From assembly GCA_029254025.1 (NCBI GenBank), contig JAQWYK010000045.1:1-64000 (forward strand): a stretch of DNA of 64,000 nucleotides, read 5' to 3'. Shown in pieces: positions 1-64,000 of this stretch (the first letter of the stretch is position 1; every line of letters begins with the position of its first letter). Both the position numbers and the translations under genes were made by a program. Source of the DNA: Crocinitomicaceae bacterium (GTDB taxonomy: Bacteria; Bacteroidota; Bacteroidia; Flavobacteriales_D; Crocinitomicaceae). Below the pieces are notes generated by a model. That model was not told where the DNA came from, ran no database searches, and was given only the letters and a program-made list of their open reading frames with translations.

Positions 1-1110
1 ATAGGAATCGTAACCTTCGTTTATTTAGTAGCGTTTTACATCATTCTGTATTTTTACCCTTACGTGATGGTCAATCAAATTAGTCTTCTTGATCCTATAA
101 AGGGTTGGTTCATTGAAGGGGAGAAAGCATCTCAATGGTTCTTGTACGGTTTTTTGTACTGTACCGTAATGGTCGTAATGGGGGTGAAAATGTTGATCAA
201 ATACCGCCACAGTAAGTACCAAATAGTACGCACATTTAGCGTTGTTTTTTTCCAAGTCGTGTTTGCTTTTTTGCTCGTTGAAATTCTACCGGCCTTCGGT
301 TTGCCAGGAGTCGATTTAAAGAATGCTTGGCCCTTGGATTATGATTTCTTATTTGATTGGAATGTTAAAAGTCTACTTGAAAGTGGAAACTTTGGAAAAT
401 TCGCCTTTGTGTGGGGGATTGGACTCTCCTTGGTCATCGTTCCATTGTTTACTTATTATTTTGGGAAACGTTGGTATTGTTCCTGGGTGTGTGGTTGCGG
501 TGGACTAGCAGAGACATTAGGAGATCCGTATAGACAATTATCTGACAAGAAAATCAAGGCTTGGAAAATCGAGCGTTGGATGATTCATCTGGTGCTTGTT
601 TGTGCTGTTGTAATGACAGTTTTTACTGGTTATCATACTTATAATGAATTGAATAATCCTGGTATGGGAGAGAAGGAAATCCTTTTGGGGATCTCTGCTT
701 TTGATGTGCGTACCTGGTATTCATTTTTAATAGGTTCTATTTTCGCTGGAGTGATTGGTACGGGTTTTTATCCAATCATGGGAAATCGCGTATGGTGTCG
801 TTTTGGTTGTCCACTTGCAGCATATATGGGAATTGTTCAGCGCTTTAAATCGCGGTTTAGAATTACGACAAACGGAGGACAATGTATCTCGTGCGGTAAT
901 TGCTCCACCTATTGTGAGCAAGGAATTGATGTACGCGCTTATGCTCAAAAAGGACAGAATATTGTGCGTGCTTCTTGTGTGGGCTGTGGTGTTTGTTCTT
1001 CTGTATGCCCCAGAGGTGTTCTAAAATTAGAAAATGGTCCTGAAAGCGGCAGAATAAACGATAATCCGATCATAATTGGAAAAGATAAAACGCCCAGGTT
1101 GAATCTGTAA
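1..1110 (+). CDS. Membrane-bound 4Fe-4S ferredoxin (NapH/CcoG-like), 5' end outside window
   Basis: The reading frame is open from base 1, so the true start lies to the left and 369 residues are visible. An internal GTG-ATG at 64-69 follows a clear membrane segment and is probably not the start. The chain has about six hydrophobic segments, two short cysteine motifs between them (WYCSWVCGCGG and VWCRFGCP), and two C-terminal CxxCxxCxxxC clusters (CISCGNCSTYC and CVGCGVCSSVC). This matches polyferredoxin-type electron-transfer proteins such as NapH and CcoG, which bind two [4Fe-4S] clusters at the membrane. The partner is unknown. A glycosyltransferase starts 19 bases downstream on the same strand, so the genes are probably cotranscribed, although no functional link is obvious. 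Family assignment is firm; the specific role is not. Confidence 0.85.
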   Translation: MGIVTFVYLVAFYIILYFYPYVMVNQISLLDPIKGWFIEGEKASQWFLYGFLYCTVMVVMGVKMLIKYRHSKYQIVRTFSVVFFQVVFAFLLVEILPAFGLPGVDLKNAWPLDYDFLFDWNVKSLLESGNFGKFAFVWGIGLSLVIVPLFTYYFGKRWYCSWVCGCGGLAETLGDPYRQLSDKKIKAWKIERWMIHLVLVCAVVMTVFTGYHTYNELNNPGMGEKEILLGISAFDVRTWYSFLIGSIFAGVIGTGFYPIMGNRVWCRFGCPLAAYMGIVQRFKSRFRITTNGGQCISCGNCSTYCEQGIDVRAYAQKGQNIVRASCVGCGVCSSVCPRGVLKLENGPESGRINDNPIIIGKDKTPRLNL

Positions 1111-1129
1111 TTATCTTAATGGCGCTGTG

Positions 1130-1837
1130 ATGAAAGAAAAACCTGAAAATTTACGTATTCGTGTAGTTATTCCTGTGTTCAACGAGGAAAAATCGATTCC
1201 ATTGGTAATCCGTGATATTCCTCAGCAGTGGGTAGATGAAGTGATTGTCGTGAGCAATGGTTCTAACGATGACACGGATAGAGTAGCAGCAAAAGAGGGA
1301 GCGACTGTTCTGCGAGAGGACCGTAAGGGCTATGGCTGGGCTTGTCTTTTAGGAATTGAGCATGCTGTAACTAAAGGAACGGATATTATCGTTTTTTTAG
1401 ATGGCGATTATTCTGATTATCCGCAGCAAATCCCGGATGTGTTAGCACCTATATTGGAAAAAGACATTGATTTAGTGATTGGTTCGCGTGCATTAGGAGA
1501 AAGAGAAAAAGGTTCTATGACTATTCCGCAAATCTTTGGAAATTGGTTGGCAACAAATATGATGGCGCTTTTTTATGGGGTGAAGTATACCGATTTAGGA
1601 CCTTTTCGCGCCATGAAAGTGGAGAAATTATTAGCACTGAATATGGACGATAAAACCTATGGTTGGACAATTGAAATGCAGATCAAAGCAGCCAAACATC
1701 AATTTTCATATGCTGAAGTTCCTGTTAATTATAAAAATAGAATTGGTACGTCTAAAGTCAGCGGAACAATTAAAGGTACAGTGATGGCAGGTATCAAGAT
1801 AATTGGTGCGGTATTTAAGTATAAATTTGGAAAATGA
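1130..1837 (+). CDS. Family 2 glycosyltransferase (DPM1-like)
   Basis: This 235-residue soluble GT-A enzyme has the usual GT2 opening (VVIPVFNEE near residue 12) and a DxD-type metal and nucleotide-sugar motif (FLDGDYSDYP, near residue 90). It also has the GSRALGEREKG and LGPFRAMK stretches found in polyprenyl-phosphate sugar transferases. A GTG lies directly before the ATG at 1130; I chose the ATG. The likely reaction is transfer of a sugar from a nucleotide donor to a lipid phosphate carrier. The neighbour two genes down looks like an integral-membrane GT-C enzyme that would use such a lipid-linked sugar, which fits. Donor and acceptor cannot be told from sequence. The end overlaps the next start by four bases (ATGA). 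Confidence 0.88.
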   Translation: MKEKPENLRIRVVIPVFNEEKSIPLVIRDIPQQWVDEVIVVSNGSNDDTDRVAAKEGATVLREDRKGYGWACLLGIEHAVTKGTDIIVFLDGDYSDYPQQIPDVLAPILEKDIDLVIGSRALGEREKGSMTIPQIFGNWLATNMMALFYGVKYTDLGPFRAMKVEKLLALNMDDKTYGWTIEMQIKAAKHQFSYAEVPVNYKNRIGTSKVSGTIKGTVMAGIKIIGAVFKYKFGK

Positions 1838-2085
1838 TAGGAACACTAGATATAGCTCAAAATACGGTGTCTTGGATGTTTGATTGGGGTGACGTATATG
1901 GTGAGGAACATTTTTGGTCACATAAATTGGCGGTTGTAATTCTTATTGTTTATGGTTGTTGCTTGTCTTTTATTTTTATGTATGGCTTGGTACAGTTGTA
2001 TTTGGCTATACGTTATATCAAAAGCCATCAGGATGAGGCCCCAGATTACAAGCAGATGGCTGATGATGAATTACAATATGTTTGA
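1834..2085 (+). CDS. Small single-pass membrane protein of unknown function
   Basis: An 83-residue protein is coupled to both neighbours: its ATG overlaps the stop of the GT2 gene (ATGA), and its own TGA overlaps the TTG start of the next gene. It has one strong membrane segment (about residues 32-58) followed by a basic then acidic cytoplasmic tail. The stretch YGLVQLYLAIRYIKS resembles the N-terminal membrane segment of cellulose-synthase-like GT2 proteins in Bacteroidetes. It may therefore be a detached anchor or a remnant of such a protein, or a small helper subunit of the flanking glycosyltransferases. That resemblance is from memory and untested. The tight overlaps argue that it is translated. 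Confidence 0.65.
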   Translation: MIGTLDIAQNTVSWMFDWGDVYGEEHFWSHKLAVVILIVYGCCLSFIFMYGLVQLYLAIRYIKSHQDEAPDYKQMADDELQYV

Positions 2086-3488
2086 ATTCAAGAATCAACG
2101 ACAAACAAGTTACCCCGTTGAAGAAACTAGATCTTATGTGGCAAAGTAAAACGATTATCCTTACTGCGATTTTGGTGTTCCTGAGTGCCGCAGGATATGT
2201 GCTGTTAGGCTACTTTACCACACAGGAAAATTTCTTCGTGAATTTCGCGTTTTATTCGATTACATTTGGTGCATTCATTGGCCTTTATTTATTGCGCGAT
2301 TCGTTCTCTTCAAAAACGCTGTGGAAGTTGACATTATTCATGCACGGAATTCTGTTGTGCTCAATCCCCACGTTATCTCCAGATGTGTACCGATTTTTGT
2401 GGGATGGAGAATTAATTGTAAAAGGAATACATCCATATGCATTTACACCTAATGAATTAGTCAATTCGGGTAACTTGGAGATGACTCCGTATATGTCACA
2501 ACTATACGCATCCATAACCGATTTATCGAGAGTGAACTATAGTGTTTATCCAACATTGAATCAGTTCTATTTCGTTATTCCAGCTGTGTTGACGGAAAGT
2601 GTCTTCTCAGGCATACTTGTGATGCGTATTATCATGTTGCTGACCTTGATTATTGGAATATATTTTATTCAGAAGACGTTGGAGGAACTTTTAATACCAG
2701 AAAAACAGGTCTTTTTATTTGCATTAAATCCTTTACTCATCATTGAAGCAACGGGAAATTTACATTTTGAAGGCGTTATGTTTTCCTTATTCGCGATTGC
2801 TATTTATTTTATGGTGAGAGAGAAGTGGTGGATTTCGGCTTTATTTGTGGCATTGGCGATTAACGTAAAACTGACTCCCTTGTTGTTACTACCCTTCTTT
2901 TTAAATTATCTGGGCTGGAAGAAATCGATGTTATTTTACTTAACCACCTTGAGTTCTTCCGCTCTACTATTGATGGTTTTTCTTTGGCCATCAATGACAG
3001 CTAACTTTCTGCAAAGTGTTGAGCTCTATTTCAATAATTTTGAATTCAATTCATCCTTTTATCGGTTTTCTACGTATTTATTTCGACCGATTCTGATCTA
3101 CGATATAGCATTTATAATTGGGCCTTTGCTTTCAAAAATAGCGTTAATAGTAATTCTTCTTTTAGCCATATATTCGTTAAAAAAAGGAAGAGAATCGTTG
3201 TTTACGTTCTTTTTAACGGGATACGTTGTGTATCTTTTTTTTTCTACAACTATTCATCCGTGGTATTTAATTATTCCTTTAGGATTTTGTGTTTATACAC
3301 GTTATAATTTCATGATTTACTGGTCCTTTATTGTTTTTTTAAGTTATTCCTTCTATGCTTTGGGGAATAGTAAATGGGTCGATGTATTAGTGGCAATTGA
3401 GTATATCGGATTGCTCATGTTTGTTCTTTTGGAGTACAAAAAAAGAGGTCCAATAAAAGACCTCTTAGCCCGATTGCCCAGACCTTAA
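2082..3488 (+). CDS. Multi-pass GT-C type (GT87-like) glycosyltransferase
   Basis: A polytopic protein of 468 residues with about eleven membrane segments. The early loop SPDVYRFLWDGELIVKGIHP (near residue 100) is typical of polyprenyl-phosphate-mannose-dependent transferases of the GT87/DUF2029 type. NPLLIIEATGNLHFEG and INVKLTPLLLLP are also characteristic. The likely role is transfer of a lipid-linked hexose on the outer face of the inner membrane, possibly using the product of the GT2 two genes upstream. The TTG at 2082 overlaps the previous stop and suggests coupling; the first ATG is at 2136 and would remove 18 residues. The last codons contain a hairpin that serves as a terminator for the convergent gene. 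Confidence 0.82.
   Translation: MNSRINDKQVTPLKKLDLMWQSKTIILTAILVFLSAAGYVLLGYFTTQENFFVNFAFYSITFGAFIGLYLLRDSFSSKTLWKLTLFMHGILLCSIPTLSPDVYRFLWDGELIVKGIHPYAFTPNELVNSGNLEMTPYMSQLYASITDLSRVNYSVYPTLNQFYFVIPAVLTESVFSGILVMRIIMLLTLIIGIYFIQKTLEELLIPEKQVFLFALNPLLIIEATGNLHFEGVMFSLFAIAIYFMVREKWWISALFVALAINVKLTPLLLLPFFLNYLGWKKSMLFYLTTLSSSALLLMVFLWPSMTANFLQSVELYFNNFEFNSSFYRFSTYLFRPILIYDIAFIIGPLLSKIALIVILLLAIYSLKKGRESLFTFFLTGYVVYLFFSTTIHPWYLIIPLGFCVYTRYNFMIYWSFIVFLSYSFYALGNSKWVDVLVAIEYIGLLMFVLLEYKKRGPIKDLLARLPRP
3438..3466 (-). terminator. Intrinsic terminator of the DUF5362 gene, inside the convergent CDS
   Basis: The arms AAGAGGTC (3443-3450) and GACCTCTT (3459-3466) form an 8-bp stem with an 8-base loop. 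Read on the minus strand it is followed by a run of seven T (complement of 3438-3444), while the plus-strand side has no T-run. It lies about 25 bases past the stop of the minus-strand gene and inside the last codons of the plus-strand glycosyltransferase gene. Confidence 0.8.
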
Positions 3489-3490
3489 AT

Positions 3491-3886
3491 TTAAAAGGCT
3501 CTACTGAATCCTGCAGCTCCTATTGCAATTCCAGCGATAAGGGATAATCCGAACATGACAATCATAATTATGACTGCAGTTTTCCAGAAGGTATAATAGC
3601 TTAATGCGAATTTCTCCATATTAGGGTTCGCTCCTTGAATCGAATTGGCTTGATTAATTAACAAGATGCTCAAGTAAATGTATGCACCAGCAATCACTAG
3701 GTAAAGGAATCCCATTAGAGGAATCGCAATAAACATTCCTATGGCCCCTAATGCCATAAATCCACCACCGATAAACCCGAGTATAGCTACAGCTTTTACC
3801 CAGCCTGAGGCTTTGCCTAAATGCTGCAATGCGTGCGATGAAATATCATTCGTGTTGGTGATATTGTCTAATACGTCTTCATTCAT
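3491..3886 (-). CDS. DUF5362 family small membrane protein
   Basis: A 131-residue protein with three or four hydrophobic helices (about residues 30-60, 60-85 and 100-128). It has a soluble N-terminus and the central sequence YIYLSILLINQANSIQ, the pattern I recall for DUF5362 proteins of Bacteroidetes. Function is unknown. It is followed by its own strong terminator and preceded on the same strand by another small membrane protein that also has its own terminator, so the two are probably separate transcripts. The family name is recalled from the pattern. Confidence 0.7.
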   Translation of the reverse strand: MNEDVLDNITNTNDISSHALQHLGKASGWVKAVAILGFIGGGFMALGAIGMFIAIPLMGFLYLVIAGAYIYLSILLINQANSIQGANPNMEKFALSYYTFWKTAVIIMIVMFGLSLIAGIAIGAAGFSRAF

Positions 3887-3914
3887 TTTTTAAATTGTTT
3901 TGTTATTACTGTTC

Positions 3915-3944
3915 AAAAAAAAAGGTGAAGTAAGCTTCACCTTT
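3915..3944 (-). terminator. Intrinsic terminator of the DUF4190 gene
   Basis: A 10-bp stem with arms AAAGGTGAAG (3921-3930) and CTTCACCTTT (3935-3944) and a TAAG loop. On the minus strand it is followed by a run of nine T (complement of 3915-3923). It lies just past the stop codon of the minus-strand gene at 3966-4334. Confidence 0.85.
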
Positions 3945-3965
3945 CTTTTGTTGATAGGGATAATA

Positions 3966-4334
3966 CTAATTATAATTTTCTAATTCATTCAGCGCATCTT
4001 GTAAATCATTGCTATTTTGAATAGCCTCTTCAAAAACACCAACTGCGCTGGTCAAAAAGACCGCCACAACGATAACCATAACTAACCAAATAGCTATTCC
4101 TATAATTCCAGTAATTAATCCAGCCTTTGCGGAGCCTGCTCCTGCTGTGTTCGGATTTGCTTTAATTTTGTTTTTAGCAACAACCGCAAAGATTATTGCA
4201 AGAACACCGCAAACAATTCCAATAAAAGAAAGCCAAAATAAAACAATAGAACAGATACCTAAAATTAAAGAGGCAGTCGCCATTCCATTTCCTTGTGGAG
4301 CTCCAGCTCCATCTAAATTTGCATTTTCAGACAT
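3966..4334 (-). CDS. DUF4190 domain small membrane protein
   Basis: A 122-residue protein with a glycine- and asparagine-rich soluble N-terminus (residues 1-17) and two membrane hairpins. These are ATASLILGICSIVLFWLSF followed by GVLAIIFAVVAKNKIK, and a second helix around residues 72-96. The motif order matches DUF4190, a family of unknown function often seen next to other small membrane proteins. The C-terminal tail is acidic and asparagine-rich. A -7 box (TATGTTTG on the minus strand, 4357-4364) sits 23 bases upstream of the start, and a terminator follows. Confidence 0.75.
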   Translation of the reverse strand: MSENANLDGAGAPQGNGMATASLILGICSIVLFWLSFIGIVCGVLAIIFAVVAKNKIKANPNTAGAGSAKAGLITGIIGIAIWLVMVIVVAVFLTSAVGVFEEAIQNSNDLQDALNELENYN

Positions 4335-4356
4335 AATTAATAGTTTTTAGTTTTGT

Positions 4357-4364
4357 CAAACATA
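4357..4364 (-). promoter_or_regulatory. -7 box for the DUF4190 gene
   Basis: On the minus strand the sequence reads TATGTTTG, an exact match to the Bacteroidetes -7 consensus TAnnTTTG, 22 bases before the ATG. No clear -33 TTTG is visible. Confidence 0.55.
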
Positions 4365-4561
4365 CAGAAATTATTTTAACGAATTTTAATACTTGTGTAA
4401 AAGTTTGTCTTTTTGTGGATAACGCTCATGTACAAAGAGTTGCAAGTCTCTTTGTTGTGAATAGCGATCATTGAGCCTTGGCTTACTAAATTAAGTACGG
4501 TTGAATCTAAGAAAATGGACTTTTTCTCCAAAAGATGTTCGGATTCACAGAAAAGTTTTAG

Positions 4562-4615
4562 TAAATTTGAAAAGAAACTATGATGGACCCCGGAAATTCC
4601 GGGGTTTTTCTTTTT
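4562..4615 (+). promoter_or_regulatory. Promoter box followed by a terminator-like leader hairpin
   Basis: TAAATTTG (4562-4569) matches the -7 consensus, with a weak TTCG (4538-4541) about 20 bases upstream. About 12 bases after the expected transcription start lies a GC-rich hairpin with arms CCCCGG (4588-4593) and CCGGGG (4599-4604), immediately followed by TTTTTCTTTTT. It has every feature of an intrinsic terminator, yet it stands before the AGGAG (4616-4620) and ATG (4628) of the flavoprotein gene. It could attenuate that gene, or end a short unannotated plus-strand RNA from 4380-4580. Confidence 0.6.
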
Positions 4616-4627
4616 AGGAGCCAATCT

Positions 4628-5836
4628 ATGAAGGTCGCGATTGTTGGAGGAGGAGCAGCTGGTTTTTTTGGGGCAATTCATGTAAAATTGAATTACCCAG
4701 CGGCAACTGTACATGTTTTAGAGAAGTCCACTAAGGTTTTGTCTAAAGTGCGCATCTCAGGCGGCGGTAGATGTAATGTCACAAATGCGAAAGCATCTAT
4801 TTCGGAATTGGCCAAGGCTTATCCTCGCGGTGGAAAGCAACTTAAAAAAGTGTTTCCTCAATTTTACACACAACACACGATAGAATGGTTCGAATCTCGG
4901 GGGGTTGAGTTAGTTACTCAAGCGGATCAATGTATCTTCCCGAAATCCCAGGATTCACAAACTATCATTGATTGTTTTCTAAGTGAAGCAGAACGGCTGG
5001 GTATACTAATCAAAACGTCTTGCGGGGTAACTGCCTTATCTCAGTCGGGAGAGAGATTGGCGCTTACGCTATCAAACGAGGATGTCATTCAATATGATAA
5101 AGTAATTCTAGCCACTGGCGGTTCGCCTAAATTGACGGGTTTGGACTGGCTGGCGCGCCTGGGACACAAAATTCAAAGCCCTGTCCCTTCTTTGTTTACG
5201 TTTAACATGCCACAAGAACCTATACGCAATTTAATGGGTGTGGTTGTTGAAAATGCCATCACGAAAATAAAAGGAGAGAAACTGACTGCTTCTGGTCCGT
5301 TATTGATCACCCATTGGGGGATGAGTGGTCCTGCCATATTGGTGCTTTCTTCTTTCGGTGCACGTTTATTGGCGGAGAAGAATTACAGGTTTGTTGTACA
5401 AGTCAATTGGGTGAATGAAATCAATCACGAAAAGGTGCTAGAACAATTGATTTCATTATCAAATGAGTACAGTGCAAAGCAAGTTCAAACTATTCGTCCG
5501 TATTTTTTACCTACGCGTTTATGGTATTTCCTATTGGAAAAAGCGGAGATTCCTCAAGACAGAAAATGGTCAGAAATCGGTAAAAAGGGTTTGAATAAAC
5601 TGTTGCAATTATTAACCAATGATGAATACGAAGTGAAAGGAAAAACTACCTTCAAGGAAGAGTTTGTTACATGTGGTGGTGTAAGTTTGGAATCCATCAA
5701 TATGCAAACGATGGAAAGTAAGGTTGTGCCTAATCTCTACTTGGCAGGAGAGCTTATGGACATTGATGCCATAACTGGAGGGTATAATTTTCAAGCTGCT
5801 TGGACCACGGGGTTTATTGCTGGGAAACTTTTATAA
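4628..5836 (+). CDS. BaiN/YhiN-like NAD(P)/FAD-dependent oxidoreductase (HI0933 family)
   Basis: This is a 402-residue flavoprotein. It has a dinucleotide-binding loop at the N-terminus (GGGAAGFFGA), the family signature ISGGGRCNVTN near residue 48, an internal ATGGSPKLTG motif, and the C-terminal FAD-contact stretch TGGYNFQAAWTTG. These fit the HI0933/YhiN family, whose physiological substrates are mostly unknown. The start at 4628 is chosen because AGGAG lies seven bases upstream and Rossmann-fold proteins begin close to the first beta strand. An in-frame ATG at 4580 would add 16 residues encoded by a terminator-like hairpin and is unlikely. The gene stands alone, convergent with the ABC exporter gene. 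Confidence 0.88.
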   Translation: MKVAIVGGGAAGFFGAIHVKLNYPAATVHVLEKSTKVLSKVRISGGGRCNVTNAKASISELAKAYPRGGKQLKKVFPQFYTQHTIEWFESRGVELVTQADQCIFPKSQDSQTIIDCFLSEAERLGILIKTSCGVTALSQSGERLALTLSNEDVIQYDKVILATGGSPKLTGLDWLARLGHKIQSPVPSLFTFNMPQEPIRNLMGVVVENAITKIKGEKLTASGPLLITHWGMSGPAILVLSSFGARLLAEKNYRFVVQVNWVNEINHEKVLEQLISLSNEYSAKQVQTIRPYFLPTRLWYFLLEKAEIPQDRKWSEIGKKGLNKLLQLLTNDEYEVKGKTTFKEEFVTCGGVSLESINMQTMESKVVPNLYLAGELMDIDAITGGYNFQAAWTTGFIAGKLL

Positions 5837-5867
5837 CAGTACATCTAGAGGGTGTACAAGCGATTAA

Positions 5868-7700
5868 CTAACCTTCCTGAAACTGAAGCTCACTCAGGTT
5901 CGCATAGATTCCGTCTTTGACTTTTACTAATTCGTCATGACTTCCCGATTCCACAATTGAACCTTTATCGAGGACAAGAATCTTATCTGCTTTACGAATA
6001 GTTGCTAGGCGGTGAGCGATGATGATAGCACTTCTGTTTTTTAGCAATTCGTTAAGCGCATCCTGAACAAGTTTTTCAGATTCAGCATCTAATGCAGATG
6101 TCGCTTCATCCAGAATCAGAATTTTTGGGTCTTTTAAAATTGCCCGAGCGATAGCGATGCGTTGTTTTTGTCCACCAGAGAGTTGAATCCCTCGATCTCC
6201 CACTTGTGTTTCCATTCCTTCTGGGAATGACATGATGAAATCGTGAGCATTGGCTTTTTTTGCTGCTTCAATTACTTCTTCATCAGTGGCAGTTTGCTTT
6301 CCAAACAGAATGTTTTCCTTGATACTTCCTCCGAATAAAATGACTTCTTGGGGCACCAAAGCAATGGAAGAACGTAGGTGCTCTATGTCCATTTCATGAA
6401 TTGGCGTTCCGTCAATGGAAATAGTTCCCGCATTAACATCGTAAAAGCGTAAAATTAACGAAACAATTGTCGATTTCCCAGCTCCCGAAGAGCCAACTAA
6501 AGCGACTTTCTCTCCGGTCGCCACGTTGAAAGAAAGTTGGTTTAATACCTGAATATCTTTGCGTTGTGGGTAAGCAAATTCTACTGCATCGAACTCAATT
6601 TTTCCATCAATAGGGCGTGTTAGATTACCTTGAAAAATATCTTGCTCTGTTGGTTCACCAATAATGTCCATTAGGTGTTCCGTAGCGCCGATAGCCTTTT
6701 GAATTCCTGCGTATAAATCAGGGATAGACCCAATACTTGCACCCATAAAAACAGTGAACATAACGAACGAGAAAAAGTCCCCTTTATCTAATGTTGGATT
6801 TGGACCTAAGGTCATATGAAGCCCCTGCCAAATTATAAAAATGATGGCGCCGAACAAGCACATGATGATAAACGAAACAAAGAGTCCCCGCCAATTACCA
6901 CTTTTAATGTTGAGTTTCTGGATATCGTTGACTGCCTTTTTGTATCGATGCAGTAAATATCCCTCATTGGTATACGTTTTCACGTTGGTTATCCCCATCA
7001 AGCTCTCTTCGATGATGCCATTAGAATCTGCTGCTGCAGTTTGCGCTTCTTTTCCCAAACGACGAATGAATCGCCCAAATATAACGGCCACAACGGCCAT
7101 CACTGGAACAGTAGCTAACATGATTAACGACAACTTCCAAGATATCATCGCAATGAAAACGATGGATCCAACGATGATGATGATTTGACGAAAGAATTCT
7201 GCGATGGTGGTTCTTAGTGTGTCTTGAATTAACGTGATATCTGAAGACAAACGACTAGTTAATTCTCCCACCTTGTGATTGTTAAAGAAATCCATTGGCA
7301 TATGAAGTAAACGGTCCATCGCATTCATACGAATATCGCGTAATGTATTCTCCGTTACCCTCGTAAAAAGTATAATTCGAAAATAGGAGAAAATACTCTG
7401 CGTTAAGAATAAGAAGAGCAATAGTAGGGCTACAACATTGATGTTGTTCAGGTCAATCCCATCGAATGCAGATGCACTTGGACTTGTCCCTAGTTGAGGT
7501 CCAGAGGTATCGGTTCCACCCAAAAGTTGACCTAACAAATAGGGGAAGAATAGTCCAACAGATGAAGAGAAAAGCAGAAAAAACCACCCGATAATGAAGA
7601 CACCGCGATAGGGGCGCATGTATGAAAATATGCGACGTGCTTTCTTTACGGAGTCCTTTGTTAGGGAAATAGTTTCTTTTTTTTTCTTTGGACGCAACAT
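5868..7700 (-). CDS. ABC exporter, fused membrane and ATPase domains (MsbA-like)
   Basis: A half-transporter of 610 residues with six membrane helices (about residues 35-340) and an ATPase domain (about 370-605). The ATPase domain carries Walker A GSSGAGKST, signature LSGGQKQ, Walker B ILILDEATSALD and the H-loop IAHRLATI. Such proteins act as homodimers that export lipids or hydrophobic compounds; MsbA-type lipid flipping is a reasonable guess but not provable. An exact -7 box (TAACTTTG on the minus strand, 7722-7729) lies 22 bases upstream of the ATG, giving a short leader. A second transporter of the same architecture is encoded at 53799-55565. Confidence 0.92.
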   Translation of the reverse strand: MLRPKKKKETISLTKDSVKKARRIFSYMRPYRGVFIIGWFFLLFSSSVGLFFPYLLGQLLGGTDTSGPQLGTSPSASAFDGIDLNNINVVALLLLFLFLTQSIFSYFRIILFTRVTENTLRDIRMNAMDRLLHMPMDFFNNHKVGELTSRLSSDITLIQDTLRTTIAEFFRQIIIIVGSIVFIAMISWKLSLIMLATVPVMAVVAVIFGRFIRRLGKEAQTAAADSNGIIEESLMGITNVKTYTNEGYLLHRYKKAVNDIQKLNIKSGNWRGLFVSFIIMCLFGAIIFIIWQGLHMTLGPNPTLDKGDFFSFVMFTVFMGASIGSIPDLYAGIQKAIGATEHLMDIIGEPTEQDIFQGNLTRPIDGKIEFDAVEFAYPQRKDIQVLNQLSFNVATGEKVALVGSSGAGKSTIVSLILRFYDVNAGTISIDGTPIHEMDIEHLRSSIALVPQEVILFGGSIKENILFGKQTATDEEVIEAAKKANAHDFIMSFPEGMETQVGDRGIQLSGGQKQRIAIARAILKDPKILILDEATSALDAESEKLVQDALNELLKNRSAIIIAHRLATIRKADKILVLDKGSIVESGSHDELVKVKDGIYANLSELQFQEG

Positions 7701-7721
7701 GCCGAGCTAAATTATAAGGGA

Positions 7722-7729
7722 CAAAGTTA
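7722..7729 (-). promoter_or_regulatory. -7 box for the ABC exporter gene
   Basis: On the minus strand the sequence reads TAACTTTG, an exact TAnnTTTG match, 22 bases before the ATG at 7700. It is divergent from the rpmH promoter. Confidence 0.6.
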
Positions 7730-7803
7730 ATGCTCCAGTAGCAGAATGAACAGAAAATTCTAATTATTTTTGTCTTTCGTTAGTGTGGAAACCAAAAAAT
7801 CTT

Positions 7804-7811
7804 TATCTTTG
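7804..7811 (+). promoter_or_regulatory. -7 box for rpmH
   Basis: TATCTTTG matches TAnnTTTG exactly and lies 45 bases before the rpmH start. A good -33 TTTG at standard spacing is not evident. Confidence 0.6.
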
Positions 7812-7856
7812 CAATCCTCAATTGAGAAGAGATACTAATATTTTAGACATAAAGGC

Positions 7857-8015
7857 ATGAAAAGAACATTTCAACCATCACAGAGAAAGAGAAGAAATAA
7901 GCACGGTTTCAGAAGCAGAATGGCGACAAAAAACGGTCGTAAAGTGTTGGCTGCTCGTAGAAAAAAAGGTAGAAAGAGATTAACTGTTTCTGACGCGAAG
8001 TTAGCGAAACGTTAA
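7857..8015 (+). CDS. rpmH: Ribosomal protein bL34
   Basis: Direct translation gives a 52-residue, strongly basic protein beginning [20 protein letters not shown] and ending in KLAKR. This is unmistakably the large-subunit protein bL34, including the GFRSRM(A/S)T block and the RRKKGRKRL segment. It binds 23S rRNA in the 50S subunit. Its own -7 box lies at 7804-7811, and an intrinsic terminator follows 25 bases after the stop, so it appears to be a single-gene transcript. rpmH is often found beside rnpA and dnaA in other bacteria; neither is present here. Confidence 0.97.
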
Positions 8016-8040
8016 TCCACTAAGTAAGTATATAAGTAAA

Positions 8041-8069
8041 AGTCCGTAGCAGATTGTTACGGACTTTTT
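8041..8069 (+). terminator. Intrinsic terminator of rpmH
   Basis: The arms AGTCCGTA (8041-8048) and TACGGACT (8058-8065) form an 8-bp stem with a 9-base loop. T8065-T8069 form the T-run. It lies 25 bases past the rpmH stop. Confidence 0.88.
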
Positions 8070-8204
8070 CTGTGTTTAAGAATTTCTCTTTTTGGATTAT
8101 TGTTGGCGCTGTACTATTAATGTTGCCAACTAAACACTGAGTCCGTAAACTGGTGCTGCTGAGGTGAGGATACCAGCGCGTATTTAAGAAGCAGGTGATT
8201 TTGC

Positions 8205-8666
8205 CTAAAGAATAAATTCATCCGTTATCATTTCGCCTTCGTCTTTCTTGTTCGCATCGAGTAACACTTCCCCTGAATTTGCGTCCACCATCTGAATACT
8301 TTTAATAGAAGGTACTTTGATGAGTTCAATGAAATACGTGTTCACTTGTTCAAGGCTGTTCTTGTATGTTATCATTTCATTTCTTGCGACCCATGTAAGG
8401 GTTTCAATCATCTGGATAGCATGCGATATCGTGTTGGAATTCAATCTCGCTTGATGCTTCATTCTAATTGAGAAATTGGTTCAGCATGTACCTTTTCTAA
8501 ACGATTATTACTAAGTATACCTCATAGGATGCCGATTAGTAGTGCACCTAAGAGTAGAAAGGTCATAGGATGTTTTTGAAAGATATTCTTACTAGATTCA
8601 GTGTGCTCTTTACTAAAGGTGTCTTCTGATGTTAATTTATCTTCTTTAATGGGTGTTATTTTGGTG
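8205..8666 (-). pseudogene. Decayed gene for a small single-pass membrane protein
   Basis: On the minus strand, directly after the META lipoprotein gene, an open frame encodes about 33 polar residues and then a membrane segment (MTFLLLGALLIGIL). It is interrupted by TGA at 8522-8524, yet it continues sensibly in frame (GILSNNRLEKVHAEPISQLE) to a TGA at 8463-8465. There the frame shifts by one base into an 85-codon ORF (8205-8462, ATG at 8460-8462) with a helical part and VDANSGEVLLDANKKDEGE. The pieces read as one protein of about 150 residues broken by a stop and a frameshift. No ATG starts the upstream part. The 85-residue ORF could still be expressed alone. I do not recognise the family. 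Confidence 0.45.
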
Positions 8667-9443
8667 TTAATCTACTTTCTTAAATATAAGTGTTCCCGTT
8701 GTGTTTTCCAAAATAAGTAGCTGTTCTTTTCGCATATAACGTACCGGGCCAGAGAGAATGGAAAATATTTCTCGTTCAATTTTCGATTCATCTGCACAAT
8801 ACATTTTGGTGGCAGCAATGGGACTCAAGTGCATTTTTTGGTAACTAAAGCTTAATTGTGCATTGAAATTGTTACACCCACCAAATCCAGACAATGTTTT
8901 ATCCTTTAAGTTGATCTCCATATAAGGTACTTGTTTCCGAAATAGTGAAGGGTCAATAGACTCATTATTGAGTTCTGATAATGCCCAGATGTCAAATAAG
9001 TGAGGAGCTCCATTGTATATTCCACAACCGGAGAAAGTAGATTTCTCGGTTGTATTGAGTTTTTCAAGTATAATGTCTGTTACAAATCCATTTTCGTTGC
9101 AAGGAGCCGCATCAATTGTAATCGCAGCACGATAAAATTCTGTTTCACCGAATATTTTAACCACGTTGATTCCTTGAGCGAGAATCTCTGGTTGAGCGGG
9201 CGCTCTGAAAATAAGTTTTTCGTTTTTAGATGTAAAAATTATCTCTTCACCAAAACGGATAGAAAGCTTCCAAGTAGAATCGGTATCATATGCAGTGAAA
9301 TCAGCTTGATAAGCTGATGGGTGAAGTTTAAAACTATCTGAGAAATCGGTTTCTGTCACTTTTTTAGATGAATTACACGATGAAGAAAGAAGGGTGAGCC
9401 CCAAGCCGATTATTACAAACAGGTTGAAGAATAGATTTTTCAT
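8667..9443 (-). CDS. META-domain (HslJ-like) lipoprotein
   Basis: This 258-residue protein has a lipoprotein signal (LTLLSSSC, acylated Cys near residue 23). A middle domain of unknown type (about 45-135) contains two cysteines (APCNENG and FSGCGIYNG). The C-terminal META domain (about 150-255) is recognisable by IWALSELNN, LSGFGGCNNFNA and ATKMYC. META domains are known from HslJ and secreted proteins and are linked to stress or heat resistance, but their biochemical role is unclear. The protein would be anchored in the envelope. Its stop is immediately followed by the decayed small gene, so the two may once have formed an operon. Confidence 0.85.
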   Translation of the reverse strand: MKNLFFNLFVIIGLGLTLLSSSCNSSKKVTETDFSDSFKLHPSAYQADFTAYDTDSTWKLSIRFGEEIIFTSKNEKLIFRAPAQPEILAQGINVVKIFGETEFYRAAITIDAAPCNENGFVTDIILEKLNTTEKSTFSGCGIYNGAPHLFDIWALSELNNESIDPSLFRKQVPYMEINLKDKTLSGFGGCNNFNAQLSFSYQKMHLSPIAATKMYCADESKIEREIFSILSGPVRYMRKEQLLILENTTGTLIFKKVD

Positions 9444-9481
9444 GGTTTACTTTTGAGTTTATATGCAATTTCTAGGTCTTT

Positions 9482-10492
9482 TTAAAGTAAAAAAAGTTCT
9501 TTATCGAGGTTTAGCCAATCCAACGTGGAATTGCAAAAAATATCGTCAATCACATCGGGAGGTAGGTTGCTCTCTTCTATGAATTTACCAATTTCTAAAT
9601 CACCAAGCGGAAATGGGTAGTCCGTGCCAAGACATACTTTAGTACTGCCTTGCATCTTAAGAATATAGTTAAGTAAATCAATATCATGTGTAATGCAGTC
9701 CACCCAGAATTTACCAACGTATTCCCTAGGATTAATAGGGTTATCAATGGCTACTAGATCTGGTCGACAATTGAAACCATGTTCAATTCGACCTAGGGTA
9801 GGAAAGAATGATCCGCCGGCATGAGAGAAACAGATGCGCAGTTCGGGAAGTCGCTCTAAAACTCCACCAAAAATCAATGAACAAGCTGCACGTGATGTCT
9901 CAGCAGGCATGCCTACTAGCCAGGGTAACCAGTATTTTCTCATACTATCGAATCCCATCATTTGCCAAGGGTGGATCATTATCGCTAAGCCGAGTCGAGC
10001 ACATGCTTCGAAAATAGGGAAGAACTTTTCTTCGCTGAGGTTTTCATCGTTGATGTTGGAGCCAATCTGAATTCCAACAAGCCCGATTGATTTGATGCGT
10101 TCTAATTCGCGCATTGTGAGATCACTATCTTGCATAGGAACCGTACCTAAACCAATATAGTTTTTTGGATAGAGCGTTACCAATTCCGCAATATGATCGT
10201 TCAAAAAACGACTCAGCTCAAGGCAGTCAGCTGGTTTTGCCCAATAGGAAAACATTACTGGAATGGTGCAAACTACTTGTGTCTGAGTACTAAAATCTTG
10301 GTACTCTTGGATACGGATTTTCTCGTCCCAACAATTTTCTTCAATGGTACGAAAGAACTTCCCCCCTTGCATCATATCAGCTTTCCCATCATCGCGGTGA
10401 TTGAGATAAATGAAATCACCATAACCGAATTTTTTTGTCCAGTCGGGAACCTGTTTCGGAATAATGTGGGTATGCATATCAATTTTTAGCAT
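9482..10492 (-). CDS. Amidohydrolase, ACMSD-like decarboxylase
   Basis: This 336-residue metal-dependent amidohydrolase matches 2-amino-3-carboxymuconate-6-semialdehyde decarboxylase (ACMSD). It has an N-terminal metal motif DMHTHIIP (residues 5-12), a middle histidine in AIMIHPWQMMG, FSHAGGSFFPTLGRIEHG near residue 225, and the catalytic aspartate in CLGTDYPFPLG near residue 295. ACMSD removes a carboxyl group from a tryptophan (kynurenine) degradation intermediate and so competes with NAD formation from quinolinate. No other kynurenine-pathway gene is in the window. A related decarboxylase of the same family acting on another aromatic acid cannot be excluded. About 190 bases without a gene follow upstream. 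Confidence 0.88.
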   Translation of the reverse strand: MLKIDMHTHIIPKQVPDWTKKFGYGDFIYLNHRDDGKADMMQGGKFFRTIEENCWDEKIRIQEYQDFSTQTQVVCTIPVMFSYWAKPADCLELSRFLNDHIAELVTLYPKNYIGLGTVPMQDSDLTMRELERIKSIGLVGIQIGSNINDENLSEEKFFPIFEACARLGLAIMIHPWQMMGFDSMRKYWLPWLVGMPAETSRAACSLIFGGVLERLPELRICFSHAGGSFFPTLGRIEHGFNCRPDLVAIDNPINPREYVGKFWVDCITHDIDLLNYILKMQGSTKVCLGTDYPFPLGDLEIGKFIEESNLPPDVIDDIFCNSTLDWLNLDKELFLL

Positions 10493-10685
10493 GTCAAGCG
10501 CTTTATTGTTCGGTGCGTGAAGATAGAAATAATTATGCGATTTGCGGAAGTCGCAGGAAAAGAGCAGTGTCTTTTTGTAGGAATACCTGTTGTTTAAATC
10601 ATTCCTTGATGCTTAGTTTTAAGCTTGGTTAGTTGGGGGCATTGCGCTTGTTCAATTCTGATTATATCGAGAAGCGCATTGTTGA

Positions 10686-11396
10686 CTAAAGCGGTCGGTC
10701 GTGAAAATCTTTGGTCAGTTCTTTATACTGACCGGAGTAGGTTCCGTCCAAATTTCTCACCGTGATAGAGCTGCTTAACCGTTGATGAAAACCTGTCTCG
10801 AAGCCTAATTCGAAAATGATTCTACTGGGAATAAAGGGCTTGCCGAAAAGAGTGATTTCTTTTCGAACGGAGAGACCTGCTTGTTCAAAAAGCTGTTCAG
10901 ATTCTTCTTTTCTTCGGTATGGAAGGATTAGCCAGATAGAACCTGTTGTGGAAAGGAGTTCAGCGGATTGAGTGAAGAGTTCCTTCAGGGGCAAGCTTAC
11001 GGAATTGCGTTGTCGGACTCTGTCGATGTAAGGGGAGTGATACGTTTCTTCATAGAAAGGAGGATTCGAAACAATAACGTCGAACGAATACTCACTTTTA
11101 AACTGTGAAAGAGAGGATTGCCTAGCCGTTAGGCGTGACGACCACGGAGATCGTTCGAAATTCGAATCAGCCGTAATGGTGGATTGGGAATCAATGTCTA
11201 TTCCTACAATTTTTGCCGTTGGAAAGCGTTGTGCACACATGAGTGCGAGTACTCCAGAACCTGTTCCGATGTCCAAAATGGTAGTTGCGTCTTGTTTGTT
11301 CGAAACTAGAGCGCCTAAAATCATACTATCGGTTCCAATAGGATGAACAGATTTCGATTGATAAACAGAGAAATACTTAAACTTAAAAATAGACAT
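10686..11396 (-). CDS. trmN6: tRNA1(Val) (adenine(37)-N6)-methyltransferase
   Basis: A class I SAM-dependent methyltransferase of 236 residues. It has the SAM-binding motif LDIGTGSGVLALM near residue 43, an acidic motif VGIDIDSQS, and the catalytic SNPPFYEE motif near residue 110, which marks N6-adenine methylation. Together with FKYFSVYQSKSVHPIGTDSM at the N-terminus this is the YfiC/TrmN6 signature. It would methylate A37 of tRNA1(Val). It is the last gene of a compact operon (rpsP, rimM, trmN6) with only three bases between it and rimM, in keeping with a shared translation-related role. A TGCGCTT/AAGCGCA inverted repeat (10643-10678) follows its stop but lacks a T-run. Confidence 0.92.
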   Translation of the reverse strand: MSIFKFKYFSVYQSKSVHPIGTDSMILGALVSNKQDATTILDIGTGSGVLALMCAQRFPTAKIVGIDIDSQSTITADSNFERSPWSSRLTARQSSLSQFKSEYSFDVIVSNPPFYEETYHSPYIDRVRQRNSVSLPLKELFTQSAELLSTTGSIWLILPYRRKEESEQLFEQAGLSVRKEITLFGKPFIPSRIIFELGFETGFHQRLSSSITVRNLDGTYSGQYKELTKDFHDRPL

Positions 11397-11399
11397 GGA

Positions 11400-11927
11400 T
11401 TAGTCTAGATACATTTGAATCAAACCGATAGGTGCATCAATTTCGAGAATTTTTTTGGTTCTGTCAACACGTAAAATGATCTCTTTACGCATAGGTATTA
11501 AAACCTCTTTGCCTTGCGTATCAATTTGAATTAAGGGATTTACTTGTAAATCGATGATTTGAGAAAGCGTACCAACTTCACCAAAGTGTTTGTCAATGAC
11601 CTTGTAGCCAATGACTTCATGGTCATAGAAGTCGTTTCCTTCTAATGCAGGTAATACAGTTAAGGGTAGGAATAATAACTTTCCAAGAAGAGGTCGGGCG
11701 AGTGTTTCAGAGTCCACTCCTTCAAGTTTAACACGTGCAAAGCCTTTTCCGTTAAGCGTGATACGCTCTACAAAAAATGGCGTTAAGAATCCGTTGATTT
11801 CAATGAATAGCGCGTCGAGTGAAGCGTATTGTTCAGGATATGTAACGTCAAAAAAAAGCGAAACTTCACCTTTAAATCCGTGAAGTTTCGCTACATGACC
11901 TAAGTTAAAGCAATCTGCTTTATTCAT
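11400..11927 (-). CDS. rimM: Ribosome maturation factor RimM
   Basis: The 175-residue protein has the two RimM domains. The N-terminal barrel carries the motif GHVAKLHGFKGEV (residues 10-22), and the C-terminal PRC-barrel domain carries the family pattern EVLIPMRKEIILRVDRTKK near residue 145. RimM binds the 30S subunit and ribosomal protein uS19 during 16S rRNA 3' domain maturation. It lies ten bases downstream of rpsP and three bases upstream of trmN6, so expression should follow the rpsP promoter. Length and domain content are normal. Confidence 0.95.
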   Translation of the reverse strand: MNKADCFNLGHVAKLHGFKGEVSLFFDVTYPEQYASLDALFIEINGFLTPFFVERITLNGKGFARVKLEGVDSETLARPLLGKLLFLPLTVLPALEGNDFYDHEVIGYKVIDKHFGEVGTLSQIIDLQVNPLIQIDTQGKEVLIPMRKEIILRVDRTKKILEIDAPIGLIQMYLD

Positions 11928-11936
11928 AAAGAATAT

Positions 11937-12608
11937 TTATTCAGCTGCTTTTTCCTCGTTATTTTCTTCATCAGTTGCTGCTGAAGCTTCTTCTGCTGCT
12001 TCAGCCGTTGGAGTATCTTCAGCCGTTGGAGTATCTTCAGCTGCAGGAGTTTCTTCAGTTACTTCCTCTACAACCGGAGCTTCTTCTGCCACCGGAGCTT
12101 CTTCAGTTGCCTCTGCTGCAGGAGTTTCTTCAGTTACTTCCTCTACAATCGGAGCTGCTGCTGCTGCAAGAGCTGCTGCACGCTCTTCATTTTTCGCTTT
12201 TTCAGCCTTTAAACTGTCAGCTTCTGCCTTTTGAGCTGCTGTAGAAAGTCCTGATCTCTTAGCTTCTACTTTAGCTTCTTTTTCTTTCGTCCACGCTTCA
12301 AAACGCTTGTCTGCTTCTTCTGCTGTGAAAGCACCTTTTTTAACTCCTTTGTCCAAGTGGTTTTTGTACAAAACACCTTTGTAAGAAAGGATTGCACGAG
12401 CTGTGTCAGACATCTCAGCACCTACGCCAACCCACTCCAATGTCTTATCAAAATTGATATCGATTGTTGCGGGATTAGTGTTTGGATTGTAAATACCTAA
12501 TTTCTCGATGAATTTACCGTCACGTTTTGCACGTGAGTCAGCTACTACTAAATGAAAGAAAGCATATCCTTTCTTTCCGTGTCTTTGCAATCTAATTTTT
12601 GTTGCCAT
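11937..12608 (-). CDS. rpsP: Ribosomal protein bS16 with a long Ala/Glu-rich C-terminal extension
   Basis: The first ~80 residues are a typical bS16 ([29 protein letters not shown]). The protein then continues to 223 residues, far beyond the ~82 residues of Escherichia coli bS16. The middle segment (about 85-150) is helical and charged. The tail (about 150-223) is a low-complexity chain of Glu, Ala, Pro and Thr built from DNA repeats. Extended bS16 proteins are common in Bacteroidetes, but the repeat-encoded tail here is unusually clear. The promoter is consensus-like (12667-12697), and rimM follows at ten bases. The core role is 30S subunit assembly; the tail's role is unknown. Confidence 0.95.
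12003..12156 (-). repeat. Direct repeats encoding the acidic bS16 tail
   Basis: Two classes of repeat lie in the 3' part of rpsP. An 18-base unit is repeated in tandem at 12003-12020 and 12021-12038 and encodes a TPTAED-type hexapeptide. A 42-base unit occurs at 12040-12081 and again at 12115-12156 with a single C/T difference. Such in-frame repeats can expand or contract by slippage or recombination and change tail length without disturbing the ribosomal core. Confidence 0.85.
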
Positions 12609-12666
12609 ACTGTTTTATTGGTTGGGGTACGAAAACCCCGATTAATAAATTAATTAATTGAGCCGG

Positions 12667-12697
12667 CAAAGATAATGCATTTCTTTGATTTAGCAAA
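12667..12697 (-). promoter_or_regulatory. rpsP operon promoter (TTTG-N19-TATCTTTG)
   Basis: On the minus strand TTTG (12694-12697) is followed after exactly 19 bases by TATCTTTG (12667-12674), a textbook Bacteroidetes sigma-A promoter. The leader then contains a short hairpin (arms GGGG and CCCC, 12623-12638) 14 bases before the ATG. Confidence 0.8.
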
Positions 12698-12772
12698 TAA
12701 ATAGTAAAAATAAGCAAGACAGTACCAAATAAGTGCTTACAATTGCCTAGTTTTATCAAAAAAATACTCGTA

Positions 12773-13897
12773 ATGAAGCTACATTTATTTATTTTTTTCA
12801 TGTTGGTTATTTCTGGAGTTACTGTTGGGCAACTCTCCACGAACTACACCATCCAGCACAATGGGATTGCACGCGAATATCGCGTATATGTTCCAGCGAT
12901 ATACGATGGATCCGTGGCAGTTCCGTTAGTATTTAATTTACACGGATACACCTCTGATAATGTTTCGCAAGAGTTCTATGGTGACTTCCGTCCTATTGCA
13001 GACACCGCAAATTTCATCCTCGTTCATCCGAATGGAACCTTCGACCAATCGAATAATCGATGGTGGAATGCATTTGACGTTCCGGGAGTAGATGATGTTG
13101 GATTTATCTCAGCGCTTATAGACGAAGTTTCTGGAAGTTATAACATTGATGCAAACTGTGTTTACAGCACAGGAATGAGTAATGGTGGTTTTATGAGTTA
13201 TGAATTGGCATGTGCACTGGGTAATCGAGTTGCGGCTGTAGCTTCAGTTACTGGTACTATGACCCTCAATAAACTCGGTTCGTGCAACCCAGTAAAGCCT
13301 ACGCCTGCACTGCAAATTCATGGCACGGTGGACCCAACTGTTCCCTACAATGGTAATGCGCAATATGGTGCCATTGAGGATGTCGTCGATTTTTGGGTAA
13401 ATCAAACAGGAAGTAATCCAACACCTCAATTTACAGCGGTGCCGAATGTTAGTTCCACAGATGGGTGCACTGCAGAGCACTACGTTTATTCCGGAGGACA
13501 AAATAATACCTCTGTTGAATTTTATAAAGTGATCAGCGGAGGGCATACTTGGCCAGGAGCTCCAGTAACAATTGGAACAACAAATCAAGATTTTGATGCG
13601 AGTGTAGAAATCTGGAGATTCTTCCGTAAGTATAAATTGGATGACCTATTGGATGTGTCGGAGTTTCAAACTGTGGAGTTGAATTTATATCCAAACCCTT
13701 CTGAGGGAAGTGTGTATGTTGAGACAAACATGCCTTGGGATGTGTTGAATGTAGTGGATTTAACAGGAAGAATAGTGCGATCGGTTGCAAACTACTCGGA
13801 GACGGTGTTGATCGAAGGATTAGATACGGGTGTGTATGCTGTTCAAATTGAGATAGGAAATACAAAAACCACCAAAAAAATGGTGGTTCAGAACTGA
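12773..13897 (+). CDS. Secreted CE1/LpqC-type esterase with T9SS C-terminal domain
   Basis: The 374-residue protein starts with a signal peptide (cleavage near TVGQ). An alpha/beta-hydrolase domain of the polyhydroxybutyrate depolymerase / feruloyl esterase type follows. Visible elements are the oxyanion stretch NLHGYTSDN, nucleophile Ser in GMSNGG, catalytic Asp in HGTVDPTVPY and His in SGGHTWPG. The last ~75 residues form a T9SS sorting domain (LNLYPNPSEG to TKKMVVQN), so the enzyme is exported across the outer membrane and probably surface-attached. The substrate could be a polyester or an acylated polysaccharide. The ATG at 12773 is chosen because it begins the signal peptide; a TTG at 12743 would add ten non-signal residues. 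Confidence 0.88.
   Translation: MKLHLFIFFMLVISGVTVGQLSTNYTIQHNGIAREYRVYVPAIYDGSVAVPLVFNLHGYTSDNVSQEFYGDFRPIADTANFILVHPNGTFDQSNNRWWNAFDVPGVDDVGFISALIDEVSGSYNIDANCVYSTGMSNGGFMSYELACALGNRVAAVASVTGTMTLNKLGSCNPVKPTPALQIHGTVDPTVPYNGNAQYGAIEDVVDFWVNQTGSNPTPQFTAVPNVSSTDGCTAEHYVYSGGQNNTSVEFYKVISGGHTWPGAPVTIGTTNQDFDASVEIWRFFRKYKLDDLLDVSEFQTVELNLYPNPSEGSVYVETNMPWDVLNVVDLTGRIVRSVANYSETVLIEGLDTGVYAVQIEIGNTKTTKKMVVQN
13867..13888 (-). terminator. Probable terminator of the MscS gene, inside the convergent esterase CDS
   Basis: The arms AACCACC (13867-13873) and GGTGGTT (13882-13888) form a 7-bp stem with an A/T loop. On the minus strand it is followed by TTTTTG (complement of 13863-13868, partly overlapping the arm). 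It lies in the last codons of the plus-strand esterase gene, about 60 bases past the mscS-like stop. Confidence 0.5.
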
Positions 13898-13907
13898 TTT
13901 AGGCATT

Positions 13908-13936
13908 CAAGTGGCGAGATCTTTACCCGCCACTTG
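13908..13936. terminator. Hairpin between convergent genes
   Basis: A 9-bp stem with arms CAAGTGGCG (13908-13916) and CGCCACTTG (13928-13936). It has only weak T-richness downstream on the plus strand (TTTTATTTT at 13948-13956), so its terminator role is uncertain. Confidence 0.45.
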
Positions 13937-13949
13937 AGTCCTGTAAGTT

Positions 13950-14786
13950 TTATTTTACTTGATCAACGTGAACGTCCATTTGCGGGAATGGAATACTAAG
14001 TCCTTCCGTTTCATTGAATTTCTCGTAGACTTTTTCATTCATGAAGAAATATACTTCCCAGTAGTCCTCTACTTTGGTCCATAAACGGACAGTGACATTT
14101 ACTGAAGAGTCGGCTAATTCACCAAGACCAATAAATGGCTCTGGATCTTTTAATACTTTTGGATGATTCAGATACAAGTCCATCAGCACTTTTTTCGCCA
14201 ATTGATAATCTTCACCATAGGCAAATCCAAAAGAGAAGTCTACTCGACGAATTTCTTGCATAGTATAATTCGTGATATTGCCATTCGATAAAGGACCATT
14301 TGGAATGATAATCGTTTTATTATCCGATGTATTCATGATGGTATGAAAAATTTGTATTTCCTTCACAATACCTGTTTCTCCCTGCGCCTCAATAAAGTCT
14401 TCTACTTTAAAAGGCTTAAAGAGTAAAATCATTACTCCTCCAGCAAGATTTGAGAGGGTTCCTGAGAAGGCCATACCAATTGCAAAACCGGCCGCTCCAA
14501 GAATGGCAACAAAGGAGGTCATTTCGACTCCTAATTGTGTGAAAACGGTAATAATGGTGAGAAGCTTAATTACGATTGCGATGAAGCTTTTAAGGAAAGT
14601 TACCAAACCGATATCACTATTTCTTTTTTCTAAAATTTTTCCTAGCGAGTGACTAATAATGCCTGCAAGTTTGAATCCGACAAAAAGGATAACTATCGCT
14701 ATCAGTAAATTAATCCCTACAGAAATAATTAAATCAATAATCTCAGATTGGGTGTAACCAAATAATAATTCTGTTTCTTTTTCCAT
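13950..14786 (-). CDS. Small-conductance mechanosensitive channel, MscS family
   Basis: A 278-residue protein of MscS length with three membrane helices (about residues 15-40, 60-85 and 90-125). The glycine/alanine-rich pore helix (ILGAAGFAIGMAFSGTLSNLAGG) is followed by the conserved beta domain (FKVEDFIEAQGETGIVKEIQIFHT, then TIIIPNGPLSNGNITNYT). It should open on membrane stretch and release solutes on osmotic downshift. A consensus promoter lies upstream (14806-14834). It converges with the secreted esterase gene, and hairpins are placed between and within the gene ends. Confidence 0.93.
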   Translation of the reverse strand: MEKETELLFGYTQSEIIDLIISVGINLLIAIVILFVGFKLAGIISHSLGKILEKRNSDIGLVTFLKSFIAIVIKLLTIITVFTQLGVEMTSFVAILGAAGFAIGMAFSGTLSNLAGGVMILLFKPFKVEDFIEAQGETGIVKEIQIFHTIMNTSDNKTIIIPNGPLSNGNITNYTMQEIRRVDFSFGFAYGEDYQLAKKVLMDLYLNHPKVLKDPEPFIGLGELADSSVNVTVRLWTKVEDYWEVYFFMNEKVYEKFNETEGLSIPFPQMDVHVDQVK

Positions 14787-14805
14787 GTGTATGTAATTTT
14801 TAGTG

Positions 14806-14834
14806 CAAAGTTATTGAATCACTAGAGAAGCAAA
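14806..14834 (-). promoter_or_regulatory. Promoter of the MscS gene (TTTG-N17-TAACTTTG)
   Basis: On the minus strand TTTG (14831-14834) and TAACTTTG (14806-14813) are 17 bases apart. The -7 box lies 19 bases before the ATG at 14786. Confidence 0.7.
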
Positions 14835-14877
14835 AGAGATTCTCCAATTAATTCATAAAAAATGGTTTTATTTGCTT

Positions 14878-15645
14878 ATGTTTTTCGTGTTATCCAAAAT
14901 AGCGTACTTCTTCATTCAGCCATTTTCATGGGTGTTAATGGCTGTTTTTGGAGCTTTCTTTTTTAAACGTCAAAAATGGAAGTCAATTGCTAAGTGGAGT
15001 ACGGTTTTTATGCTTCTTTTTTTTAGTAATTCATTTATTTTTAAAGAGTTTATTCGACTTTGGGAGGTCGATTCTGTGAAAATCACTCAGGATAGTTCTT
15101 ATGATGTCGCCATAGTTTTGGGTGGGATGTTTGAATATGACGAAAGTGCTGGCCGAATTAGTGCAAGACGAGGAGCTGATCGGATCTGGCAAGCGTTAGA
15201 CCTTTATCATAAAGGAGTTGTAGAGAAGTTGCTTATTTCTGGGGATCATGGGTATGTGAGTGAACGAGGATTGCATGAAGCACAACAAATCAAAGATGCA
15301 CTAATTGAGTGGGGAATTCCTGAACAGGATATTATCGTGGAAAATACTTCCCGGAATACTTTCGAAAATGCACTTGAGTCCGCTAAAATCATTCAACAAT
15401 CGTATCCGCATTTTGAACGTTTTTTGTTGGTGACGTCTTCCCATCACATGCGGCGTGCAAAAGCTTGCTTTGAAAAACAAAATATATCGTGTGATGTTTA
15501 TCCTACTGACCAATTTACAGGAGGTAAGCGTTTTTATCACTGGGATGAATACTTTATTCCTAATGTTGATAATTTTACGTATTGGTTTACGCTGATCAAA
15601 GAATGGGTGGGTTTTATTACCTACAAAGTGATGGGGTATATATAA
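14878..15645 (+). CDS. YdcF/ElyC-type DUF218 membrane protein
   Basis: A 255-residue protein with two N-terminal membrane helices (about residues 1-50) and a DUF218 domain. The domain carries VAIVLGGM near residue 80, ADRIWQALDLYHKG, ENTSRNTFENALES and VTSSHHMRRAKACFEK. This is the ElyC/SanA/YdcF family, linked to envelope integrity and undecaprenyl-phosphate metabolism in enterobacteria; the enzymatic activity is not established. The ATG at 14878 is preferred to the TTG two codons upstream. The next gene, an AlkB homologue, begins two bases after the stop. Confidence 0.87.
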   Translation: MFFVLSKIAYFFIQPFSWVLMAVFGAFFFKRQKWKSIAKWSTVFMLLFFSNSFIFKEFIRLWEVDSVKITQDSSYDVAIVLGGMFEYDESAGRISARRGADRIWQALDLYHKGVVEKLLISGDHGYVSERGLHEAQQIKDALIEWGIPEQDIIVENTSRNTFENALESAKIIQQSYPHFERFLLVTSSHHMRRAKACFEKQNISCDVYPTDQFTGGKRFYHWDEYFIPNVDNFTYWFTLIKEWVGFITYKVMGYI

Positions 15646-15646
15646 G

Positions 15647-16225
15647 ATGGTTAAAGTTGAAATTACGAATGGGTGGTACGTGCATGAGGAAAATTACATC
15701 CATCAGAACCTTGCTGAAGAAATTCTAAATACTCTTTTCCGTGAGTTACCCTGGAAATCTGGAGAAATTCAACTATTTGGTAAAGTATATATAATTCCGC
15801 GCAAGCAAGTGTACTTTTCAGAGAATCAATTGGGTTACTCATATTCAGGTAAGCAACTCGTTATTGACGTGTGGCATCCAACTGTGTTGGAGATTAAAGA
15901 GAAAGTATCAAAAGAGCTTAACTCAGAGTTCAATGCATGTCTTGCCAATCTATATCGTAATGGACTGGATAGTAATGGATGGCATGCGGATAACGAAAAA
16001 GTATTAGGAGAGAATCCACTCATTGCGTCACTCAGTTTTGGCGCAACCCGTCGCTTTGATTTACGACACAAAGTAACTAATGAAAAATTATCTGTAGAGC
16101 TAAAGTCGGGAAGTCTGTTTGTTATGGGGGGGGAAATGCAACATTACTGGAAGCATCAATTACCGAAGCAGCGTAAAGTAAAAGAGCCACGCATTAATTT
16201 GACATTTAGAAGGATTATTTCATAA
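15647..16225 (+). CDS. AlkB-like 2-oxoglutarate/Fe(II) DNA or RNA demethylase
   Basis: A 192-residue dioxygenase in which the core residues are visible. The Fe(II) ligands are in WHADNE (HxD) and HYWKHQ, the 2-oxoglutarate-binding arginines are in RINLTFRR, and IASLSFGATRRFDLRH is the usual AlkB substrate-side stretch. It should oxidatively remove small alkyl groups from N1-methyladenine or N3-methylcytosine in nucleic acids. It starts two bases after the YdcF-like gene, so the two are cotranscribed although functionally unrelated. Length is typical of AlkB homologues of the ALKBH2/3 type. Confidence 0.92.
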   Translation: MVKVEITNGWYVHEENYIHQNLAEEILNTLFRELPWKSGEIQLFGKVYIIPRKQVYFSENQLGYSYSGKQLVIDVWHPTVLEIKEKVSKELNSEFNACLANLYRNGLDSNGWHADNEKVLGENPLIASLSFGATRRFDLRHKVTNEKLSVELKSGSLFVMGGEMQHYWKHQLPKQRKVKEPRINLTFRRIIS

Positions 16226-16258
16226 GTTCCTTTTCCTGTGTCGATAGGTGGGCCCGAC

Positions 16259-16810
16259 TCATTCGACGAACCCACCGAAAACAATTACACCAATTGTATC
16301 GAATGTCTTATGGTTTCCGAAGCCGATTCCGATGAGCGAGAATTCTTGATCCAGGATATTTTTTCGATGGCCTAGGTTCCGAACTCCTTCATCAATGAGT
16401 AATTCCATGATGACTGAAAGCGCATCTGCAGAGCCAAATTGAAGGTTTTCACCGGTGATTTCGATTTCAGGGGCATACTTCTTAAAACGGGTGTCTGTCC
16501 TCACGTGATCTGTCCATCCTTTTCTACCAGCCTCAACGGCAAAATTCGCCGCCATATCCATCAATTGTTTGGTTCTTGATAATGGAGGTAGTGGATTTTG
16601 TTTTTGAAGAGTCCTAGTTAAACTCTTGGCATAACTACTCTTTTCCAATTCGTTGGACTTAATATAGGGTTGCGCCACCTCTGTTAAAAATCGCTTTGGT
16701 TCTTGTCGAACATAATTAACTAACTCGAAGATGCTATCCTCCATAGACGGTTGCTTCTGTGCAAAACACGACGTAGAAACTAGTGCGATTGCGAAAAGGA
16801 TTTTTGTCAT
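16259..16810 (-). CDS. Secreted CAP/SCP-domain protein
   Basis: The 183-residue protein has a signal peptide (cleavage after CFAQ) and a CAP (SCP/PR1) domain. ELVNYVRQEPKRF, TKQLMDMAANFA, WTDHVRTDTR, GENLQFG and VRNLGHRKNILDQEFSLIGIG reproduce the conserved order, including the histidine and glutamate residues of the CAP cavity. Bacterial CAP proteins are extracytoplasmic and of mostly unknown function. It lies 63 bases downstream of a polysaccharide sugar transferase and may share its transcript. Confidence 0.88.
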   Translation of the reverse strand: MTKILFAIALVSTSCFAQKQPSMEDSIFELVNYVRQEPKRFLTEVAQPYIKSNELEKSSYAKSLTRTLQKQNPLPPLSRTKQLMDMAANFAVEAGRKGWTDHVRTDTRFKKYAPEIEITGENLQFGSADALSVIMELLIDEGVRNLGHRKNILDQEFSLIGIGFGNHKTFDTIGVIVFGGFVE

Positions 16811-16873
16811 AGCGGGTTTTATAATGTACGTGTAACCAGAATTAATAGATACGGTTACAGAAAATAAAATCGA

Positions 16874-18271
16874 TTATTTCCCAGTTCCTTTAAAAACTAT
16901 AATGACTGTGTATAGTAAAATTTTAAAGTCCAGAGCGATGGACATATTTTTTAGATACAATAAATCATACTTCATCCGTTGAAGCATTTCTTCAACATTT
17001 TCAGCATATCCAAATTTCACTTGTCCCCAAGAGGTAATTCCTGGCTTTACTTTGTTGAGTTGTAAAAACTGTGGTTCTCTAGCAGCAATTTGATCAATAA
17101 AAAACTGTCGTTCTGGTCGTGGTCCTACTAAAGACATTTCTCCTTTTAGTACGTTCCAAAATTGCGGGAGTTCATCAAAACGCATTTTACGCATAGTACG
17201 TCCAATTTTTGTAATTCGAGGATCATTGCTTGAGGAAAGTTGAGGGCCTGATTGTTCCGCGTTTTGCACCATAGTTCGAAATTTAATAATGTGAAATGGC
17301 ACCCCATTTTTTCCAATTCTTTCCTGCCTAAAAAATACGGAGCCTTTGGAGGATGACTTGACCAGTATTGCAAGCGTAACGTAAGCTGGGATGAGTAAAA
17401 TTAAAGCGATTACAGAAACAAAAATATCGATAAGGCGCTTTACGATGAATTGCCAAAAAGGCATAATGTGCGATTCTACTTCTACTAGCAGAGCCCCGAA
17501 AATGTTGTTCATTTTCACTGATCCACTTAGTATGTCGAACATATCCGGTATAATCTTAATACGAATATCTCTTCCTTGCACAATTGAAATAAGTTGTTTC
17601 AATTTTTCATGTTCAGAACGGTCGAGCGCTATAATGACTTCTTCGATTTCATGGATTTTCGAGATGTCCTCTAATTCGCGGGCATGCCCTAGGTAAGGAA
17701 GTACACCTTCAAGATCTTTATCTATACCATTGAGATTTACAAATCCAACGAATTTATTCCCAATACCTTTTGGTAAACTTTGGATTTCATTATAAATATC
17801 AACAGCTTTCGAACTTCCTCCAATTAGTAAGGTGTTAAATCCTACTGATCGGTTGTGTATCTTTGTTACAATGAAGTACGTGAGTAATAATCTCGGAACC
17901 AGCGTGAGGAAAAGGTGAATAAAGAAAACTCCTCCAATTAAAGTGTAATACGAGCTGTAATCACTAATTTCATCATCAAGAATGGCCACGAAAAAAATGA
18001 TGATAGTACCTATAAAAACAGACTTGAACGTGATAGAGAGTATGCGCATCAAGTAAAGTCTCCAGATATCGAAATATGTACCGAATAGAGTGTAAAGTAT
18101 AATCCAGAATACTGGTATGACGAGCATTCCTGTATAAAACTGTTCGGATAGTTCGATGGGCATGTTTTCCACATAACTCTTCCGGAAATAATAGAAAGAA
18201 GCCCACGAAATCGCCGCGGTCACGAAGTCCAAAAGGACGAAAAGTAGGGATATTCCAAATGATCTTTTCAT
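16874..18271 (-). CDS. Polyprenyl glycosylphosphotransferase (initiating sugar transferase)
   Basis: A 465-residue protein with four or five N-terminal membrane helices (about residues 1-130), a nucleotide-binding-like central domain (about 145-255) and a C-terminal bacterial sugar transferase domain. The latter shows KRLIDIFVSVIALI, FFRQERIGKNGVPF, IIKFRTM, MRFDELPQFWNVLKGEMSLVGPRP and a final membrane-associated stretch. These enzymes attach the first hexose-1-phosphate to undecaprenyl phosphate to start an exopolysaccharide or O-antigen unit. The start codon overlaps the stop of the upstream lipoprotein gene by one base. No other capsule genes follow, so it may act with a cluster elsewhere. 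Confidence 0.93.
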   Translation of the reverse strand: MKRSFGISLLFVLLDFVTAAISWASFYYFRKSYVENMPIELSEQFYTGMLVIPVFWIILYTLFGTYFDIWRLYLMRILSITFKSVFIGTIIIFFVAILDDEISDYSSYYTLIGGVFFIHLFLTLVPRLLLTYFIVTKIHNRSVGFNTLLIGGSSKAVDIYNEIQSLPKGIGNKFVGFVNLNGIDKDLEGVLPYLGHARELEDISKIHEIEEVIIALDRSEHEKLKQLISIVQGRDIRIKIIPDMFDILSGSVKMNNIFGALLVEVESHIMPFWQFIVKRLIDIFVSVIALILLIPAYVTLAILVKSSSKGSVFFRQERIGKNGVPFHIIKFRTMVQNAEQSGPQLSSSNDPRITKIGRTMRKMRFDELPQFWNVLKGEMSLVGPRPERQFFIDQIAAREPQFLQLNKVKPGITSWGQVKFGYAENVEEMLQRMKYDLLYLKNMSIALDFKILLYTVIIVFKGTGK

Positions 18272-19131
18272 TAATAGTATACTACTTTAAGATTATCAAT
18301 GTAGATATACTTCGAAGTTCCTGCTTCATCTAGGAGAGCTGTAAAGCCTTGTTCATTCGTGTTGGCATTCATTCGAAATGAAACAATTTCTTTTAGGTCT
18401 AAATAAATATGTTTCCAAACGGGAGGCTCTTCTTGCGGGTTAATTTGAATATGAATATCATCGTTAAAGGTGGTTGAGCTATAGGATAGTACTGATGTTA
18501 ACATAGAGTTAGTATTCATGTAATCCATTTCCAGATATACTTCAGCACCTTGTTTGGGCAGGCTTTGTCCAAAATTTGTATAACCGATAAATAAAGAATC
18601 GGTCGGGTTTAACAAGATTACTCCATATGAATTTCCCCATTGCAGTACGGCTGGATCGTTTTCTTTTTCAATAATAGCTTGTGAGGCTCCGTCCGTTTCA
18701 ATTTTAAGTACAGCATTTTCGAAATCCTCGATGAGAAATTTGGTCTGCGCATAATATCGGGTAATCGGTGTGATTGAAATAGTATCTTCCAATAAAAGGT
18801 TAACCGAAACCGTATAAGGCTCTACAAAAGGGTATCGTTTCTTAGTATCACTAATACCATTGTTAATTATCCCTGGAAGAATAACTATTTCATGTTGGCC
18901 TTCACCAATAATCGGAATCTTGATCGGGAGTTGGAAAGCGCCCAAGTATTGACCATCCATATTCACAAATGCCTCGGTTAAAGCATGAGATAATTCACCT
19001 TGATCATTTTGAGCAAATAGATTTTCTTCTAATTGAAACGATTCAATTTTTAGCCAAGAAACTTTAGGTTGCTCTTTAGCACAACTAAACAGAATTAAGA
19101 GGGTAAGTAAATGACCGATAAGTTTCTTCAT
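18271..19131 (-). CDS. Lipoprotein of unknown function
   Basis: This 286-residue protein has a lipoprotein signal (LLTLLILFSC, Cys near residue 17). The remainder is beta-rich and contains two regions resembling carbohydrate-binding-like or Ig-like sheets. The last 90 residues (EVYLEMDYMNTNSML, WKHIYLDLKEIVSF, KYIYIDNLKVVYY) look like a jelly-roll module. I do not know a named family. The gene is tightly joined to the sugar transferase (one-base overlap) and follows the Gfo/Idh gene by 31 bases. This three-gene order suggests a role in making or anchoring a cell-surface polysaccharide. Confidence 0.75.
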   Translation of the reverse strand: MKKLIGHLLTLLILFSCAKEQPKVSWLKIESFQLEENLFAQNDQGELSHALTEAFVNMDGQYLGAFQLPIKIPIIGEGQHEIVILPGIINNGISDTKKRYPFVEPYTVSVNLLLEDTISITPITRYYAQTKFLIEDFENAVLKIETDGASQAIIEKENDPAVLQWGNSYGVILLNPTDSLFIGYTNFGQSLPKQGAEVYLEMDYMNTNSMLTSVLSYSSTTFNDDIHIQINPQEEPPVWKHIYLDLKEIVSFRMNANTNEQGFTALLDEAGTSKYIYIDNLKVVYY

Positions 19132-19162
19132 AGCACAGTTTCAGTTCTTGAAACGCGGGTGG

Positions 19163-20164
19163 TTATAAAATATTATGTTTGATCATACTTCCGTTATCAA
19201 TTAATCTCGAAAGTATTTGATCCGCTACAGACAATGCATTTAATCCTTGCTCTAAAGTAACTAGCGGCTCAGTATCATTTTCTACAGCCAGTGCAAATGT
19301 ACGAAGTTCTTCTTGAATTGCATTCGTAGGTTCAACAGAAGGTTTATCGAAAACTATCTTCTTGGAAGGCTTTCCATGACCTAATTCAAGTACCATATCG
19401 AATGGACCTGGTTCCCCTTGAACATCTTCCATTTGTACAATTTCCATTTCTTTTTCCAGAAAGTCTACACTGATATAGGCATCTTTTTGGAAAAAACGTG
19501 ATTTCCGCATGTTTTTTAAAGAGATTCGAGAAGCTGTTAGATTCGCCACACAACCATTTTCGAACTCGATACGGGCATTCGCAATGTCTGGGGTGTCTGA
19601 TACGACTGCAACTCCTGAAGCTGAAATTCTGCGAACGGGTGAATTCACAGCACTTAATACAATATCAATGTCATGAATCATCAAATCGAGTACAACGGGA
19701 ACATCTGTTCCTCTCGGGTTAAATTGTGCCAATCGGTGCGTTTCAATGAATAACGGATTGTTCAGGAAAGGAATTGCAGCCTGGAATGCTGGATTGAAAC
19801 GCTCCACGTGTCCGACTTGAACCTTAACATTTGCTTCTTCTGCCAATTGAAGGAGTGATTTAGCCTCATCTACGGTTTGCGTAATTGGTTTCTCGATAAA
19901 TACATGAATGCTTTTTCTTATTGCAGCAGCGGCAAGCTCATAATGTGAAATCGTTGGAGTAACAATGTCAATACAATCGACAGCTTCCATCAGTTCTTCT
20001 GGACTATCAAATGCTTTGATTTGAAGCAAATCGGCCACATTTTTCGCATTTTCAGGGTCCGCATCGTAAAATCCGACGAACTCATAATGATCGGTTAGTG
20101 CTAATGCTAATTTGATATGAATTTTACCAAGATGACCAGCTCCAATTACTCCAAATTTCAACAT
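19163..20164 (-). CDS. Gfo/Idh/MocA family oxidoreductase
   Basis: The 333-residue protein has an N-terminal NAD(P)-binding Rossmann domain (IGAGHLGKIH at residues 7-16), the EKPITQTVDEA lysine motif near residue 93 and the C-terminal beta-sheet domain with VLDLMIHDIDIVLS. Enzymes of this family oxidise or reduce sugars and sugar nucleotides. With the downstream lipoprotein and initiating sugar transferase it probably supplies or modifies a sugar for surface polysaccharide synthesis, but the substrate is unknown. A -7 box (TAATTTTG, 20181-20188) places the transcription start a few bases before the ATG. Confidence 0.9.
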   Translation of the reverse strand: MLKFGVIGAGHLGKIHIKLALALTDHYEFVGFYDADPENAKNVADLLQIKAFDSPEELMEAVDCIDIVTPTISHYELAAAAIRKSIHVFIEKPITQTVDEAKSLLQLAEEANVKVQVGHVERFNPAFQAAIPFLNNPLFIETHRLAQFNPRGTDVPVVLDLMIHDIDIVLSAVNSPVRRISASGVAVVSDTPDIANARIEFENGCVANLTASRISLKNMRKSRFFQKDAYISVDFLEKEMEIVQMEDVQGEPGPFDMVLELGHGKPSKKIVFDKPSVEPTNAIQEELRTFALAVENDTEPLVTLEQGLNALSVADQILSRLIDNGSMIKHNIL

Positions 20165-20180
20165 AATATAACATTTTGTA

Positions 20181-20188
20181 CAAAATTA
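20181..20188 (-). promoter_or_regulatory. -7 box for the Gfo/Idh operon
   Basis: On the minus strand the sequence reads TAATTTTG, an exact TAnnTTTG match, 17 bases before the ATG at 20164. Confidence 0.55.
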
Positions 20189-20301
20189 CTGCACAAAACG
20201 GTACTATCTGCGCAGAAAAAAGCTATTTATTAACAACCAACTATTCATGTGAAGTGGGTGATTGTTCGAGTAAATTTATCTACATTGGCCTAAAAGAAAG
20301 A

Positions 20302-20898
20302 ATGAAACAACCCTTAGTAAATCCGACAAATGAGCAAAATGACCCAACATTGCAAGAGCTCGTTGATTTTTATAATGAAACGTTAGGATTTTGTCCGAAT
20401 AGTGTTAAAACAATGTATCACCGTCCAAGAATCGCCTATGCTTTTATTGAGATGAATAAGGCTGTTATGGAAAATAAAGGTAGGGTGACCAGCGCTTTAA
20501 AACGGTTGATAGGTTATATCAGTAGTCATGCCACTGGTTGCAGATATTGCCAAGCACATACAATTCGAGCGGCCGAACGATATGGTGCGGAGGTTCAGCA
20601 GCTTGAAAATATTTGGTCGTATCGAACACATGAGGCTTTTAGCGATGCAGAACGAGTTGCATTGGATTTAGCTTTGGCAGCTTCCTCAGTTCCGAACGCT
20701 GTTGATGAATCCCTTTCTGAGCGTATGCGTCAGTACTGGAATGAAGGAGAAATCGTCGAAATACTAGGCGTAATTGCACTATTTGGTTATTTGAACCGAT
20801 GGAACGACTCTATGGGGACAACGCTAGAGGGACCTGCTAAAGAGTCTGGAGAGCAATTGTTGCATTCAGATGGCTGGAATGCAGGAAAACATAACTGA
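20302..20898 (+). CDS. Carboxymuconolactone decarboxylase/AhpD-like protein
   Basis: A 198-residue all-helical protein with the AhpD-type core SHATGCRYCQAHTIRAAERYG, whose CxxC pair and downstream histidine are the usual redox centre. This suggests a peroxidase or thiol-disulfide role rather than true carboxymuconolactone decarboxylation. The frame is open upstream to a TTG at 20176, but the ATG at 20302 begins the family's usual N-terminus (KQPLVNPTNEQ), and the extra 42 residues look like translated intergenic DNA. It converges on pgk with 22 bases between stops. A short AGGGG/CCCCT stem without a T-run spans this gap. Confidence 0.83.
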   Translation: MKQPLVNPTNEQNDPTLQELVDFYNETLGFCPNSVKTMYHRPRIAYAFIEMNKAVMENKGRVTSALKRLIGYISSHATGCRYCQAHTIRAAERYGAEVQQLENIWSYRTHEAFSDAERVALDLALAASSVPNAVDESLSERMRQYWNEGEIVEILGVIALFGYLNRWNDSMGTTLEGPAKESGEQLLHSDGWNAGKHN

Positions 20899-20920
20899 TA
20901 ATAACAAGCTGAGGGGAGAT

Positions 20921-22117
20921 TTATTCACCCCTAATTGCAGCAATACCTGGTAATTCTATTCCTTCTAAATATTCGAGCATTGCCCCACCTCCCGTTGAGA
21001 CATAACTCACTTGATCTGCGAGGTCATATTTATTGATAGCAGCGACTGAATCTCCACCTCCAATCAAAGAAAATGCTCCTTTCTTGGTGGCTTCAACAAT
21101 GGCATTCGCTACGGCAATTGTGCCTTGCTGAAAGTTGTCCATTTCAAATACTCCCATGGGGCCATTCCAAAGTAGGGTAGCTGATTGTTTAATCACTTTA
21201 CAAAATGATTCTGCACTTTTTTCTCCAATATCAAGTCCCATCCATCCATCTGGAATATTGTTTATGTCAACAACTTGGGTGTTTGCATCATTTGAAAATG
21301 TATCGGCAACTTTTGTATCAGTCGGCAAGCAAATGACTGTGTCGTGTGTCTTGGCTTTATCTAGAATTGATAAGGCAATATCTAAATAATCATCCTCTAC
21401 CAAAGAAGAACCTATTTTCCCACCTTTAGCTTTAGCAAATGTATATGCCATACCTCCTCCAATGATGAGGTAGTCGACTTTTTCTATGAGACGCTCAATA
21501 ATGGTGATTTTTGAACTGACTTTTGCTCCTCCAACGATTGCTGTTACAGGTTTTTTAGCGCTATTTAATACTAAGTCAACATTCTTAATTTCATTCTCAA
21601 GCAGCAAACCAAATATTTTATCGTTCTGGAAAAATTGTGTTATAATTGCTGTACTTGCATGCGCTCTGTGAGCTGTTCCAAAAGCGTCGTTGACATACAC
21701 ATCTCCATGTCTAGCAAGTTGTTCAGCAAACGTTTTGTCTCCAGCTGTTTCATGCTGAAAGAACCGTAGGTTTTCAAGTAATACAACTTGGCCAGGCTGT
21801 AAGTTAGAAGTGAAAGCCTCCGCTTCTGCGCCGATGCAAGAATTTGAAAATAAAATAGGTAAACCGAGTAGATTCGAGAGGTGCGGTACAATATGTTTTA
21901 ACGAGAATTTATCTTCAGGACCCAATTTTGGTCGACCTAAGTGGGACATCAGTACAACACAACCACCATTTTTCAGAATCAGTTGAATCGTAGGGAGTGC
22001 AGCGCGGATACGCGTATCATCTGTAATTTCAAAGTTCTCACTGTTTAACGGTACATTAAAGTCAACGCGAATTAAAGCTCTCTTTCCTTTAAAATCATAG
22101 TTGCTAATCGTTTGCAT
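20921..22117 (-). CDS. pgk: Phosphoglycerate kinase
   Basis: The 398-residue enzyme shows the PGK signatures in order: [13 protein letters not shown] near residue 12, [78 protein letters not shown] and the C-terminal nucleotide loop GGGDSVAAI. It transfers phosphate between 1,3-bisphosphoglycerate and ADP in glycolysis and gluconeogenesis. The start at 22117 is supported because the further-upstream in-frame TTG belongs to the -7 box TATTTTTG. Length is normal. The gene is monocistronic, with the TonB receptor gene starting divergently about 260 bases away. Confidence 0.97.
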
Positions 22118-22135
22118 AATCGTTAGTTTGGAGTG

Positions 22136-22143
22136 CAAAAATA
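22136..22143 (-). promoter_or_regulatory. -7 box for pgk
   Basis: On the minus strand the sequence reads TATTTTTG, an exact TAnnTTTG match, 18 bases before the pgk ATG. It shows that the TTG alternative start is promoter, not coding. Confidence 0.65.
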
Positions 22144-22317
22144 ATACGATTTTTTAGTTTTAGAATAAATTGAATACAGTTCTACAGGTCAAATGAATGA
22201 AGTGGTTTGTTGACTTCTTATTCGAAAAGCTGAACGATTGGGCTCTTCTATTCTCCGGCTATCCTCAAGGCTGCTCCAGTCATCACTTTTCATTCTAAAT
22301 AATTGAAGATTTCACTG

Positions 22318-22325
22318 TAGTTTTG
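22318..22325 (+). promoter_or_regulatory. -7 box for the TonB receptor gene
   Basis: TAGTTTTG matches TAnnTTTG and lies 54 bases before the ATG at 22380. The rest of the 22118-22379 gap shows no further structure that I can support. Confidence 0.45.
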
Positions 22326-22379
22326 CGCAAATTGAAAACAATCGTTGCGTATGATTGTCAATAGGATAAAATATTTAGC

Positions 22380-24698
22380 ATGAGAAACTTGTTTTTATTA
22401 GGAGTTCTGTTTTTAACATCGCTTGGTTTTTCTCAGCAGTTCACAATCAGTGGATCAATCACCGATTTGAAAAATGGGGAGGATTTATTTGGTGCCTCGG
22501 TTATTGTTAAGGAGTTAACAAATACAGGGGCGCAAGCAAATGTATATGGTTTTTATTCATTGTCTCTTCCGAAAGGAAACTATACCCTGGTATATCGCTA
22601 TTCGGGGTATGAGGACGTGGTGAAAACGGTTGATTTAATAGAAAATGTAACGCTCAATATCGAACTCGGTGTTTCTACGGATGTACAACAAATCGAAGAA
22701 GTTGTAATTTCTTCGAAAAAGGAAAATGAAAACATTACTTCAGCGCAAATGGAGGTGACTCGTCTTGATCCAAAATCTATTGAGACGATTCCCATTCTTT
22801 TCGGAGAGCAGGACGTTATGAAAACACTTCAATTGACTCCAGGTATTAAAGGCGCCGGAGAAGGTAATGCGGGCTTCTTTGTACGTGGAGGTGGTGCTGA
22901 CCAAAACCTGATTCTGTTAGATGAATCTACCGTGTACAACGCTTCTCATTTATTAGGATTCTTTTCAGTTTTTAATTCTGATGCCATTAAAGATGTTGCG
23001 CTTTATAAATCTGGTATTCCTGCCGAGTATGGGGGGAGAGCTTCTTCAGTAATGGATGTTCGTATGCGTGATGGTAACAATAAAAAGATGGGGGTTTCTG
23101 GTGGGATTGGACTTATTTCTTCCCGCCTTACGGTGGAAGGTCCTATTGTGAAAGATAAAGGATCGTTTATTTTTAGCGGACGACGCAGCTATGCTGATAT
23201 TTTTTTGAACTTCGCTCCTGATACCAATTTACGCGGTACGACCTTGTTCTTTTATGATTTGAACATGAAGGCGAATTACAAATTTGGCGAAAAAGATCGC
23301 GTGTTTGTTTCAGGATATTTTGGTCGCGATAAGTTTCAGTTGGGTCAAGATTTTGGATTTGATTGGGGAAACTCTACGGCCACTGTGCGATGGAATCATA
23401 TTTTTAGTGATCGCTTGTTTTCAAATACTTCCTTCATTTTTAGCAATTTCGATTACCAGTTTAGCATTGGAGAAGGGGATGACGGTTTTGGAATTCGATC
23501 GTCCATCCAAGATTTAAATTTGAAGCAAGATTTCACCTATTATTTGAATTCCAACAACACATTGAAATATGGATTCAATGCGATTTATCATATCTTCCGA
23601 CCAGGAGTTCTTGAAAGTGGAGCAAATGTAGGATTCAATCAAATTGATCTGGATAAGCGTTATGCAGCTGAATTCGGGGCTTATGTGCAAAACGAACAAA
23701 AATTATCGAATCGATTTTCGATGTTTTATGGGTTGCGGTATTCTGGATTTAATTATTTGGGGGAGGGAACAGCTTACACCTATGATAGTGATGGTAACGT
23801 CCTAACGGAACAAACATACGACTCGTTTGAAACCATTAAATATTACCAAGGTCTGGAACCACGATTTTCGATGAGTTATATTACCAATGAAAATAGTTCT
23901 GTGAAGGCTGGATATAATAGAATATTTCAATATATCCATCAGTTGAGTAATACAACCACGAGCAGTCCAACGGATGTTTGGGTTCCATCCTCGAATTTGG
24001 TCGCTCCTCAAATTGGAGATCAGCTCGCTATCGGGTATTATCAAAATGTGAAAAATAATGAATATCAATTCTCAGTGGAAACCTATTACAAATGGTTACA
24101 AAATCAAATTGATTATAAGCCGAATGCCAATTTGGTTTTAAATGGACAGGTTGAACGTGAGCTAGTATATGGGAAAGGAATGGCTTACGGTGTTGAATTT
24201 CAAGTTAAGAAAACGAAAGGAAAGTTGACTGGATGGTTCAACTATACGTTATCCAGAGCACTTCGGCAGTTCGATGATATTGATGAAGGTCAAGTATTCT
24301 CTGCTCGTCAAGATCGTATTCATGATTTAAACCTTGTATTGACATACAAATTATCAGATGCCTGGGTTTTTAGTACGAGCTTTGTTTATTATACTGGAGA
24401 CGCTGTTACCTTTCCATCTGCTCAATATGTGTACGATGGTATTACTACTCCTTACGTTGGTCAACGAAATGGAAATCGTTTACCTGATTATCATCGGTTA
24501 GATCTAGGAGCTACTTGGTACCTCAAGGAGAAGAAGCGTTTTGAGCATAGTTTGAATTTCTCCATTTACAACGTTTATGGAAGGGAGAATGCCTTTTCGG
24601 TACGATTTACTCAAAACGACGCAGGACAAACAGTAGCTGAACAAACAGCGCTTTTCAAGATGATTCCAGCGATAACGTATAATTTTAAATTGAAATAA
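22380..24698 (+). CDS. TonB-dependent outer-membrane receptor with carboxypeptidase-like N-domain
   Basis: A 772-residue protein with a signal peptide (to GFSQ) and a CarboxypepD_reg-like domain (about residues 22-105, FTISGSITDLKNGEDLFGASV). A plug domain (about 115-235: FVRGGGADQNLILLDE, VALYKSGIPAEYGGRASSVMDV) and a 22-strand barrel follow, ending in a Phe/Leu/Lys terminus. It should import a large substrate across the outer membrane using TonB energy. It is directly followed (one-base gap) by a DUF4249 lipoprotein, a pair common in Bacteroidetes and distinct from SusC/SusD. The substrate is unknown; the family contains receptors for iron complexes, peptides and other ligands. Confidence 0.92.
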   Translation: MRNLFLLGVLFLTSLGFSQQFTISGSITDLKNGEDLFGASVIVKELTNTGAQANVYGFYSLSLPKGNYTLVYRYSGYEDVVKTVDLIENVTLNIELGVSTDVQQIEEVVISSKKENENITSAQMEVTRLDPKSIETIPILFGEQDVMKTLQLTPGIKGAGEGNAGFFVRGGGADQNLILLDESTVYNASHLLGFFSVFNSDAIKDVALYKSGIPAEYGGRASSVMDVRMRDGNNKKMGVSGGIGLISSRLTVEGPIVKDKGSFIFSGRRSYADIFLNFAPDTNLRGTTLFFYDLNMKANYKFGEKDRVFVSGYFGRDKFQLGQDFGFDWGNSTATVRWNHIFSDRLFSNTSFIFSNFDYQFSIGEGDDGFGIRSSIQDLNLKQDFTYYLNSNNTLKYGFNAIYHIFRPGVLESGANVGFNQIDLDKRYAAEFGAYVQNEQKLSNRFSMFYGLRYSGFNYLGEGTAYTYDSDGNVLTEQTYDSFETIKYYQGLEPRFSMSYITNENSSVKAGYNRIFQYIHQLSNTTTSSPTDVWVPSSNLVAPQIGDQLAIGYYQNVKNNEYQFSVETYYKWLQNQIDYKPNANLVLNGQVERELVYGKGMAYGVEFQVKKTKGKLTGWFNYTLSRALRQFDDIDEGQVFSARQDRIHDLNLVLTYKLSDAWVFSTSFVYYTGDAVTFPSAQYVYDGITTPYVGQRNGNRLPDYHRLDLGATWYLKEKKRFEHSLNFSIYNVYGRENAFSVRFTQNDAGQTVAEQTALFKMIPAITYNFKLK

Positions 24699-24699
24699 G

Positions 24700-25500
24700 A
24701 TGAAAGCAGCGAACTATATATTTCTCATTTTTTCTTTCGGTATGATTTTTTCATGCACGAAAATTATTGAAGTGGATGTAAATGATGCAGAAACGCAATT
24801 GGTTATCGAGGCAAATTACGATGCTACCAATGAGCGCGTTCAAGTGAATTTGTCGATGTCTAAGAATGTTTTTTCAGGAGGAGTTAATCCGGTCATTACA
24901 GGTGCTGCTGTAGAAATTCTTGACGAGAATGGGGTGGCCACGCCATTAGTTGATCAGGGGAACGGGTCCTATTTACTAGAAAACTATGCGCCGACGTATT
25001 TGTCGACCTATTCTATGAATGTAACAGTTGATGGTGTTATGTATTCGGCATCCTCGTTTTTACCGGAGGTGGTACACTTAGATTCGTTATCATCAATTTT
25101 TACGGAAGCAAGTCTTTTCGGACCAGAAGGATATGTTGTGTACATGAACTTTTTAGATCCTGCTGGTGTGCCCAACTATTACAGAGCAGTTCGATCCGTT
25201 AATGGAGAAGTATTAACCGATTTAGGCGATCAATTTATTTTCGATGATTCATTTTCTGAAGGAAATACGCAAACCGTTCCTTTCTTCGGAGACCGTTATA
25301 ATATTGGTGATTCTGTGGTGGTCGAGTTTCGTAGTTACAATAAAAACTCCTACGAATATTTCTCACAGCTGTTTGTTTTGGCAGGTGACGGAGGCCAAAG
25401 TGCTGCGCCAGCTAACCCAGTAAGTAACTGGTCCAACGATGCATTAGGACATTTTGCGACGTGGGGGTGGGATTCAAAGTATGTTGTAGTGGTGGAATAA
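24700..25500 (+). CDS. DUF4249 lipoprotein paired with the TonB receptor
   Basis: A 266-residue lipoprotein (signal FGMIFSC, Cys near residue 19) with the DUF4249 pattern: KIIEVDVNDAETQLVIEANY, VTGAAVEILDENG, YSMNVTVDG and the C-terminal NPVSNWSNDALGHFATWG. DUF4249 proteins are encoded beside TonB receptors and presumably cap them at the cell surface as SusD-like proteins do. That role is inferred from gene position. Stop and start of the two genes are one base apart. Confidence 0.88.
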   Translation: MKAANYIFLIFSFGMIFSCTKIIEVDVNDAETQLVIEANYDATNERVQVNLSMSKNVFSGGVNPVITGAAVEILDENGVATPLVDQGNGSYLLENYAPTYLSTYSMNVTVDGVMYSASSFLPEVVHLDSLSSIFTEASLFGPEGYVVYMNFLDPAGVPNYYRAVRSVNGEVLTDLGDQFIFDDSFSEGNTQTVPFFGDRYNIGDSVVVEFRSYNKNSYEYFSQLFVLAGDGGQSAAPANPVSNWSNDALGHFATWGWDSKYVVVVE

Positions 25501-25571
25501 AATCCTTCAGTTCGAAGAACTTCTTAACACAAGTTTAATCGTTTGTTTTTCTTAGTTCCTTTTTGATTGCT

Positions 25572-25579
25572 TATTTTTG
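25572..25579 (+). promoter_or_regulatory. -7 box for the large T9SS protein gene
   Basis: TATTTTTG matches TAnnTTTG, 22 bases before the ATG at 25602. TTTG at 25542-25545 is further away than usual. Confidence 0.5.
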
Positions 25580-25601
25580 CAAAAAAATAAATTAAAGTAG
25601 T

Positions 25602-27896
25602 ATGATTAAAAAAATATTGAACGTAGGTGCAAATGGAAGTTCTTTTCTTTCTCTTGCAATCTTATTCGCTTTCCTTTGTGTAAGCAATTTTTCTAAAGCA
25701 CAATATGTTGTTGATTTTGAAGCTGAAACTTCCGGTGGGTATGCTTCCGAGACCGTGACACTTAACGGGATAGATTGGGATTTAACAGAAAGTTTGATTG
25801 GAACGTTGGCCAATGATTTCAAAAATGGTTTGAAGTCACTTCGTTTACGTGGTTATGGTACATCTTCATTTACGATGTTGCAAGATAAACCGAATGGCAT
25901 TGGAACGATTTCTTTTCTGTATTCAGAATATGGAACAGATGCTCAAACAAGTTGGAGAGTAGAATACAGTACAGATGCTGGAGCAAATTGGACACAAGTT
26001 GGAACGGATATTACTGCTACTGGCGGAAATGCCTCACCGTCCACATTTAGTGAGACAATGAATGTTTTAGGAAATGCGAGAATCCGCGTTGTAGAGGTTA
26101 CAGGAGCGGGAACTTCTAATCGTAGAATGAATATTGATGACATTACAATTACAGATTATGTTGCTGTAACACCAACTATAACTGCAACACCAACCTTGTT
26201 GACTGGATTTACGCAATTTTTAGGAACACCATCCGCTGAGCAGACATTTGAGGTGACAGGTACTTTGCTGACAGATGATATTACCCTTACAGTTACTTCT
26301 GGAGATTATGAAATCTCTGAGACTTCAGGAGCTGGATTTGGAACTTCAATTACCTTGACGCAAACTGCGGGTGAAGTTGCGGCTACTACAATTTATGTTC
26401 GTTTGAATGGGTTGTTAGCGGCGTCACCTTCGAATGGTGTTGTTACACTTACCTCGACAGGAGCGACAGATGTATTGGTAAACTTGGAAGGTGAAATATT
26501 GAATGCGGTGCCTACTGTGTTTGTTTCAGAAACGGCACTCTCCGGTTTTTCGCATTTCGTTGGAACACAGTCTGCTGAGCAGACGTTCGAAGTATCTGGT
26601 TCATTCTTAACCGACGACATTGTAATTACGGCGCCAGCAAATTATGAAGTTTCAGAAACGTCAGGAGCTGGTTTCGGTCCGACAGTAACGCTAGCGCAGA
26701 CAGCTGGTGAGGTGGCGCCAACAACAATTTATGTACGGTTGAATGGAGCGACTGCGAATCCAAGTCAAGTAGGAGATATTACAGTTGCCTCCACAGGGGT
26801 AGCTAATCAAACCATCGCATTATCTGGAGAAACTTTAGAATATACATTAACTACTATTGGTGCTGTGACCGCTATTGATGCTAATGGAGTAGGTACTTCT
26901 GAGGGTGATTTGGTAGAACTGAGAGGTATCGTGCATTGTATTGACTTTAGAGGAGGTAATGGTTATAATGTCACTGTAATTGATGGTGCTGGAGATGGAA
27001 TTCAATTATTCAACTTTAATCAGGTATCAGGTTATGAATCAGCTGAAGGAGATTCGTTACAGATTTTCGGAACAGTTGCTCAGTTCAATGGTTTGCTACA
27101 AATTAACGCTGATAACATTATTGTTGTATCTCAAGGTAATGCAACTGTAACACCTAATGTTGTTACTGCACTAGACGAGTCTACTGAAAGTCAACTTGTG
27201 GCGTTAGAGAATTTAACGTTCGTTACCCCAGCTGCGAATTGGCCAGCGAATGGAAATGTGGATGTTACAGATGGAACGACTGTTTTCACGGTTAGAGTAG
27301 TGAATGCTTCTCCTTTGTCAGGTGCAGCTGCTCCTGTAGGTCCATTTAATATTACAGGTGTTGGGGGACAATTTGATAACTCAAGTCCGTTTGATGCAGG
27401 TTACCAAATCTTCCCTTGTTCTGTTGAAGAGTTATGTAACGTAGATGTAACCACCACCACAACAGACTTTACAATTGAAGCGACTGCAACGGGATTGACA
27501 TATCAGTGGGTAGATTGTGATGATAACTTTGCTCCAATCTCTGGAGAAACAAATCAATCGTTTACGGCTACTGCAAATGGTAACTATGCAGTAATTGTTA
27601 CTGATGGTGCATGTTCAGATACTTCTGATTGTGTGGCAATCAGTACCATCGGAGTGGATATAGTAAACAGTTTATTGGTTTCCACTTATCCAAATCCTGT
27701 GAACGATATGTTAACAATTGAAGCGACGGAACAACGTTTTAATGTAACAATATTTAATCTAGAAGGAAAAGTTTTATCGACACATTTTAATGTTGATGAG
27801 AAGTTAGAGGTGAATACCTCAGCATGGTCAAAAGGAATTTATACGGTATTGGTTTCAAATGAAACGACTACTCACGCAATTAAGATTGTGAAATAG
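25602..27896 (+). CDS. Large secreted multidomain protein with T9SS C-terminal domain
   Basis: 764 residues. A long signal peptide ends near FSKAQ. Next is a jelly-roll-like domain (about 35-185, SWRVEYSTDAGANW). Two copies of a ~110-residue beta domain follow (about 195-300 and 300-412; AEQTFEVTG, YEISETSGAGFG and IYVRLNG recur). Then come an OB-fold-like region (about 415-610, GDLVELRGIVHCIDFRGG), an Ig-like module with paired cysteines (about 612-685, YQWVDCDDNF to TSDCVAI) and a T9SS sorting domain (about 690-764, STYPNPVNDM). It is probably displayed or released outside the cell, as an adhesin or a scaffold for a nuclease- or lipase-like activity. No catalytic motif is seen. The Ig-like module is nearly repeated in the protein at 60083-61162. 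Confidence 0.87.
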   Translation: MIKKILNVGANGSSFLSLAILFAFLCVSNFSKAQYVVDFEAETSGGYASETVTLNGIDWDLTESLIGTLANDFKNGLKSLRLRGYGTSSFTMLQDKPNGIGTISFLYSEYGTDAQTSWRVEYSTDAGANWTQVGTDITATGGNASPSTFSETMNVLGNARIRVVEVTGAGTSNRRMNIDDITITDYVAVTPTITATPTLLTGFTQFLGTPSAEQTFEVTGTLLTDDITLTVTSGDYEISETSGAGFGTSITLTQTAGEVAATTIYVRLNGLLAASPSNGVVTLTSTGATDVLVNLEGEILNAVPTVFVSETALSGFSHFVGTQSAEQTFEVSGSFLTDDIVITAPANYEVSETSGAGFGPTVTLAQTAGEVAPTTIYVRLNGATANPSQVGDITVASTGVANQTIALSGETLEYTLTTIGAVTAIDANGVGTSEGDLVELRGIVHCIDFRGGNGYNVTVIDGAGDGIQLFNFNQVSGYESAEGDSLQIFGTVAQFNGLLQINADNIIVVSQGNATVTPNVVTALDESTESQLVALENLTFVTPAANWPANGNVDVTDGTTVFTVRVVNASPLSGAAAPVGPFNITGVGGQFDNSSPFDAGYQIFPCSVEELCNVDVTTTTTDFTIEATATGLTYQWVDCDDNFAPISGETNQSFTATANGNYAVIVTDGACSDTSDCVAISTIGVDIVNSLLVSTYPNPVNDMLTIEATEQRFNVTIFNLEGKVLSTHFNVDEKLEVNTSAWSKGIYTVLVSNETTTHAIKIVK

Positions 27897-27920
27897 GCGT
27901 AATACCAAAATGATTGAGAA

Positions 27921-27948
27921 GCGGTTGTCCTGGACAACCGCTTTTTTT
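27921..27948 (+). terminator. Intrinsic terminator of the large T9SS protein gene
   Basis: The arms GCGGTTGTC (27921-27929) and GACAACCGC (27933-27941) form a 9-bp stem. Seven T follow (27942-27948). It lies 25 bases past the stop codon. Confidence 0.9.
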
Positions 27949-27973
27949 ATGACTTATTTGTATTGAATTTAAA

Positions 27974-28263
27974 TTGGATATACAGAAAGAACAACCCAAA
28001 AAAGGATCTCAGTGTGGGATATCTTCGCCTAAATCATATGTTCTAGTTGATAGGATATTTCAGGTGGTGGTTAACCAAGATTTGAAGTATGGAGATATCG
28101 TGCCTTACGAGTGGTTCAGAAAACTACAGATGGTTATAAGCTCGAAGAAATATACATTTCAGGCGCTCAGAGTAGTGATGATTGGCGCAAAGTTCCAGAC
28201 TATTACTTTAATTCTAACCAAGAATATTTGTTGAAAGGAGTATTCGATCTTCTGTCAGAATAG
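27974..28263 (+). pseudogene. Fragment of a protein-coding gene with shifted frames
   Basis: Frame 1 is open from 28075 to TAG 28261-28263 and encodes a convincing protein end (VQKTTDGYKLEEIYISGAQS then DDWRKVPDYYFNSNQEYLLK). It has no ATG and a TAA directly upstream. The other open frame, 27974-28234 (86 codons, no usual start), reads protein-like until about 28110 (DRIFQVVVNQDLKYGDIVPY) and then becomes random. The simplest reading is one gene fragment with a frameshift near 28090-28110 and a lost 5' end. It lies between two terminators, as expected for a leftover. A GTG at 28111 could start a 50-residue product. I do not recognise the family. Confidence 0.4.
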
Positions 28264-28266
28264 CAA

Positions 28267-28298
28267 TTAAAAAAGCCCTCAATTGAGGGCTTTTTTAA
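28267..28298. terminator. Bidirectional intrinsic terminator
   Basis: A perfect palindrome. Arms with core GCCCTC (28275-28280) and GAGGGC (28285-28290) are flanked by A-runs on the left and T-runs on the right, with an AATT loop. It has a T-run on either strand and separates the gene fragment (+) from the secreted protein gene (-). Confidence 0.92.
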
Positions 28299-28313
28299 TC
28301 TAAATATGTTGAA

Positions 28314-29033
28314 TTAATTTACAATCTCATCGTAATATCGTTGCCAATCTTTATCCTCTTCAAACCATTGTGCTCCAAGATTCATAATAGCTTGCGCCTC
28401 TGCAGTTTGTCTTGCGTCCACTTGGCATTTCGCTGACTCATATAGCGCAAACTTAAGTATTTCGCGGTCGATTTCTAACAATCCGTCTAAAGATTCAAGA
28501 GCTCCAATCAGTTCCTTACCTTCTTTCCATTTAGTTCGTGCAGTTGCTTTATCTCCATTTCTATAGCGACATGTACCATCCAAGAATTTAGCACCTATAT
28601 CATCTCTTCCGAATTTATACATATTCATTACCCAACCAAATGAACGTCTATAATCATCTGCCTCAATATCATTCCGGATCATTTCGAATAATGTACCTTT
28701 TACTTCTCCAAAGAAATCTTGATATCTATTAAATACAACTTTATCATTGTCTTTTCGATCCATTTTCCCAATGACACCTATGGAGTTTTTAAAGGCATTT
28801 TTAAATTCATCCGGACGATCACCAACAAATGAAATTTTATATAAACCATATGCCATATAATAATATGGAATAGGGTCATTTTTTGTAGCATCTTTCAATG
28901 TATACTTTTCCGAAGAAATAATTAATTTCTCCCAATTTTGATCGGCCTTTAGTATAAGTAGGTCGTCATATTCTTGGGCCATCATTAAAACTCCAGTAAG
29001 CATTGATAAGGTAAGTAAGAATAACTTTTTCAT
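28314..29033 (-). CDS. Secreted TPR-like protein of unknown function
   Basis: A 239-residue protein with a signal peptide (cleavage near LMMAQ) and an all-helical remainder. The pattern of aromatic and alanine positions (YYMAYGLYKISF, ALYESAKCQVDARQTAEAQ) suggests degenerate tetratricopeptide or Sel1-like repeats. No catalytic motif is seen. It is probably periplasmic. A bidirectional terminator follows its stop. The 150-base gap to the divergent MauG gene contains no clear consensus promoter for this strand. Function unknown. Confidence 0.75.
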   Translation of the reverse strand: MKKLFLLTLSMLTGVLMMAQEYDDLLILKADQNWEKLIISSEKYTLKDATKNDPIPYYYMAYGLYKISFVGDRPDEFKNAFKNSIGVIGKMDRKDNDKVVFNRYQDFFGEVKGTLFEMIRNDIEADDYRRSFGWVMNMYKFGRDDIGAKFLDGTCRYRNGDKATARTKWKEGKELIGALESLDGLLEIDREILKFALYESAKCQVDARQTAEAQAIMNLGAQWFEEDKDWQRYYDEIVN

Positions 29034-29183
29034 TGTATATAACTTGTGTAGTTTAGTTCGTCCAGTTCAACAATTATGCCTAAAGGGATACATTAACATT
29101 TCAATAACAAATTAACGTGTTTTTCGCCATTGTTGATATAATAATCTGTAAATTTAATTAATTATTTATTATCCAAATTTATT

Positions 29184-30194
29184 TTGAATCAATTCAGAGC
29201 CATAGCCAGTTATTTGAAGTGTTCGACGATTTTTGGGGCAGCATTTTTCTTGTTTTCATCATGTAGTGCTGACGGCGGTACTGGATCTGGTTCCATTCTA
29301 CCAATGGGGCAGATATCATATGATTCGATACATCTATATAATGCGGAAACCGTTAATCTGGGTAGGAAATTGTTTTTCGATAAGCGATTGTCTGTCAATA
29401 ATACAGTCGCATGTGCTTCGTGCCATTTGCCTGCGCTTGCCTTTACTGACGGGCGAAAAAAAGCCGTCGGAATAAATAACAATGCTACTATGAGAAATGC
29501 TCCCACTTTACTAAATGTAGAGTATCAACCTCATTTCATGTTCGATGGTGCCGTTCCTACGCTTGAAATGCAGGCATTAGTACCCCTAAAGGATACGAAC
29601 GAAATGGGGAATGATATTCAGCAATTAATAGAAAAGTTGCGCCATGTCCCAGAGTATCAGCAATTAGCAAAAAGTCTTTACGCAAGGGAGTTTGACGCGT
29701 TCGTGTTGACACGAGCTCTTGGTAGTTTTCAACGTTCTTTAATAAGTCAAAATTCACCCTTCGATCAGTGGTTCTATCATGCTGATGAGCATGCAGTATC
29801 AGGAAGTGTCAAAAATGGGTATCGTATTTTTTCCGATAAATTGTACTGCGCTAGTTGTCACCCTGCCCCGACTTTTACTACTTATGACATTCTAAGTAAT
29901 GGTCGAGATAGTTTATCAAATGATGAAGGACTCTATCGCATCACAGGTCTAACTAAAGACATTGGCAAATTCAAAATTCCAACGCTGAGAAACATAGCAC
30001 TAACTGGACCTTATATGCATGATGGTTCTGTTCAAAGTCTACGGGAAGTTATACACTACTATGCCAAGGGTGGAGATGGGCATCCAAATCAAGATCAGCG
30101 AATAATTTCTTTTGATTTAAGCGATGAGGAGATAAAAGATCTACTGGATTTTTTTGAATCGCTTACAGATACTTCACTTATTACCAGTTATTAA
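29184..30194 (+). CDS. Di-haem cytochrome c peroxidase, MauG family, lipoprotein
   Basis: A 336-residue protein with two CxxCH haem sites (CASCH in ACASCHLPALAF near residue 77, and CASCH in YCASCHPAPTF near residue 225). It also has the MauG/CcpA stretches VNLGRKLFFDKRLSVNN, MRNAPTLLNV, FKIPTLRNIALTGPYMHDGS and LREVIHYYAKGG. The N-terminus (FGAAFFLFSSCS) is a lipoprotein signal, so it should be membrane-anchored in the periplasm and reduce hydrogen peroxide or oxidise a protein substrate. No ATG exists before residue 41, so the start must be TTG at 29184 or TTG at 29214. The sigma-factor gene follows after 167 bases. Confidence 0.9.
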   Translation: MNQFRAIASYLKCSTIFGAAFFLFSSCSADGGTGSGSILPMGQISYDSIHLYNAETVNLGRKLFFDKRLSVNNTVACASCHLPALAFTDGRKKAVGINNNATMRNAPTLLNVEYQPHFMFDGAVPTLEMQALVPLKDTNEMGNDIQQLIEKLRHVPEYQQLAKSLYAREFDAFVLTRALGSFQRSLISQNSPFDQWFYHADEHAVSGSVKNGYRIFSDKLYCASCHPAPTFTTYDILSNGRDSLSNDEGLYRITGLTKDIGKFKIPTLRNIALTGPYMHDGSVQSLREVIHYYAKGGDGHPNQDQRIISFDLSDEEIKDLLDFFESLTDTSLITSY

Positions 30195-30316
30195 ACATCT
30201 AAATAATAGCTGTTTAATGGTAATGTGGTAATAAATGTGAAAAACTTTCGTTTAGAATGGCATAATTTTTATTCGTTTCCTGTAACTATTTCTTGAATAT
30301 TAATTATAATAATAGA

Positions 30317-30336
30317 GTACTGTCTGCAAGCAGTAC
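30317..30336 (+). repeat. Inverted repeat upstream of the ECF sigma gene
   Basis: The arms GTACTG (30317-30322) and CAGTAC (30331-30336) lie 25 bases before the ATG at 30362. It may be a leader hairpin or a binding site. No consensus TAnnTTTG promoter is visible in this 167-base gap, which would suit an alternative sigma factor controlling its own gene. Confidence 0.35.
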
Positions 30337-30361
30337 ATTAGTACCCAAAAACCAGTGAACT

Positions 30362-30940
30362 ATGAGTAGAATGAACCCCATATATCATCACACCAATGAA
30401 AAACTCAGGTCTGAGTTGGAGTGGATACAGTTAGCGAAGAGAGATCCAGAGAAGTTCGCACCTCTTTATGAGAAATATCATGAGCAGATTTTTCGATATA
30501 TCTATCAACGGATGGATGACAAAGAATTGGCATTCGATGTGACTTCTCAAGTTTTTTTGAAGGCCATGAACAATCTTCATAAATACGAATATCGGGGTGT
30601 TCCTTTTGGTTCATGGTTATATCGCATTGCAAAAAGCGAATTGTACCAGGCATTTCGTGACAGATCTTCGAAACGGGCTATCAATATTGAAACCGTTCAT
30701 TTGGCAACTTTCATGGATGTTTTTGAAGACGAGGAAAATGAAATCAATAAAAAACGATTACTCAGTTCGATAGCCGAACTAAAAGAAGCAGATGTTCATT
30801 TAATTGAAATGCGCTTTTTCGAGCAACGTCCCTATAAAGAAATGGGGGAGATATTAGGGATTACTGAAAACAATGCAAAAGTGAAAACTTTTCGGGCATT
30901 GGAAAAATTGAAACAACTATTTAATCAAAATAACCGGTAA
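30362..30940 (+). CDS. RNA polymerase sigma factor, ECF type
   Basis: A 192-residue sigma-70 family protein with region 2 (about residues 30-105; YRYIYQRMDDKELAFDVTSQ and PFGSWLYRIAKSEL) and region 4 helix-turn-helix (about 135-190; VHLIEMRFFEQRPYKEMGEI then TENNAKVKTFRALEKLKQL). There is no region 1 or 3, as in extracytoplasmic-function sigma factors. The stop overlaps the start of the next gene by one base (TAATG). That gene encodes a membrane protein with a short cytoplasmic head and a large outer part, which is the arrangement of an anti-sigma or sensor partner. Confidence 0.9.
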   Translation: MSRMNPIYHHTNEKLRSELEWIQLAKRDPEKFAPLYEKYHEQIFRYIYQRMDDKELAFDVTSQVFLKAMNNLHKYEYRGVPFGSWLYRIAKSELYQAFRDRSSKRAINIETVHLATFMDVFEDEENEINKKRLLSSIAELKEADVHLIEMRFFEQRPYKEMGEILGITENNAKVKTFRALEKLKQLFNQNNR

Positions 30941-32631
30941 TGAAAAACCGCAAAATAATTTTAGACAGAGGACCTATTTCTTCACAAGAAATAGCCGAAC
31001 GACAAGATTTTGACAAATTATTAAAGTCCTTTAAAGCCCCCCAAAACCCATATTGGAAGTCGATATGGTTTTGGGGGACTACCGGTGTAGCTACCCTAGG
31101 TCTTTTCCTTTTGACAAAACAATTTTTAACAGAAAACGAAACGCTAAAAGAAACATTACATGAAGAGAACATTACTTTAGCCTTAGATGGCCTTCCTCAA
31201 GATACTGAATGCATTAAGTCTCCGGTGGCTTCAGTGGAGATACCTTTTGTAAGTCATGAAATCGACCCCTCAATCGATAATGAAATTATCCTTGAAAATG
31301 GAACTTCAATTTCCATTAAAGCGGGTTCAATTGAAACTATATCATCAGGTCGTGTGGTGATTAAAACGCGCGTATTTGAAGATAAAACAACTGCTTTTTT
31401 GGCTGGTGTCCCAATGGATTTCAAAAATAGTTCATTCGAATCTGCTGGTATGATTGAGATTCGCGGAGAGCAAGAGGGAATGGAGGTTTTTGTCCGTGCC
31501 GATCAGCCGATAGAAGTAGATTTAAAGCTATACAAGGACTATAATGGATTTGATTTCTACGCACTAGATGACCAATCCGGGAAATGGAGTACGTATCCTT
31601 GCGAGTTTTTAGGAGGAAAGTTGGATGAAGTAACAGCTCTTTCAGAAACAGATAAAAAGAAGACTGTACTTACGAATGAAATTCAATCAATTACTACTCA
31701 AATTAGTGAAAAGGAAAACGATTTGCTGGAGGCACCTCTTCCGCGCAAAGAAACGTATTATTTACCCAAAAACGAGCAATATATCTTTACTTTAGATTAC
31801 AATAAACGCGATTTCCCAGAGCTAGCTGCTCTTGGGCCAATTAATTTTGAGGCATACCCCAATCAAGCGAATTACGAGAACATTTTTAAAAAATCTTGGT
31901 CCAATTTTACAATTGAGGAAGTTGAAGGGAAGTATAGCGTTACGTTTTCAGATAAACTAGGAGAGGAATCCCTTAAGGTTCGACCAATTGTAACTGGCAT
32001 TCGCTTAGAGGAAGCTATACAAGAATATAATGAAGCCAAACAGGATGCTCAAGCGAAGCGTGATCTCATTGAGGCAGAAAGAGAGCAGTTGGTCAATCGA
32101 CGAGCGGAAAAAAATATCGAGCTACAACGTTATATTGCGGATATGGAAAAGAGATTCAATGCATCTAATGTGGATTATCTTGAGGCCAAGAAAATTCTCG
32201 AGGCTAAAGAACAGCGTAAAGACCGTTTTGTTGGTGAAATATTAACTGCTGCTTCAGCAAAGTTTCGAACTACTCAGTTTGGAGTCTTCAATTGCGATAA
32301 GCCAGTTGGTTATCCCAAACCCTTTGAGAACTTCATCCGCTTTGAAATTGCTGGAAATGTCATTTCCCCTAAATCAGTGTATGTCTTTGATCTGGATAAG
32401 GATGTGCGTTATCAGTTTGGTTCTTTGTCAAATCCGTTGACCTCATTTGGTATGAATGGAAATGAAAATGTGGTAATGATTGTTCTTGAAAATAACGAAG
32501 TGGCATATGCTCATACTTCCAAGGCAGGTGTAAAACAATCAGGTAGAATTCAACTCAATGTGATACCCGCTGAGAAAGTAACTGAGGAAAGGATAAAAAC
32601 AATTCTAAATGAGGAACGGGTATCTGCTTAG
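30940..32631 (+). CDS. Single-pass membrane protein, candidate sigma-factor partner
   Basis: A 563-residue protein with a ~40-residue cytoplasmic head, one membrane helix (about residues 43-62, WFWGTTGVATLGLFLLT) and a large outer part. The first outer domain (about 110-235) is beta-rich (GTSISIKAGSIETISSGRVV), then comes a mixed domain, then a long coiled coil (about 355-430, EAIQEYNEAKQDAQAKRDLI onward) and a C-terminal domain (about 435-545) with CDKPVGYP. Its coupling to the sigma gene by a one-base overlap makes it a candidate anti-sigma factor or sensor, but the head shows no ZAS cysteine-histidine motif. Family not recognised. Confidence 0.7.
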   Translation: MKNRKIILDRGPISSQEIAERQDFDKLLKSFKAPQNPYWKSIWFWGTTGVATLGLFLLTKQFLTENETLKETLHEENITLALDGLPQDTECIKSPVASVEIPFVSHEIDPSIDNEIILENGTSISIKAGSIETISSGRVVIKTRVFEDKTTAFLAGVPMDFKNSSFESAGMIEIRGEQEGMEVFVRADQPIEVDLKLYKDYNGFDFYALDDQSGKWSTYPCEFLGGKLDEVTALSETDKKKTVLTNEIQSITTQISEKENDLLEAPLPRKETYYLPKNEQYIFTLDYNKRDFPELAALGPINFEAYPNQANYENIFKKSWSNFTIEEVEGKYSVTFSDKLGEESLKVRPIVTGIRLEEAIQEYNEAKQDAQAKRDLIEAEREQLVNRRAEKNIELQRYIADMEKRFNASNVDYLEAKKILEAKEQRKDRFVGEILTAASAKFRTTQFGVFNCDKPVGYPKPFENFIRFEIAGNVISPKSVYVFDLDKDVRYQFGSLSNPLTSFGMNGNENVVMIVLENNEVAYAHTSKAGVKQSGRIQLNVIPAEKVTEERIKTILNEERVSA

Positions 32632-33019
32632 CGCGTTTGTCTTTGCTCTTATTCCGATGGTGTGCAGCCAAAATCCGCGGGTTGTTCGTATTGAAAAAGA
32701 ATGGACAGAAATGGATTTTCATCCACAAATTGTAGGTTACTTCAATGGGCGCATTCCTGCTGAAGTGATTTGCGACGTTCAAGGGCTGACGACAAATGTA
32801 GGGTATCGGATTCTTACCTATGATGTTGTTTATTTTGATGGTAAATTAACAGTCGAAGCTCATGTGGTAGGGAATGCCATTCCAGATACAATTTGCGCGA
32901 TATTTCAATCTTTTGGTAGTAATTCTGAAATATTCTTTACGAATATCAAAGCGATGGATTTAGATGGTCGTATCACGCACCTTTCTCCGCTAAAGCTAAT
33001 TGCTGTTAAAGAAGATTAA
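32609..33019 (+). CDS. Small secreted protein, GldM C-terminal-like
   Basis: A 136-residue protein with a signal peptide (cleavage near VCSQ), the rest all beta strands (GRIPAEVICDVQGLTTNVGY, YFDGKLTVEAHVVG, FFTNIKAMDLDGRITHLSPL). The pattern resembles the C-terminal domain of gliding protein GldM, but this is only a shape resemblance. It overlaps the upstream gene by 23 bases, which indicates coupled translation with the sigma-linked membrane protein. It is probably periplasmic or surface-located. Function unknown. Confidence 0.7.
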   Translation: MRNGYLLSAFVFALIPMVCSQNPRVVRIEKEWTEMDFHPQIVGYFNGRIPAEVICDVQGLTTNVGYRILTYDVVYFDGKLTVEAHVVGNAIPDTICAIFQSFGSNSEIFFTNIKAMDLDGRITHLSPLKLIAVKED

Positions 33020-33066
33020 TTCGGCTTTTTTACACTAGAACGTTTCAGTTTTTGTAAATTCGCCGT

Positions 33067-33861
33067 ATGAAAGCACTTGTATTAGTTTTTTGTGTTGGCT
33101 GCATCAATTCGTTGTGGGGTCAAGTGCCATTGGTCTATGAAACGTTCGATGGAGGGATTCCAACAGACTGGTCACTAATCAATAATGATGGTAATACACC
33201 TCATCCAGATGTATCAGAATACACTGATGCTTGGATTGTTGTAGCTGACCCAGATGATGCATTGAACAAAGTTGTCTCCAGTACTTCTTACTTTCAGCCA
33301 GTAGATCGAGCAGACCGCTGGTTGATTACACCGAATGTTACTTTGGGTGGAAGTGGAAATTTTATATCTTGGTATGGTAAATCGCATGACCCTTCATTTC
33401 CTGACTCTTATAAAGTCCTAATTTCTAATTCTGGGACGAATAGTAGTGATTTCATGGATACGTTAATAGTGGTTACGAATGAATCTCCTGATTGGACGTT
33501 TCATCAACTTGAAATTGAGCAGTTTGCCAATGAAAACGTTCATGTCGCATTTGTACTTACAACATTCAATGGATTTAAGTTATACCTTGATAGTATTGAC
33601 TTGCGCAAAGAGGATCCTCTATTCTTGCCAAATAATATGGCAAACTATGAGGTGAATCTATTTCCTAATCCAGCAAAAGATCATATTTCTATCCATGGAG
33701 AAGGAATTCACTCGGTAAATTGCCTTTCTGCTGATGGGAAACATGTGTTTGCTGTTCACTCACTAAATGATATCGACGTATCGACACTTCCTTCTGGAAT
33801 TTATGTGTTGATTATTGAACACAATCAAGGAGTCTTGCGCAAGAAATTGATAAAACAATAG
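33067..33861 (+). CDS. Choice-of-anchor J domain protein with T9SS sorting domain
   Basis: A 264-residue protein with a signal peptide (to SLWGQ) and a jelly-roll domain typical of choice-of-anchor J or cleaved-adhesin proteins (about residues 22-180; YETFDGGIPTDWSLINNDGN, RWLITPNVTLGG and FNGFKLYLDSIDL). A T9SS C-terminal domain follows (about 192-264; VNLFPNPAKDHISIHG, GIYVLIIEHNQG). It should be exported across the outer membrane, acting in adhesion or ligand binding. It starts 47 bases after the preceding gene and may belong to the sigma-factor operon, which would place a surface protein at the end of that unit. Confidence 0.85.
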   Translation: MKALVLVFCVGCINSLWGQVPLVYETFDGGIPTDWSLINNDGNTPHPDVSEYTDAWIVVADPDDALNKVVSSTSYFQPVDRADRWLITPNVTLGGSGNFISWYGKSHDPSFPDSYKVLISNSGTNSSDFMDTLIVVTNESPDWTFHQLEIEQFANENVHVAFVLTTFNGFKLYLDSIDLRKEDPLFLPNNMANYEVNLFPNPAKDHISIHGEGIHSVNCLSADGKHVFAVHSLNDIDVSTLPSGIYVLIIEHNQGVLRKKLIKQ

Positions 33862-33870
33862 GAGGGAGGG

Positions 33871-33890
33871 TAACAACGTCTCAGTTGTTA
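33871..33890 (+). terminator. Weak hairpin terminator after the choice-of-anchor J gene
   Basis: A 7-bp stem TAACAAC (33871-33877) / GTTGTTA (33884-33890) with a 6-base loop, followed by TTATTC. AT-rich and with a poor T-run, so its efficiency is uncertain. Confidence 0.4.
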
Positions 33891-34565
33891 TTATTCTGAT
33901 ACTTTCCCTAATTTTTTTAACTGTATTAATACCGAAAATGCTGAATCGATATCGTCTGACTTCACCACGGCAGTGAACTCGTTGGCTGTAGAAACGACTT
34001 CAACAATATTGATTCCTTCCCAAGCCAAATGTTTCAGTATGTAATAGTAGATTCCGGAAATCTCAGTATTTACTTTGGGTAATTTGATAGTGATAGAGGC
34101 TAAATCTGAAGTATGGGATTTAAGTTTCTCTTTTTTGAATATTTCGCGAATTTTGTCAGAAATAGAGGTGCTCGTTATCACTGTGGATTCGTTTACTCCA
34201 CCACAGTAAGTATAAAATGCATCTTTATCGTCGTTCAAAGACTTCATCAATTCAGATTGTCTCAATGTCAAGGTTTCTGAATTCTCAAAAGTGAAATCTT
34301 CCAAATCACTGCGGACAAGAAAATCTCCCAAGGTCCCCATGAAATTTTTGATTTTCAAATTGATCCGGTGGTAGTAGCCAGGGGACATGCGTTTAATGGC
34401 CATTATGATTGCACCTTCTTTAATTTCTTTCTTAACAATATCTTCAATTTCAGGTTTGATTTTTCGTGCTAACGCTGATACATTGATAAGTTCTTCAGTA
34501 AGAGACTCTCTCAAAAATGGTGAGCGATTAATGATGTCTTCAGTGATTTTGCCAATATTAGACAT
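33891..34565 (-). CDS. ACT-like regulatory domain protein
   Basis: The 224-residue soluble protein has a helical N-terminal half (about residues 1-65) with VSALARKIKPEIEDIVKKEI. The C-terminal part (about 145-222) resembles an ACT domain: ASITIKLPKVNTEISGIYYY, LAWEGINIVEVVSTANEFTA and a final helix. Such proteins occur in Bacteroidetes and are sometimes labelled aspartate kinase although no kinase domain is present. It may bind an amino acid and act as a regulator; neither ligand nor partner is known. A perfect 10-bp-arm inverted repeat (34612-34632) lies 47 bases upstream of the start and could be a control site. Confidence 0.65.
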   Translation of the reverse strand: MSNIGKITEDIINRSPFLRESLTEELINVSALARKIKPEIEDIVKKEIKEGAIIMAIKRMSPGYYHRINLKIKNFMGTLGDFLVRSDLEDFTFENSETLTLRQSELMKSLNDDKDAFYTYCGGVNESTVITSTSISDKIREIFKKEKLKSHTSDLASITIKLPKVNTEISGIYYYILKHLAWEGINIVEVVSTANEFTAVVKSDDIDSAFSVLIQLKKLGKVSE

Positions 34566-34611
34566 AGGTTAGTTAATTCAAAATATGTTTGAAAATTAAC
34601 AATAATTTCAA

Positions 34612-34632
34612 TACAAACAATAATTGTTTGTA
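34612..34632. promoter_or_regulatory. Palindrome upstream of the ACT-like gene
   Basis: The arms TACAAACAAT (34612-34621) and ATTGTTTGTA (34623-34632) surround a single A. The centre AACAATAATTGTTT recurs at 47904-47917 before the DUF547 gene. On the minus strand the right part supplies a possible -33 element for the gene at 34565. It could be an operator or chance AT-rich symmetry. Confidence 0.4.
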
Positions 34633-34693
34633 AAATACAGTCTTATGAGTCCTATGTGAATGAGATTATTGATTGTTTATAAGATGTTTAAAC

Positions 34694-34721
34694 AAAAAAA
34701 GCTGTGCACAAGCACAGCTTT
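34694..34721 (-). terminator. Intrinsic terminator of the ftsK-lolA transcript
   Basis: Stem arms AAAGCTGTGC (34698-34707) and GCACAGCTTT (34712-34721) with an ACAA loop, followed on the minus strand by a seven-base T-run (complement of 34694-34700). It lies 22 bases past the LolA-like stop. Confidence 0.88.
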
Positions 34722-34743
34722 AAGAAAGATTAAACTGAATGGA

Positions 34744-35382
34744 TTAGTCTCGAATTAATTTATATCCGGGATATCTTTTTGTATCGTACACAAATTTTGA
34801 AGCTGCAATTTCAGGATTCTTTTTAAAGCTAACGATTTCGTAAGACATCGTAGTTCCGTCCTTCGTTTTCATAATCGCTTTGGATAGCTCAGAAGACGCA
34901 ACATCAATATAAAGCGTGATTGTATGGTACTGAACTTCTCCTGGATTCGTTGGGAACAAGTTGATAACGTGAACCGCTTTACCGTTCAGTTTATCTTGCT
35001 TTACATATTTGTTTTTAAACCCGCTTTCCCAAATTGTCATTAGTCGTTTAGGATTGATGCTTTCTTCGTCTTCATCATCAGCAGCGCTCTCGTAAGTAAC
35101 GTTTTCTTCTTTAACGACCGTCCAAATTTTAATACCATTTGAGATAATTTCATTGTCACCCAATGATGCGTTGAATTTGTCACCTTTTACATAACCTTTT
35201 CCACTCTCTTTAGTGTCTTCTCCCGTCGCTGCATTTTTCATCGTGAAGCTGAATTCCATGTAAAATGAGCTTAGACTTTTTATCTCCTTCGACATTTTAT
35301 TCAAAAGTTCTTGCGATTTTTCGTCATTTTGAGCCAATGCTGTTAGACTAAAAAAGAAGAGAGCTACTATTAAATATTTCAT
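34744..35382 (-). CDS. lolA: LolA-like outer-membrane lipoprotein carrier protein
   Basis: A 212-residue periplasmic protein with a signal peptide (cleavage near TALAQ). It has the LolA half-barrel pattern: LLNKMSKEIKSLSSFYMEFSFT, GKGYVKGDKFNASLGDNEII, IWTVVKEENVTYESA, ITLYIDVASSELSKAIMKTKDGT and KFVYDTKRYPGYKLIRD. It should carry lipoproteins from the inner to the outer membrane. The start at 35382 begins the signal peptide; a TTG ten codons upstream is unlikely. It lies 44 bases downstream of ftsK, an order commonly seen in Bacteroidetes, and a strong terminator follows. Confidence 0.87.
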   Translation of the reverse strand: MKYLIVALFFFSLTALAQNDEKSQELLNKMSKEIKSLSSFYMEFSFTMKNAATGEDTKESGKGYVKGDKFNASLGDNEIISNGIKIWTVVKEENVTYESAADDEDEESINPKRLMTIWESGFKNKYVKQDKLNGKAVHVINLFPTNPGEVQYHTITLYIDVASSELSKAIMKTKDGTTMSYEIVSFKKNPEIAASKFVYDTKRYPGYKLIRD

Positions 35383-35426
35383 AGTTTTTATTTTGATTGC
35401 AAGTTTACACAAACTATGCCAAATAA

Positions 35427-37922
35427 CTAAATCAAATCTTTTGATTTTAAATACTCTTCAAGAGATAATTCATCACTAAAGAGCACTTCTCTCGCTTTGC
35501 TTCCTTTGAAGGGTCCAATGATTCCGTGCGCTTCTAGCTGATCTACGATACGTCCGGCACGGTTGTATCCTAATTTCAACTTACGCTGCAGCAAACTCGC
35601 AGAGCCTTGTTGGTGAATAGTCACGATTCGTGCAGCTTCCACAAAATTCGCATCTAGATCATCTAAGTCATCAGCTCCTAGGTCGGAACCTGTGTTTTCA
35701 TCTACATATTCTGGTAGTAAGAAAGCATCCGGATAAGCACGTTGATTCCCGATGAAATTACAAATTTCTTCGACTTCTGGTGTATCAACAAATCCACATT
35801 GCAGTCGAATCATATCATTCCCCGTAGAGATAAGCATATCTCCCTTACCAATGAGTTGGTCTGCACCGGATGCGTCCAGAATGGTTCGAGAGTCTATTTT
35901 TGAAAGTACCCTAAAAGCAATGCGTTGTGGGAAATTCGCTTTAATCATACCTGTAATCACGTTAACAGATGGCCGCTGAGTAGCCACGATTAAATGTATT
36001 CCAATAGCACGGGCAAGCTGAGCTAATCGAGCAATCGGATGTTCTACCTCTTTACCTGCTGTCATAATTAAATCTGCAAACTCATCAATCAATACAACGA
36101 TATAAGGGAGGTACATGTGCCCTTTTTCTGGGTTTAATTTGCGCTTAATAAACTTTTCGTTGTATTCTTTTATGTTTCGGACTTGAGCCTCTTTAAGCAG
36201 CTCATATCGGTTATCCATTTCGATACAAAGTGAATTCAACGTATTCACCACTTTCGAAGTGTCTGTGATAATAGGTTCTTCTTCGCCCGGAAGTTTTGCT
36301 AGAAAGTGTCGCTCAATTTTATTAAATAAGGTAAGTTCTACTTTTTTCGGATCGACCAGTACGAATTTAACCTGTGCAGGATGTTTTTTGTAAAGCAGAG
36401 AAACCAATATTGCGTTCAAACCTACCGACTTACCTTGTCCTGTTGCTCCAGCAACTAATAGGTGAGGTGATTTCGCTAAATCGAAAGTGTACGTCTCGTT
36501 GGTAATTGTTTTACCGAGTACAATTGGTAATTCAGCTTCTGAGTTTTGGAATTTCTCGGATGCTATAAGTGAACGCATACTTACAATCTCGGGTTTGCTA
36601 TTCGGGACCTCGATCCCTATGGTTCCTTTTCCAGGGATAGGTGCAATGATACGAATTCCAAGTGCGGCTAAACTTAGTGCTATGTCGTCTTCTAAGTTTT
36701 TGATTTTAGAAATACGCACGCCTGGTGCTGGAATGATTTCATATAAAGTAACCGTTGGACCTATCGTTGCCTTGATTTTGTCAATTTCGATTTTGTAGTT
36801 GAGTAATGTCTCAACAATGTTGTTTTTATTACGTTCTAACTCTTCCTTATCAACACCTGAGCGTGACGTTTCGAATTTCTGAAGAAGGTCGATAGGAGGA
36901 AGCGTGTAACTAGAAAGGTCAAGTTTTGGATCGTATTCTCCAAACTCATCGATTTTTTCCTGTAAATCTTCATCCGAAAGCTCGGCCTCCTCTGGTGCCA
37001 CTTCAATCGAGAAATCTTCGTCTTCGTCAAATGAAGGCTGTTCAATTTGCTTGTCCAGTTCATCTGTGTGTTCGATGATTAATTCGGAGTCATTTTCTTC
37101 TAATTCGTACTCTTCTAATTCTTCTAAAGTATGAATATCTTCTTGCTCTTCTTGTTCATCGGTAAATTCTACTTCTAGCGCTTCTTGATCAACCTCGACG
37201 TCCTCATCTTTCAGTGTATTTAATACATTGAGATTATTCATAGACAGATTTTCTTCATCCTCTTCCTCGGAAGAATTAAAAAATGGTAGTCGTGCGAATA
37301 ACGCTTTAAAGTCGGGGTTAAACAGAAGTACACTCGCCGCAAAAAGAGTAACCAATACAAACAAAATAGCTCCGAAAATTCCAAAAGATGCTGAGAGCCA
37401 TTCGCGAGCAAAATAACCAAACGTGCCACCTAGAAATGTGATTTTCTCCGAGAATAATCCAAAAAACAAGGAGAACCAAACAATAGCCACACCCGATACA
37501 ACTAGTGTACGTTTCAGTGATAAAATACGAATGTTAAACAATAAACGTGTTCCTGCAATAAAGAGGATGAAGCAAAATGCAAAGGATGCTATTCCAAACC
37601 ATGAATGTATAAGCATATGTGAAGTCCATGCTCCAAATTTACCGAGCCAATTTTGAACTTCAACATCGGTATCAGAAAGCATGAATGACCAGAATCCATT
37701 ATTTGCGATTAAGCTTTGATCTGATTGCCAGGTGAACAAATAGGAAAGACAAGCGACTGTAAGGTAAACAGAAAGTAAAAGAAAAAAAGCACCGGTAATT
37801 GATTTCACTTTACGCTGGTCTACTTGCGCAAATAGTGAGGTAAACTTAAGTTTTGATACGGGACGCTTTTTTTTTGTAGAAGTATCTTTCTTATTTTCTT
37901 TGAGTACGTTGCCTTTCGCCAT
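35427..37922 (-). CDS. ftsK: DNA translocase FtsK/SpoIIIE
   Basis: An 831-residue protein with four N-terminal membrane helices (about residues 40-205), an acidic linker very rich in Glu and Asp (about 220-335) and the motor. The motor contains the FtsK alpha domain (VTLYEIIPAPGVRISKIKNL), Walker A GATGQGKSVG near residue 475, Walker B VVLIDEFADLIM and the arginine-finger region SKIDSRTILDASGADQL. A C-terminal winged-helix gamma domain (about 765-831) carries LLQRKLKLGYNRAGRIVDQL. It pumps chromosome DNA at the division septum and activates dimer resolution. The ATG at 37922 is preferred to a TTG two codons upstream. Confidence 0.96.
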   Translation of the reverse strand: MAKGNVLKENKKDTSTKKKRPVSKLKFTSLFAQVDQRKVKSITGAFFLLLSVYLTVACLSYLFTWQSDQSLIANNGFWSFMLSDTDVEVQNWLGKFGAWTSHMLIHSWFGIASFAFCFILFIAGTRLLFNIRILSLKRTLVVSGVAIVWFSLFFGLFSEKITFLGGTFGYFAREWLSASFGIFGAILFVLVTLFAASVLLFNPDFKALFARLPFFNSSEEEDEENLSMNNLNVLNTLKDEDVEVDQEALEVEFTDEQEEQEDIHTLEELEEYELEENDSELIIEHTDELDKQIEQPSFDEDEDFSIEVAPEEAELSDEDLQEKIDEFGEYDPKLDLSSYTLPPIDLLQKFETSRSGVDKEELERNKNNIVETLLNYKIEIDKIKATIGPTVTLYEIIPAPGVRISKIKNLEDDIALSLAALGIRIIAPIPGKGTIGIEVPNSKPEIVSMRSLIASEKFQNSEAELPIVLGKTITNETYTFDLAKSPHLLVAGATGQGKSVGLNAILVSLLYKKHPAQVKFVLVDPKKVELTLFNKIERHFLAKLPGEEEPIITDTSKVVNTLNSLCIEMDNRYELLKEAQVRNIKEYNEKFIKRKLNPEKGHMYLPYIVVLIDEFADLIMTAGKEVEHPIARLAQLARAIGIHLIVATQRPSVNVITGMIKANFPQRIAFRVLSKIDSRTILDASGADQLIGKGDMLISTGNDMIRLQCGFVDTPEVEEICNFIGNQRAYPDAFLLPEYVDENTGSDLGADDLDDLDANFVEAARIVTIHQQGSASLLQRKLKLGYNRAGRIVDQLEAHGIIGPFKGSKAREVLFSDELSLEEYLKSKDLI

Positions 37923-38004
37923 GATCAATTGAATATCTTACGAAGGTAATCAAGGAATGCATTGACGAAAAGCGTTAGGTGAAGAGTATATCCACAAGGA
38001 AGTG

Positions 38005-38643
38005 TTAGTTCTGAAACCGCTCAATGAATTCATCCATGGTCATCATTTCATAATCAGTTGGGATGCCGAAGTAATCGATGTTTATTTCTTTCGGTTCGAA
38101 TAAAATCAGTTCGAAGTCAGAGAGCTCGTCATTCGCAATAAGGGTATACTTAACAGGTAGTCCTGGAAGCCCTGGAATAGCTTCGCTGTAATCATGTGAA
38201 ATATCTTCGAAATAGTACATGTAAAATAAACTATCTACATTAGGTATTTTTACTTGCATCTTGTGCGCAGTTCTTCCTGCAATTTCAGTTTTTCCCCGCT
38301 TCCTTTTGAATTCGTATTTCCCTGTATTTACTGGAGGCTCTGGTATGCTTTTTAAGGCAACTTTCTTACCGTCAAATTCCATCAGTATGTATGCCCGATT
38401 TTTAGTAATGTGCTTGATGTAGACTTGCTTTCCTAGTTGTGTAAAATTTTCAATGCGCAACATGGAGTCTTTGGCATAAATAATTTGATAACCAGAGCTA
38501 TCACTTCCCATTTCGTCAATGTGTTGCGAAGATATTTTATAGACCATTTTACCTTCGAAGCGTTCAGGAATCTTTGTTCCACAAGAATTTACGATAAGCA
38601 ATGTCATCAAGTATGTTAAAAGAATTAATCGATTAGTTTTCAT
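38005..38643 (-). CDS. Lipoprotein, GLPGLI/DUF4412-like
   Basis: A 212-residue lipoprotein (signal TLLIVNSC, Cys near residue 21). The layout of the beta-rich remainder recalls GLPGLI or DUF4412 proteins: FEGKMVYKISS, YAKDSMLRIENFTQLGKQ, KTEIAGRTAHKMQVKIPN, and an AIPGLPGLPVKYTL motif near residue 160. These are envelope proteins of unknown function. It is followed by 82 bases to ftsK and preceded at five bases by a second lipoprotein of similar size, so the two are probably cotranscribed. Confidence 0.75.
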   Translation of the reverse strand: MKTNRLILLTYLMTLLIVNSCGTKIPERFEGKMVYKISSQHIDEMGSDSSGYQIIYAKDSMLRIENFTQLGKQVYIKHITKNRAYILMEFDGKKVALKSIPEPPVNTGKYEFKRKRGKTEIAGRTAHKMQVKIPNVDSLFYMYYFEDISHDYSEAIPGLPGLPVKYTLIANDELSDFELILFEPKEINIDYFGIPTDYEMMTMDEFIERFQN

Positions 38644-38648
38644 TGTAC

Positions 38649-39323
38649 TTAAGTCTTTGTGAAATTATCCAATACAGAATACAATTCGTTTTTAAACGTT
38701 TTAAAATCGGTTGAAGCACCCTGCCTGGAAGGAGTGAAAAGTGATTTGTCAATTGCTTCGGAAGAATAGCTAGTTGCTGTAAACCTCATCGCTACACCAT
38801 TTTCAAAAATGGTGTACGCGAGTAACATCCCCGGGACTTCGTAATAGGGTGTGTGCCAATTAGGATCTTTCATTGTAATTTCTTCAGTATACCATAACTC
38901 AATGATGCCAAAGTCGTTACTTGTTGCAAAGGCTTGTTTGACTTCAAAACCAGCAATAATATCCCTTTTATCGCTGAATTGTATACTGACTTTGTTAAGA
39001 TCGCTTGCAGATATTGTTCCTTCAAAATAAATAGGGCTACCAAACTTCAACTCTGAATACAAATAGCGCTCCTCAGTATTAGAAATTGCATTTATTTCAA
39101 CCATCGCCTTTTTTATTTGAGCGTGAAACTGATTCCCTCGAAATGAAACAATCTGTCGTTTGGGAAGTAGCATGCCTGTAATGGGGTGAGAATCCATATC
39201 AAAAGAAGGAAATGAAATTGTGAACTCAATAACTCCTTCTTTGATTTCATTATTGGAGTTGCAACTCGTTGTTAATGAGCTGACAACGATGAGTCCAAAT
39301 AAATTAAAAAGAAGTTTTCTCAT
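38649..39323 (-). CDS. Lipoprotein of unknown function
   Basis: A 224-residue lipoprotein (signal VVSSLTTSC) with a beta-rich body. IKEGVIEFTISFPSF, IVSFRGNQFHAQIKKAMVEI, KRDIIAGFEVKQAFAT and YEVPGMLLAYTIFENGVAMR follow a DUF4412-like layout similar in order to its downstream neighbour, suggesting an old duplication. The ATG at 39323 begins the signal peptide. An ATG at 39350, preceded by AGGA, would add nine residues and is possible. Function unknown. Confidence 0.72.
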   Translation of the reverse strand: MRKLLFNLFGLIVVSSLTTSCNSNNEIKEGVIEFTISFPSFDMDSHPITGMLLPKRQIVSFRGNQFHAQIKKAMVEINAISNTEERYLYSELKFGSPIYFEGTISASDLNKVSIQFSDKRDIIAGFEVKQAFATSNDFGIIELWYTEEITMKDPNWHTPYYEVPGMLLAYTIFENGVAMRFTATSYSSEAIDKSLFTPSRQGASTDFKTFKNELYSVLDNFTKT

Positions 39324-39526
39324 GACATGTTCAATATAGCTAGGCTCCATAATTTTTCCTGGTGGGGGTGAAGTTAGTTAAAATCTTCATTTATTGGCGT
39401 CTTCTAGTCTGAACTAATTCTTGACAAAGGCTGATTATAAGAGTTTATGAAGAGCACAGGTACGTTTCTCATTACAGCAATGAGATTAGTGGTTTTGACG
39501 TGGGTGTATTTAGCGAAAAAAGATAG

Positions 39527-39555
39527 TTGTTAATAGGGCTAAAATCCTATATTTG
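39527..39555 (+). promoter_or_regulatory. Promoter of the arginase gene (TTG-N18-TATATTTG)
   Basis: TTG (39527-39529) and TATATTTG (39548-39555, exact TAnnTTTG) are 18 bases apart. The expected transcription start is near 39562, before both candidate ATG codons (39573 and 39594). The remaining 39324-39526 stretch shows nothing else I can support. Confidence 0.65.
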
Positions 39556-39593
39556 TCTCATTCAAATGATTGATGTTTTATAAAATCGTTGTT

Positions 39594-40553
39594 ATGTCCA
39601 GTCGTATTGTTTGCATCATAAATGAGTCTGAAATATCCGCAGGAACAAGAGGCTCCAGTTTAGGTCCGGGAGCGATTAGAGTAGTTGACCACCAGCGGGA
39701 AAACTACCTTTTCGGAAGGTACAAAAATATTTACGTACAAGATGAAAATCATTTGTTGGACGAACCCACTCCGCTATTGTGGGGTAAGCGAGCGAATGGT
39801 TTGGCTAAGGTGTATGAGCACGTATCCAAGGTTGTAAGTCAGGAGCGTCATAATGCGGAGGTTTTATTAGTTATTGCAGCGGATCATGGTTCTGCAGGTG
39901 GAACTATTGCAGGATTGAAAATAGCCAACCCTGACCATAGAATTGGAGTGCTATGGGTAGATGCGCATGGCGATTTGCATACGCCTTACACAACTCCTTC
40001 AGGAAACATGCACGGCATGCCTTTAGCTACAGCGCTTGGTGAAGATAACCTTGAATGCAAAGAGAATAATGTAAATGAAGAAACAGCAAAGTATTGGAAT
40101 GAAATAAAAAACATCGGTGGGATTTGCCCAAAAGTTCAACCTGAGGATGTAGCTTTCATAGCACTTCGTGCTCTGGAGAGTCAAGAAGTAGCCATGATTG
40201 ATCGGTTGAATTTATTGAGTATTGAAGTTGATGATTTCAGACGAAAGGGGTTTGATAAGGTGGCAGTAGAGCTTGAAGATAAATTTTGTAATTGCGATGA
40301 AATATACCTTTCTTTTGACGTAGATAGCATGGATCCAACAGTGGTTTCACATGGGACTGGTACCCCTGTTGACAATGGTTTATTTCCTGAAGAAGCACTT
40401 CAGATTCTGACCCATTTCGCAGCACACCCAAAAGTTAGGTGCATTGAATTTGTTGAAGTAAATCCATGCTTGGACGAAAAGACAAACCGAATGGCAGAGG
40501 TGGCCTATGATTTAATTCATGAGGTAGTTAAAACAATTGAAGAAAAGCGTTAG
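39594..40553 (+). CDS. Arginase/agmatinase family hydrolase
   Basis: A 319-residue ureohydrolase in which the manganese ligands are visible in order: AADHGSAGG near residue 95, WVDAHGDLHTP (DAHxD) near residue 125 and LSFDVDSMDP (SxDxDxxDP) near residue 245. GSSLGPGAIRVVDHQ at the N-terminus matches arginases. It should release urea from arginine or a related guanidino compound; arginase is most likely by length and motif. The ATG at 39594 fits the family start; ATG 39573 would add seven residues. argS follows 17 bases later, so an enzyme consuming arginine and the enzyme charging tRNA with arginine share a transcript. Confidence 0.88.
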   Translation: MSSRIVCIINESEISAGTRGSSLGPGAIRVVDHQRENYLFGRYKNIYVQDENHLLDEPTPLLWGKRANGLAKVYEHVSKVVSQERHNAEVLLVIAADHGSAGGTIAGLKIANPDHRIGVLWVDAHGDLHTPYTTPSGNMHGMPLATALGEDNLECKENNVNEETAKYWNEIKNIGGICPKVQPEDVAFIALRALESQEVAMIDRLNLLSIEVDDFRRKGFDKVAVELEDKFCNCDEIYLSFDVDSMDPTVVSHGTGTPVDNGLFPEEALQILTHFAAHPKVRCIEFVEVNPCLDEKTNRMAEVAYDLIHEVVKTIEEKR

Positions 40554-40570
40554 TTGCGCGAATCATATCG

Positions 40571-42478
40571 ATGGAAGTAAAGATTAAACAAGCATTAGAA
40601 GAAAACGCTGAAACTATTTTTGGTAGAGGAATCGACGATAAACTCATTCAATTTCAAAAAACACGTAAAGAAGTAAAGGGAGACTTAACACTTGTTACAT
40701 TCCCTTTCGCAAAATTAATGAATACTTCTCCGGAAGGTGCTGCGAGTAAATTAGGGGATTTTTTGGTGAATGAACTCGAAGAATTGGCAGAATATAATGT
40801 TATCAAAGGTTTTTTAAACTTGGTATTTAAGGATGAATATTGGGTGACTGTATTGGAAGAAATGAATGCTGTGGACAAGTATGGTTTTTCAGCCCCTAAT
40901 TCTAAACCTACCATAATGGTGGAGTATTCATCGCCAAACACTAATAAACCGTTGCACTTAGGTCATTTGAGAAATAATTTTTTGGGGTATAGTGTTGCTG
41001 AGATTTTAAAGGCTAATGGTCATAAGGTTGTAAAAACCCAAATTATTAACGACAGAGGAATCCATATTTGTAAAAGTATGCTGGCTTGGCAGCGATTTGC
41101 ACCGCTCGGTGAAAATGGAAATCGTGAAACTCCTGCTTCGACGGGATTAAAGGGTGATCATTTCGTGGGTAAATATTACATTGAATTTGACAACCAAATG
41201 ACGAAAGAGGCATTCTCAATCGCTCAGGATCATGCAGACAACAACTTTGAAGGACTAGATGAAGAAAAGAAAGAAGAATTGCAAAAGCTGTTTGGCGCTC
41301 TTCATAGCATTAATCGATCTACAGAGGAAAAGAAATACCAATCTGTTTATCGAAAAATAGCTGGCTTGACTAAGGATGACACCACGTTGTTGTATGATGC
41401 GCAACAAATGTTGGTGAAATGGGAGGCGAGAGATCCGGAAACCTACTTGCTGTGGTCCATTATGAACGGTTGGGTCTACAGTGGCTTTGAATCAACCTAT
41501 GCCCGAATGGGAGTTGATTTTGATCAGTTGTATTACGAGTCAGACACGTTCTTAATTGGAAAAGATGTGGTGATTGAAGGATTGAATAAAGGCGTGTTTT
41601 ACAAGAAAGAGGACGGGTCTGTCTGGATTGACCTTACGGATGACGGTCTGGATGAAAAGTTATTACTTCGAAGCGATGGTACCGCTGTCTATATGACCCA
41701 AGACATTGGAACCGCTATAGATAGATTTAAAGATTATCCTGATTTAGATGGAATTGTATATACGGTGGGGAATGAACAAGATTATCACTTTCAAGTACTT
41801 TTTCTTGTACTAAAGAAGTTGGGCTATGATTGGGCGGAACATTGTTATCATTTATCATATGGGATGGTAGATCTTCCGGATGGAAAAATGAAGTCGCGTG
41901 AAGGTAAGGTTGTGGATGCAGATGACTTAATGGCTGAGGTTGTTGATATGGCAGAAGATGGAACTCGCGAACGAGGACATCTTGATGGATTGGATGAGTC
42001 GCAAAAGCAAGAGCTCTACGAAATGATTGGGATGGGTGGTTTGAAGTATTTCCTTTTAAAAGTAGATCCTCAAAAACGAATGAAGTTTAATCCTGATGAG
42101 TCAATTGAACTCAATGGTAATACTGGTCCGTTTATCCAATACGCGCATGCTCGGATTAAATCCCTGCTGAACAAGTATGGAGCCGAAATATTAGCGAATA
42201 ATATGACGCTTTTGCCTATCGAAAAGGAACTGGTTAAAACTATGGCTGAATTTCCAAATATCTTGAAGGAAGCAGGATCAAATTATTCTCCTGCATTACT
42301 TGCCAATTACACCTATGAACTAGTTAAGCAGTTCAATACATTCTATCAATCGGTGAGTATTCTAAATGAGGAAGTCGAAGAATTGAAACAAACACGTTTA
42401 GTAATCGCCTCAAACATTGCTCGAATAATTTCAAATTCCATGCGTCTTTTGGGAATCAGTGTCCCGGATAGAATGTAA
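40571..42478 (+). CDS. argS: Arginyl-tRNA synthetase
   Basis: A 635-residue class I synthetase. It has the N-terminal additional domain (about residues 1-100), the catalytic core with the HIGH-like motif PLHLGHLRNNFLG near residue 130 (preceded by VEYSSPNTNKP), KMKSREG near residue 440 as the KMSKS counterpart and INDRGIHICKSM in the active-site region. The DALR anticodon-binding domain at the C-terminus carries YAHARIKSLLNKYG, PALLANYTYELVKQFNTFYQ and the terminal NSMRLLGISVPDRM. It attaches arginine to tRNA(Arg). It lies 17 bases after the arginase gene. Length is typical for the Bacteroidetes form. Confidence 0.97.
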   Translation: MEVKIKQALEENAETIFGRGIDDKLIQFQKTRKEVKGDLTLVTFPFAKLMNTSPEGAASKLGDFLVNELEELAEYNVIKGFLNLVFKDEYWVTVLEEMNAVDKYGFSAPNSKPTIMVEYSSPNTNKPLHLGHLRNNFLGYSVAEILKANGHKVVKTQIINDRGIHICKSMLAWQRFAPLGENGNRETPASTGLKGDHFVGKYYIEFDNQMTKEAFSIAQDHADNNFEGLDEEKKEELQKLFGALHSINRSTEEKKYQSVYRKIAGLTKDDTTLLYDAQQMLVKWEARDPETYLLWSIMNGWVYSGFESTYARMGVDFDQLYYESDTFLIGKDVVIEGLNKGVFYKKEDGSVWIDLTDDGLDEKLLLRSDGTAVYMTQDIGTAIDRFKDYPDLDGIVYTVGNEQDYHFQVLFLVLKKLGYDWAEHCYHLSYGMVDLPDGKMKSREGKVVDADDLMAEVVDMAEDGTRERGHLDGLDESQKQELYEMIGMGGLKYFLLKVDPQKRMKFNPDESIELNGNTGPFIQYAHARIKSLLNKYGAEILANNMTLLPIEKELVKTMAEFPNILKEAGSNYSPALLANYTYELVKQFNTFYQSVSILNEEVEELKQTRLVIASNIARIISNSMRLLGISVPDRM

Positions 42479-42544
42479 CGAATCGCTCATTATTTTCAAC
42501 TCTTAATATCAAATTTGCAATATCTTAACCTGAAACTACCTGTT

Positions 42545-43684
42545 ATGAACATAATTCTTCACGATCTCGACGCACATCTTTCGTTCGCTCCTTTGACCCT
42601 TACGCGACCTTTAGGAAATCTTCGTATGGGAATTTTCACTAACGATAAAAGATGGAAAAATTATTGTCCAACGGCGGATATATCCTTTAAATCAGAGGAA
42701 TACCTTGAGGGTAAATTCCCGTGTAAACTACAATCCGATAATCTTTGGGTGAATGCAGCAGTGATTCCAACAAAAGAAATCGCTCAACAGGTGGAGGAAC
42801 TTAAGTCTGGGCAATCACTTTATTTGAATAACGAGTTTGTTGCCTATCGAGGAAATGATTATGGGAGAGGATCACGCATAGATCGAGAAGTAGTGGATTT
42901 GACAGTGGTCAAGCAGCGTTGGGATTTGTTCAGGTTGAACGAGCAGATATTGCGTAACGATTTTGAATGGGTGAAATCCAATCGTAATGGAATTCAACTG
43001 GACACATCCAATCAATTGATTGGACCATCTGATCAACTTTTTATAGAGGAAGGGGCGCGTATTCAAGGGGCAATTTTGAATACAACCACAGGTCCAATTT
43101 ATGTTGGAAAGGATGCTGAGATTATGGAAGGTTCAATCGTTCGTGGGAGCTTAGCGTTGTGTGAACATGCTGCGCTTAAACTAGGGACGAAAGTCTATGG
43201 CGCAACGACAATTGGTCCGCACTGTAAGATTGGAGGGGAAGTAAATAACGTTATCTTTTATGCTTACTCGAACAAAGGCCACGATGGTTTCTTGGGGAAC
43301 TCTGTTATTGGAGAGTGGTGTAATTTAGGTGCCGATACCAATACTTCTAATTTGAAAAATAATTACGGTTACGTTTCTACCTATGATTACCGAACACAGG
43401 AGTTTGAAAAAACGGATGTACAATTTATGGGATTAATGATGGGCGACCATTCAAAGTCGGGAATTAATACCATGTTCAATACAGCGACAGTTGTAGGTGT
43501 TTCGTCAACCATATTTGGGGCTGGTTTTCCTCCGAAAATGATTCCTAATTTTTCTTGGGGAGGATTTGACGGTGAATTTTTTCAGTTCGAATTAGCATTG
43601 GTAGCTGCGAACAATATGATGGCACGTCGAGGACTTCAATTAACAAAAGAAGAAGTAGCTATTTTAATGCATCTTTTAGGGTAG
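42545..43684 (+). CDS. GlmU-like sugar-nucleotide protein with left-handed beta-helix
   Basis: A 379-residue protein matching the Bacteroidetes-type GlmU-like family. The N-terminus NIILHDLDAHLSFAPLTLTR then PLGNLRMGIFTNDKRW stands in for the nucleotidyltransferase part, which lacks the standard GxGTRM loop. The C-terminal half (about residues 155-360) is a hexapeptide-repeat beta-helix (GPIYVGKDAEIMEGSIVRGS, IGPHCKIGGEVNNVIFYAYS, GADTNTSNLKNNYG). The family is proposed to make UDP-N-acetylglucosamine, so it may serve cell-wall and LPS precursor supply. The ATG at 42545 begins the conserved motif. The gene is 66 bases from argS. Confidence 0.85.
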   Translation: MNIILHDLDAHLSFAPLTLTRPLGNLRMGIFTNDKRWKNYCPTADISFKSEEYLEGKFPCKLQSDNLWVNAAVIPTKEIAQQVEELKSGQSLYLNNEFVAYRGNDYGRGSRIDREVVDLTVVKQRWDLFRLNEQILRNDFEWVKSNRNGIQLDTSNQLIGPSDQLFIEEGARIQGAILNTTTGPIYVGKDAEIMEGSIVRGSLALCEHAALKLGTKVYGATTIGPHCKIGGEVNNVIFYAYSNKGHDGFLGNSVIGEWCNLGADTNTSNLKNNYGYVSTYDYRTQEFEKTDVQFMGLMMGDHSKSGINTMFNTATVVGVSSTIFGAGFPPKMIPNFSWGGFDGEFFQFELALVAANNMMARRGLQLTKEEVAILMHLLG

Positions 43685-43775
43685 ACTTAATTCGATTTGC
43701 TATGTTTTTAGGTAGTAGATTGAAAAAAGTCGAAACCCAAATAATTCTGAATTCTAAGCTCTGACTTCTATACTA

Positions 43776-44099
43776 TTAAATCCGTCTATACCACTGAACC
43801 ATCGGTATAGGAACTGGAATTATTTCTCCGCCCGTTGCGACTCCTATAAATCCAAACTAAAAAGCCTGGCCTTCTTCTTGGTGCCAGCGAATTCCAGGAA
43901 CGAATAACCCTAATCCTGTTTTTTTGCGTTCAACAGTTTGAGTAATCTGAACTTCGTTATACGCCCCTGTTTGATCGTTGTATACATAATCCGTGTAAGT
44001 TTGTATAACAAAATCAGATTTAGCCGGAAGAACAATAAAAGAGTCAAATACTAAACTTATTCTGGGTCCAACTTTGATCATTCCAGCAATTGAATTATA
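43776..44099 (-). pseudogene. 3' remnant of an outer-membrane-type protein gene with in-frame TAG
   Basis: On the minus strand a frame without a proper start encodes about 80 beta-rich residues (GPRISLVFDSFIVLPAKSDF; TGLGLFVPGIRWHQEEGQAF). It meets TAG at 43857-43859 and then continues in the same frame for about 26 protein-like residues (FGFIGVATGGEIIPVPIPMV, QWYRRI) to TAA at 43776-43778. Reading TAG as a mutated CAG (Gln) gives a coherent C-terminus. The 5' part is missing because the frame is closed by a TGA just before 44099. It looks like a truncated, decayed gene. The 74-codon ORF 43857-44081 within it is probably not a functional gene. Confidence 0.5.
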
Positions 44100-44103
44100 T
44101 CAG

Positions 44104-44601
44104 TTATTGCCTAGTTAATCGTGTAATTAATTCTTTATGAGATGGGAATAGCATGATGAGGTCGCTCTCGCAGGCCAACTCGAAATCGGTAAAGTCAAAG
44201 CCAGGTGAAACGGTACATCCGACTAATGAATATTCACCTGAGGACTCACTGGCAAACCAAGCTTCCGCAGGAACAACAGCTTGGGGAAGTTGACCTTTTA
44301 TTAAGTCTAAACCAATGTTTAGTTCAGTATATGTTCCATCTTTCTTGATTACATGAACGGTGAGTGGTGAACCTGCATAAAAGTGCCACATTTCATCTGA
44401 CTTAATGCGATGGAATGCAGAAAAATTACCACTGGTGATGAGAAAGTAAATCCCTGTGCTCAGGCTTCGTTCTCCATTATTTTCGAATGGTTGAAGCTTT
44501 ATTTCAGAACGATATGTTTCTTTAAAAAAACCTCCCTCTGGATGAGGTTGAAGGTTTAAGTGCTCAACCCAATAATCAATAGTTCTCTGATTCTTATACA
44601 T
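44104..44601 (-). CDS. DUF985 cupin-fold protein
   Basis: A 165-residue single-domain cupin with the DUF985 pattern. HLNLQPHPEGGFFKETYRSE lies at the N-terminus, and STGIYFLITSGNFSAFHRIK then SDEMWHFYAGSPLTVHVI form the metal-binding first cupin motif. LPQAVVPAEAWFASES, GEYSLVGCTVSPGFDFTDFE and a C-terminal LIMLFPSHKELI follow. It probably binds a metal and a small sugar-like or acidic ligand; no reaction is established for the family. It stands alone, followed directly by the decayed outer-membrane gene and divergent from the MBL hydrolase gene. Confidence 0.88.
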   Translation of the reverse strand: MYKNQRTIDYWVEHLNLQPHPEGGFFKETYRSEIKLQPFENNGERSLSTGIYFLITSGNFSAFHRIKSDEMWHFYAGSPLTVHVIKKDGTYTELNIGLDLIKGQLPQAVVPAEAWFASESSGEYSLVGCTVSPGFDFTDFELACESDLIMLFPSHKELITRLTRQ

Positions 44602-44671
44602 GCTGTAAAATTAATTACAACTTTCTATGGTAGGTAGTCAAAAGATCATTTTTTGGTTATCTTAGCATTGA

Positions 44672-45457
44672 ATGAAAAGTCTTCAAGTTACCGTTTTAGG
44701 ATCTGGCACTTCCCAAGGTGTTCCCGTAATCGGTTGTCAATGCTCAGTTTGTTTATCGACTGATCCAAGGGATAAACGTCTACGAAGTTCAATTTTATTT
44801 TCTTGGGGAGATGAGAATTTTGTGATTGATACTGGCCCAGATTTTCGTCAGCAGATGTTGCGGGGAGATGTGCGGTCCTTGCGTGCTGTGTTGTACACTC
44901 ATGAACACAAAGATCATATTGCAGGAATGGACGATGTTCGGTCATACAATTACCTCGAAAAGAGAGACATGGAAATTTTCTGTAATGAAGACGTTGAGCG
45001 GGCATTAAGACGTGAGTTTTATTATGCATTCGAAACCGTTCGATATCCTGGAGTGCCGAATGTGAAAATAAATTTTATTGATATGCAGACATTTCGGCTC
45101 CCTGACGGCCCTCTTGTAACACCAGTTGAATATTTGCATTACAAACTTCCTGTTCTCGGCTTTAGAATTGGTGACTTTGCCTACATAACTGATATTAAAA
45201 CTATTGAGGAGCATGAGGCGGATAAACTGCGGGGGCTAGATTACCTAATTTTGGATTGTTTAAGGCATCAAGAACATTTATCGCATTTTAACCTTGAGGA
45301 GTCATTACGATTTATTGATCAGGTTCAACCTGAAATAACTTATTTGACACATATTTCTCATTTGTTTGACAAGCACGAGGATATTATGAAAATTCTTCCA
45401 AATAATGTGTTTCCAGCGTACGATGGATTGACTTTTGATGCGGGAATGGCTGAGTGA
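44672..45457 (+). CDS. MBL-fold metallo-hydrolase (PhnP-like)
   Basis: A 261-residue metallo-beta-lactamase-fold phosphodiesterase. It has LGSGTSQGVPVIGC and a zinc-type CxCxxC pair (GCQCSVC) near the N-terminus, the metal motif YTHEHKDHIAGMDD (HxHxDH) near residue 77, an ITDIKTI aspartate motif near residue 168 and a final His in THISHLFDKHEDI. The fold and cysteine pair match PhnP-type phosphoribosyl cyclic phosphodiesterases. No phn genes are nearby, so the substrate may be another cyclic phosphate or nucleotide. About 107 bases separate it from upp. Confidence 0.88.
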   Translation: MKSLQVTVLGSGTSQGVPVIGCQCSVCLSTDPRDKRLRSSILFSWGDENFVIDTGPDFRQQMLRGDVRSLRAVLYTHEHKDHIAGMDDVRSYNYLEKRDMEIFCNEDVERALRREFYYAFETVRYPGVPNVKINFIDMQTFRLPDGPLVTPVEYLHYKLPVLGFRIGDFAYITDIKTIEEHEADKLRGLDYLILDCLRHQEHLSHFNLEESLRFIDQVQPEITYLTHISHLFDKHEDIMKILPNNVFPAYDGLTFDAGMAE

Positions 45458-45541
45458 TTTTGCTACAATAAAATCTTTATTTAACAGTTGTCCAATCGAA
45501 CAGATTTATAGGTTATTTCTAGCGTTATCTTTTCGGTTTTG

Positions 45542-45561
45542 CTAATTTTATACAAAATTAG
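45542..45561 (+). repeat. Perfect inverted repeat just before upp
   Basis: The arms CTAATTTT (45542-45549) and AAAATTAG (45554-45561) enclose ATAC. The repeat ends three bases before the upp ATG, so a hairpin or a bound protein would affect ribosome access. Confidence 0.5.
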
Positions 45562-45564
45562 GAT

Positions 45565-46212
45565 ATGGTACACAATTTAAGTCAACAGAATTCTATTTTC
45601 AATAATTTCTTAGCTGAGATTCGGGATGAAATGATTCAGCGGGATTCACTTCGATTTCGAAGAAATATGGAGCGAGTAGCTGAAATTATTGGCTACGAAT
45701 TGTCAAAGAAATTGAAGTATTCATCTAAGGAAATAACGACTTCCTTAGGACAGGCAAACATGAATACTCTAGATTCACAAATCGTTTTGGCCACAATCTT
45801 GAGAGCTGGATTACCTATGCATCAGGGGTTACTAAATTATTTTGATAAGGCTGATTCTGCATTTGTTAGTGCGTACCGCAAACATACTTCCGGTGATGAG
45901 TTTGATGTATTTGTAGAATATTGTGCCGCCCCTACGATTGACCAAAAGGTGTTGGTGATATCTGACCCTATGTTGGCAACAGGAACATCTATGGTAATGG
46001 TGTATAAGGCACTTTTAAAAAATGGAAACCCCAAGCGAGTAAATATCGTTTCAGCCATCGCTACGCAGGAAGCACTGGAAATGATTAAAAAACATTTTCC
46101 AGAAAATACAGAGGTTTGGGTCGGTGCTATTGATGAAGAATTGACGGCACAGGCTTATATTGTTCCTGGTCTTGGAGATGCTGGTGATTTAGCCTTTGGA
46201 GATAAACTGTAA
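45565..46212 (+). CDS. upp: Uracil phosphoribosyltransferase
   Basis: The 215-residue enzyme has the type I PRTase fold with VLVISDPMLATGTSMVMVYK near residue 133 (PRPP-binding loop), an RAGLPM motif near residue 78 and the uracil-contact segment VGAIDEELTAQAYIVPGLGDAGDLAFG. It converts uracil and PRPP to UMP in pyrimidine salvage. A perfect inverted repeat abuts its start. A YjjG-type nucleotidase two genes downstream acts on non-canonical pyrimidine nucleotides, so the run may form a small pyrimidine salvage and clean-up group. Confidence 0.95.
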   Translation: MVHNLSQQNSIFNNFLAEIRDEMIQRDSLRFRRNMERVAEIIGYELSKKLKYSSKEITTSLGQANMNTLDSQIVLATILRAGLPMHQGLLNYFDKADSAFVSAYRKHTSGDEFDVFVEYCAAPTIDQKVLVISDPMLATGTSMVMVYKALLKNGNPKRVNIVSAIATQEALEMIKKHFPENTEVWVGAIDEELTAQAYIVPGLGDAGDLAFGDKL

Positions 46213-46219
46213 GAACTTT

Positions 46220-46681
46220 ATGTGGGTTTACTTATCGTTTGTTCTTTTTAGTACTTGGAAATTTATGTTCACACCAATGGCCGGTCCTGCGGCCGATCTT
46301 TCTTTTTTGGAGACTTTTTTATGCTCAATGACAGGAGGGTTGATTTCAGTAAGCATCTTCTATTTTGGAAGTAGTTTTTTCATGCAGCGCTTTCAAAAAA
46401 AACAAGCGAAAAAAGCAGAAAAGGCAATCGCTCAGGGAAAAGTGTTCCGCTCCAAGAGGTTTACCCGGAACAATCGACGAATTATTAAAATTAAGCATCG
46501 AATTGGCAAATGGGGCGTATGTTGGCTCGTTCCTTTGTTTTTCTCTTTGCCTTTGGGAAGTTTGATTACTGCCAAATTTTATCGCCATCAAAAAAATACA
46601 TTCAGTTGGATACTGCTGGGTATGTTGATAAATTGCACCTTGATTACAGGAGGAACTTACCTTGTTGATTTTATCGTTTAA
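46220..46681 (+). CDS. Small integral membrane protein of unknown function
   Basis: A 153-residue protein with about four membrane helices (residues 1-20, 35-58, 100-118, 130-150). Between helices 2 and 3 lies a very basic cytoplasmic loop (RFQKKQAKKAEKAIAQGK, RSKRFTRNNRRIIKIKHRIG). I do not recognise the family. The ATG at 46220 begins seven bases after the upp stop; an in-frame TTG at 46196 would overlap upp and is less likely. Its stop overlaps the next ATG by one base. The gene is translated as part of this operon, but its function is unknown. Confidence 0.7.
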   Translation: MWVYLSFVLFSTWKFMFTPMAGPAADLSFLETFLCSMTGGLISVSIFYFGSSFFMQRFQKKQAKKAEKAIAQGKVFRSKRFTRNNRRIIKIKHRIGKWGVCWLVPLFFSLPLGSLITAKFYRHQKNTFSWILLGMLINCTLITGGTYLVDFIV

Positions 46682-47391
46682 TGAAGAAATTAGAACATAT
46701 ATTTTTTGACCTTGACCGCACACTATGGGATTTTGAAAGGAATTCCAAAAGTGCACTGGTTCAACTTTTTTATGAATTAAAACTGGATAATATCATTGAG
46801 AGTTTCGAGTCTTTTCATGCGGTGTATAGGAAAATAAATGCGGAATATTGGGAAGATTATGCTAAAGGTAGAGTAAGCAAAGAAAAATTGAGGATTGGTA
46901 GATTTCACGATACATTGGTTTCATTTGGACGAGATGATATTCAGTTGAGTAGCGCTATGGCAGAAGACTATGTAAAGATCTCTCCCTTTCAAACACATCT
47001 TTTTCCAGGCACGAAAGAAGTGTTGCAAGAGCTTTCAGATAAAAATTATCACTTGCACATTATTACAAATGGTTTCAAAGAGGTCCAGTTTATCAAATTA
47101 GAGAATTCGGGGTTACGCCATTTCTTTCAGGACGTGTTGTGCAGTGAAGAGGTCGGGAAGAACAAACCGAATCCAGAAATATTTCATGCTGCACTCCAAC
47201 GGACAAACGCGAAGAATACAAATTCATTAATGATTGGAGATGACTTCGAAGCGGATATTTTAGGTGCTGAGCGGGTAGGAATCAGAGCGATCCTATTTGA
47301 TCCACATGATGCATATGAAGCACGAAAAGAAATCGAACGAATCAAGCATTTTGAAGAATTGCCTTTTATGTTAAATAAAACGATGTGGTAA
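46681..47391 (+). CDS. YjjG-like noncanonical pyrimidine nucleotidase (HAD)
   Basis: A 236-residue HAD-superfamily phosphatase with nucleophile motif FFDLDRTLWDF (residues 8-18), a helical cap (about 20-95), HIITNGFKEVQF as motif II, a lysine in GKNKPNPEIF and the acid motif IGDDFEADILGA. The motif spacing matches YjjG-type 5'-nucleotidases, which dephosphorylate non-canonical pyrimidine nucleotides such as 5-fluoro-UMP. Its position after upp and the preceding membrane protein gene fits pyrimidine nucleotide metabolism. The next gene begins three bases after the stop. Confidence 0.88.
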   Translation: MKKLEHIFFDLDRTLWDFERNSKSALVQLFYELKLDNIIESFESFHAVYRKINAEYWEDYAKGRVSKEKLRIGRFHDTLVSFGRDDIQLSSAMAEDYVKISPFQTHLFPGTKEVLQELSDKNYHLHIITNGFKEVQFIKLENSGLRHFFQDVLCSEEVGKNKPNPEIFHAALQRTNAKNTNSLMIGDDFEADILGAERVGIRAILFDPHDAYEARKEIERIKHFEELPFMLNKTMW

Positions 47392-47394
47392 ACT

Positions 47395-47868
47395 ATGAGA
47401 GTGATTGAAGAGAATTACGGATATTATGGTATAGGTATCATGCAACACAAACGAGATTTTAATATTGGAACACTCTGGCGATCTGCATACATTTTAGGGG
47501 CTTCTTATATTTTTACTATTGGAAAAAGCTACAAAAAGCAAACTTCTGATGTCCTTAAAACCTGGTCACGGATTCCGTTGTTTCATTATGATACATTCGA
47601 AGAGTTCAAGAAAGCAATACCATACGATTGTCAACTCATCGGGATTGAATTAGACAAACGTGCTACACCACTTCATGAATTTGAACATCCAAAAAGAGCG
47701 GTCTATTTATTGGGTGCTGAAGACAATGGGCTTCCTCCAATGGCACTAGACTCCTGTCAGCATCTAGTTCAATTGCCTGGAAACTATTCACTTAATGTCG
47801 CGGTTACTGGTAGTATTGTACTCAATGATCGCGTAGTGAAAATGCCTTCAAAACTGCCAACGCGCTAG
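47395..47868 (+). CDS. SpoU/TrmH-type RNA methyltransferase
   Basis: A 157-residue SPOUT methyltransferase with the three knot motifs: NIGTLWRSAYILGASYIF (motif 1, residues 22-39), VYLLGAEDNGLPPMAL (motif 2, about 103-118) and LPGNYSLNVAVTGSIVLNDR (motif 3). The length lies in the range of TrmL-type 2'-O-methyltransferases that act on the wobble position of tRNA. The target here could be tRNA or rRNA. It begins three bases after the YjjG gene and closes the upp-membrane protein-YjjG-methyltransferase run; a gap of about 100 bases follows. Confidence 0.88.
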   Translation: MRVIEENYGYYGIGIMQHKRDFNIGTLWRSAYILGASYIFTIGKSYKKQTSDVLKTWSRIPLFHYDTFEEFKKAIPYDCQLIGIELDKRATPLHEFEHPKRAVYLLGAEDNGLPPMALDSCQHLVQLPGNYSLNVAVTGSIVLNDRVVKMPSKLPTR

Positions 47869-47903
47869 TTCGTCAATTGAATGCCTTTTTTATGTTTTTA
47901 CGG

Positions 47904-47917
47904 AACAATAATTGTTT
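47904..47917. promoter_or_regulatory. Palindromic 14-mer before the DUF547 gene
   Basis: AACAATAATTGTTT is nearly symmetrical about position 47910 and identical to the centre of the palindrome at 34612-34632. Its TTG (47912-47914) lies 21 bases before TAAGTTTA (47936-47943), a one-mismatch -7 box for the gene at 47972. Confidence 0.35.
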
Positions 47918-47971
47918 CATGTGGAATCTGTTTAGTAAGTTTACTCGTAACTAAAGGACAACACTAAAGTA

Positions 47972-48691
47972 ATGTGCATGAAATATTTTGTTTTGTTTAT
48001 CTCTATTTTGACTCTTTTTTCTGTGAACAGCCAAGTGAATCATTCGAAATGGGATGCCTTACTCACTGCGCACGTTTCTAAGTCAGGAATCGTTGATTAT
48101 AATGGGTTTAAAGCAGATCAATCTAAACTTACTGCGTATTTAAATGAATTGGCTGCGAATGCTCCATCCTCATCGTGGTCTGAGAATGAAACCATGGCTT
48201 ATTGGATTAACGCCTACAATGCTTATACAGTTAAGCTGATGATAAAGAATTATCCATTGAGCTCAATTACTAACTTGAAATACGAGGGTAAAAGTGCCTG
48301 GGATTACAAATGGATTAAAATAGGTGCTGAAACTCTTTCGTTAAATGATATTGAACATACCAAACTGCGCAAGAAATATAATGATCCGCGAATTCATTTC
48401 GCAGTTAATTGCGCTTCGTTTAGTTGTCCTATTCTTCTAAATACTGCATACACTTCAGATAAGCTAATGGCCCAATTAGAGTCTCAAGCACGATTGTTTA
48501 TCAACGATCCAAAAAGGAATCAAATTTCTTCAAGCAATGTCAAAATTTCACAAATTTTTGAATGGTATAAAGATGATTTTACGAGAGGTAGTAAAGGGGT
48601 AATCGATTATTTAAATAAGTATTCAAAAACGAAAATTAAACCAGGAACAAAAATATCTTACTTAAATTATAATTGGAAGTTGAATGAATAA
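47972..48691 (+). CDS. Secreted DUF547 protein
   Basis: A 239-residue protein with a signal peptide (cleavage near SVNSQ) and one DUF547 domain. WSENETMAYWINAYNAYTVK, YPLSSITNL and IHFAVNCASFSCPILLNTAY are the usual conserved blocks, and the cysteines in CASFSC are typical. DUF547 proteins have no established biochemistry, but I recall them near ArsS-type radical SAM genes in several bacteria, and here arsS starts 64 bases downstream. It should be periplasmic. ATG 47978 is an equally possible start. Confidence 0.85.
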   Translation: MCMKYFVLFISILTLFSVNSQVNHSKWDALLTAHVSKSGIVDYNGFKADQSKLTAYLNELAANAPSSSWSENETMAYWINAYNAYTVKLMIKNYPLSSITNLKYEGKSAWDYKWIKIGAETLSLNDIEHTKLRKKYNDPRIHFAVNCASFSCPILLNTAYTSDKLMAQLESQARLFINDPKRNQISSSNVKISQIFEWYKDDFTRGSKGVIDYLNKYSKTKIKPGTKISYLNYNWKLNE

Positions 48692-48755
48692 TTTAGGGTA
48701 GAAAAGTATCCTATGACCTTTCCTGAATGATATATTCTAAACCCCGTATTGCCAA

Positions 48756-49820
48756 ATGAGTGTCGCCAATAAAAAAACAAAACTAAAGTCTCTTCAACGT
48801 CGTGGTAGCTATTTAGCCCATGCCGCTAATCAAATTCAATTTTTGGAAAAAGACCACTTGCAAGGTGAACGATTTTCCGAAAAATTAAAGTCTCAAGGAT
48901 TATTTCCATTGACCCCTACCAAACTTGAAATATTACAGCTTAACCTTGGTTATATGTGTGACTTAACTTGTGAGCATTGTCACGTGGACGCCGGTCCCGA
49001 TCGAAAAGAAATCATGACCAAGGAAACATTAGATCAGATATTGCGAGTAGTAGATCAATCTCAAGTAAGCACAGTTGATTTAACAGGTGGAGCTCCAGAA
49101 ATGAATCCTCACTTTTTGTGGTTAGTTGAAGAATTAAGTGACCGGAATGTTAAGACCATTATTAGAAGTAATTTAACGATTCTGGTTTCGAACAAAAAGT
49201 TTCGGACATACCCGGATTTCTTTAAAAAGCATAGAGTTGAGGTCATTGCCTCGTTACCTTGTTATACGCAAGAAAACGTCGATAAGCAAAGAGGGAGTGG
49301 GGTATTTAATAAAAGCATTGAGGCACTTAAGCTGTTTAATAGTTTGGGGTATGGGGTAGAAGGTACAGGGTTGAGTTTGCATTTGGTCTATAATCCGGGT
49401 GGCGCCGGGTTACCCCCTGATCAGACTCAATTGGAACAAGACTATAAAGTTCGTCTAAAAGAAGATTGGGGCTTGGTATTTAATCATTTATATACGATTA
49501 CGAATTTGCCGATTTCTAGATATTTAGATTTTTTATTGGCTGCAGGGAAATATGAAGCATACATGTCAACACTCATTGAATCCTTTAATCCTTTAGCTGC
49601 TGAAAAAGTGATGTGCAGAAACACACTTAGCATTGACTGGGAAGGGTATATGTATGACTGTGATTTTAATCAAATGCTGCAGTTAAAAGTAGCCAATAAA
49701 CAACAGCATGTGAAAGATTTTCAGGTCCAAACAATTAATCAACGTTCAATTGTACTCGGGCAACATTGCTACGGATGCACGGCAGGCGCTGGTTCAAGTT
49801 GCCAAGGTAGTTTAGCATGA
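48756..49820 (+). CDS. arsS: ArsS-type radical SAM protein
   Basis: A 354-residue radical SAM enzyme with cluster-binding CDLTCEHCHV (CxxxCxxC) near residue 68, DLTGGAPEMNPHF near residue 112 and the C-terminal DUF3641 domain. The latter carries GAGLPPDQTQLEQDYKVRLK, CRNTLSIDWEGYMYDCDFNQ and CYGCTAGAGSSC, whose cysteines bind an additional cluster. This is the ArsS family, which in arsenosugar synthesis forms a carbon-arsenic bond from SAM and an arsenic substrate. The neighbouring DUF547, rhodanese and DUF2064 genes match clusters of this type, though no arsenic methyltransferase is in view. Confidence 0.9.
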   Translation: MSVANKKTKLKSLQRRGSYLAHAANQIQFLEKDHLQGERFSEKLKSQGLFPLTPTKLEILQLNLGYMCDLTCEHCHVDAGPDRKEIMTKETLDQILRVVDQSQVSTVDLTGGAPEMNPHFLWLVEELSDRNVKTIIRSNLTILVSNKKFRTYPDFFKKHRVEVIASLPCYTQENVDKQRGSGVFNKSIEALKLFNSLGYGVEGTGLSLHLVYNPGGAGLPPDQTQLEQDYKVRLKEDWGLVFNHLYTITNLPISRYLDFLLAAGKYEAYMSTLIESFNPLAAEKVMCRNTLSIDWEGYMYDCDFNQMLQLKVANKQQHVKDFQVQTINQRSIVLGQHCYGCTAGAGSSCQGSLA

Positions 49821-49827
49821 TTGATAT

Positions 49828-50343
49828 ATGAAGTTAGTAGTCTTTTTATTTTTTTGGGTGTGTACTTTCCATTTAGGGAATAGACTTCAAGCTCAAGTTA
49901 TCGAACCCGATTATAAAAAAATGATCGAAAGTTACTATGAAAGTTTTCCACTTATTCACCCTGAATTACTGCAGAGTAGTTTAAAGAATGATTCAGAAAT
50001 GGTAATACTCGATACGCGCGAAAGAGAGGAGTTTGCGGTGAGTCATATACCAGGTGCGCGCTATTTTGGCTATGAGAATAAAAATTGGAAGTCATTGGCC
50101 GGTTTATCAAAAGATACCGAGATTATTGTCTATTGTTCTATCGGCGCTAGAAGTCAGAATATTGGAAAGGAGTTAAAAAGAAAGGGGTATACAAACGTTA
50201 AAAACTTATACGGTGGAGTGTTTCTATGGGCGAATCAACGACGTCCTTTAGAGGATAATAGAGGAATACCTACGAATAAGGTCCATGTCTATGATGAAGA
50301 TTGGGGAAAATGGATAAAGAATGCGGAAGCCGTTTATGAGTAG
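49828..50343 (+). CDS. Periplasmic rhodanese-domain protein
   Basis: A 171-residue protein with a signal peptide (cleavage near RLQAQ) and one rhodanese domain (about residues 45-140): VILDTREREEFAVSHIPGAR, active-site loop VYCSIGARSQ with the catalytic Cys, and NVKNLYGGVFLWANQ. Rhodaneses carry sulfur or act in thiol chemistry. It lies between arsS (seven-base gap) and the DUF2064 gene (eight-base overlap), so it belongs to the same operon. Because it is exported, it may act on a periplasmic intermediate; this is inference. Confidence 0.87.
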   Translation: MKLVVFLFFWVCTFHLGNRLQAQVIEPDYKKMIESYYESFPLIHPELLQSSLKNDSEMVILDTREREEFAVSHIPGARYFGYENKNWKSLAGLSKDTEIIVYCSIGARSQNIGKELKRKGYTNVKNLYGGVFLWANQRRPLEDNRGIPTNKVHVYDEDWGKWIKNAEAVYE

Positions 50344-50944
50344 AGATCAACGGATAATTATTTTCACCAAGAATCCTGAGATAGGGAAATGCAAAACTCG
50401 CTTAGCAGCAACAATAGGCGATAAGGCTGCCTTGTCTATCTATGAGCAACTGTTAGATTATACCATTGGCTTTTGTAAAAAGTTGTCTTTTCCAAAAAAA
50501 GTATACTACTCTTCTGCAATTTCGAAATTTGACAGATGGAGCCACTCAGGATTTTATAAGGATAAACAAGTAGATGGAGACCTCGGTGAGCGAATGAAAG
50601 CAGCGTTCAAAAAGGAGTTTAAAGATGGTGCCAAATCAGTTGTCATTATTGGAACGGACTGCGCCCAAATCAATGAATTAGATATCCAAGAAGCTTTTCG
50701 TTTATTGTTTCAACATGAGGTGGTGATAGGTCCTGCAGATGATGGAGGTTATTATCTTTTAGGGATGAATTACCTCATTCCAGAATTATTTGAAAATAAG
50801 TCTTGGAGTTCTGAATATTTAATGAGCGAGACGGTTGCTACACTAGATGCTAATCAAATTGATTACAAGTTAATGGATGCGAAGTCGGATATAGATATTG
50901 AGGAAGATCTCGCAAAAGAGGGGTTTATTCAGTTTTATTGGTGA
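50336..50944 (+). CDS. DUF2064/TIGR04282-type glycosyltransferase-like protein
   Basis: A 202-residue GT-A-fold protein of the family associated with radical SAM and arsenosugar clusters. IIFTKNPEIGKCKTRLAATI lies at the N-terminus, DGDLGERMKAAF and IIGTDCAQIN are the nucleotide-binding stretches, and GPADDGGYYLLGM near residue 134 is the diagnostic motif. It resembles nucleotidyl or glycosyl transferases, so it may attach a sugar or nucleotide to the arsenical or selenium intermediate; the reaction is not established. ATG 50336 overlaps the rhodanese stop; ATG 50321 is also in frame. A weak terminator follows about 150 bases on. Confidence 0.88.
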   Translation: MSRDQRIIIFTKNPEIGKCKTRLAATIGDKAALSIYEQLLDYTIGFCKKLSFPKKVYYSSAISKFDRWSHSGFYKDKQVDGDLGERMKAAFKKEFKDGAKSVVIIGTDCAQINELDIQEAFRLLFQHEVVIGPADDGGYYLLGMNYLIPELFENKSWSSEYLMSETVATLDANQIDYKLMDAKSDIDIEEDLAKEGFIQFYW

Positions 50945-51093
50945 CCATCATTCAAAAATACAATTGAGACAGAAAGATTACTTCTTGCCGATTATCTTTA
51001 ATAAATTCCTTTCGTCCAATTACTGAATGGTAGTATTTTGTAGAAGAATAATTTAATCCTGCGAAAAACATAAATTTCTCATAAGCTAATTAG

Positions 51094-51121
51094 AGCGTTC
51101 TCTTTGAAGGGCGCTTTTTTT
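51094..51121 (+). terminator. Hairpin terminator before the menD stop
   Basis: AGCGTTCT (51094-51101) pairs with AGGGCGCT (51108-51115) with two G-U pairs, and T51115-T51121 form a T-run. It reads correctly on the plus strand, ends the arsS-like operon, and overlaps the last codon of menD on the other strand. Confidence 0.55.
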
Positions 51122-52859
51122 ATTCAAATAGCTTGACTTTACCTTTTTCGAGTCTTATTTTTTCAAAATACTCCTTGAGTTGTTTATCGTTCTCATCGTG
51201 CGGGGTAAAAACCTCCATTAAAACAGGTTGGTTATTTGATTGTTGGGAATAAAAAGAAGCAATTTGTTGTTCAATTTCGGCTATGCTTTTTGCAGATAAA
51301 TAATTTACTCCAAATGCTTTGCATAGATGTTCTACAGAATAATTTTGTTTCGCAACAAAAAACTCATCGAGTTCTTCAGATGTATCGGGGCCTGGAATTA
51401 TTTTAAATATTCCTCCTCCGCCATTGTTGATGACAACTATTTTAATATTGTTAGGTAAACGCTTATTCCACAATGCATTACTATCATAAAAGAAAGAAAT
51501 ATCACCGGAAATAAAGGTGTGTAATTTATCTGGTTTTGCCATGGCGGCACCAATTGCAGTGCTTGTAGAGCCATCGATTCCACTGGTTCCACGATTACAG
51601 AAGTACCGTAAAGAAGCTAATCCATCAAACAATTGACAATAACGGACCACTGAACTATTGGCCATGTGTAAGAAGGAATCGTTAGGAATGATATCCATCA
51701 GGTACTGGAAGACGCTCAAATCTCCATAAGGCGCAGATTCAAAGTAGGCTGCATGTTTATCTTGAATGAGGTAATCCAACTGTTTCCATTGTTCGCCATA
51801 ACGTGAAATATTTACGTTCGGCTGAGTTGTATTCAGTTGCCTAAAAAAGGTGCTAGGCTCAAGTTGATATGACTTCTTCAAGTGCTGGTATGTATCCATT
51901 TCGGGAAACTCATATCCTACTTTCCAATGAGTTAGTTTTCTTGATTTTCGGAGAAAAGATTTGATTCGCTTAGATATGACTGCTCCACCAATTGATATTA
52001 ATAGTTCGGGTTGGAATTGATCATCTAACTGGTTTTCGCTTATGCTATTGAGTGTTCTGTCAATACAATGAATGAAGCGACGGTGCGCTAGATTGCTCGT
52101 GTTTTCAACGAGTATCGCTACGGAGCTGTCCGCTGATAATTCAGACAAAAAATGTTGAAGTTGTGGTTGATACTCCAGCTGTCCGCAAATTATCATTTTC
52201 TTTTTAGTTGTTGACCAAACCTGCTTAATCTCCTCGAGTTCATGTTCGTCCAATAATCTGGATTCATGTTCTATAAGCTCGATTGCCAATTGATTGGCCT
52301 CCAAATTCGAAGATTCTATAGTTCCATATAATGGTTCATTAAAAGGAAAGTTAATGTGAATGGGACCTTTTTGAGCTCCGAGGCAAGCGGTAAAAACTCG
52401 TTGGATTTCTGTACGATTGAATTTAACTTCTGCGTTGGATTCAGGAGCTTCGAGAAGGGATGTTTCTGCTAAAATATGATTGCTTAACGCTCCAACTTGG
52501 CGGATTGTTTGACCATCCCCTTGGTCGATCCATTGAACTGGTCGATCGGCTGAAATTATTACCAGAGGAATGCATCGGTAAAATGCTTCAGCAACGCCAG
52601 GAGCATAATTCAGAACGGCGGAACCGGATGTACAAACCACTGCTACTGGCTCATTGAGTTGTTCTGCCATTCCAAGGGCATAAAATGCTGCAGCACGTTC
52701 ATCAGGAATGACGATGCACTCTAATTCAGACGATTGAGAAAATGAAATTGATAAAGGAGCGTTGCGCGAACCTGGAGAAACAATAATTTTCTTCAGTCCA
52801 TAACTTTTCGCTTGATGAAGGAATTGTTGTACGCCTCTTTTATCGCTAATTTTCGTCAT
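51120..52859 (-). CDS. menD: Menaquinone synthesis: SEPHCHC synthase MenD
   Basis: A 579-residue thiamine diphosphate enzyme with N-terminal IIVSPGSRNAPLSISF near residue 25, PDERAAAFYALGMAE and VVCTSGSAVLNYAPGVAEAF. The C-terminal TPP-binding stretch includes SGIDGSTSTAIGAAMAKPDK, FISGDISFFYDSNALW and NNGGGGIFKIIPG. These are MenD signatures. It joins isochorismate and 2-oxoglutarate to give SEPHCHC, the first committed menaquinone step. It begins only four bases after a THI5-like binding protein gene, an unexpected partner. No other men gene is in the window. Confidence 0.95.
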   Translation of the reverse strand: MTKISDKRGVQQFLHQAKSYGLKKIIVSPGSRNAPLSISFSQSSELECIVIPDERAAAFYALGMAEQLNEPVAVVCTSGSAVLNYAPGVAEAFYRCIPLVIISADRPVQWIDQGDGQTIRQVGALSNHILAETSLLEAPESNAEVKFNRTEIQRVFTACLGAQKGPIHINFPFNEPLYGTIESSNLEANQLAIELIEHESRLLDEHELEEIKQVWSTTKKKMIICGQLEYQPQLQHFLSELSADSSVAILVENTSNLAHRRFIHCIDRTLNSISENQLDDQFQPELLISIGGAVISKRIKSFLRKSRKLTHWKVGYEFPEMDTYQHLKKSYQLEPSTFFRQLNTTQPNVNISRYGEQWKQLDYLIQDKHAAYFESAPYGDLSVFQYLMDIIPNDSFLHMANSSVVRYCQLFDGLASLRYFCNRGTSGIDGSTSTAIGAAMAKPDKLHTFISGDISFFYDSNALWNKRLPNNIKIVVINNGGGGIFKIIPGPDTSEELDEFFVAKQNYSVEHLCKAFGVNYLSAKSIAEIEQQIASFYSQQSNNQPVLMEVFTPHDENDKQLKEYFEKIRLEKGKVKLFE

Positions 52860-52863
52860 ATTC

Positions 52864-53718
52864 CTAAAATAATTTAGCCGAATAATCTTTCGTTTGATCC
52901 ACGTTGATTAATCCTAGCTCGAGTAAATATTTTATTGTAAATGCAAATGCCTCTGGTTGTTCAGCTCCAGTATAATTCCACTCCGTTTGTGAGAACCATT
53001 GTTTTACGTCTTCCTCTGCAAGATTGTAACGCCATGCAAGAATTTCAATAGCGTCTGTTTCATTTTTTAGCTGTGCTGCTCGGGTGTTGACTACCATGCA
53101 TAAATCTTTCAATGCTTCTGGGTGGTTGTCATAAATTTCCTTACGCACCGCGATAGAGAAACAGGGCCAAGGGGTAATTACTTCATCGATAATTCTGCAT
53201 TTCCCTGAATCTACATGGGGCTTGGTAGTGAACTTTTCCCACAAAAAAGCTTGGGCTTCATTATTTTCAAGTGACCATAAACCTCCGTAAATATCTCCTA
53301 TCACATTAAATTTAAGACTGCTGGTATCCCAGCCTTCTTGATTCGCTAAAACGTACGTCATTAAATGTGATCCAGATCCTGTTCTCGAGATGGCAAAGGT
53401 CTGATTTTTTAAATCGCTTTTCTGATGTATGTTCGATTGCTGAGGAACATGAATGCCCCATCGCAGAGGGCTCATCACATAAACCTGAATGATTTTCGCA
53501 TCTAATCCTTCCAGAATGGACTTCGTAATACCCTCTGTTAATAAAACTGCGACATCAATCGAACCATTTTCTAAACCCCGAACCATCTGTCCTGTACCTC
53601 CAGCTATATCCTCCCAATGTAGATAAATATTTTTCTCACGGAAGCGCCCCTCCTCAATGGCTAATTTCCAAGGTAAATTAAAATGTTCAGGTACTCCTCC
53701 TATTTTTAATCGTAACAT
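52864..53718 (-). CDS. NMT1/THI5-like substrate-binding protein without signal peptide
   Basis: A 284-residue type II periplasmic-binding fold protein with LKIGGVPEHFNLPWKLAIEE, GGTGQMVRGLENGSIDVAVL, FAISRTGSGSHLMTYVLANQ and the C-terminal YLLELGLINVDQTKDYSAKL. These match NMT1/THI5-type proteins. It has no signal peptide or lipid-attachment cysteine and no permease or ATPase nearby, so it is probably cytoplasmic rather than a transporter component. It lies four bases upstream of menD, implying a shared transcript. It may bind a small aromatic or pyrimidine ligand; its substrate is unknown. Confidence 0.8.
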   Translation of the reverse strand: MLRLKIGGVPEHFNLPWKLAIEEGRFREKNIYLHWEDIAGGTGQMVRGLENGSIDVAVLLTEGITKSILEGLDAKIIQVYVMSPLRWGIHVPQQSNIHQKSDLKNQTFAISRTGSGSHLMTYVLANQEGWDTSSLKFNVIGDIYGGLWSLENNEAQAFLWEKFTTKPHVDSGKCRIIDEVITPWPCFSIAVRKEIYDNHPEALKDLCMVVNTRAAQLKNETDAIEILAWRYNLAEEDVKQWFSQTEWNYTGAEQPEAFAFTIKYLLELGLINVDQTKDYSAKLF

Positions 53719-53798
53719 GTGTTTAAATTTAGAATTATGAATTCAGAACCATTATTTTATACTCTTTTGGGAGTCATGGTATACAATCAATTCAGAAT

Positions 53799-55565
53799 TC
53801 AGAGTTTTTCTATAAATTGCTTCTCATAAAGGTTTTTATAAAATCCATTGTGCTGAAGTAGTTCCTGATGCGTTCCTTGCTCTTTTATTTCTCCTTTATC
53901 TAATACAATAATTTTATTCGCTTTCTGGATAGTTGACAGCCTATGAGCTATTACGATGGACGTCCTTCCCACCGTTAATCGTTCTGTTGCGCGCTGAATT
54001 AACTCTTCACTTTCATTATCAACACTAGACGTTGCTTCGTCTAAAATGAGGATGTGAGGGTTGTACACGTAGGCACGAATGAATGCAAGTAATTGGCGCT
54101 GGCCAACCGACAATACACCTCCCCGCTCTCCAACTTGGTAGTCATAATTGTTTGGCAATCGCATTATGAAGTCGTGAGCGCCAACTACTTTTGCCGCTTC
54201 AATTATTTTTTCACGAGTGACGGAGGTATCTCCAAGCGTGATGTTCTCATGAATTGTATCTGAAAATAAGAATACGTCCTGCAAAACAACAGAAATGTTT
54301 CTGCGCAGAAAGCTCAATTCCAGTTCTTTTAGGTCGACACTTCCGACGTGAATAGAACCTTTTTGAAATTCATAAAACCGAGAAAGTAAATTTACGATAG
54401 ATGACTTCCCGGCGCCTGTCGCTCCTACAAAAGCAACCGTGGTGTTTGGTGCTATTGTAAGGTTTATATTTTTCAAAACCCATTCCGGTTCATTGTAGGC
54501 AAACCAGACATCTTTAAATACGATTTCTTGCTGAAAATCGCAGGATTTAATTGATCCTTTATTTTGAATCTGTAAGTCGGTATCTAAGGTCTCAAAAACT
54601 CTTTCTGCGCGGACCATTCCTCGTTGTAGAACGTTGAATTTATCTGCTAGCTGGCGAATTGGACGATACAGCATATGCACCCAAAGCGTATATTTAACGA
54701 ACGTGCCTGTAGATTCTCCCGTGACTTGTGTTTCGACACTAACGGCATAGGCACTATAAACTACTAAGAAGGCAATCGATAGGGAGCTCAGGAATTCAAC
54801 TACAGGGAAGAAAATGGAGTTCGCCCAAATCGTATCGATGTGTGCATTCATGTGACGCTTATTGATTTCCTCAAAGCGTTTTTCCTCTACTTTTCCGCGG
54901 TTGAAAAGCTGTAAAATGGCCATACCTGTGAGTCGTTCTTGAACGAAGGTATTCAATTTGTTTACTTCAACGCGTTCTTTTTGAAATGCCTTCTTCATTG
55001 CACGTGCAAAAATGCGCGTCGCTATAATAAGCAGCGGTATCGGTATTAAGATGAAAATAGAAAGAATGGGGTCTGTGATGAACATCCACACAAGAATCGT
55101 CAACAATACGATGATATCTCCCATCATGTTGACCAAGCCTTGTGAAAACACTTCAGAAATTGCTTCCATGTCAGATACTATGCGAGTCACAACAGATCCA
55201 ATGGGATTTTTGTCGAAGTATTTCATCTTGAATGAAATCATGTGCGCATAAAGCTTCTTCCGCAAATCTCGAATAACGCTTTGCGCCAATAAATTAGCAA
55301 AGTAGGTGTTGAAGAATTGGAACAGTGTCTCCAGTAAGAGCAAGCCAATAACTACTAGTGTCCAAAAAAGGAGCTTGTCCAAATCTTTCGTTTGAACAAT
55401 AAATTGGTCGACAACATCTCCCAAAATACTTGGTCGCAAAGGCGCCGTGAATGAAATGCCAATTGTGAAAAGGAAGGCTAATGCTAAGTAAAGCTTGTAA
55501 GGTCTTGCGTAAAGCAATAAACGCTTAAATATTTTAACATCGATTTTTGCCTTATTTTCGGACAT
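53799..55565 (-). CDS. Second ABC exporter, fused membrane and ATPase domains
   Basis: A 588-residue half-transporter with six membrane helices (about residues 18-330) and an ATPase domain (about 345-585) bearing Walker A GATGAGKSS, signature LSVGQRQ (Val in place of the second Gly of LSGGQ), Walker B ILILDEATSSVD and H-loop IAHRLSTI. The family is heterogeneous: multidrug, peptide or lipid exporters. It has the same domain order as the transporter at 5868-7700 but differs in detail. It stands 80 bases upstream of the THI5-like gene. Confidence 0.92.
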   Translation of the reverse strand: MSENKAKIDVKIFKRLLLYARPYKLYLALAFLFTIGISFTAPLRPSILGDVVDQFIVQTKDLDKLLFWTLVVIGLLLLETLFQFFNTYFANLLAQSVIRDLRKKLYAHMISFKMKYFDKNPIGSVVTRIVSDMEAISEVFSQGLVNMMGDIIVLLTILVWMFITDPILSIFILIPIPLLIIATRIFARAMKKAFQKERVEVNKLNTFVQERLTGMAILQLFNRGKVEEKRFEEINKRHMNAHIDTIWANSIFFPVVEFLSSLSIAFLVVYSAYAVSVETQVTGESTGTFVKYTLWVHMLYRPIRQLADKFNVLQRGMVRAERVFETLDTDLQIQNKGSIKSCDFQQEIVFKDVWFAYNEPEWVLKNINLTIAPNTTVAFVGATGAGKSSIVNLLSRFYEFQKGSIHVGSVDLKELELSFLRRNISVVLQDVFLFSDTIHENITLGDTSVTREKIIEAAKVVGAHDFIMRLPNNYDYQVGERGGVLSVGQRQLLAFIRAYVYNPHILILDEATSSVDNESEELIQRATERLTVGRTSIVIAHRLSTIQKANKIIVLDKGEIKEQGTHQELLQHNGFYKNLYEKQFIEKL

Positions 55566-55619
55566 GCTACAAAAATAGTCAGGTTTAATAATTCAAGGTT
55601 ATGAAATAGCAACAATTGT

Positions 55620-55641
55620 GGATTATTTTAGTTGATAATCC
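55620..55641. repeat. Inverted repeat in the ABC exporter/alanine dehydrogenase gap
   Basis: The arms GGATTAT (55620-55626) and ATAATCC (55635-55641) lie in the 204-base divergent gap. It may be a regulator site, but the AT-rich background makes chance symmetry possible. No exact TAnnTTTG promoter was found on either strand. Confidence 0.35.
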
Positions 55642-55769
55642 GAGTTATTATTTTTTATAGTTTACGAATTATAAAGTACTCACTAAATGAGCCCAAGATT
55701 TCTGCATAATAGTTATAACCTTTTCCCTGTTCTTCTCGTAAGCGATTTTGTCATGTTAACCATATAAAA

Positions 55770-56990
55770 ATGATTACAGATCCTGAACTGATTAGAAACC
55801 TGATGAAAGAAGGCCGACTTCTTCCACAAGAGGAAATGTTGGAAATTGCGCGTAAAAAAGGCAGTTTGAACATTGGCGTTCCCAAAGAAACTTCCTTTCA
55901 AGAACACCGAGTTGCTCTAGTCCCAGAAGCAGTTTCCCTACTGGTGGCGAATGGGCATCGGATTAAGGTAGAGACTAAAGCGGGTCAGTATGCTAATTTT
56001 TCCGACCGCGACTATAGTGAGGCAGGGGCTGAAATCGTGTATGATCCAAAGGATGTTTTTCAATGTGATATCATTTTTAAAGTGTCTCCGCCAATAGAAG
56101 AGGAAGTTACGATGATGACATCAAATCAAACTTTGATTTCTGCTTTACAAATCACCATGCAGCCTAAGAAAATCCTTCAAAAGCTTATGGAAAAGAAAGT
56201 AACTGCGATTGCCTGGGATTATTTTCGGGATAAAGATGGGCATTTCCCTGTTGTTCGAGCAATGGGTGAGATTGCTGGAAATACCTCCATATTGATTGCA
56301 GGAGAAATTTTGAGTTCATATTCTTCTGGAAAAGGAGTGATGTTAGGTGGAATAGCAGGAGTTCAGCCGGCAGAGGTAGTTGTGTTAGGTGCAGGAACAG
56401 TAGGGGAGTATGCAGTGAGAAGTGCTCTTGGAATTGGTTGCTCTGTCAAAGTATTTGATAATTCATTGAGTAAATTAAGACGCTTGCAAACGGCTACAGG
56501 ACAACGGATATATACTTCGATTATTCAGCCAAAGGTATTATCAAAAGCTCTTATGCGTGCGGATGTCGCTATCGGTGCAGTGCGTTCACCATTTGGAAAA
56601 ACTCCATGCATCGTTACAGAAGAGATGGTACAAAATATGAAACAGGGTTCAGTGATCATTGATATCAGCATTGATCAAGGTGGGTGCTTTGAAACAAGTG
56701 AAATTACCAACCATGGCAAACCAACCTTTGAAAAGTTTGGTGTAACGCATTACTGCGTACCTAATATTGCTTCTCGTGTATGTCGAACAGCATCTTTTGC
56801 TTTGTCCAATATATTTTCTCCACTTTTATTAAAAACAGGAGACAATGGAGGAGTAGGGCAGCTAATTAAACACGACCCTGGATTCCGAAGCGGTGTGTAT
56901 ATGTACAAAGGAACCATCACGAGCGAAATTCTTGGTAAAGTATTCGATCTCAAATACAAAGATATTGACTTGTTATTAATGGGGTTGTAG
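55770..56990 (+). CDS. ald: Alanine dehydrogenase
   Basis: A 406-residue enzyme with the alanine dehydrogenase/PNT fold: NIGVPKETSFQEHRVALVPE near residue 32, VRAMGEIAGNTSILIAGEIL, a glycine-rich NAD-binding loop VVLGAGTVGEYAVRSA near residue 208, VIIDISIDQGGCFETSE and YCVPNIASRVCRTASFALSN. It interconverts alanine and pyruvate plus ammonia with NAD. The PNT beta subunit is absent, which supports alanine dehydrogenase. An N-terminal tail of about 30 residues precedes the usual start and is a feature of some Bacteroidetes forms. The gene stands alone between divergent and convergent neighbours. Confidence 0.93.
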   Translation: MITDPELIRNLMKEGRLLPQEEMLEIARKKGSLNIGVPKETSFQEHRVALVPEAVSLLVANGHRIKVETKAGQYANFSDRDYSEAGAEIVYDPKDVFQCDIIFKVSPPIEEEVTMMTSNQTLISALQITMQPKKILQKLMEKKVTAIAWDYFRDKDGHFPVVRAMGEIAGNTSILIAGEILSSYSSGKGVMLGGIAGVQPAEVVVLGAGTVGEYAVRSALGIGCSVKVFDNSLSKLRRLQTATGQRIYTSIIQPKVLSKALMRADVAIGAVRSPFGKTPCIVTEEMVQNMKQGSVIIDISIDQGGCFETSEITNHGKPTFEKFGVTHYCVPNIASRVCRTASFALSNIFSPLLLKTGDNGGVGQLIKHDPGFRSGVYMYKGTITSEILGKVFDLKYKDIDLLLMGL

Positions 56991-57002
56991 TGGTCAGGGA
57001 GA

Positions 57003-57992
57003 TTAACCCCTTGATCCTTGAGCTAATTGTTTTTTGAGATAATCAATTACTCTTACTTCTTCCACATCAATTTTTTTATGCTCCGCTCGAATCAAAGAAA
57101 CCCAATCTAAAATGTGAATAAAATAGAGTGTTTGGTGCACTAAATTATCTCCTACTGCTTCGATCGTCATGTGTTTAGGCGTTTTCTTAGAAATAACTTC
57201 ATGTGTAATATCAATACGCTGTCTATTTTTTGGATGTTCTAAATTACTACGCAAGAATACTGTAAAAATATTTTCAGGAGCTTCGGCCCAACCAACTATC
57301 TCGTTGTGATTCATTTCGGGAATTACATTCCTAAATGCGAGTTCTTTACTGTTTTCATTCATTTGCTGACATGCTCTTAGGCCGACAGGTTCAAATTGAT
57401 CTTCCGAATAAAATAAGATATTGTTTGATCCAGAATTGGATAAAATTTCTTCAGCAATCTTTATGGTTTTAGATTGATGTGCGCGCAGAAATTTTGGAAA
57501 AGTAGTTAAATGCGTCATCACTTTATCGCTTGATGATAAGACCATGCTCAATACTTTTACCAATTGGATAAGTGGGTAGGCGAGTGCTGAACGTGGAGGA
57601 AGTCCTCCTGGTAATTTTACAATGGGCATACCAATTTCGGTTATGATTCCTTCGAGTTTTCCTCCGCTTGTTATTCCAATAACATAAGAGTTTACCTGGA
57701 TTGCTTGGTCTAATGTTGATAGTGTTTCTTCTGTATTACCTGAATAGGAGCACGCAATAATTAGCGATGTTTTTGAAGCATACTTGGGCAAATCATAACT
57801 GTGACAAACCTCAATTGGAAGTGAAGCAGAATGCTTAAACCAGGTTTTTACAATTTCACCACCAATACCTGAGCCTCCAAGGCCACAGATAATAATATTG
57901 GTAATTGTTCTATCTAGTTCAATTTTGATTCCATTCGAAATAGTTATTGACTCTTCTATCTGACTTGGAAAGTTTGTAATAAGATCTCTCAT
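57003..57992 (-). CDS. Bifunctional phosphoglucose/phosphomannose isomerase
   Basis: A 329-residue SIS-fold isomerase with IIICGLGGSGIGGEIVKTWF near residue 35, a phosphosugar-binding IACSYSGNTEETLS near residue 80, the PGI/PMI-typical KLPGGLPPRSALAY near residue 128 and a C-terminal MNHNEIVGW histidine/glutamate pair. It interconverts fructose-6-phosphate with glucose-6-phosphate and mannose-6-phosphate. It is the last gene of the minus-strand sugar locus and lies 12 bases after the symporter, an arrangement that links sugar uptake to entry into glycolysis. Confidence 0.93.
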   Translation of the reverse strand: MRDLITNFPSQIEESITISNGIKIELDRTITNIIICGLGGSGIGGEIVKTWFKHSASLPIEVCHSYDLPKYASKTSLIIACSYSGNTEETLSTLDQAIQVNSYVIGITSGGKLEGIITEIGMPIVKLPGGLPPRSALAYPLIQLVKVLSMVLSSSDKVMTHLTTFPKFLRAHQSKTIKIAEEILSNSGSNNILFYSEDQFEPVGLRACQQMNENSKELAFRNVIPEMNHNEIVGWAEAPENIFTVFLRSNLEHPKNRQRIDITHEVISKKTPKHMTIEAVGDNLVHQTLYFIHILDWVSLIRAEHKKIDVEEVRVIDYLKKQLAQGSRG

Positions 57993-58004
57993 GTTAGTGG
58001 TAAA

Positions 58005-59657
58005 TTATTTCCAGAAAAATGCATAAAGGGCCGCTAAACAAATAACAATTGCAAATGACCCAATGTTAAATACTGAGGATGTCTTGAATGTACTTTTATT
58101 AATTTCAATTCCTTTCTTGTCATCACTACCTTTACCTTGAAGGTGACTCATTATTATGATAATAATGGCAGTTAATACTGCGGTTAGCCCCATCTGGTGT
58201 AGAAATGGTAAATCTACGAATAAAGTACTATCTATCCATTGCTTGGCACCAATTTTAAAATACATGGCAATTGGTATAGATAAAATAACACCGATTATAG
58301 CCGATTTGTTGGTGGCTTTTTTGTAAAATAATCCAAGTAAGAAAACCGCTAATATTCCGGGACTCACGATTCCTGTATATTCTTGGATAAATTGGAATGC
58401 TTGGTCAATTCCACCTAGTAAAGGCGCCATGACTGCACCAATTACTAATGCGGTAAGTGCTGAAATTCTTCCAGATTTCACCAATGCTTTGTCTTTTGCT
58501 CCTGGGTTGAAATATGGTTTGTAGATATCCATTGTAAAAATAGTAGACGTGGAATTAAGCATAGAAGCAAGAGAGGAAACAATTGCAGCTGAAAGGGCAG
58601 CAAATGCAAGTCCTTTTAGTCCTGTTGGTAGCAGTTGTAATAACCATGGGTAGGCCTTATCAGCCTCGGCAGACGTTGGAACATTACTTTGCCCTATATC
58701 ACCTAGGCTAAGCATAAGTTCTGTATCATTCGTAATTACATAAGCTGCTATCCCAGGAATAACAACAATTAGCGGTATAAATAATTTAAGTATTGCAGCA
58801 AACAAGATTCCTTTTTGAGATTCTTTAAGTGATTTTGCTGCTAACGTTCGTTGAATAATATATTGATTAAATCCCCAATAATACAAGTTCGCAACCCACA
58901 TTCCTCCAACTAAAACAGCTACTCCAGGAAGGTTCTTGTATTCAGGATTAGACTTATCCAAAATCATTTGAAAGCTACTTGGAGTTCTTTCGTATATAGT
59001 TTCGAGTCCTGCGAAGAAGCCTCGACCTCCGGATACTGTATCCAAAGCCAAATAGGTTGTAATAAGTCCTCCTAAAACAAGGAAAATAACTTGGATTACA
59101 TCTGTCCATGCCACAGATGCGAGGCCTCCATAAAGTGAATATGCCGCTGCGAAAAAGGCTAAGCCCATTACTCCATAAACCATTGGAATGTCGAGAATCG
59201 TCTCTAAAGCAAGAGCTCCTAAATATAAGACCGAAGCGATGTTGACGAAGACATATAATCCTATCCAAAATATAGCAAGTATTGTTTTAAGGTTTGTGGA
59301 GTATCTTTTCTCGACAAACTCCGGAATTGTATAAATACCCTTTTCTATGAAGATGGGTAGAAAATATTTTCCTACTATGATTAATGTAATAGCAGCCATC
59401 CATTCATATGATGCAATAGCTAGGCCAACGGTATAGCCTGAACCTGACATACCTATAAACTGTTCAGCTGAAATATTTGCTGCTATTAACGAAGCTCCGA
59501 TTGCCCACCATGGTAGTGTTTTTCCGGCTAAAAAATATTCTTCAGCGCTTTTTTGTTGCCCTTTTTTATTACGTGACACCCAAAGACCTATAAAGAGTAT
59601 AAGCGTTGCATACGCAATAAAAATGGAATAGTCTAGCCAATCGAAGTTAGTTGTCAT
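58005..59657 (-). CDS. Sodium:solute symporter of the SGLT/SSS family
   Basis: A 550-residue transporter with about fourteen membrane helices and the SSS signatures: NISAEQFIGMSGSGY near residue 60, the long TM6 region GGLASVAWTDVIQVIFLVLG, and AALSAAIVSSLASMLNSTST near residue 355. This region pattern matches the sodium/galactose-type transporters (SGLT). Sodium-driven monosaccharide import is the most likely role; acetate or amino-acid relatives have different signatures. The gene is followed at 12 bases by PGI/PMI and preceded by a 425-base region with a palindrome. Confidence 0.92.
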   Translation of the reverse strand: MTTNFDWLDYSIFIAYATLILFIGLWVSRNKKGQQKSAEEYFLAGKTLPWWAIGASLIAANISAEQFIGMSGSGYTVGLAIASYEWMAAITLIIVGKYFLPIFIEKGIYTIPEFVEKRYSTNLKTILAIFWIGLYVFVNIASVLYLGALALETILDIPMVYGVMGLAFFAAAYSLYGGLASVAWTDVIQVIFLVLGGLITTYLALDTVSGGRGFFAGLETIYERTPSSFQMILDKSNPEYKNLPGVAVLVGGMWVANLYYWGFNQYIIQRTLAAKSLKESQKGILFAAILKLFIPLIVVIPGIAAYVITNDTELMLSLGDIGQSNVPTSAEADKAYPWLLQLLPTGLKGLAFAALSAAIVSSLASMLNSTSTIFTMDIYKPYFNPGAKDKALVKSGRISALTALVIGAVMAPLLGGIDQAFQFIQEYTGIVSPGILAVFLLGLFYKKATNKSAIIGVILSIPIAMYFKIGAKQWIDSTLFVDLPFLHQMGLTAVLTAIIIIIMSHLQGKGSDDKKGIEINKSTFKTSSVFNIGSFAIVICLAALYAFFWK

Positions 59658-59966
59658 ATTTCGTTTATTTATCTTTTTTCAATGAGCTTATCAGTAGGAT
59701 ATGAAGATTTTTTGGTTTGATTCATAATTGGTTGTATAACATTTATTTAGTGGGAGTTTTATTAAAGGTTTAACTCTACAAATCAAATATCACACACATG
59801 AATCCTAAAGCAATAGACAGCTGCGTATTGTGTTATATGCAGAACGTGGTACTTTATTTACTCATTTTATGACCTTAGGTGACTTGGTTTTACTAAAAAG
59901 TTGTTGATCTCAGGTCTTAACCGTTAAAATTTTGTTGTTATCAATTATTTTTACTGTTAATTACAT

Positions 59967-59987
59967 TTATTGTATCTGATACAATAA
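59967..59987. promoter_or_regulatory. Perfect palindrome in the sugar locus: candidate operator
   Basis: The arms TTATTGTATC (59967-59976) and GATACAATAA (59978-59987) flank a single T. It lies about 310 bases before the symporter start and 96 bases past the T9SS protein gene's stop, in the 425-base stretch 59658-60082, the longest gap in the window. That stretch otherwise holds only a terminator at 60038-60070 and AT-rich DNA. The Nudix-type regulator two genes upstream is an obvious candidate binder. Confidence 0.5.
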
Positions 59988-60037
59988 CTTCGACATTGCT
60001 ATTTCTTCTGTCTTTCCTAATCTAGGAAATCATAAAC

Positions 60038-60070
60038 AAAAAAAGTGAGCATGTAATGCTCACTTTTTTT
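60038..60070. terminator. Bidirectional intrinsic terminator after the T9SS gene
   Basis: A 15-bp stem with GTGAGCAT (60045-60052) and ATGCTCAC (60056-60063) as core, A-rich outer left arm and T-rich outer right arm, and loop GTA. It ends the minus-strand T9SS gene and could also stop plus-strand transcription. Confidence 0.9.
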
Positions 60071-60082
60071 GTTTCTAGATTA

Positions 60083-61162
60083 TTACTTTTTGATAAATTT
60101 TCTCGTTAAGACAGCATCAGAAGTATTCAACTGAAGGAAGTATATCCCTCTTGGAATAGCCTGTAGGTTGATAGTTGAAACGGCATCACCTGATTTTACG
60201 GATTGTCCTGTTGCATTGAAGATTTTGAAAGTTTCGTAGCTTCCATTAACATTGATGTATAAGTTATCAGTCACAGGATTTGGATAGATGTTGAAGGAGA
60301 AATCTTCTGCTTCTAATCCAACTGTGCTTATCGCAACACAATCTGAAGTGTCCGAGCAATTTCCGTCGGTTATTACAACCGCATAGTTTCCGTTTGCAGT
60401 AGCTGTGTATGATTGATTGGTTGCACCAGCAATAACGGAGAAATTATCGTCACAATTTACCCATTGGTATGCTAGACCTGCAGCATTGGCCTCAATTGTA
60501 AGTCCATTAGAACTTGATGTAACATCAATATTACACGCCGGAGCACTCATTACAATGCTGCCAAGGTTTGCTTCTTCAGTTGGGTTGGCGTTAATTCCAA
60601 CAACGGTGAAACCATATTGGATTATGAGTCCAGCAGGAACTTCTGCTGCGGTTACGGAAACACTAAAATTTCCCGAAGCTGGAATTGGAAATATTTTTGA
60701 ACCACCCAGAGCATCCGAATATCCTGCCGCGGGATCAAGTGCTTTAATGAAAAAGGAAGCTTCATATCCTGCATCAAGTGTGTTTGAAACAACTGAACCA
60801 GAAAATGTTAAGTCCTGCTCATTGAATCCAGCTCCAGGTTCAACTAACGTGTTGGCTTCCATGATTTTATTTCCTCCGTCTGCACCATCCGTCCAGAATG
60901 CAATTTCACCAGGGTCACCGGAATTTACTGCATTTTCATAAGTATTAAAATTAGGTTGAAGTATAACCTGATTCCCTGTTAAATCTGCTGTTGTTTTGAG
61001 GTCAGGTACTCCCCAACCAGTACCGAAGACATAGTTTCCGCCAAGTTCGAAGACATTCATATAACCTACCCAGTTATCCGAAGCATTAACTTCGACAACG
61101 TTTTGAGATAATGTGCTAAAACTGGTTAGTAATGCACCGACTAAAAAATAAAAGTTTTTCAT
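60083..61162 (-). CDS. Secreted T9SS protein of a probable glycan locus
   Basis: A 359-residue protein with a signal peptide (cleavage near TLSQN). An N-terminal beta domain (about residues 22-205; DNWVGYMNVFELGGNYVFGT, DLTGNQVILQPNFNTYENAV, GFNEQDLTFSGSVVSNTLDA) is of a kind I recall from T9SS proteins in flavobacterial glucan loci. An Ig-like module (about 207-278, YQWVNCDDNF to TSDCVAI) and a T9SS domain (about 284-359, FNIYPNPVTDN) follow. It is probably a surface glycan-binding protein. A TTTG-N19-TAACTTAG promoter lies at 61196-61226 and a strong terminator follows, so it is a separate transcript. Confidence 0.8.
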   Translation of the reverse strand: MKNFYFLVGALLTSFSTLSQNVVEVNASDNWVGYMNVFELGGNYVFGTGWGVPDLKTTADLTGNQVILQPNFNTYENAVNSGDPGEIAFWTDGADGGNKIMEANTLVEPGAGFNEQDLTFSGSVVSNTLDAGYEASFFIKALDPAAGYSDALGGSKIFPIPASGNFSVSVTAAEVPAGLIIQYGFTVVGINANPTEEANLGSIVMSAPACNIDVTSSSNGLTIEANAAGLAYQWVNCDDNFSVIAGATNQSYTATANGNYAVVITDGNCSDTSDCVAISTVGLEAEDFSFNIYPNPVTDNLYINVNGSYETFKIFNATGQSVKSGDAVSTINLQAIPRGIYFLQLNTSDAVLTRKFIKK

Positions 61163-61195
61163 AGCTTTCTAAATTAATTGTTATTATTCAAACAA

Positions 61196-61226
61196 CTAAG
61201 TTATGGTTTTGTTTACTAAAAGCAAA
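61196..61226 (-). promoter_or_regulatory. Promoter of the T9SS gene (TTTG-N19-TAACTTAG)
   Basis: On the minus strand TTTG (61223-61226) and TAACTTAG (61196-61203; one mismatch to TAnnTTTG) are exactly 19 bases apart. The expected leader to the ATG at 61162 is about 27 bases. Confidence 0.6.
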
Positions 61227-61233
61227 AAAAACA

Positions 61234-61959
61234 TCAATTTATTTTTAAACTAAAAGAATAATCCTCCCGTTTTATCATTTTGCTTAGTTGTTCGGAGTCC
61301 AATTTGAAGAGAGATGCGGGCCTATGTTTTACATTTTTTTGTTTCTCATTTAATTTAATGAGCGGAATTTTTTTGAGCTTTTTGCGGAAATTAGCTTTAT
61401 CCCAATCTTGTTGAAAGGCATATTCATAGATTTCCTGTAAATTATTGATGGTAAATTTTTCAGGAAGTAGATCAAAAGCGATTGGGTAGATGGTTAGTTT
61501 TTGTTTCAACACTTCAAAAGTTGATATAGCTATTTCGTTATGGTCGAAGGACAAACGGGGAATGGAATAGATCGGCATCCATTGAATTCTATCCGACCAA
61601 CTTCTGGCATATTCTTGTAAATCATCCATTCGAACTAAGGCGAAATAGGCTGAAGTAATTACTCGTCCTTGAGGGTGCCGAGCTGGGTTGCCAAAAGTTT
61701 GTGCTTGATGTAAATCGATGCCTTCAATAGAAGTTAAGTCTTTTAGAATTCTGCTGGCAGCATTCGGTAGGTCTTCATCGGGATAAATAAGGTCTCCAGG
61801 TATCGCCCATTGGTCCTTAAAGGGTTCACTTTCTCTTTTTACTAATAGAAGGTTGATTTTTCCATCCTGAAATCCGAATATTAGGCAATCCAAAGAAAAG
61901 GAGTAGGAAAAAAAATTATCTAATTTATGGTCTCTTTTATTTTCCACTTTTATAATCAA
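61234..61959 (-). CDS. NrtR/AraR-like regulator: Nudix domain plus winged helix
   Basis: A 241-residue protein with an N-terminal Nudix fold (about residues 18-160) and a C-terminal winged-helix DNA-binding region (about 165-235; FTINNLQEIYEYAFQQDWDK, ANFRKKLKKIPLI, RPASLFKLD). Where a working Nudix box needs REUxEExG, this one reads ASRILKDLTSIEG, so the catalytic acids are absent and the fold is probably a ligand sensor. Nudix-type regulators of Bacteroidetes are known to control arabinose and other sugar genes. Its start overlaps the GH3 stop region by 23 bases, so the two are translationally coupled, fitting a regulator of the sugar locus. Confidence 0.88.
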   Translation of the reverse strand: MIIKVENKRDHKLDNFFSYSFSLDCLIFGFQDGKINLLLVKRESEPFKDQWAIPGDLIYPDEDLPNAASRILKDLTSIEGIDLHQAQTFGNPARHPQGRVITSAYFALVRMDDLQEYARSWSDRIQWMPIYSIPRLSFDHNEIAISTFEVLKQKLTIYPIAFDLLPEKFTINNLQEIYEYAFQQDWDKANFRKKLKKIPLIKLNEKQKNVKHRPASLFKLDSEQLSKMIKREDYSFSLKIN

Positions 61960-64000
61960 ATGATGAAACTAAACTGTTTATTTTGATTGTAAATTTACCA
62001 TTTTCTTTTCTTTCTTTCCCTTCAGCATCAATAAATACGAGATCTTCAGTCGATAAATTAAAGTTAATAATCTTTTTTTCGTTTGGTTCAAGACTGATTT
62101 TAACAAATCGTTTTAATCGTTTATTAGCTGGAGCAGTAGATGCATAGTCATCGCTCAAGTATAATTGAACGACCTCCTTACATGCTATAGTACTCATATT
62201 GGTAACTTCTACAGTTACGTTGAGAATGCTATCGCCAACTAATTGTGGTGTACTTAACTGGAGATTATTATATTGAATCTGAGAATAAGATAACCCAAAA
62301 CCAAATTCCCATTGAGGATTGAAGGCGTTAAACCCTCCGTTGTTATCTCTGTCAACACTCCTTTCGTGATCATAGAATTCGATAATACCATCGTATCGAG
62401 GATAAGTATAAGGTAATTTTCCGCTGAAATTTTGTTCGCCGTAAATGAGTTGTACGAGCGCTTCAGCTCCGTAGTCACCGGGTAGGTAACATTGTACGAT
62501 AGCACTAGCATTGTCGACGATATCACGAATAACTCTTGGTCTTCCTTCTGTCAAAACAAGAACAACTTTTTTATTTTTGTTATAGGCCATTCTGGCAAGT
62601 TCAAGCTGTTCAGGATTGAGGTTTAGAGAGGTTATATCACCAGGTTTTTCGGTGGATGGCATTTCCCCAAGGCAAAGAATAACTACTTCTACTTGATCAA
62701 GTTTTTTCAAATATTCTTGAGTATCCACCAACCTTGATTTCTCAATAAAGTTATCTGAATATAACTCTGCGCCCTGAGCGAACAGCATTTTTTTGTCTAG
62801 ACGACGTTCAAAAGCTTGTTTTATTGTTAAGCACCCCACAGTATTAAAGGAGGTATCTTGACCTTGCCAAGTATGTGTCCAAGCTCCATTAAGGTAGATT
62901 AAATTATTTGCTGTAGGTCCAGCAATCAGAACTTTTTCAGTTCCTTTCAATGGAAGAATTGAATCGTTTTTTAATAAGGTAATTGATTCTAGTGCTGCAT
63001 TGCGCGAAGCCAGCTTAAACTCTTCTGATCCGAACTTATCATACTTTTTAAGGTCGGGTTGATTTTCGAACAGTTTGGTCAAAGTTTTTACACGAAGTAT
63101 TCTGCGCACAGCATCATCTAGACGTTCCATACTAATTCTTCCTTCCTTGACTGCATCAATCATAATCTCACAATATTCTTTATATTGAGGAGCCAATGGG
63201 ACCATTGACATGTCTACTCCTGCATTAAATGCTGAAATGTATGCTTCTTTCAATGTGGAATCAGTTTTGTGTACAGTATGGAGCATAATGAAATCTTCCC
63301 AGTCGGAAACGGCAAATCCTTTAAAGCTCCATTCTTGCTTCAAAATATCTGTTAATAGACGTTTGTTTGCATGACCAGGAACACCGTTAACTGTCCCACT
63401 ATTGACCATTACTGTGAGGGCCCCTTGATCAACAGCTTTTTTAAAAGCTGGAAGATAAAGTTCTTGCATGTATTTTTCTGGTATCCAAGCAGGGGTTCGA
63501 TCTCTACCACTATTCGTACCACTGTAACCTACAAAGTGCTTCATACATGCAGCTACATGATAATCATCAATATAAAGGGAGTCGCCTTGATATCCCTTAA
63601 TTATAGATGCACCTAGTTCAGACGCCAAGTAAGGATCTTCTCCTAAAGTTTCGAATGTTCTCGACCACAGTGGTTGCCGCGCAATATCTAATACAGGAGA
63701 AAAATTCCAAGGTATGCCTGACGCTCTGGTCTCATAAGCTGTAATGGAAGCGAATTCCTCTGCTAAATCAGGGTTCCAAGTTGCAGCAAGACCAATTTCT
63801 TGAGGAAATAGGGTTGCTCCTTTTGTATAGTTTACACCATGTATAGCATCTATTCCATAAATTATTGGGGTGATTATTTTTCCAGAGGAATATGCATTGC
63901 GTAATGTTGTATTGACATAGTCCCATTCTTCTTTACTGAACGTACACCATCCGACATTTAGAACTGATCCAATGTGGTACTCTGTGAGTGCTTCTTTTAA
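61937..64000 (-). CDS. Glycoside hydrolase family 3 (beta-glucosidase-like), 5' end outside window
   Basis: The frame is open to base 64000, giving 687 visible residues; an ATG at 63628 is internal. The protein has a GH3 N-terminal barrel (IIYGIDAIHGVNYTKGATLF, NFSPVLDIARQPLWSRTFET, GEDPYLASELG) and the catalytic aspartate in KGFAVSDWEDF. The GH3 C-terminal domain (LITLLKNDSILPLKG, IVQCYLPGDYGAEALVQLIY) is followed by a fibronectin III-like C-terminus (VVQLYLSDDYAS). It should remove terminal beta-linked glucose (or xylose) residues from oligosaccharides. Its regulator follows with a 23-base overlap. The export signal, if any, is not visible. Confidence 0.92.
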   Translation of the reverse strand, partial: LKEALTEYHIGSVLNVGWCTFSKEEWDYVNTTLRNAYSSGKIITPIIYGIDAIHGVNYTKGATLFPQEIGLAATWNPDLAEEFASITAYETRASGIPWNFSPVLDIARQPLWSRTFETLGEDPYLASELGASIIKGYQGDSLYIDDYHVAACMKHFVGYSGTNSGRDRTPAWIPEKYMQELYLPAFKKAVDQGALTVMVNSGTVNGVPGHANKRLLTDILKQEWSFKGFAVSDWEDFIMLHTVHKTDSTLKEAYISAFNAGVDMSMVPLAPQYKEYCEIMIDAVKEGRISMERLDDAVRRILRVKTLTKLFENQPDLKKYDKFGSEEFKLASRNAALESITLLKNDSILPLKGTEKVLIAGPTANNLIYLNGAWTHTWQGQDTSFNTVGCLTIKQAFERRLDKKMLFAQGAELYSDNFIEKSRLVDTQEYLKKLDQVEVVILCLGEMPSTEKPGDITSLNLNPEQLELARMAYNKNKKVVLVLTEGRPRVIRDIVDNASAIVQCYLPGDYGAEALVQLIYGEQNFSGKLPYTYPRYDGIIEFYDHERSVDRDNNGGFNAFNPQWEFGFGLSYSQIQYNNLQLSTPQLVGDSILNVTVEVTNMSTIACKEVVQLYLSDDYASTAPANKRLKRFVKISLEPNEKKIINFNLSTEDLVFIDAEGKERKENGKFTIKINSLVSSFDYKSGK

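Follow-up and report, generated by a model that had tools for sequence, protein, structure and literature searches.

The question raised by this locus is how an ECF sigma factor may be held in check by the single-pass membrane protein encoded directly behind it, and whether that control is connected with T9SS. The window is the whole stretch of DNA that was analysed, 64,000 nucleotides from a Crocinitomicaceae bacterium. An earlier note described four tightly arranged genes in it, and the coordinates of the open reading frames agree with that description. Frames of 192, 563, 136 and 264 residues occupy positions 30362-30940, 30940-32631, 32609-33019 and 33067-33861. The first two overlap by exactly 1 base, the 563- and 136-residue frames by 23 bases, and 47 bases separate the last two. 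The features of the unit are listed below.

30281..30307, + strand: promoter-like TGTAAC-N17-TTAT, a probable target of the sigma factor that the unit encodes (motif found upstream of sigma genes)
30317..30336, + strand: 5'-leader hairpin GTACTG-TCTGCAAG-CAGTAC, at or beside the predicted transcription start (covariation)
30362..30940, + strand: ECF sigma factor of 192 residues with sigma2 and sigma4 (Pfam; matches to ECF sigma structures)
30940..32631, + strand: membrane protein of 563 residues, long form, proposed anti-sigma factor (conserved pairing)
30940..31059, + strand: cytosolic N-terminal segment, residues 1-40, proposed miniature anti-sigma domain (alignment, complex model)
31057..31119, + strand: single membrane helix, about residues 40-60 (hydropathy; helix in the model)
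31225..31593, + strand: periplasmic region, residues ~96-218 (partial matches, conserved block)
31987..32229, + strand: stretch reading as coiled coil, residues ~350-430 (sequence by eye)
32245..32574, + strand: conserved C-terminal block, residues ~436-545 (invariant residues)
32609..33019, + strand: secreted protein of 136 residues with a GldM/PorM D4-like domain at residues ~40-133 (profile, model, Foldseek)
33067..33861, + strand: T9SS type A cargo with choice-of-anchor J and sorting domains, not a conserved part of the unit (Pfam, NCBIfam, family loci)

The sigma factor and its membrane partner

The 192-residue protein consists of sigma2 and sigma4 regions only, as in ECF sigma-70 factors. 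It matches PF04542 (1e-13) and PF08281 (4e-9), with PF08281/PF04545 over the Pfam cut-off, as well as TIGR02937 over the NCBIfam cut-off and ECF sigma structures. In 150 genomes of the family, the N-terminal segment of the membrane protein is encoded directly downstream of 101 of 127 sigma orthologues (at least 50% identity). A diverged copy of the segment lies beside 3 of the 19 sigma paralogues of 38-44% identity that were entered, from at least 23 listed (four rows of 40-41% were left out). Outside the family, 20 of the 44 matches listed were fetched, and in all 20 the sigma gene overlaps the segment gene or sits at most 20 bases upstream of it. The recurrence of the pair is more than chance.

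Sigma orthologues without this neighbour had been named as evidence against the earlier interpretation. No recognised neighbour is present at 26/127 orthologues in the 150 family genomes, so the pair is not obligatory; the objection holds for these and not for the other 101. At least two of the 26 lie at a contig end, and among 15 others fetched, one is followed by a 77-residue frame that resembles the segment by eye and gives no profile match. A sample of 395 genomes of the phylum was searched with the segment model at E <= 1e-4, and eight contain matches. This segment is present in two of them, the genome of the window and a member of its family; five further genomes match only the membrane-helix end of the model, and one gives a weak match over 5-39 in a frame with stops. 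A mirror-tree correlation of r 0.72 (0/200 permutations) was obtained for the pair; since shared descent predicts such a correlation, it does not count here towards binding. An alignment that combined sigma-only, membrane-only and fused rows was misaligned and was dropped.

As the earlier note had stated, the zinc anti-sigma motif is absent. The 563-residue protein contains no HxxxCxxC, the hallmark of zinc-binding (ZAS, class I) anti-sigma factors, and its residues 1-45 hold no Cys or His; in the alignment of the segment (A2), Cys is absent from the first 38 residues in 30/30 rows. F24, F44, G46 and G49 are invariant in these rows. The mean hydropathy exceeds 1.0 only in 19-residue windows starting at 40-42, with a maximum of 1.30 that is modest for a membrane helix. 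No Pfam family matches the 563-residue protein at E <= 1, hence no FecR domain, and NCBIfam returns only noise below its cut-offs. A PDB profile search gave chance-level matches only (ribosomal bS21, SPT6 and coiled coils; E >= 0.2). In the few proteins scanned with Pfam and NCBIfam, none of the models matched the segment itself. With about 40 residues, it is shorter than the class I anti-sigma domain (ASDI), for which a limit of at least 50 residues is used in passages of PMC7406223. A cytosolic segment of fewer than 50 residues followed by one membrane helix is the layout of class II (CnrY-like) proteins, and here segment and helix persist down to open frames of 57-68 residues that hold little else.

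The earlier note had proposed predicting the complex of this segment with the sigma factor, and an AlphaFold2 model does pair the two; the chains were joined by an artificial linker, the pTM is 0.69, and the output carries no estimate of interface error. The first strand of the segment, at residues 4-8, pairs with the sigma2-sigma4 linker, which reads RAINI in the window. Strands occur at only two places in the 307 residues modelled, 104-108 in the sigma linker and 238-242 at the anti-sigma N terminus, and these must therefore pair; the segment strand lies across a block of pLDDT 55 and one of 87. Helices 249-253 and 258-268 lie between this strand and the membrane helix. CnrY is described as two helices (PMC7406223), and the class II type has them wrapped around sigma4 and sigma2, whereas the model, of linker-joined chains, shows one strand and two helices. 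Foldseek with the complex model returns CnrH from the CnrY complex (4cxf) among its matches.

The sigma gene and the single-pass gene are thus supported as a conserved, zinc-free sigma/anti-sigma-like pair, in which the membrane protein is probably a miniature class II-like anti-sigma factor; we infer binding from the model and the co-occurrence. CnrY of Cupriavidus has a short cytosolic segment and one membrane helix. The CnrH/CnrY system and the present pair share this very short segment, the absence of a zinc motif and an ECF partner. The predicted beta strand is an addition here, the outer part and the phylum differ, and the likeness seen is one of layout. FecI/FecR-type pairs of Bacteroidota also combine an ECF sigma factor with a single-pass partner; the membrane protein of the window differs in having no Pfam domain.

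The outer module and the 136-residue protein

A long outer coiled coil had been taken as part of the system. This does not generalise: among 104 adjacent pairs, 27 partners are long, 42 have 220-345 residues and 35 have at most 115, so that partners of at most 345 residues make up 77/104 (lengths are those of open frames, some of them cut by contig ends). Only the sigma-proximal ~60 residues are kept across these forms. Beyond the membrane helix the protein is modular: some forms have hardly anything there, others a beta domain fused on, and others a module of ~500 residues accompanied by a separate beta gene. A relative of the 136-residue gene follows the long form in 20/20 family loci fetched. 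Of the 12 mid-size loci fetched, 11 have a D4-like domain joined to the anti-sigma anchor within one protein; the remaining one (L072) gives no D4 match.

In the long form of the window, the region of residues ~96-218 is also found in proteins without a sigma pair, and Pfam assigned it to no family in those that were scanned. Residues ~350-430 read as coiled coil by eye, and their PDB profile matches are mixed and at chance level. The C-terminal block has F442, G448, N451, D453 and P459 as invariant residues.

The 136-residue family was compared with known domains by profile and by structure. A PDB profile search with its alignment (A1) ranks PorM first (6ey5/6ey6/7cmg, E 0.011-0.026); two Cas7 chains come next, ahead of GldM. 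Comparison with GldM D4 using hhalign gave 97.6%; the same query gave 1.8% against the reversed profile, at most 1.0% against three other alignments and at most 0.7% in 20 column shuffles. A second alignment (A8) gave 97.9%, with controls up to 3.5%. Pfam GldM_4th matches 9/28 members at E <= 1 (best 4e-6) and the NCBIfam GldM model 4/28 (best E 0.01). The 28 rows leave out the near-duplicates L040, L049 and L051, the contig-edge L042, and L072, which has no match. The protein of the window itself matches GldM_4th weakly (E 0.036-0.058), below the Pfam cut-off and ranked under an unrelated chance match. Chance was rejected as the source of the weak Pfam matches, as GldM_4th appears in 9/28 members compared with 2/28 for HTH_NPRL3 and one each for others. 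The structure model has a pLDDT of 86, and Foldseek places PorM/GldM at ranks 1-7 (E 5e-5 to 5e-3) with a monobody next (E 0.037). A generic Ig or FN3 domain was rejected on these ranks and on the low hhalign controls.

By fold and profile, the 136-residue secreted beta protein is accordingly assigned as a GldM/PorM D4-like domain, the single window sequence lying under the Pfam cut-off; the C-terminal domain of the fused anti-sigma proteins is of the same kind. A whole GldM/PorM has a membrane helix in GldL/PorL and a D1-D4 arm. Here, by contrast, there is no D1-D3 arm, and the domain occurs only as a stand-alone secreted protein or joined to the anchor of an anti-sigma protein. A separate 569-residue frame with a GldM C-terminal domain is present in the genome of the window. 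D4 is the tip of the T9SS motor, which docks on the T9SS ring. In PorM, the contact of D4 is with PorN (PMC12421860, PMC12635249).

Promoter, leader hairpin and neighbouring genes

The earlier note had found no consensus promoter before the unit, yet a conserved TGTAAC-N17-TTAT does precede it (30281-30307). GTAAC-N17-TTAT is present in 22/50 distinct regions upstream of sigma genes, and five letter-shuffled sets yield 4-6 occurrences of their best such gapped motif; unlike the shuffled sets, the 50 regions share common descent. Autoregulation, also proposed earlier, is likely on the basis of this conservation upstream of sigma orthologues. The pattern is not enriched genome-wide (61 matches versus 71 for the reversed control in 10 genomes). 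Four orthologous non-sigma gene pairs recur behind it, with 28 of the 30 returned loci readable. They encode an OmpA-like protein, a protein of 101-102 residues with little beyond a T9SS sorting domain, a secreted protein of 118-123 residues and a protein with a cysteine-proteinase-fold match. A single genus supplies three of these four pairs, so the recurrence is no more than suggestive.

The search for the leader hairpin gave 33 matches, of which 27 were aligned after removal of the near-duplicates L051, L065, L035 and L148 and of a second, stemless match each in L114 and L116. Compensatory changes are present in 6/6 pairs, 94.4% of cells pair, and all strong hairpin matches (19/19) lie at this operon. 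No Rfam family matches the leader, with two chance matches below gathering. The TGTAAC-N17-TTAT promoter and the covarying hairpin are new here. In Flavobacterium psychrophilum, the genes for a PG0189 (PorG) homologue, for GldN and for PorU are transcribed from SM6 promoters of ECF type, as is a sigma/anti-sigma pair, THC0290_1774/1773 (PMC9723704).

T9SS-type genes recur near related units. A paralogous pair (L113) adjoins PorP/SprF, above cut-off, and a PorE-like gene. A unit of another family (L158) has a GldK-like gene (6e-27) and a GldM_4th-like gene, and a further unit (L175) a GldM_4th-like neighbour, all below cut-off. Many units extend into a gene for a barrel that distantly resembles PorG and scores 54.6-87.3 bits against NF052316 in five proteins. 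The identification as PorG itself was rejected, as the equivalog cut-off is 130 bits and Cys is absent from the last 40 residues in 27/27 rows, whereas PorG is described as conserving a cysteine in its periplasmic C-tail (PMC12635249). Among 14 control genomes, E. coli too was hit by the PorG model, which in most relatives picks up several proteins. No PorG-like barrel adjoins the unit in the window, and PorG above cut-off sits elsewhere in its genome.

The 264-residue gene encodes Cleaved_Adhesin and a T9SS Por_Secre_tail by Pfam. The fourth gene had been counted as part of the system, and here the earlier reading is not supported: a relative adjoins the unit in only 4/33 family loci (L040-L072). 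As none was found at the other 29, the cargo gene appears to be at most a lineage-specific target. Of the four genes, the sigma/membrane-protein pair is the part that recurs most widely (101/127; 20/20 outside the family), and a link to surface-protein export is indicated by the D4-like domain and by the PorP, GldK-like and distantly PorG-like neighbours of some units. The earlier interpretation is borne out in part, for the zinc-free pair, likely autoregulation and an export link, and not for the fourth gene or the long outer module.

Proposed mechanism and its alternatives

The favoured reading, to which we give a probability of roughly 0.55, is that the unit forms an ECF sigma/anti-sigma switch which regulates its own expression, is linked to the T9SS/gliding machinery and probably senses the state of T9SS. 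From the model and the co-occurrence we infer that the segment would hold the sigma factor at the inner membrane, its ~40 N-terminal residues adding a beta strand to the sigma2-sigma4 linker and packing one or two short helices on sigma. A modular sensor would face the periplasm, in the window as the long module with a separate secreted D4-like protein and in other genera as a D4-like domain fused directly to the anchor. The D4-like domain may engage the ring/track, the motor or its clients, which is the simplest mechanism because PorM D4 docks on PorN. A change in this engagement, with the machine missing, stalled or overloaded, would release sigma. Freed sigma would use TGTAAC-N17-TTAT to transcribe the operon that encodes it, together with a few envelope genes, and the hairpin may add further control on the messenger. 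Sensing through D4 cannot be universal because 35/104 partners have little periplasmic part and L072 has no D4 match.

A more elaborate version, which we regard as tentative, would have the anti-sigma factor capture a T9SS/gliding motor-tip domain and take the place of GldM at the GldKN ring/track, competing for it or riding on it. Membrane-held sigma would then read machine occupancy or movement directly and order more machine parts, a mechanical gauge made out of a piece of the motor, with the operon-specific hairpin as an RNA-level brake. It is also possible, at about the same rather low level, that the pair is a genuine sigma/anti-sigma system whose D4-like domain is a reused Ig-like fold, a general sensor of envelope stress or ligands functionally unrelated to T9SS. 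The 35/104 partners with little periplasmic part, the different outer module of the long forms, the promoter pattern before OmpA-like and other secreted proteins, and the neighbouring barrel without the PorG cysteine (27/27 rows) all agree with such a sensor. The domain does, however, match PorM/GldM specifically, the next Foldseek match being the monobody at E 0.037, and T9SS-type genes recur at related units.

It is improbable that the membrane protein, instead of being an anti-sigma factor, belongs to the sigma regulon as a co-transcribed envelope protein, with sigma controlled by its own transcription or through the leader hairpin. Up to 26/127 sigma orthologues persist without it, its cytosolic part has only ~40 residues, and a conserved hairpin lies near the transcript start; but it is precisely the cytosolic segment and helix that are conserved, down to frames of 57-68 residues, and the model pairs the segment with sigma. 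A four-gene system controlling surface-protein export, adjacent cargo included, is very unlikely. The tight spacing of the four genes and the cargo relatives at 4/33 family loci, with one more seen by eye beside a partner-less sigma orthologue (L101), would suit it, and the 29/33 family loci where no relative was found speak against it.

The favoured T9SS-linked switch has a counterpart in PorXY-SigP of Porphyromonas gingivalis, where an ECF sigma factor governs T9SS genes (PMC7712824). SigP differs in being activated by PorX binding, and a membrane anti-sigma factor with a motor-like domain is not described in the excerpted text of that source. A class I anti-sigma domain is associated with only 6% of Bacteroidetes ECF sigma factors, as given in passages of PMC7406223. 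The membrane-tethered segment of ~40 residues is one concrete candidate for the restraint of the others. It offers a testable route for coupling expression to the state of the T9SS/gliding machine through a sensor domain related to the part of the motor that touches the ring. If this is true, a group of Flavobacteriales bacteria may adjust gene expression to the condition of the machinery that exports their surface proteins.

The four-gene unit and its sigma/segment pair

The four open reading frames described in the earlier note (30362–30940, 30940–32631, 32609–33019 and 33067–33861), with their 1-base overlap, 23-base overlap and 47-base gap, were reproduced exactly by ORF calling in the window. 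The features are as follows.

Features of the unit and its upstream region (window coordinates)
30281–30307, + strand: promoter-like TGTAAC-N17-TTAT, conserved upstream of sigma orthologues
30317–30336, + strand: 5'-leader hairpin, with covariation in the leaders of sigma orthologues
30362–30940, + strand: gene 1, ECF sigma factor (Pfam, NCBIfam and structure matches)
32609–33019, + strand: gene 3, 136-aa beta protein
33067–33861, + strand: gene 4, T9SS type A cargo (Pfam/NCBIfam)

The product of gene 2 (563 aa) matches no Pfam family at E ≤ 1. Windows beginning at residues 40–42 are the only ones in which its hydropathy rises above 1.0. The zinc anti-sigma motif, previously reported as missing, is indeed absent: HxxxCxxC does not occur, and residues 1–45 contain neither His nor Cys. 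Among the relatives fetched, just one is named: a copy with 96% identity in a metagenome-assembled genome of Crocinitomicaceae, a family within Flavobacteriales. A gene for a MauG/MbnH-like di-haem protein (window 29184–30194) lies upstream of the sigma gene and recurs in L040, L041, L050, L061, L063, L066, L067, and L070 (family loci).

The sigma-proximal ~60 residues of the membrane protein are constant among relatives (consensus NxKxNLDRxxxSSExIxxRQNFxxVL, then WFxGxxGLA), and the outer part is variable. The cytosolic N-terminal ~40 residues with the start of the membrane helix are referred to here as the segment. Co-occurrence was assessed across the window's own family, in a sample of 150 genomes drawn from a larger group. 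Gene 2 is matched, anywhere along its length, in 118 of the 150. Among the matches listed, 127 are sigma orthologues of ≥50% identity, and the segment is located immediately downstream on the same strand in 101 of these. Of the four genes whose co-occurrence the earlier note proposed to search for, this pair recurs in 101 of the 127 listed orthologues; up to 26 have no recognised partner. Conversely, 104 of 117 profile matches of the segment adjoin a listed sigma factor. Of the other 13, 10 match only in part, at the membrane-helix end of the model, and three are full matches; of the latter, one (G003) begins 110 bases from a contig start, and for two (G104 and G036) the sigma gene is truncated where another contig ends. 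Among the 33 family loci fetched with the segment (L040–L072), 32 contain a close sigma relative; the sole exception, L059, begins at a contig end.

Behind each of three more distant sigma paralogues (38–41% identity; 19 of 23 listed were entered) lies a diverged segment copy, an arrangement not easily accounted for unless both proteins work together. A search of 249 genomes of the order listed 44 matches outside the family. In all 20 loci fetched, mostly the stronger ones, a same-family sigma gene (E about 1e-70 to 1e-89) either overlaps or lies ≤20 bases upstream. In a phylum sample of 395 genomes, the cytosolic segment was found in an open frame only in the window's genome and one family member. 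In locus L108 a 77-aa ORF (2636–2869) with no membrane helix resembles the segment start by eye and gives no profile match; it is possibly a soluble remnant. In locus L167 (4469–6207) the membrane-protein gene is in three pieces in different frames beside an intact sigma gene, reflecting either inactivation or assembly errors.

Both genes share one reading frame in 23 of 89 pairs checked. For modelling, 22 sigma-plus-segment chains were aligned with the stop codons between them read as serine and the partners kept paired, and the first chain was modelled (mean pLDDT 78, pTM 0.69). By ten-residue blocks, pLDDT is 80–95 for the sigma core, 32–40 for the artificial linker, and 55 (231–240), 87, 91, 83, and 74 for the segment. 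The model has just two strands, at 104–108 in the sigma2–sigma4 linker (RTVNV in the modelled chain, RAINI in the window) and at 238–242 at the start of the membrane protein; being the only two, they must pair with each other. Helices at 249–253 and 258–268 follow the segment strand. The model, which gives no estimate of interface error, suggests that the sigma factor is probably held by the segment. Foldseek matches to it include ECF sigma factors taken from complexes with anti-sigma factors, CnrH of 4cxf among them. In length and topology the segment is like the class II (CnrY) anti-sigma factors described in excerpts of PMC7406223; it differs in its modelled strand.

The beta domain and the forms of the membrane protein

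Gene 3 encodes a motor-tip (GldM/PorM D4-like) domain. With a 28-member profile searched against 177,635 PDB sequences, PorM occupies ranks 1–3 (E 0.011–0.026). Of the seven sequences that pass E 10, the remaining four are Cas7 chains (two, at 0.69 and 0.71) and GldM chains (two, at 0.74 and 0.75). When profiles are compared with each other, the match to GldM D4 domains from relatives scores 97.6% across 80 columns (the E-value being that of one comparison). Controls with the same query give 1.8% (reversed), 1.0% and 0.9% (two other membrane-protein regions), 0.3% (an unrelated small secreted family), and ≤0.7% (20 column shuffles). A second alignment of 32 rows gives 97.9%, with controls reaching 3.5%. 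Taken one by one, 9 of the 28 members match Pfam GldM_4th at E ≤ 1 (best 4e-6); the window's gene 3 does so weakly (E 0.036, with HTH_NPRL3 ahead of it at 0.004). The AlphaFold2 model of gene 3 has a pLDDT of 86, and Foldseek ranks 1–7 are PorM/GldM (E 5e-5 to 5e-3, TM to query 0.51–0.63), with the next match at E 0.037.

Two cysteines (window 32675–33013, in the 28-row alignment) are both present in 17 of 28 members, both absent in 11, and never single. Because they occur together or not at all, a disulfide is suggested as probable. According to excerpts of PMC12421860 and PMC12635249, D4 of PorM sits on PorN in the T9SS ring. In the window's genome the GldM C-terminal domain is also carried by a 569-aa frame separate from gene 3.

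By open frame, the 104 pairs divide into 27 long (≥430 aa), 42 of 220–345 aa, and 35 of ≤115 aa, some shortened by contig ends. A separate small beta gene follows the long form in all 20 long-form loci fetched, whereas 11 of the 12 mid-size forms fetched have the beta domain as the C-terminal part of the membrane protein itself. No other comparison is as informative: the beta gene that is separate in the window is the outer end of one polypeptide elsewhere. The region of residues ~96–218 of the 563-aa protein also appears in proteins of ~360–500 aa without a sigma pair (L073–L079); that in L073 matches no Pfam family.

Promoter-like motif and leader hairpin

GTAAC-N17-TTAT occurs in 22 of 50 distinct upstream regions of sigma orthologues; the best comparable motif in five letter-shuffled sets reaches 4–6, although the shuffles ignore the shared descent of the 50 regions. 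The simple pattern is not enriched genome-wide (61 matches versus 71 for the control in 10 genomes). Besides sigma, four orthologous gene pairs recur across species behind the pattern among the 28 returned loci that were read: an OmpA-like protein; a 101–102-aa protein consisting of hardly anything beyond a T9SS sorting domain; a 118–123-aa secreted protein; and a protein matching a cysteine-proteinase fold. Their membership in the sigma regulon is only suggestive, since a single genus supplies three of the four pairs.

Downstream of the motif, 31 of the 50 leaders contain a hairpin of ≥4 pairs with loop NCTGCAAG or NCTCCAAG; the conserved loop is (N)CTGCAAG. In 27 aligned leaders, compensatory changes are found in all six pairs and 94.4% of cells pair. 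The covariation score is 0.733 versus 0.236 when shuffled (0 of 500) and ≤0.191 when slid. Searched with the covariance model, 34 of 60 family genomes yield 37 matches at E ≤ 0.1. The 19 matches below E 1e-3 are without exception directly upstream of the sigma gene, and these strong matches include genomes outside model building (G036, G019, G006, G047, and G029). Of the 18 weaker ones, 6 are upstream of the sigma gene and 12 are elsewhere, the latter within the chance range at E ≤ 0.1. Nothing comparable was found in Rfam. Judging by the promoter, the hairpin would begin close to the transcription start; it may therefore shield the messenger from decay or serve as a binding site for a regulator.

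T9SS-type neighbours and proposed role

Scanning 60 loci, seven of them non-sigma loci (L073–L079), for a sequence motif showed a barrel family of 300–400 aa in 38 (39 copies). The five members tested have NCBIfam PorG matches (E 1e-14 to 1e-24) that reach 54.6–87.3 bits, below the cut-off of 130. The C-tail cysteine is missing in all 27 rows aligned, and the PorG model also matches E. coli and several proteins in most relatives; the barrel is therefore at most distantly PorG-like. The window's genome has a PorG above cut-off at another place, and 36 of the 39 genomes searched altogether have one.

Firmer links than the barrel are provided by three other loci. In L113 (1956–6043) a paralogous sigma gene and a 66-aa segment are directly followed by PorP/SprF (above cut-off) and a PorE-like OmpA protein (below). 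In L158 (1393–5577; another family of the order), sigma, anti-sigma-like, GldK-like (E 6e-27, below the equivalog cut-off), and GldM_4th-like (E 2.5e-4, below cut-off) genes lie in one row. The L175 unit has a GldM_4th-like protein downstream (E 0.0017, below cut-off). By the D4-like profile, D4-like genes are downstream in 7 of the 20 out-of-family loci, L175 not among them.

SigP is a precedent for ECF-type control of T9SS genes in excerpts of PMC7712824, and those of PMC9723704 place F. psychrophilum SM6 promoters on a PorG homologue, GldN, PorU, and a sigma/anti-sigma pair. Both papers mention anti-sigma and PorM, and a membrane anti-sigma factor with a motor-like domain is described in neither set of excerpts. 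Open full-text literature, a coverage largely outside subscription journals, returned nothing joining GldM with anti-sigma, or Crocinitomicaceae with ECF sigma.

The main case rests on the pairing and the D4-like domain; the PorG-like barrel carries less weight, given its missing C-tail cysteine and the E. coli match of the PorG model. With up to 26 of the 127 sigma orthologues lacking a recognised partner and many partners having little outer part, the link to the T9SS may be confined to some members of the family. From the pairing and the D4-like domain, it is proposed that the membrane protein would bind and inhibit the sigma factor and, together with the D4-like domain, sense the T9SS.
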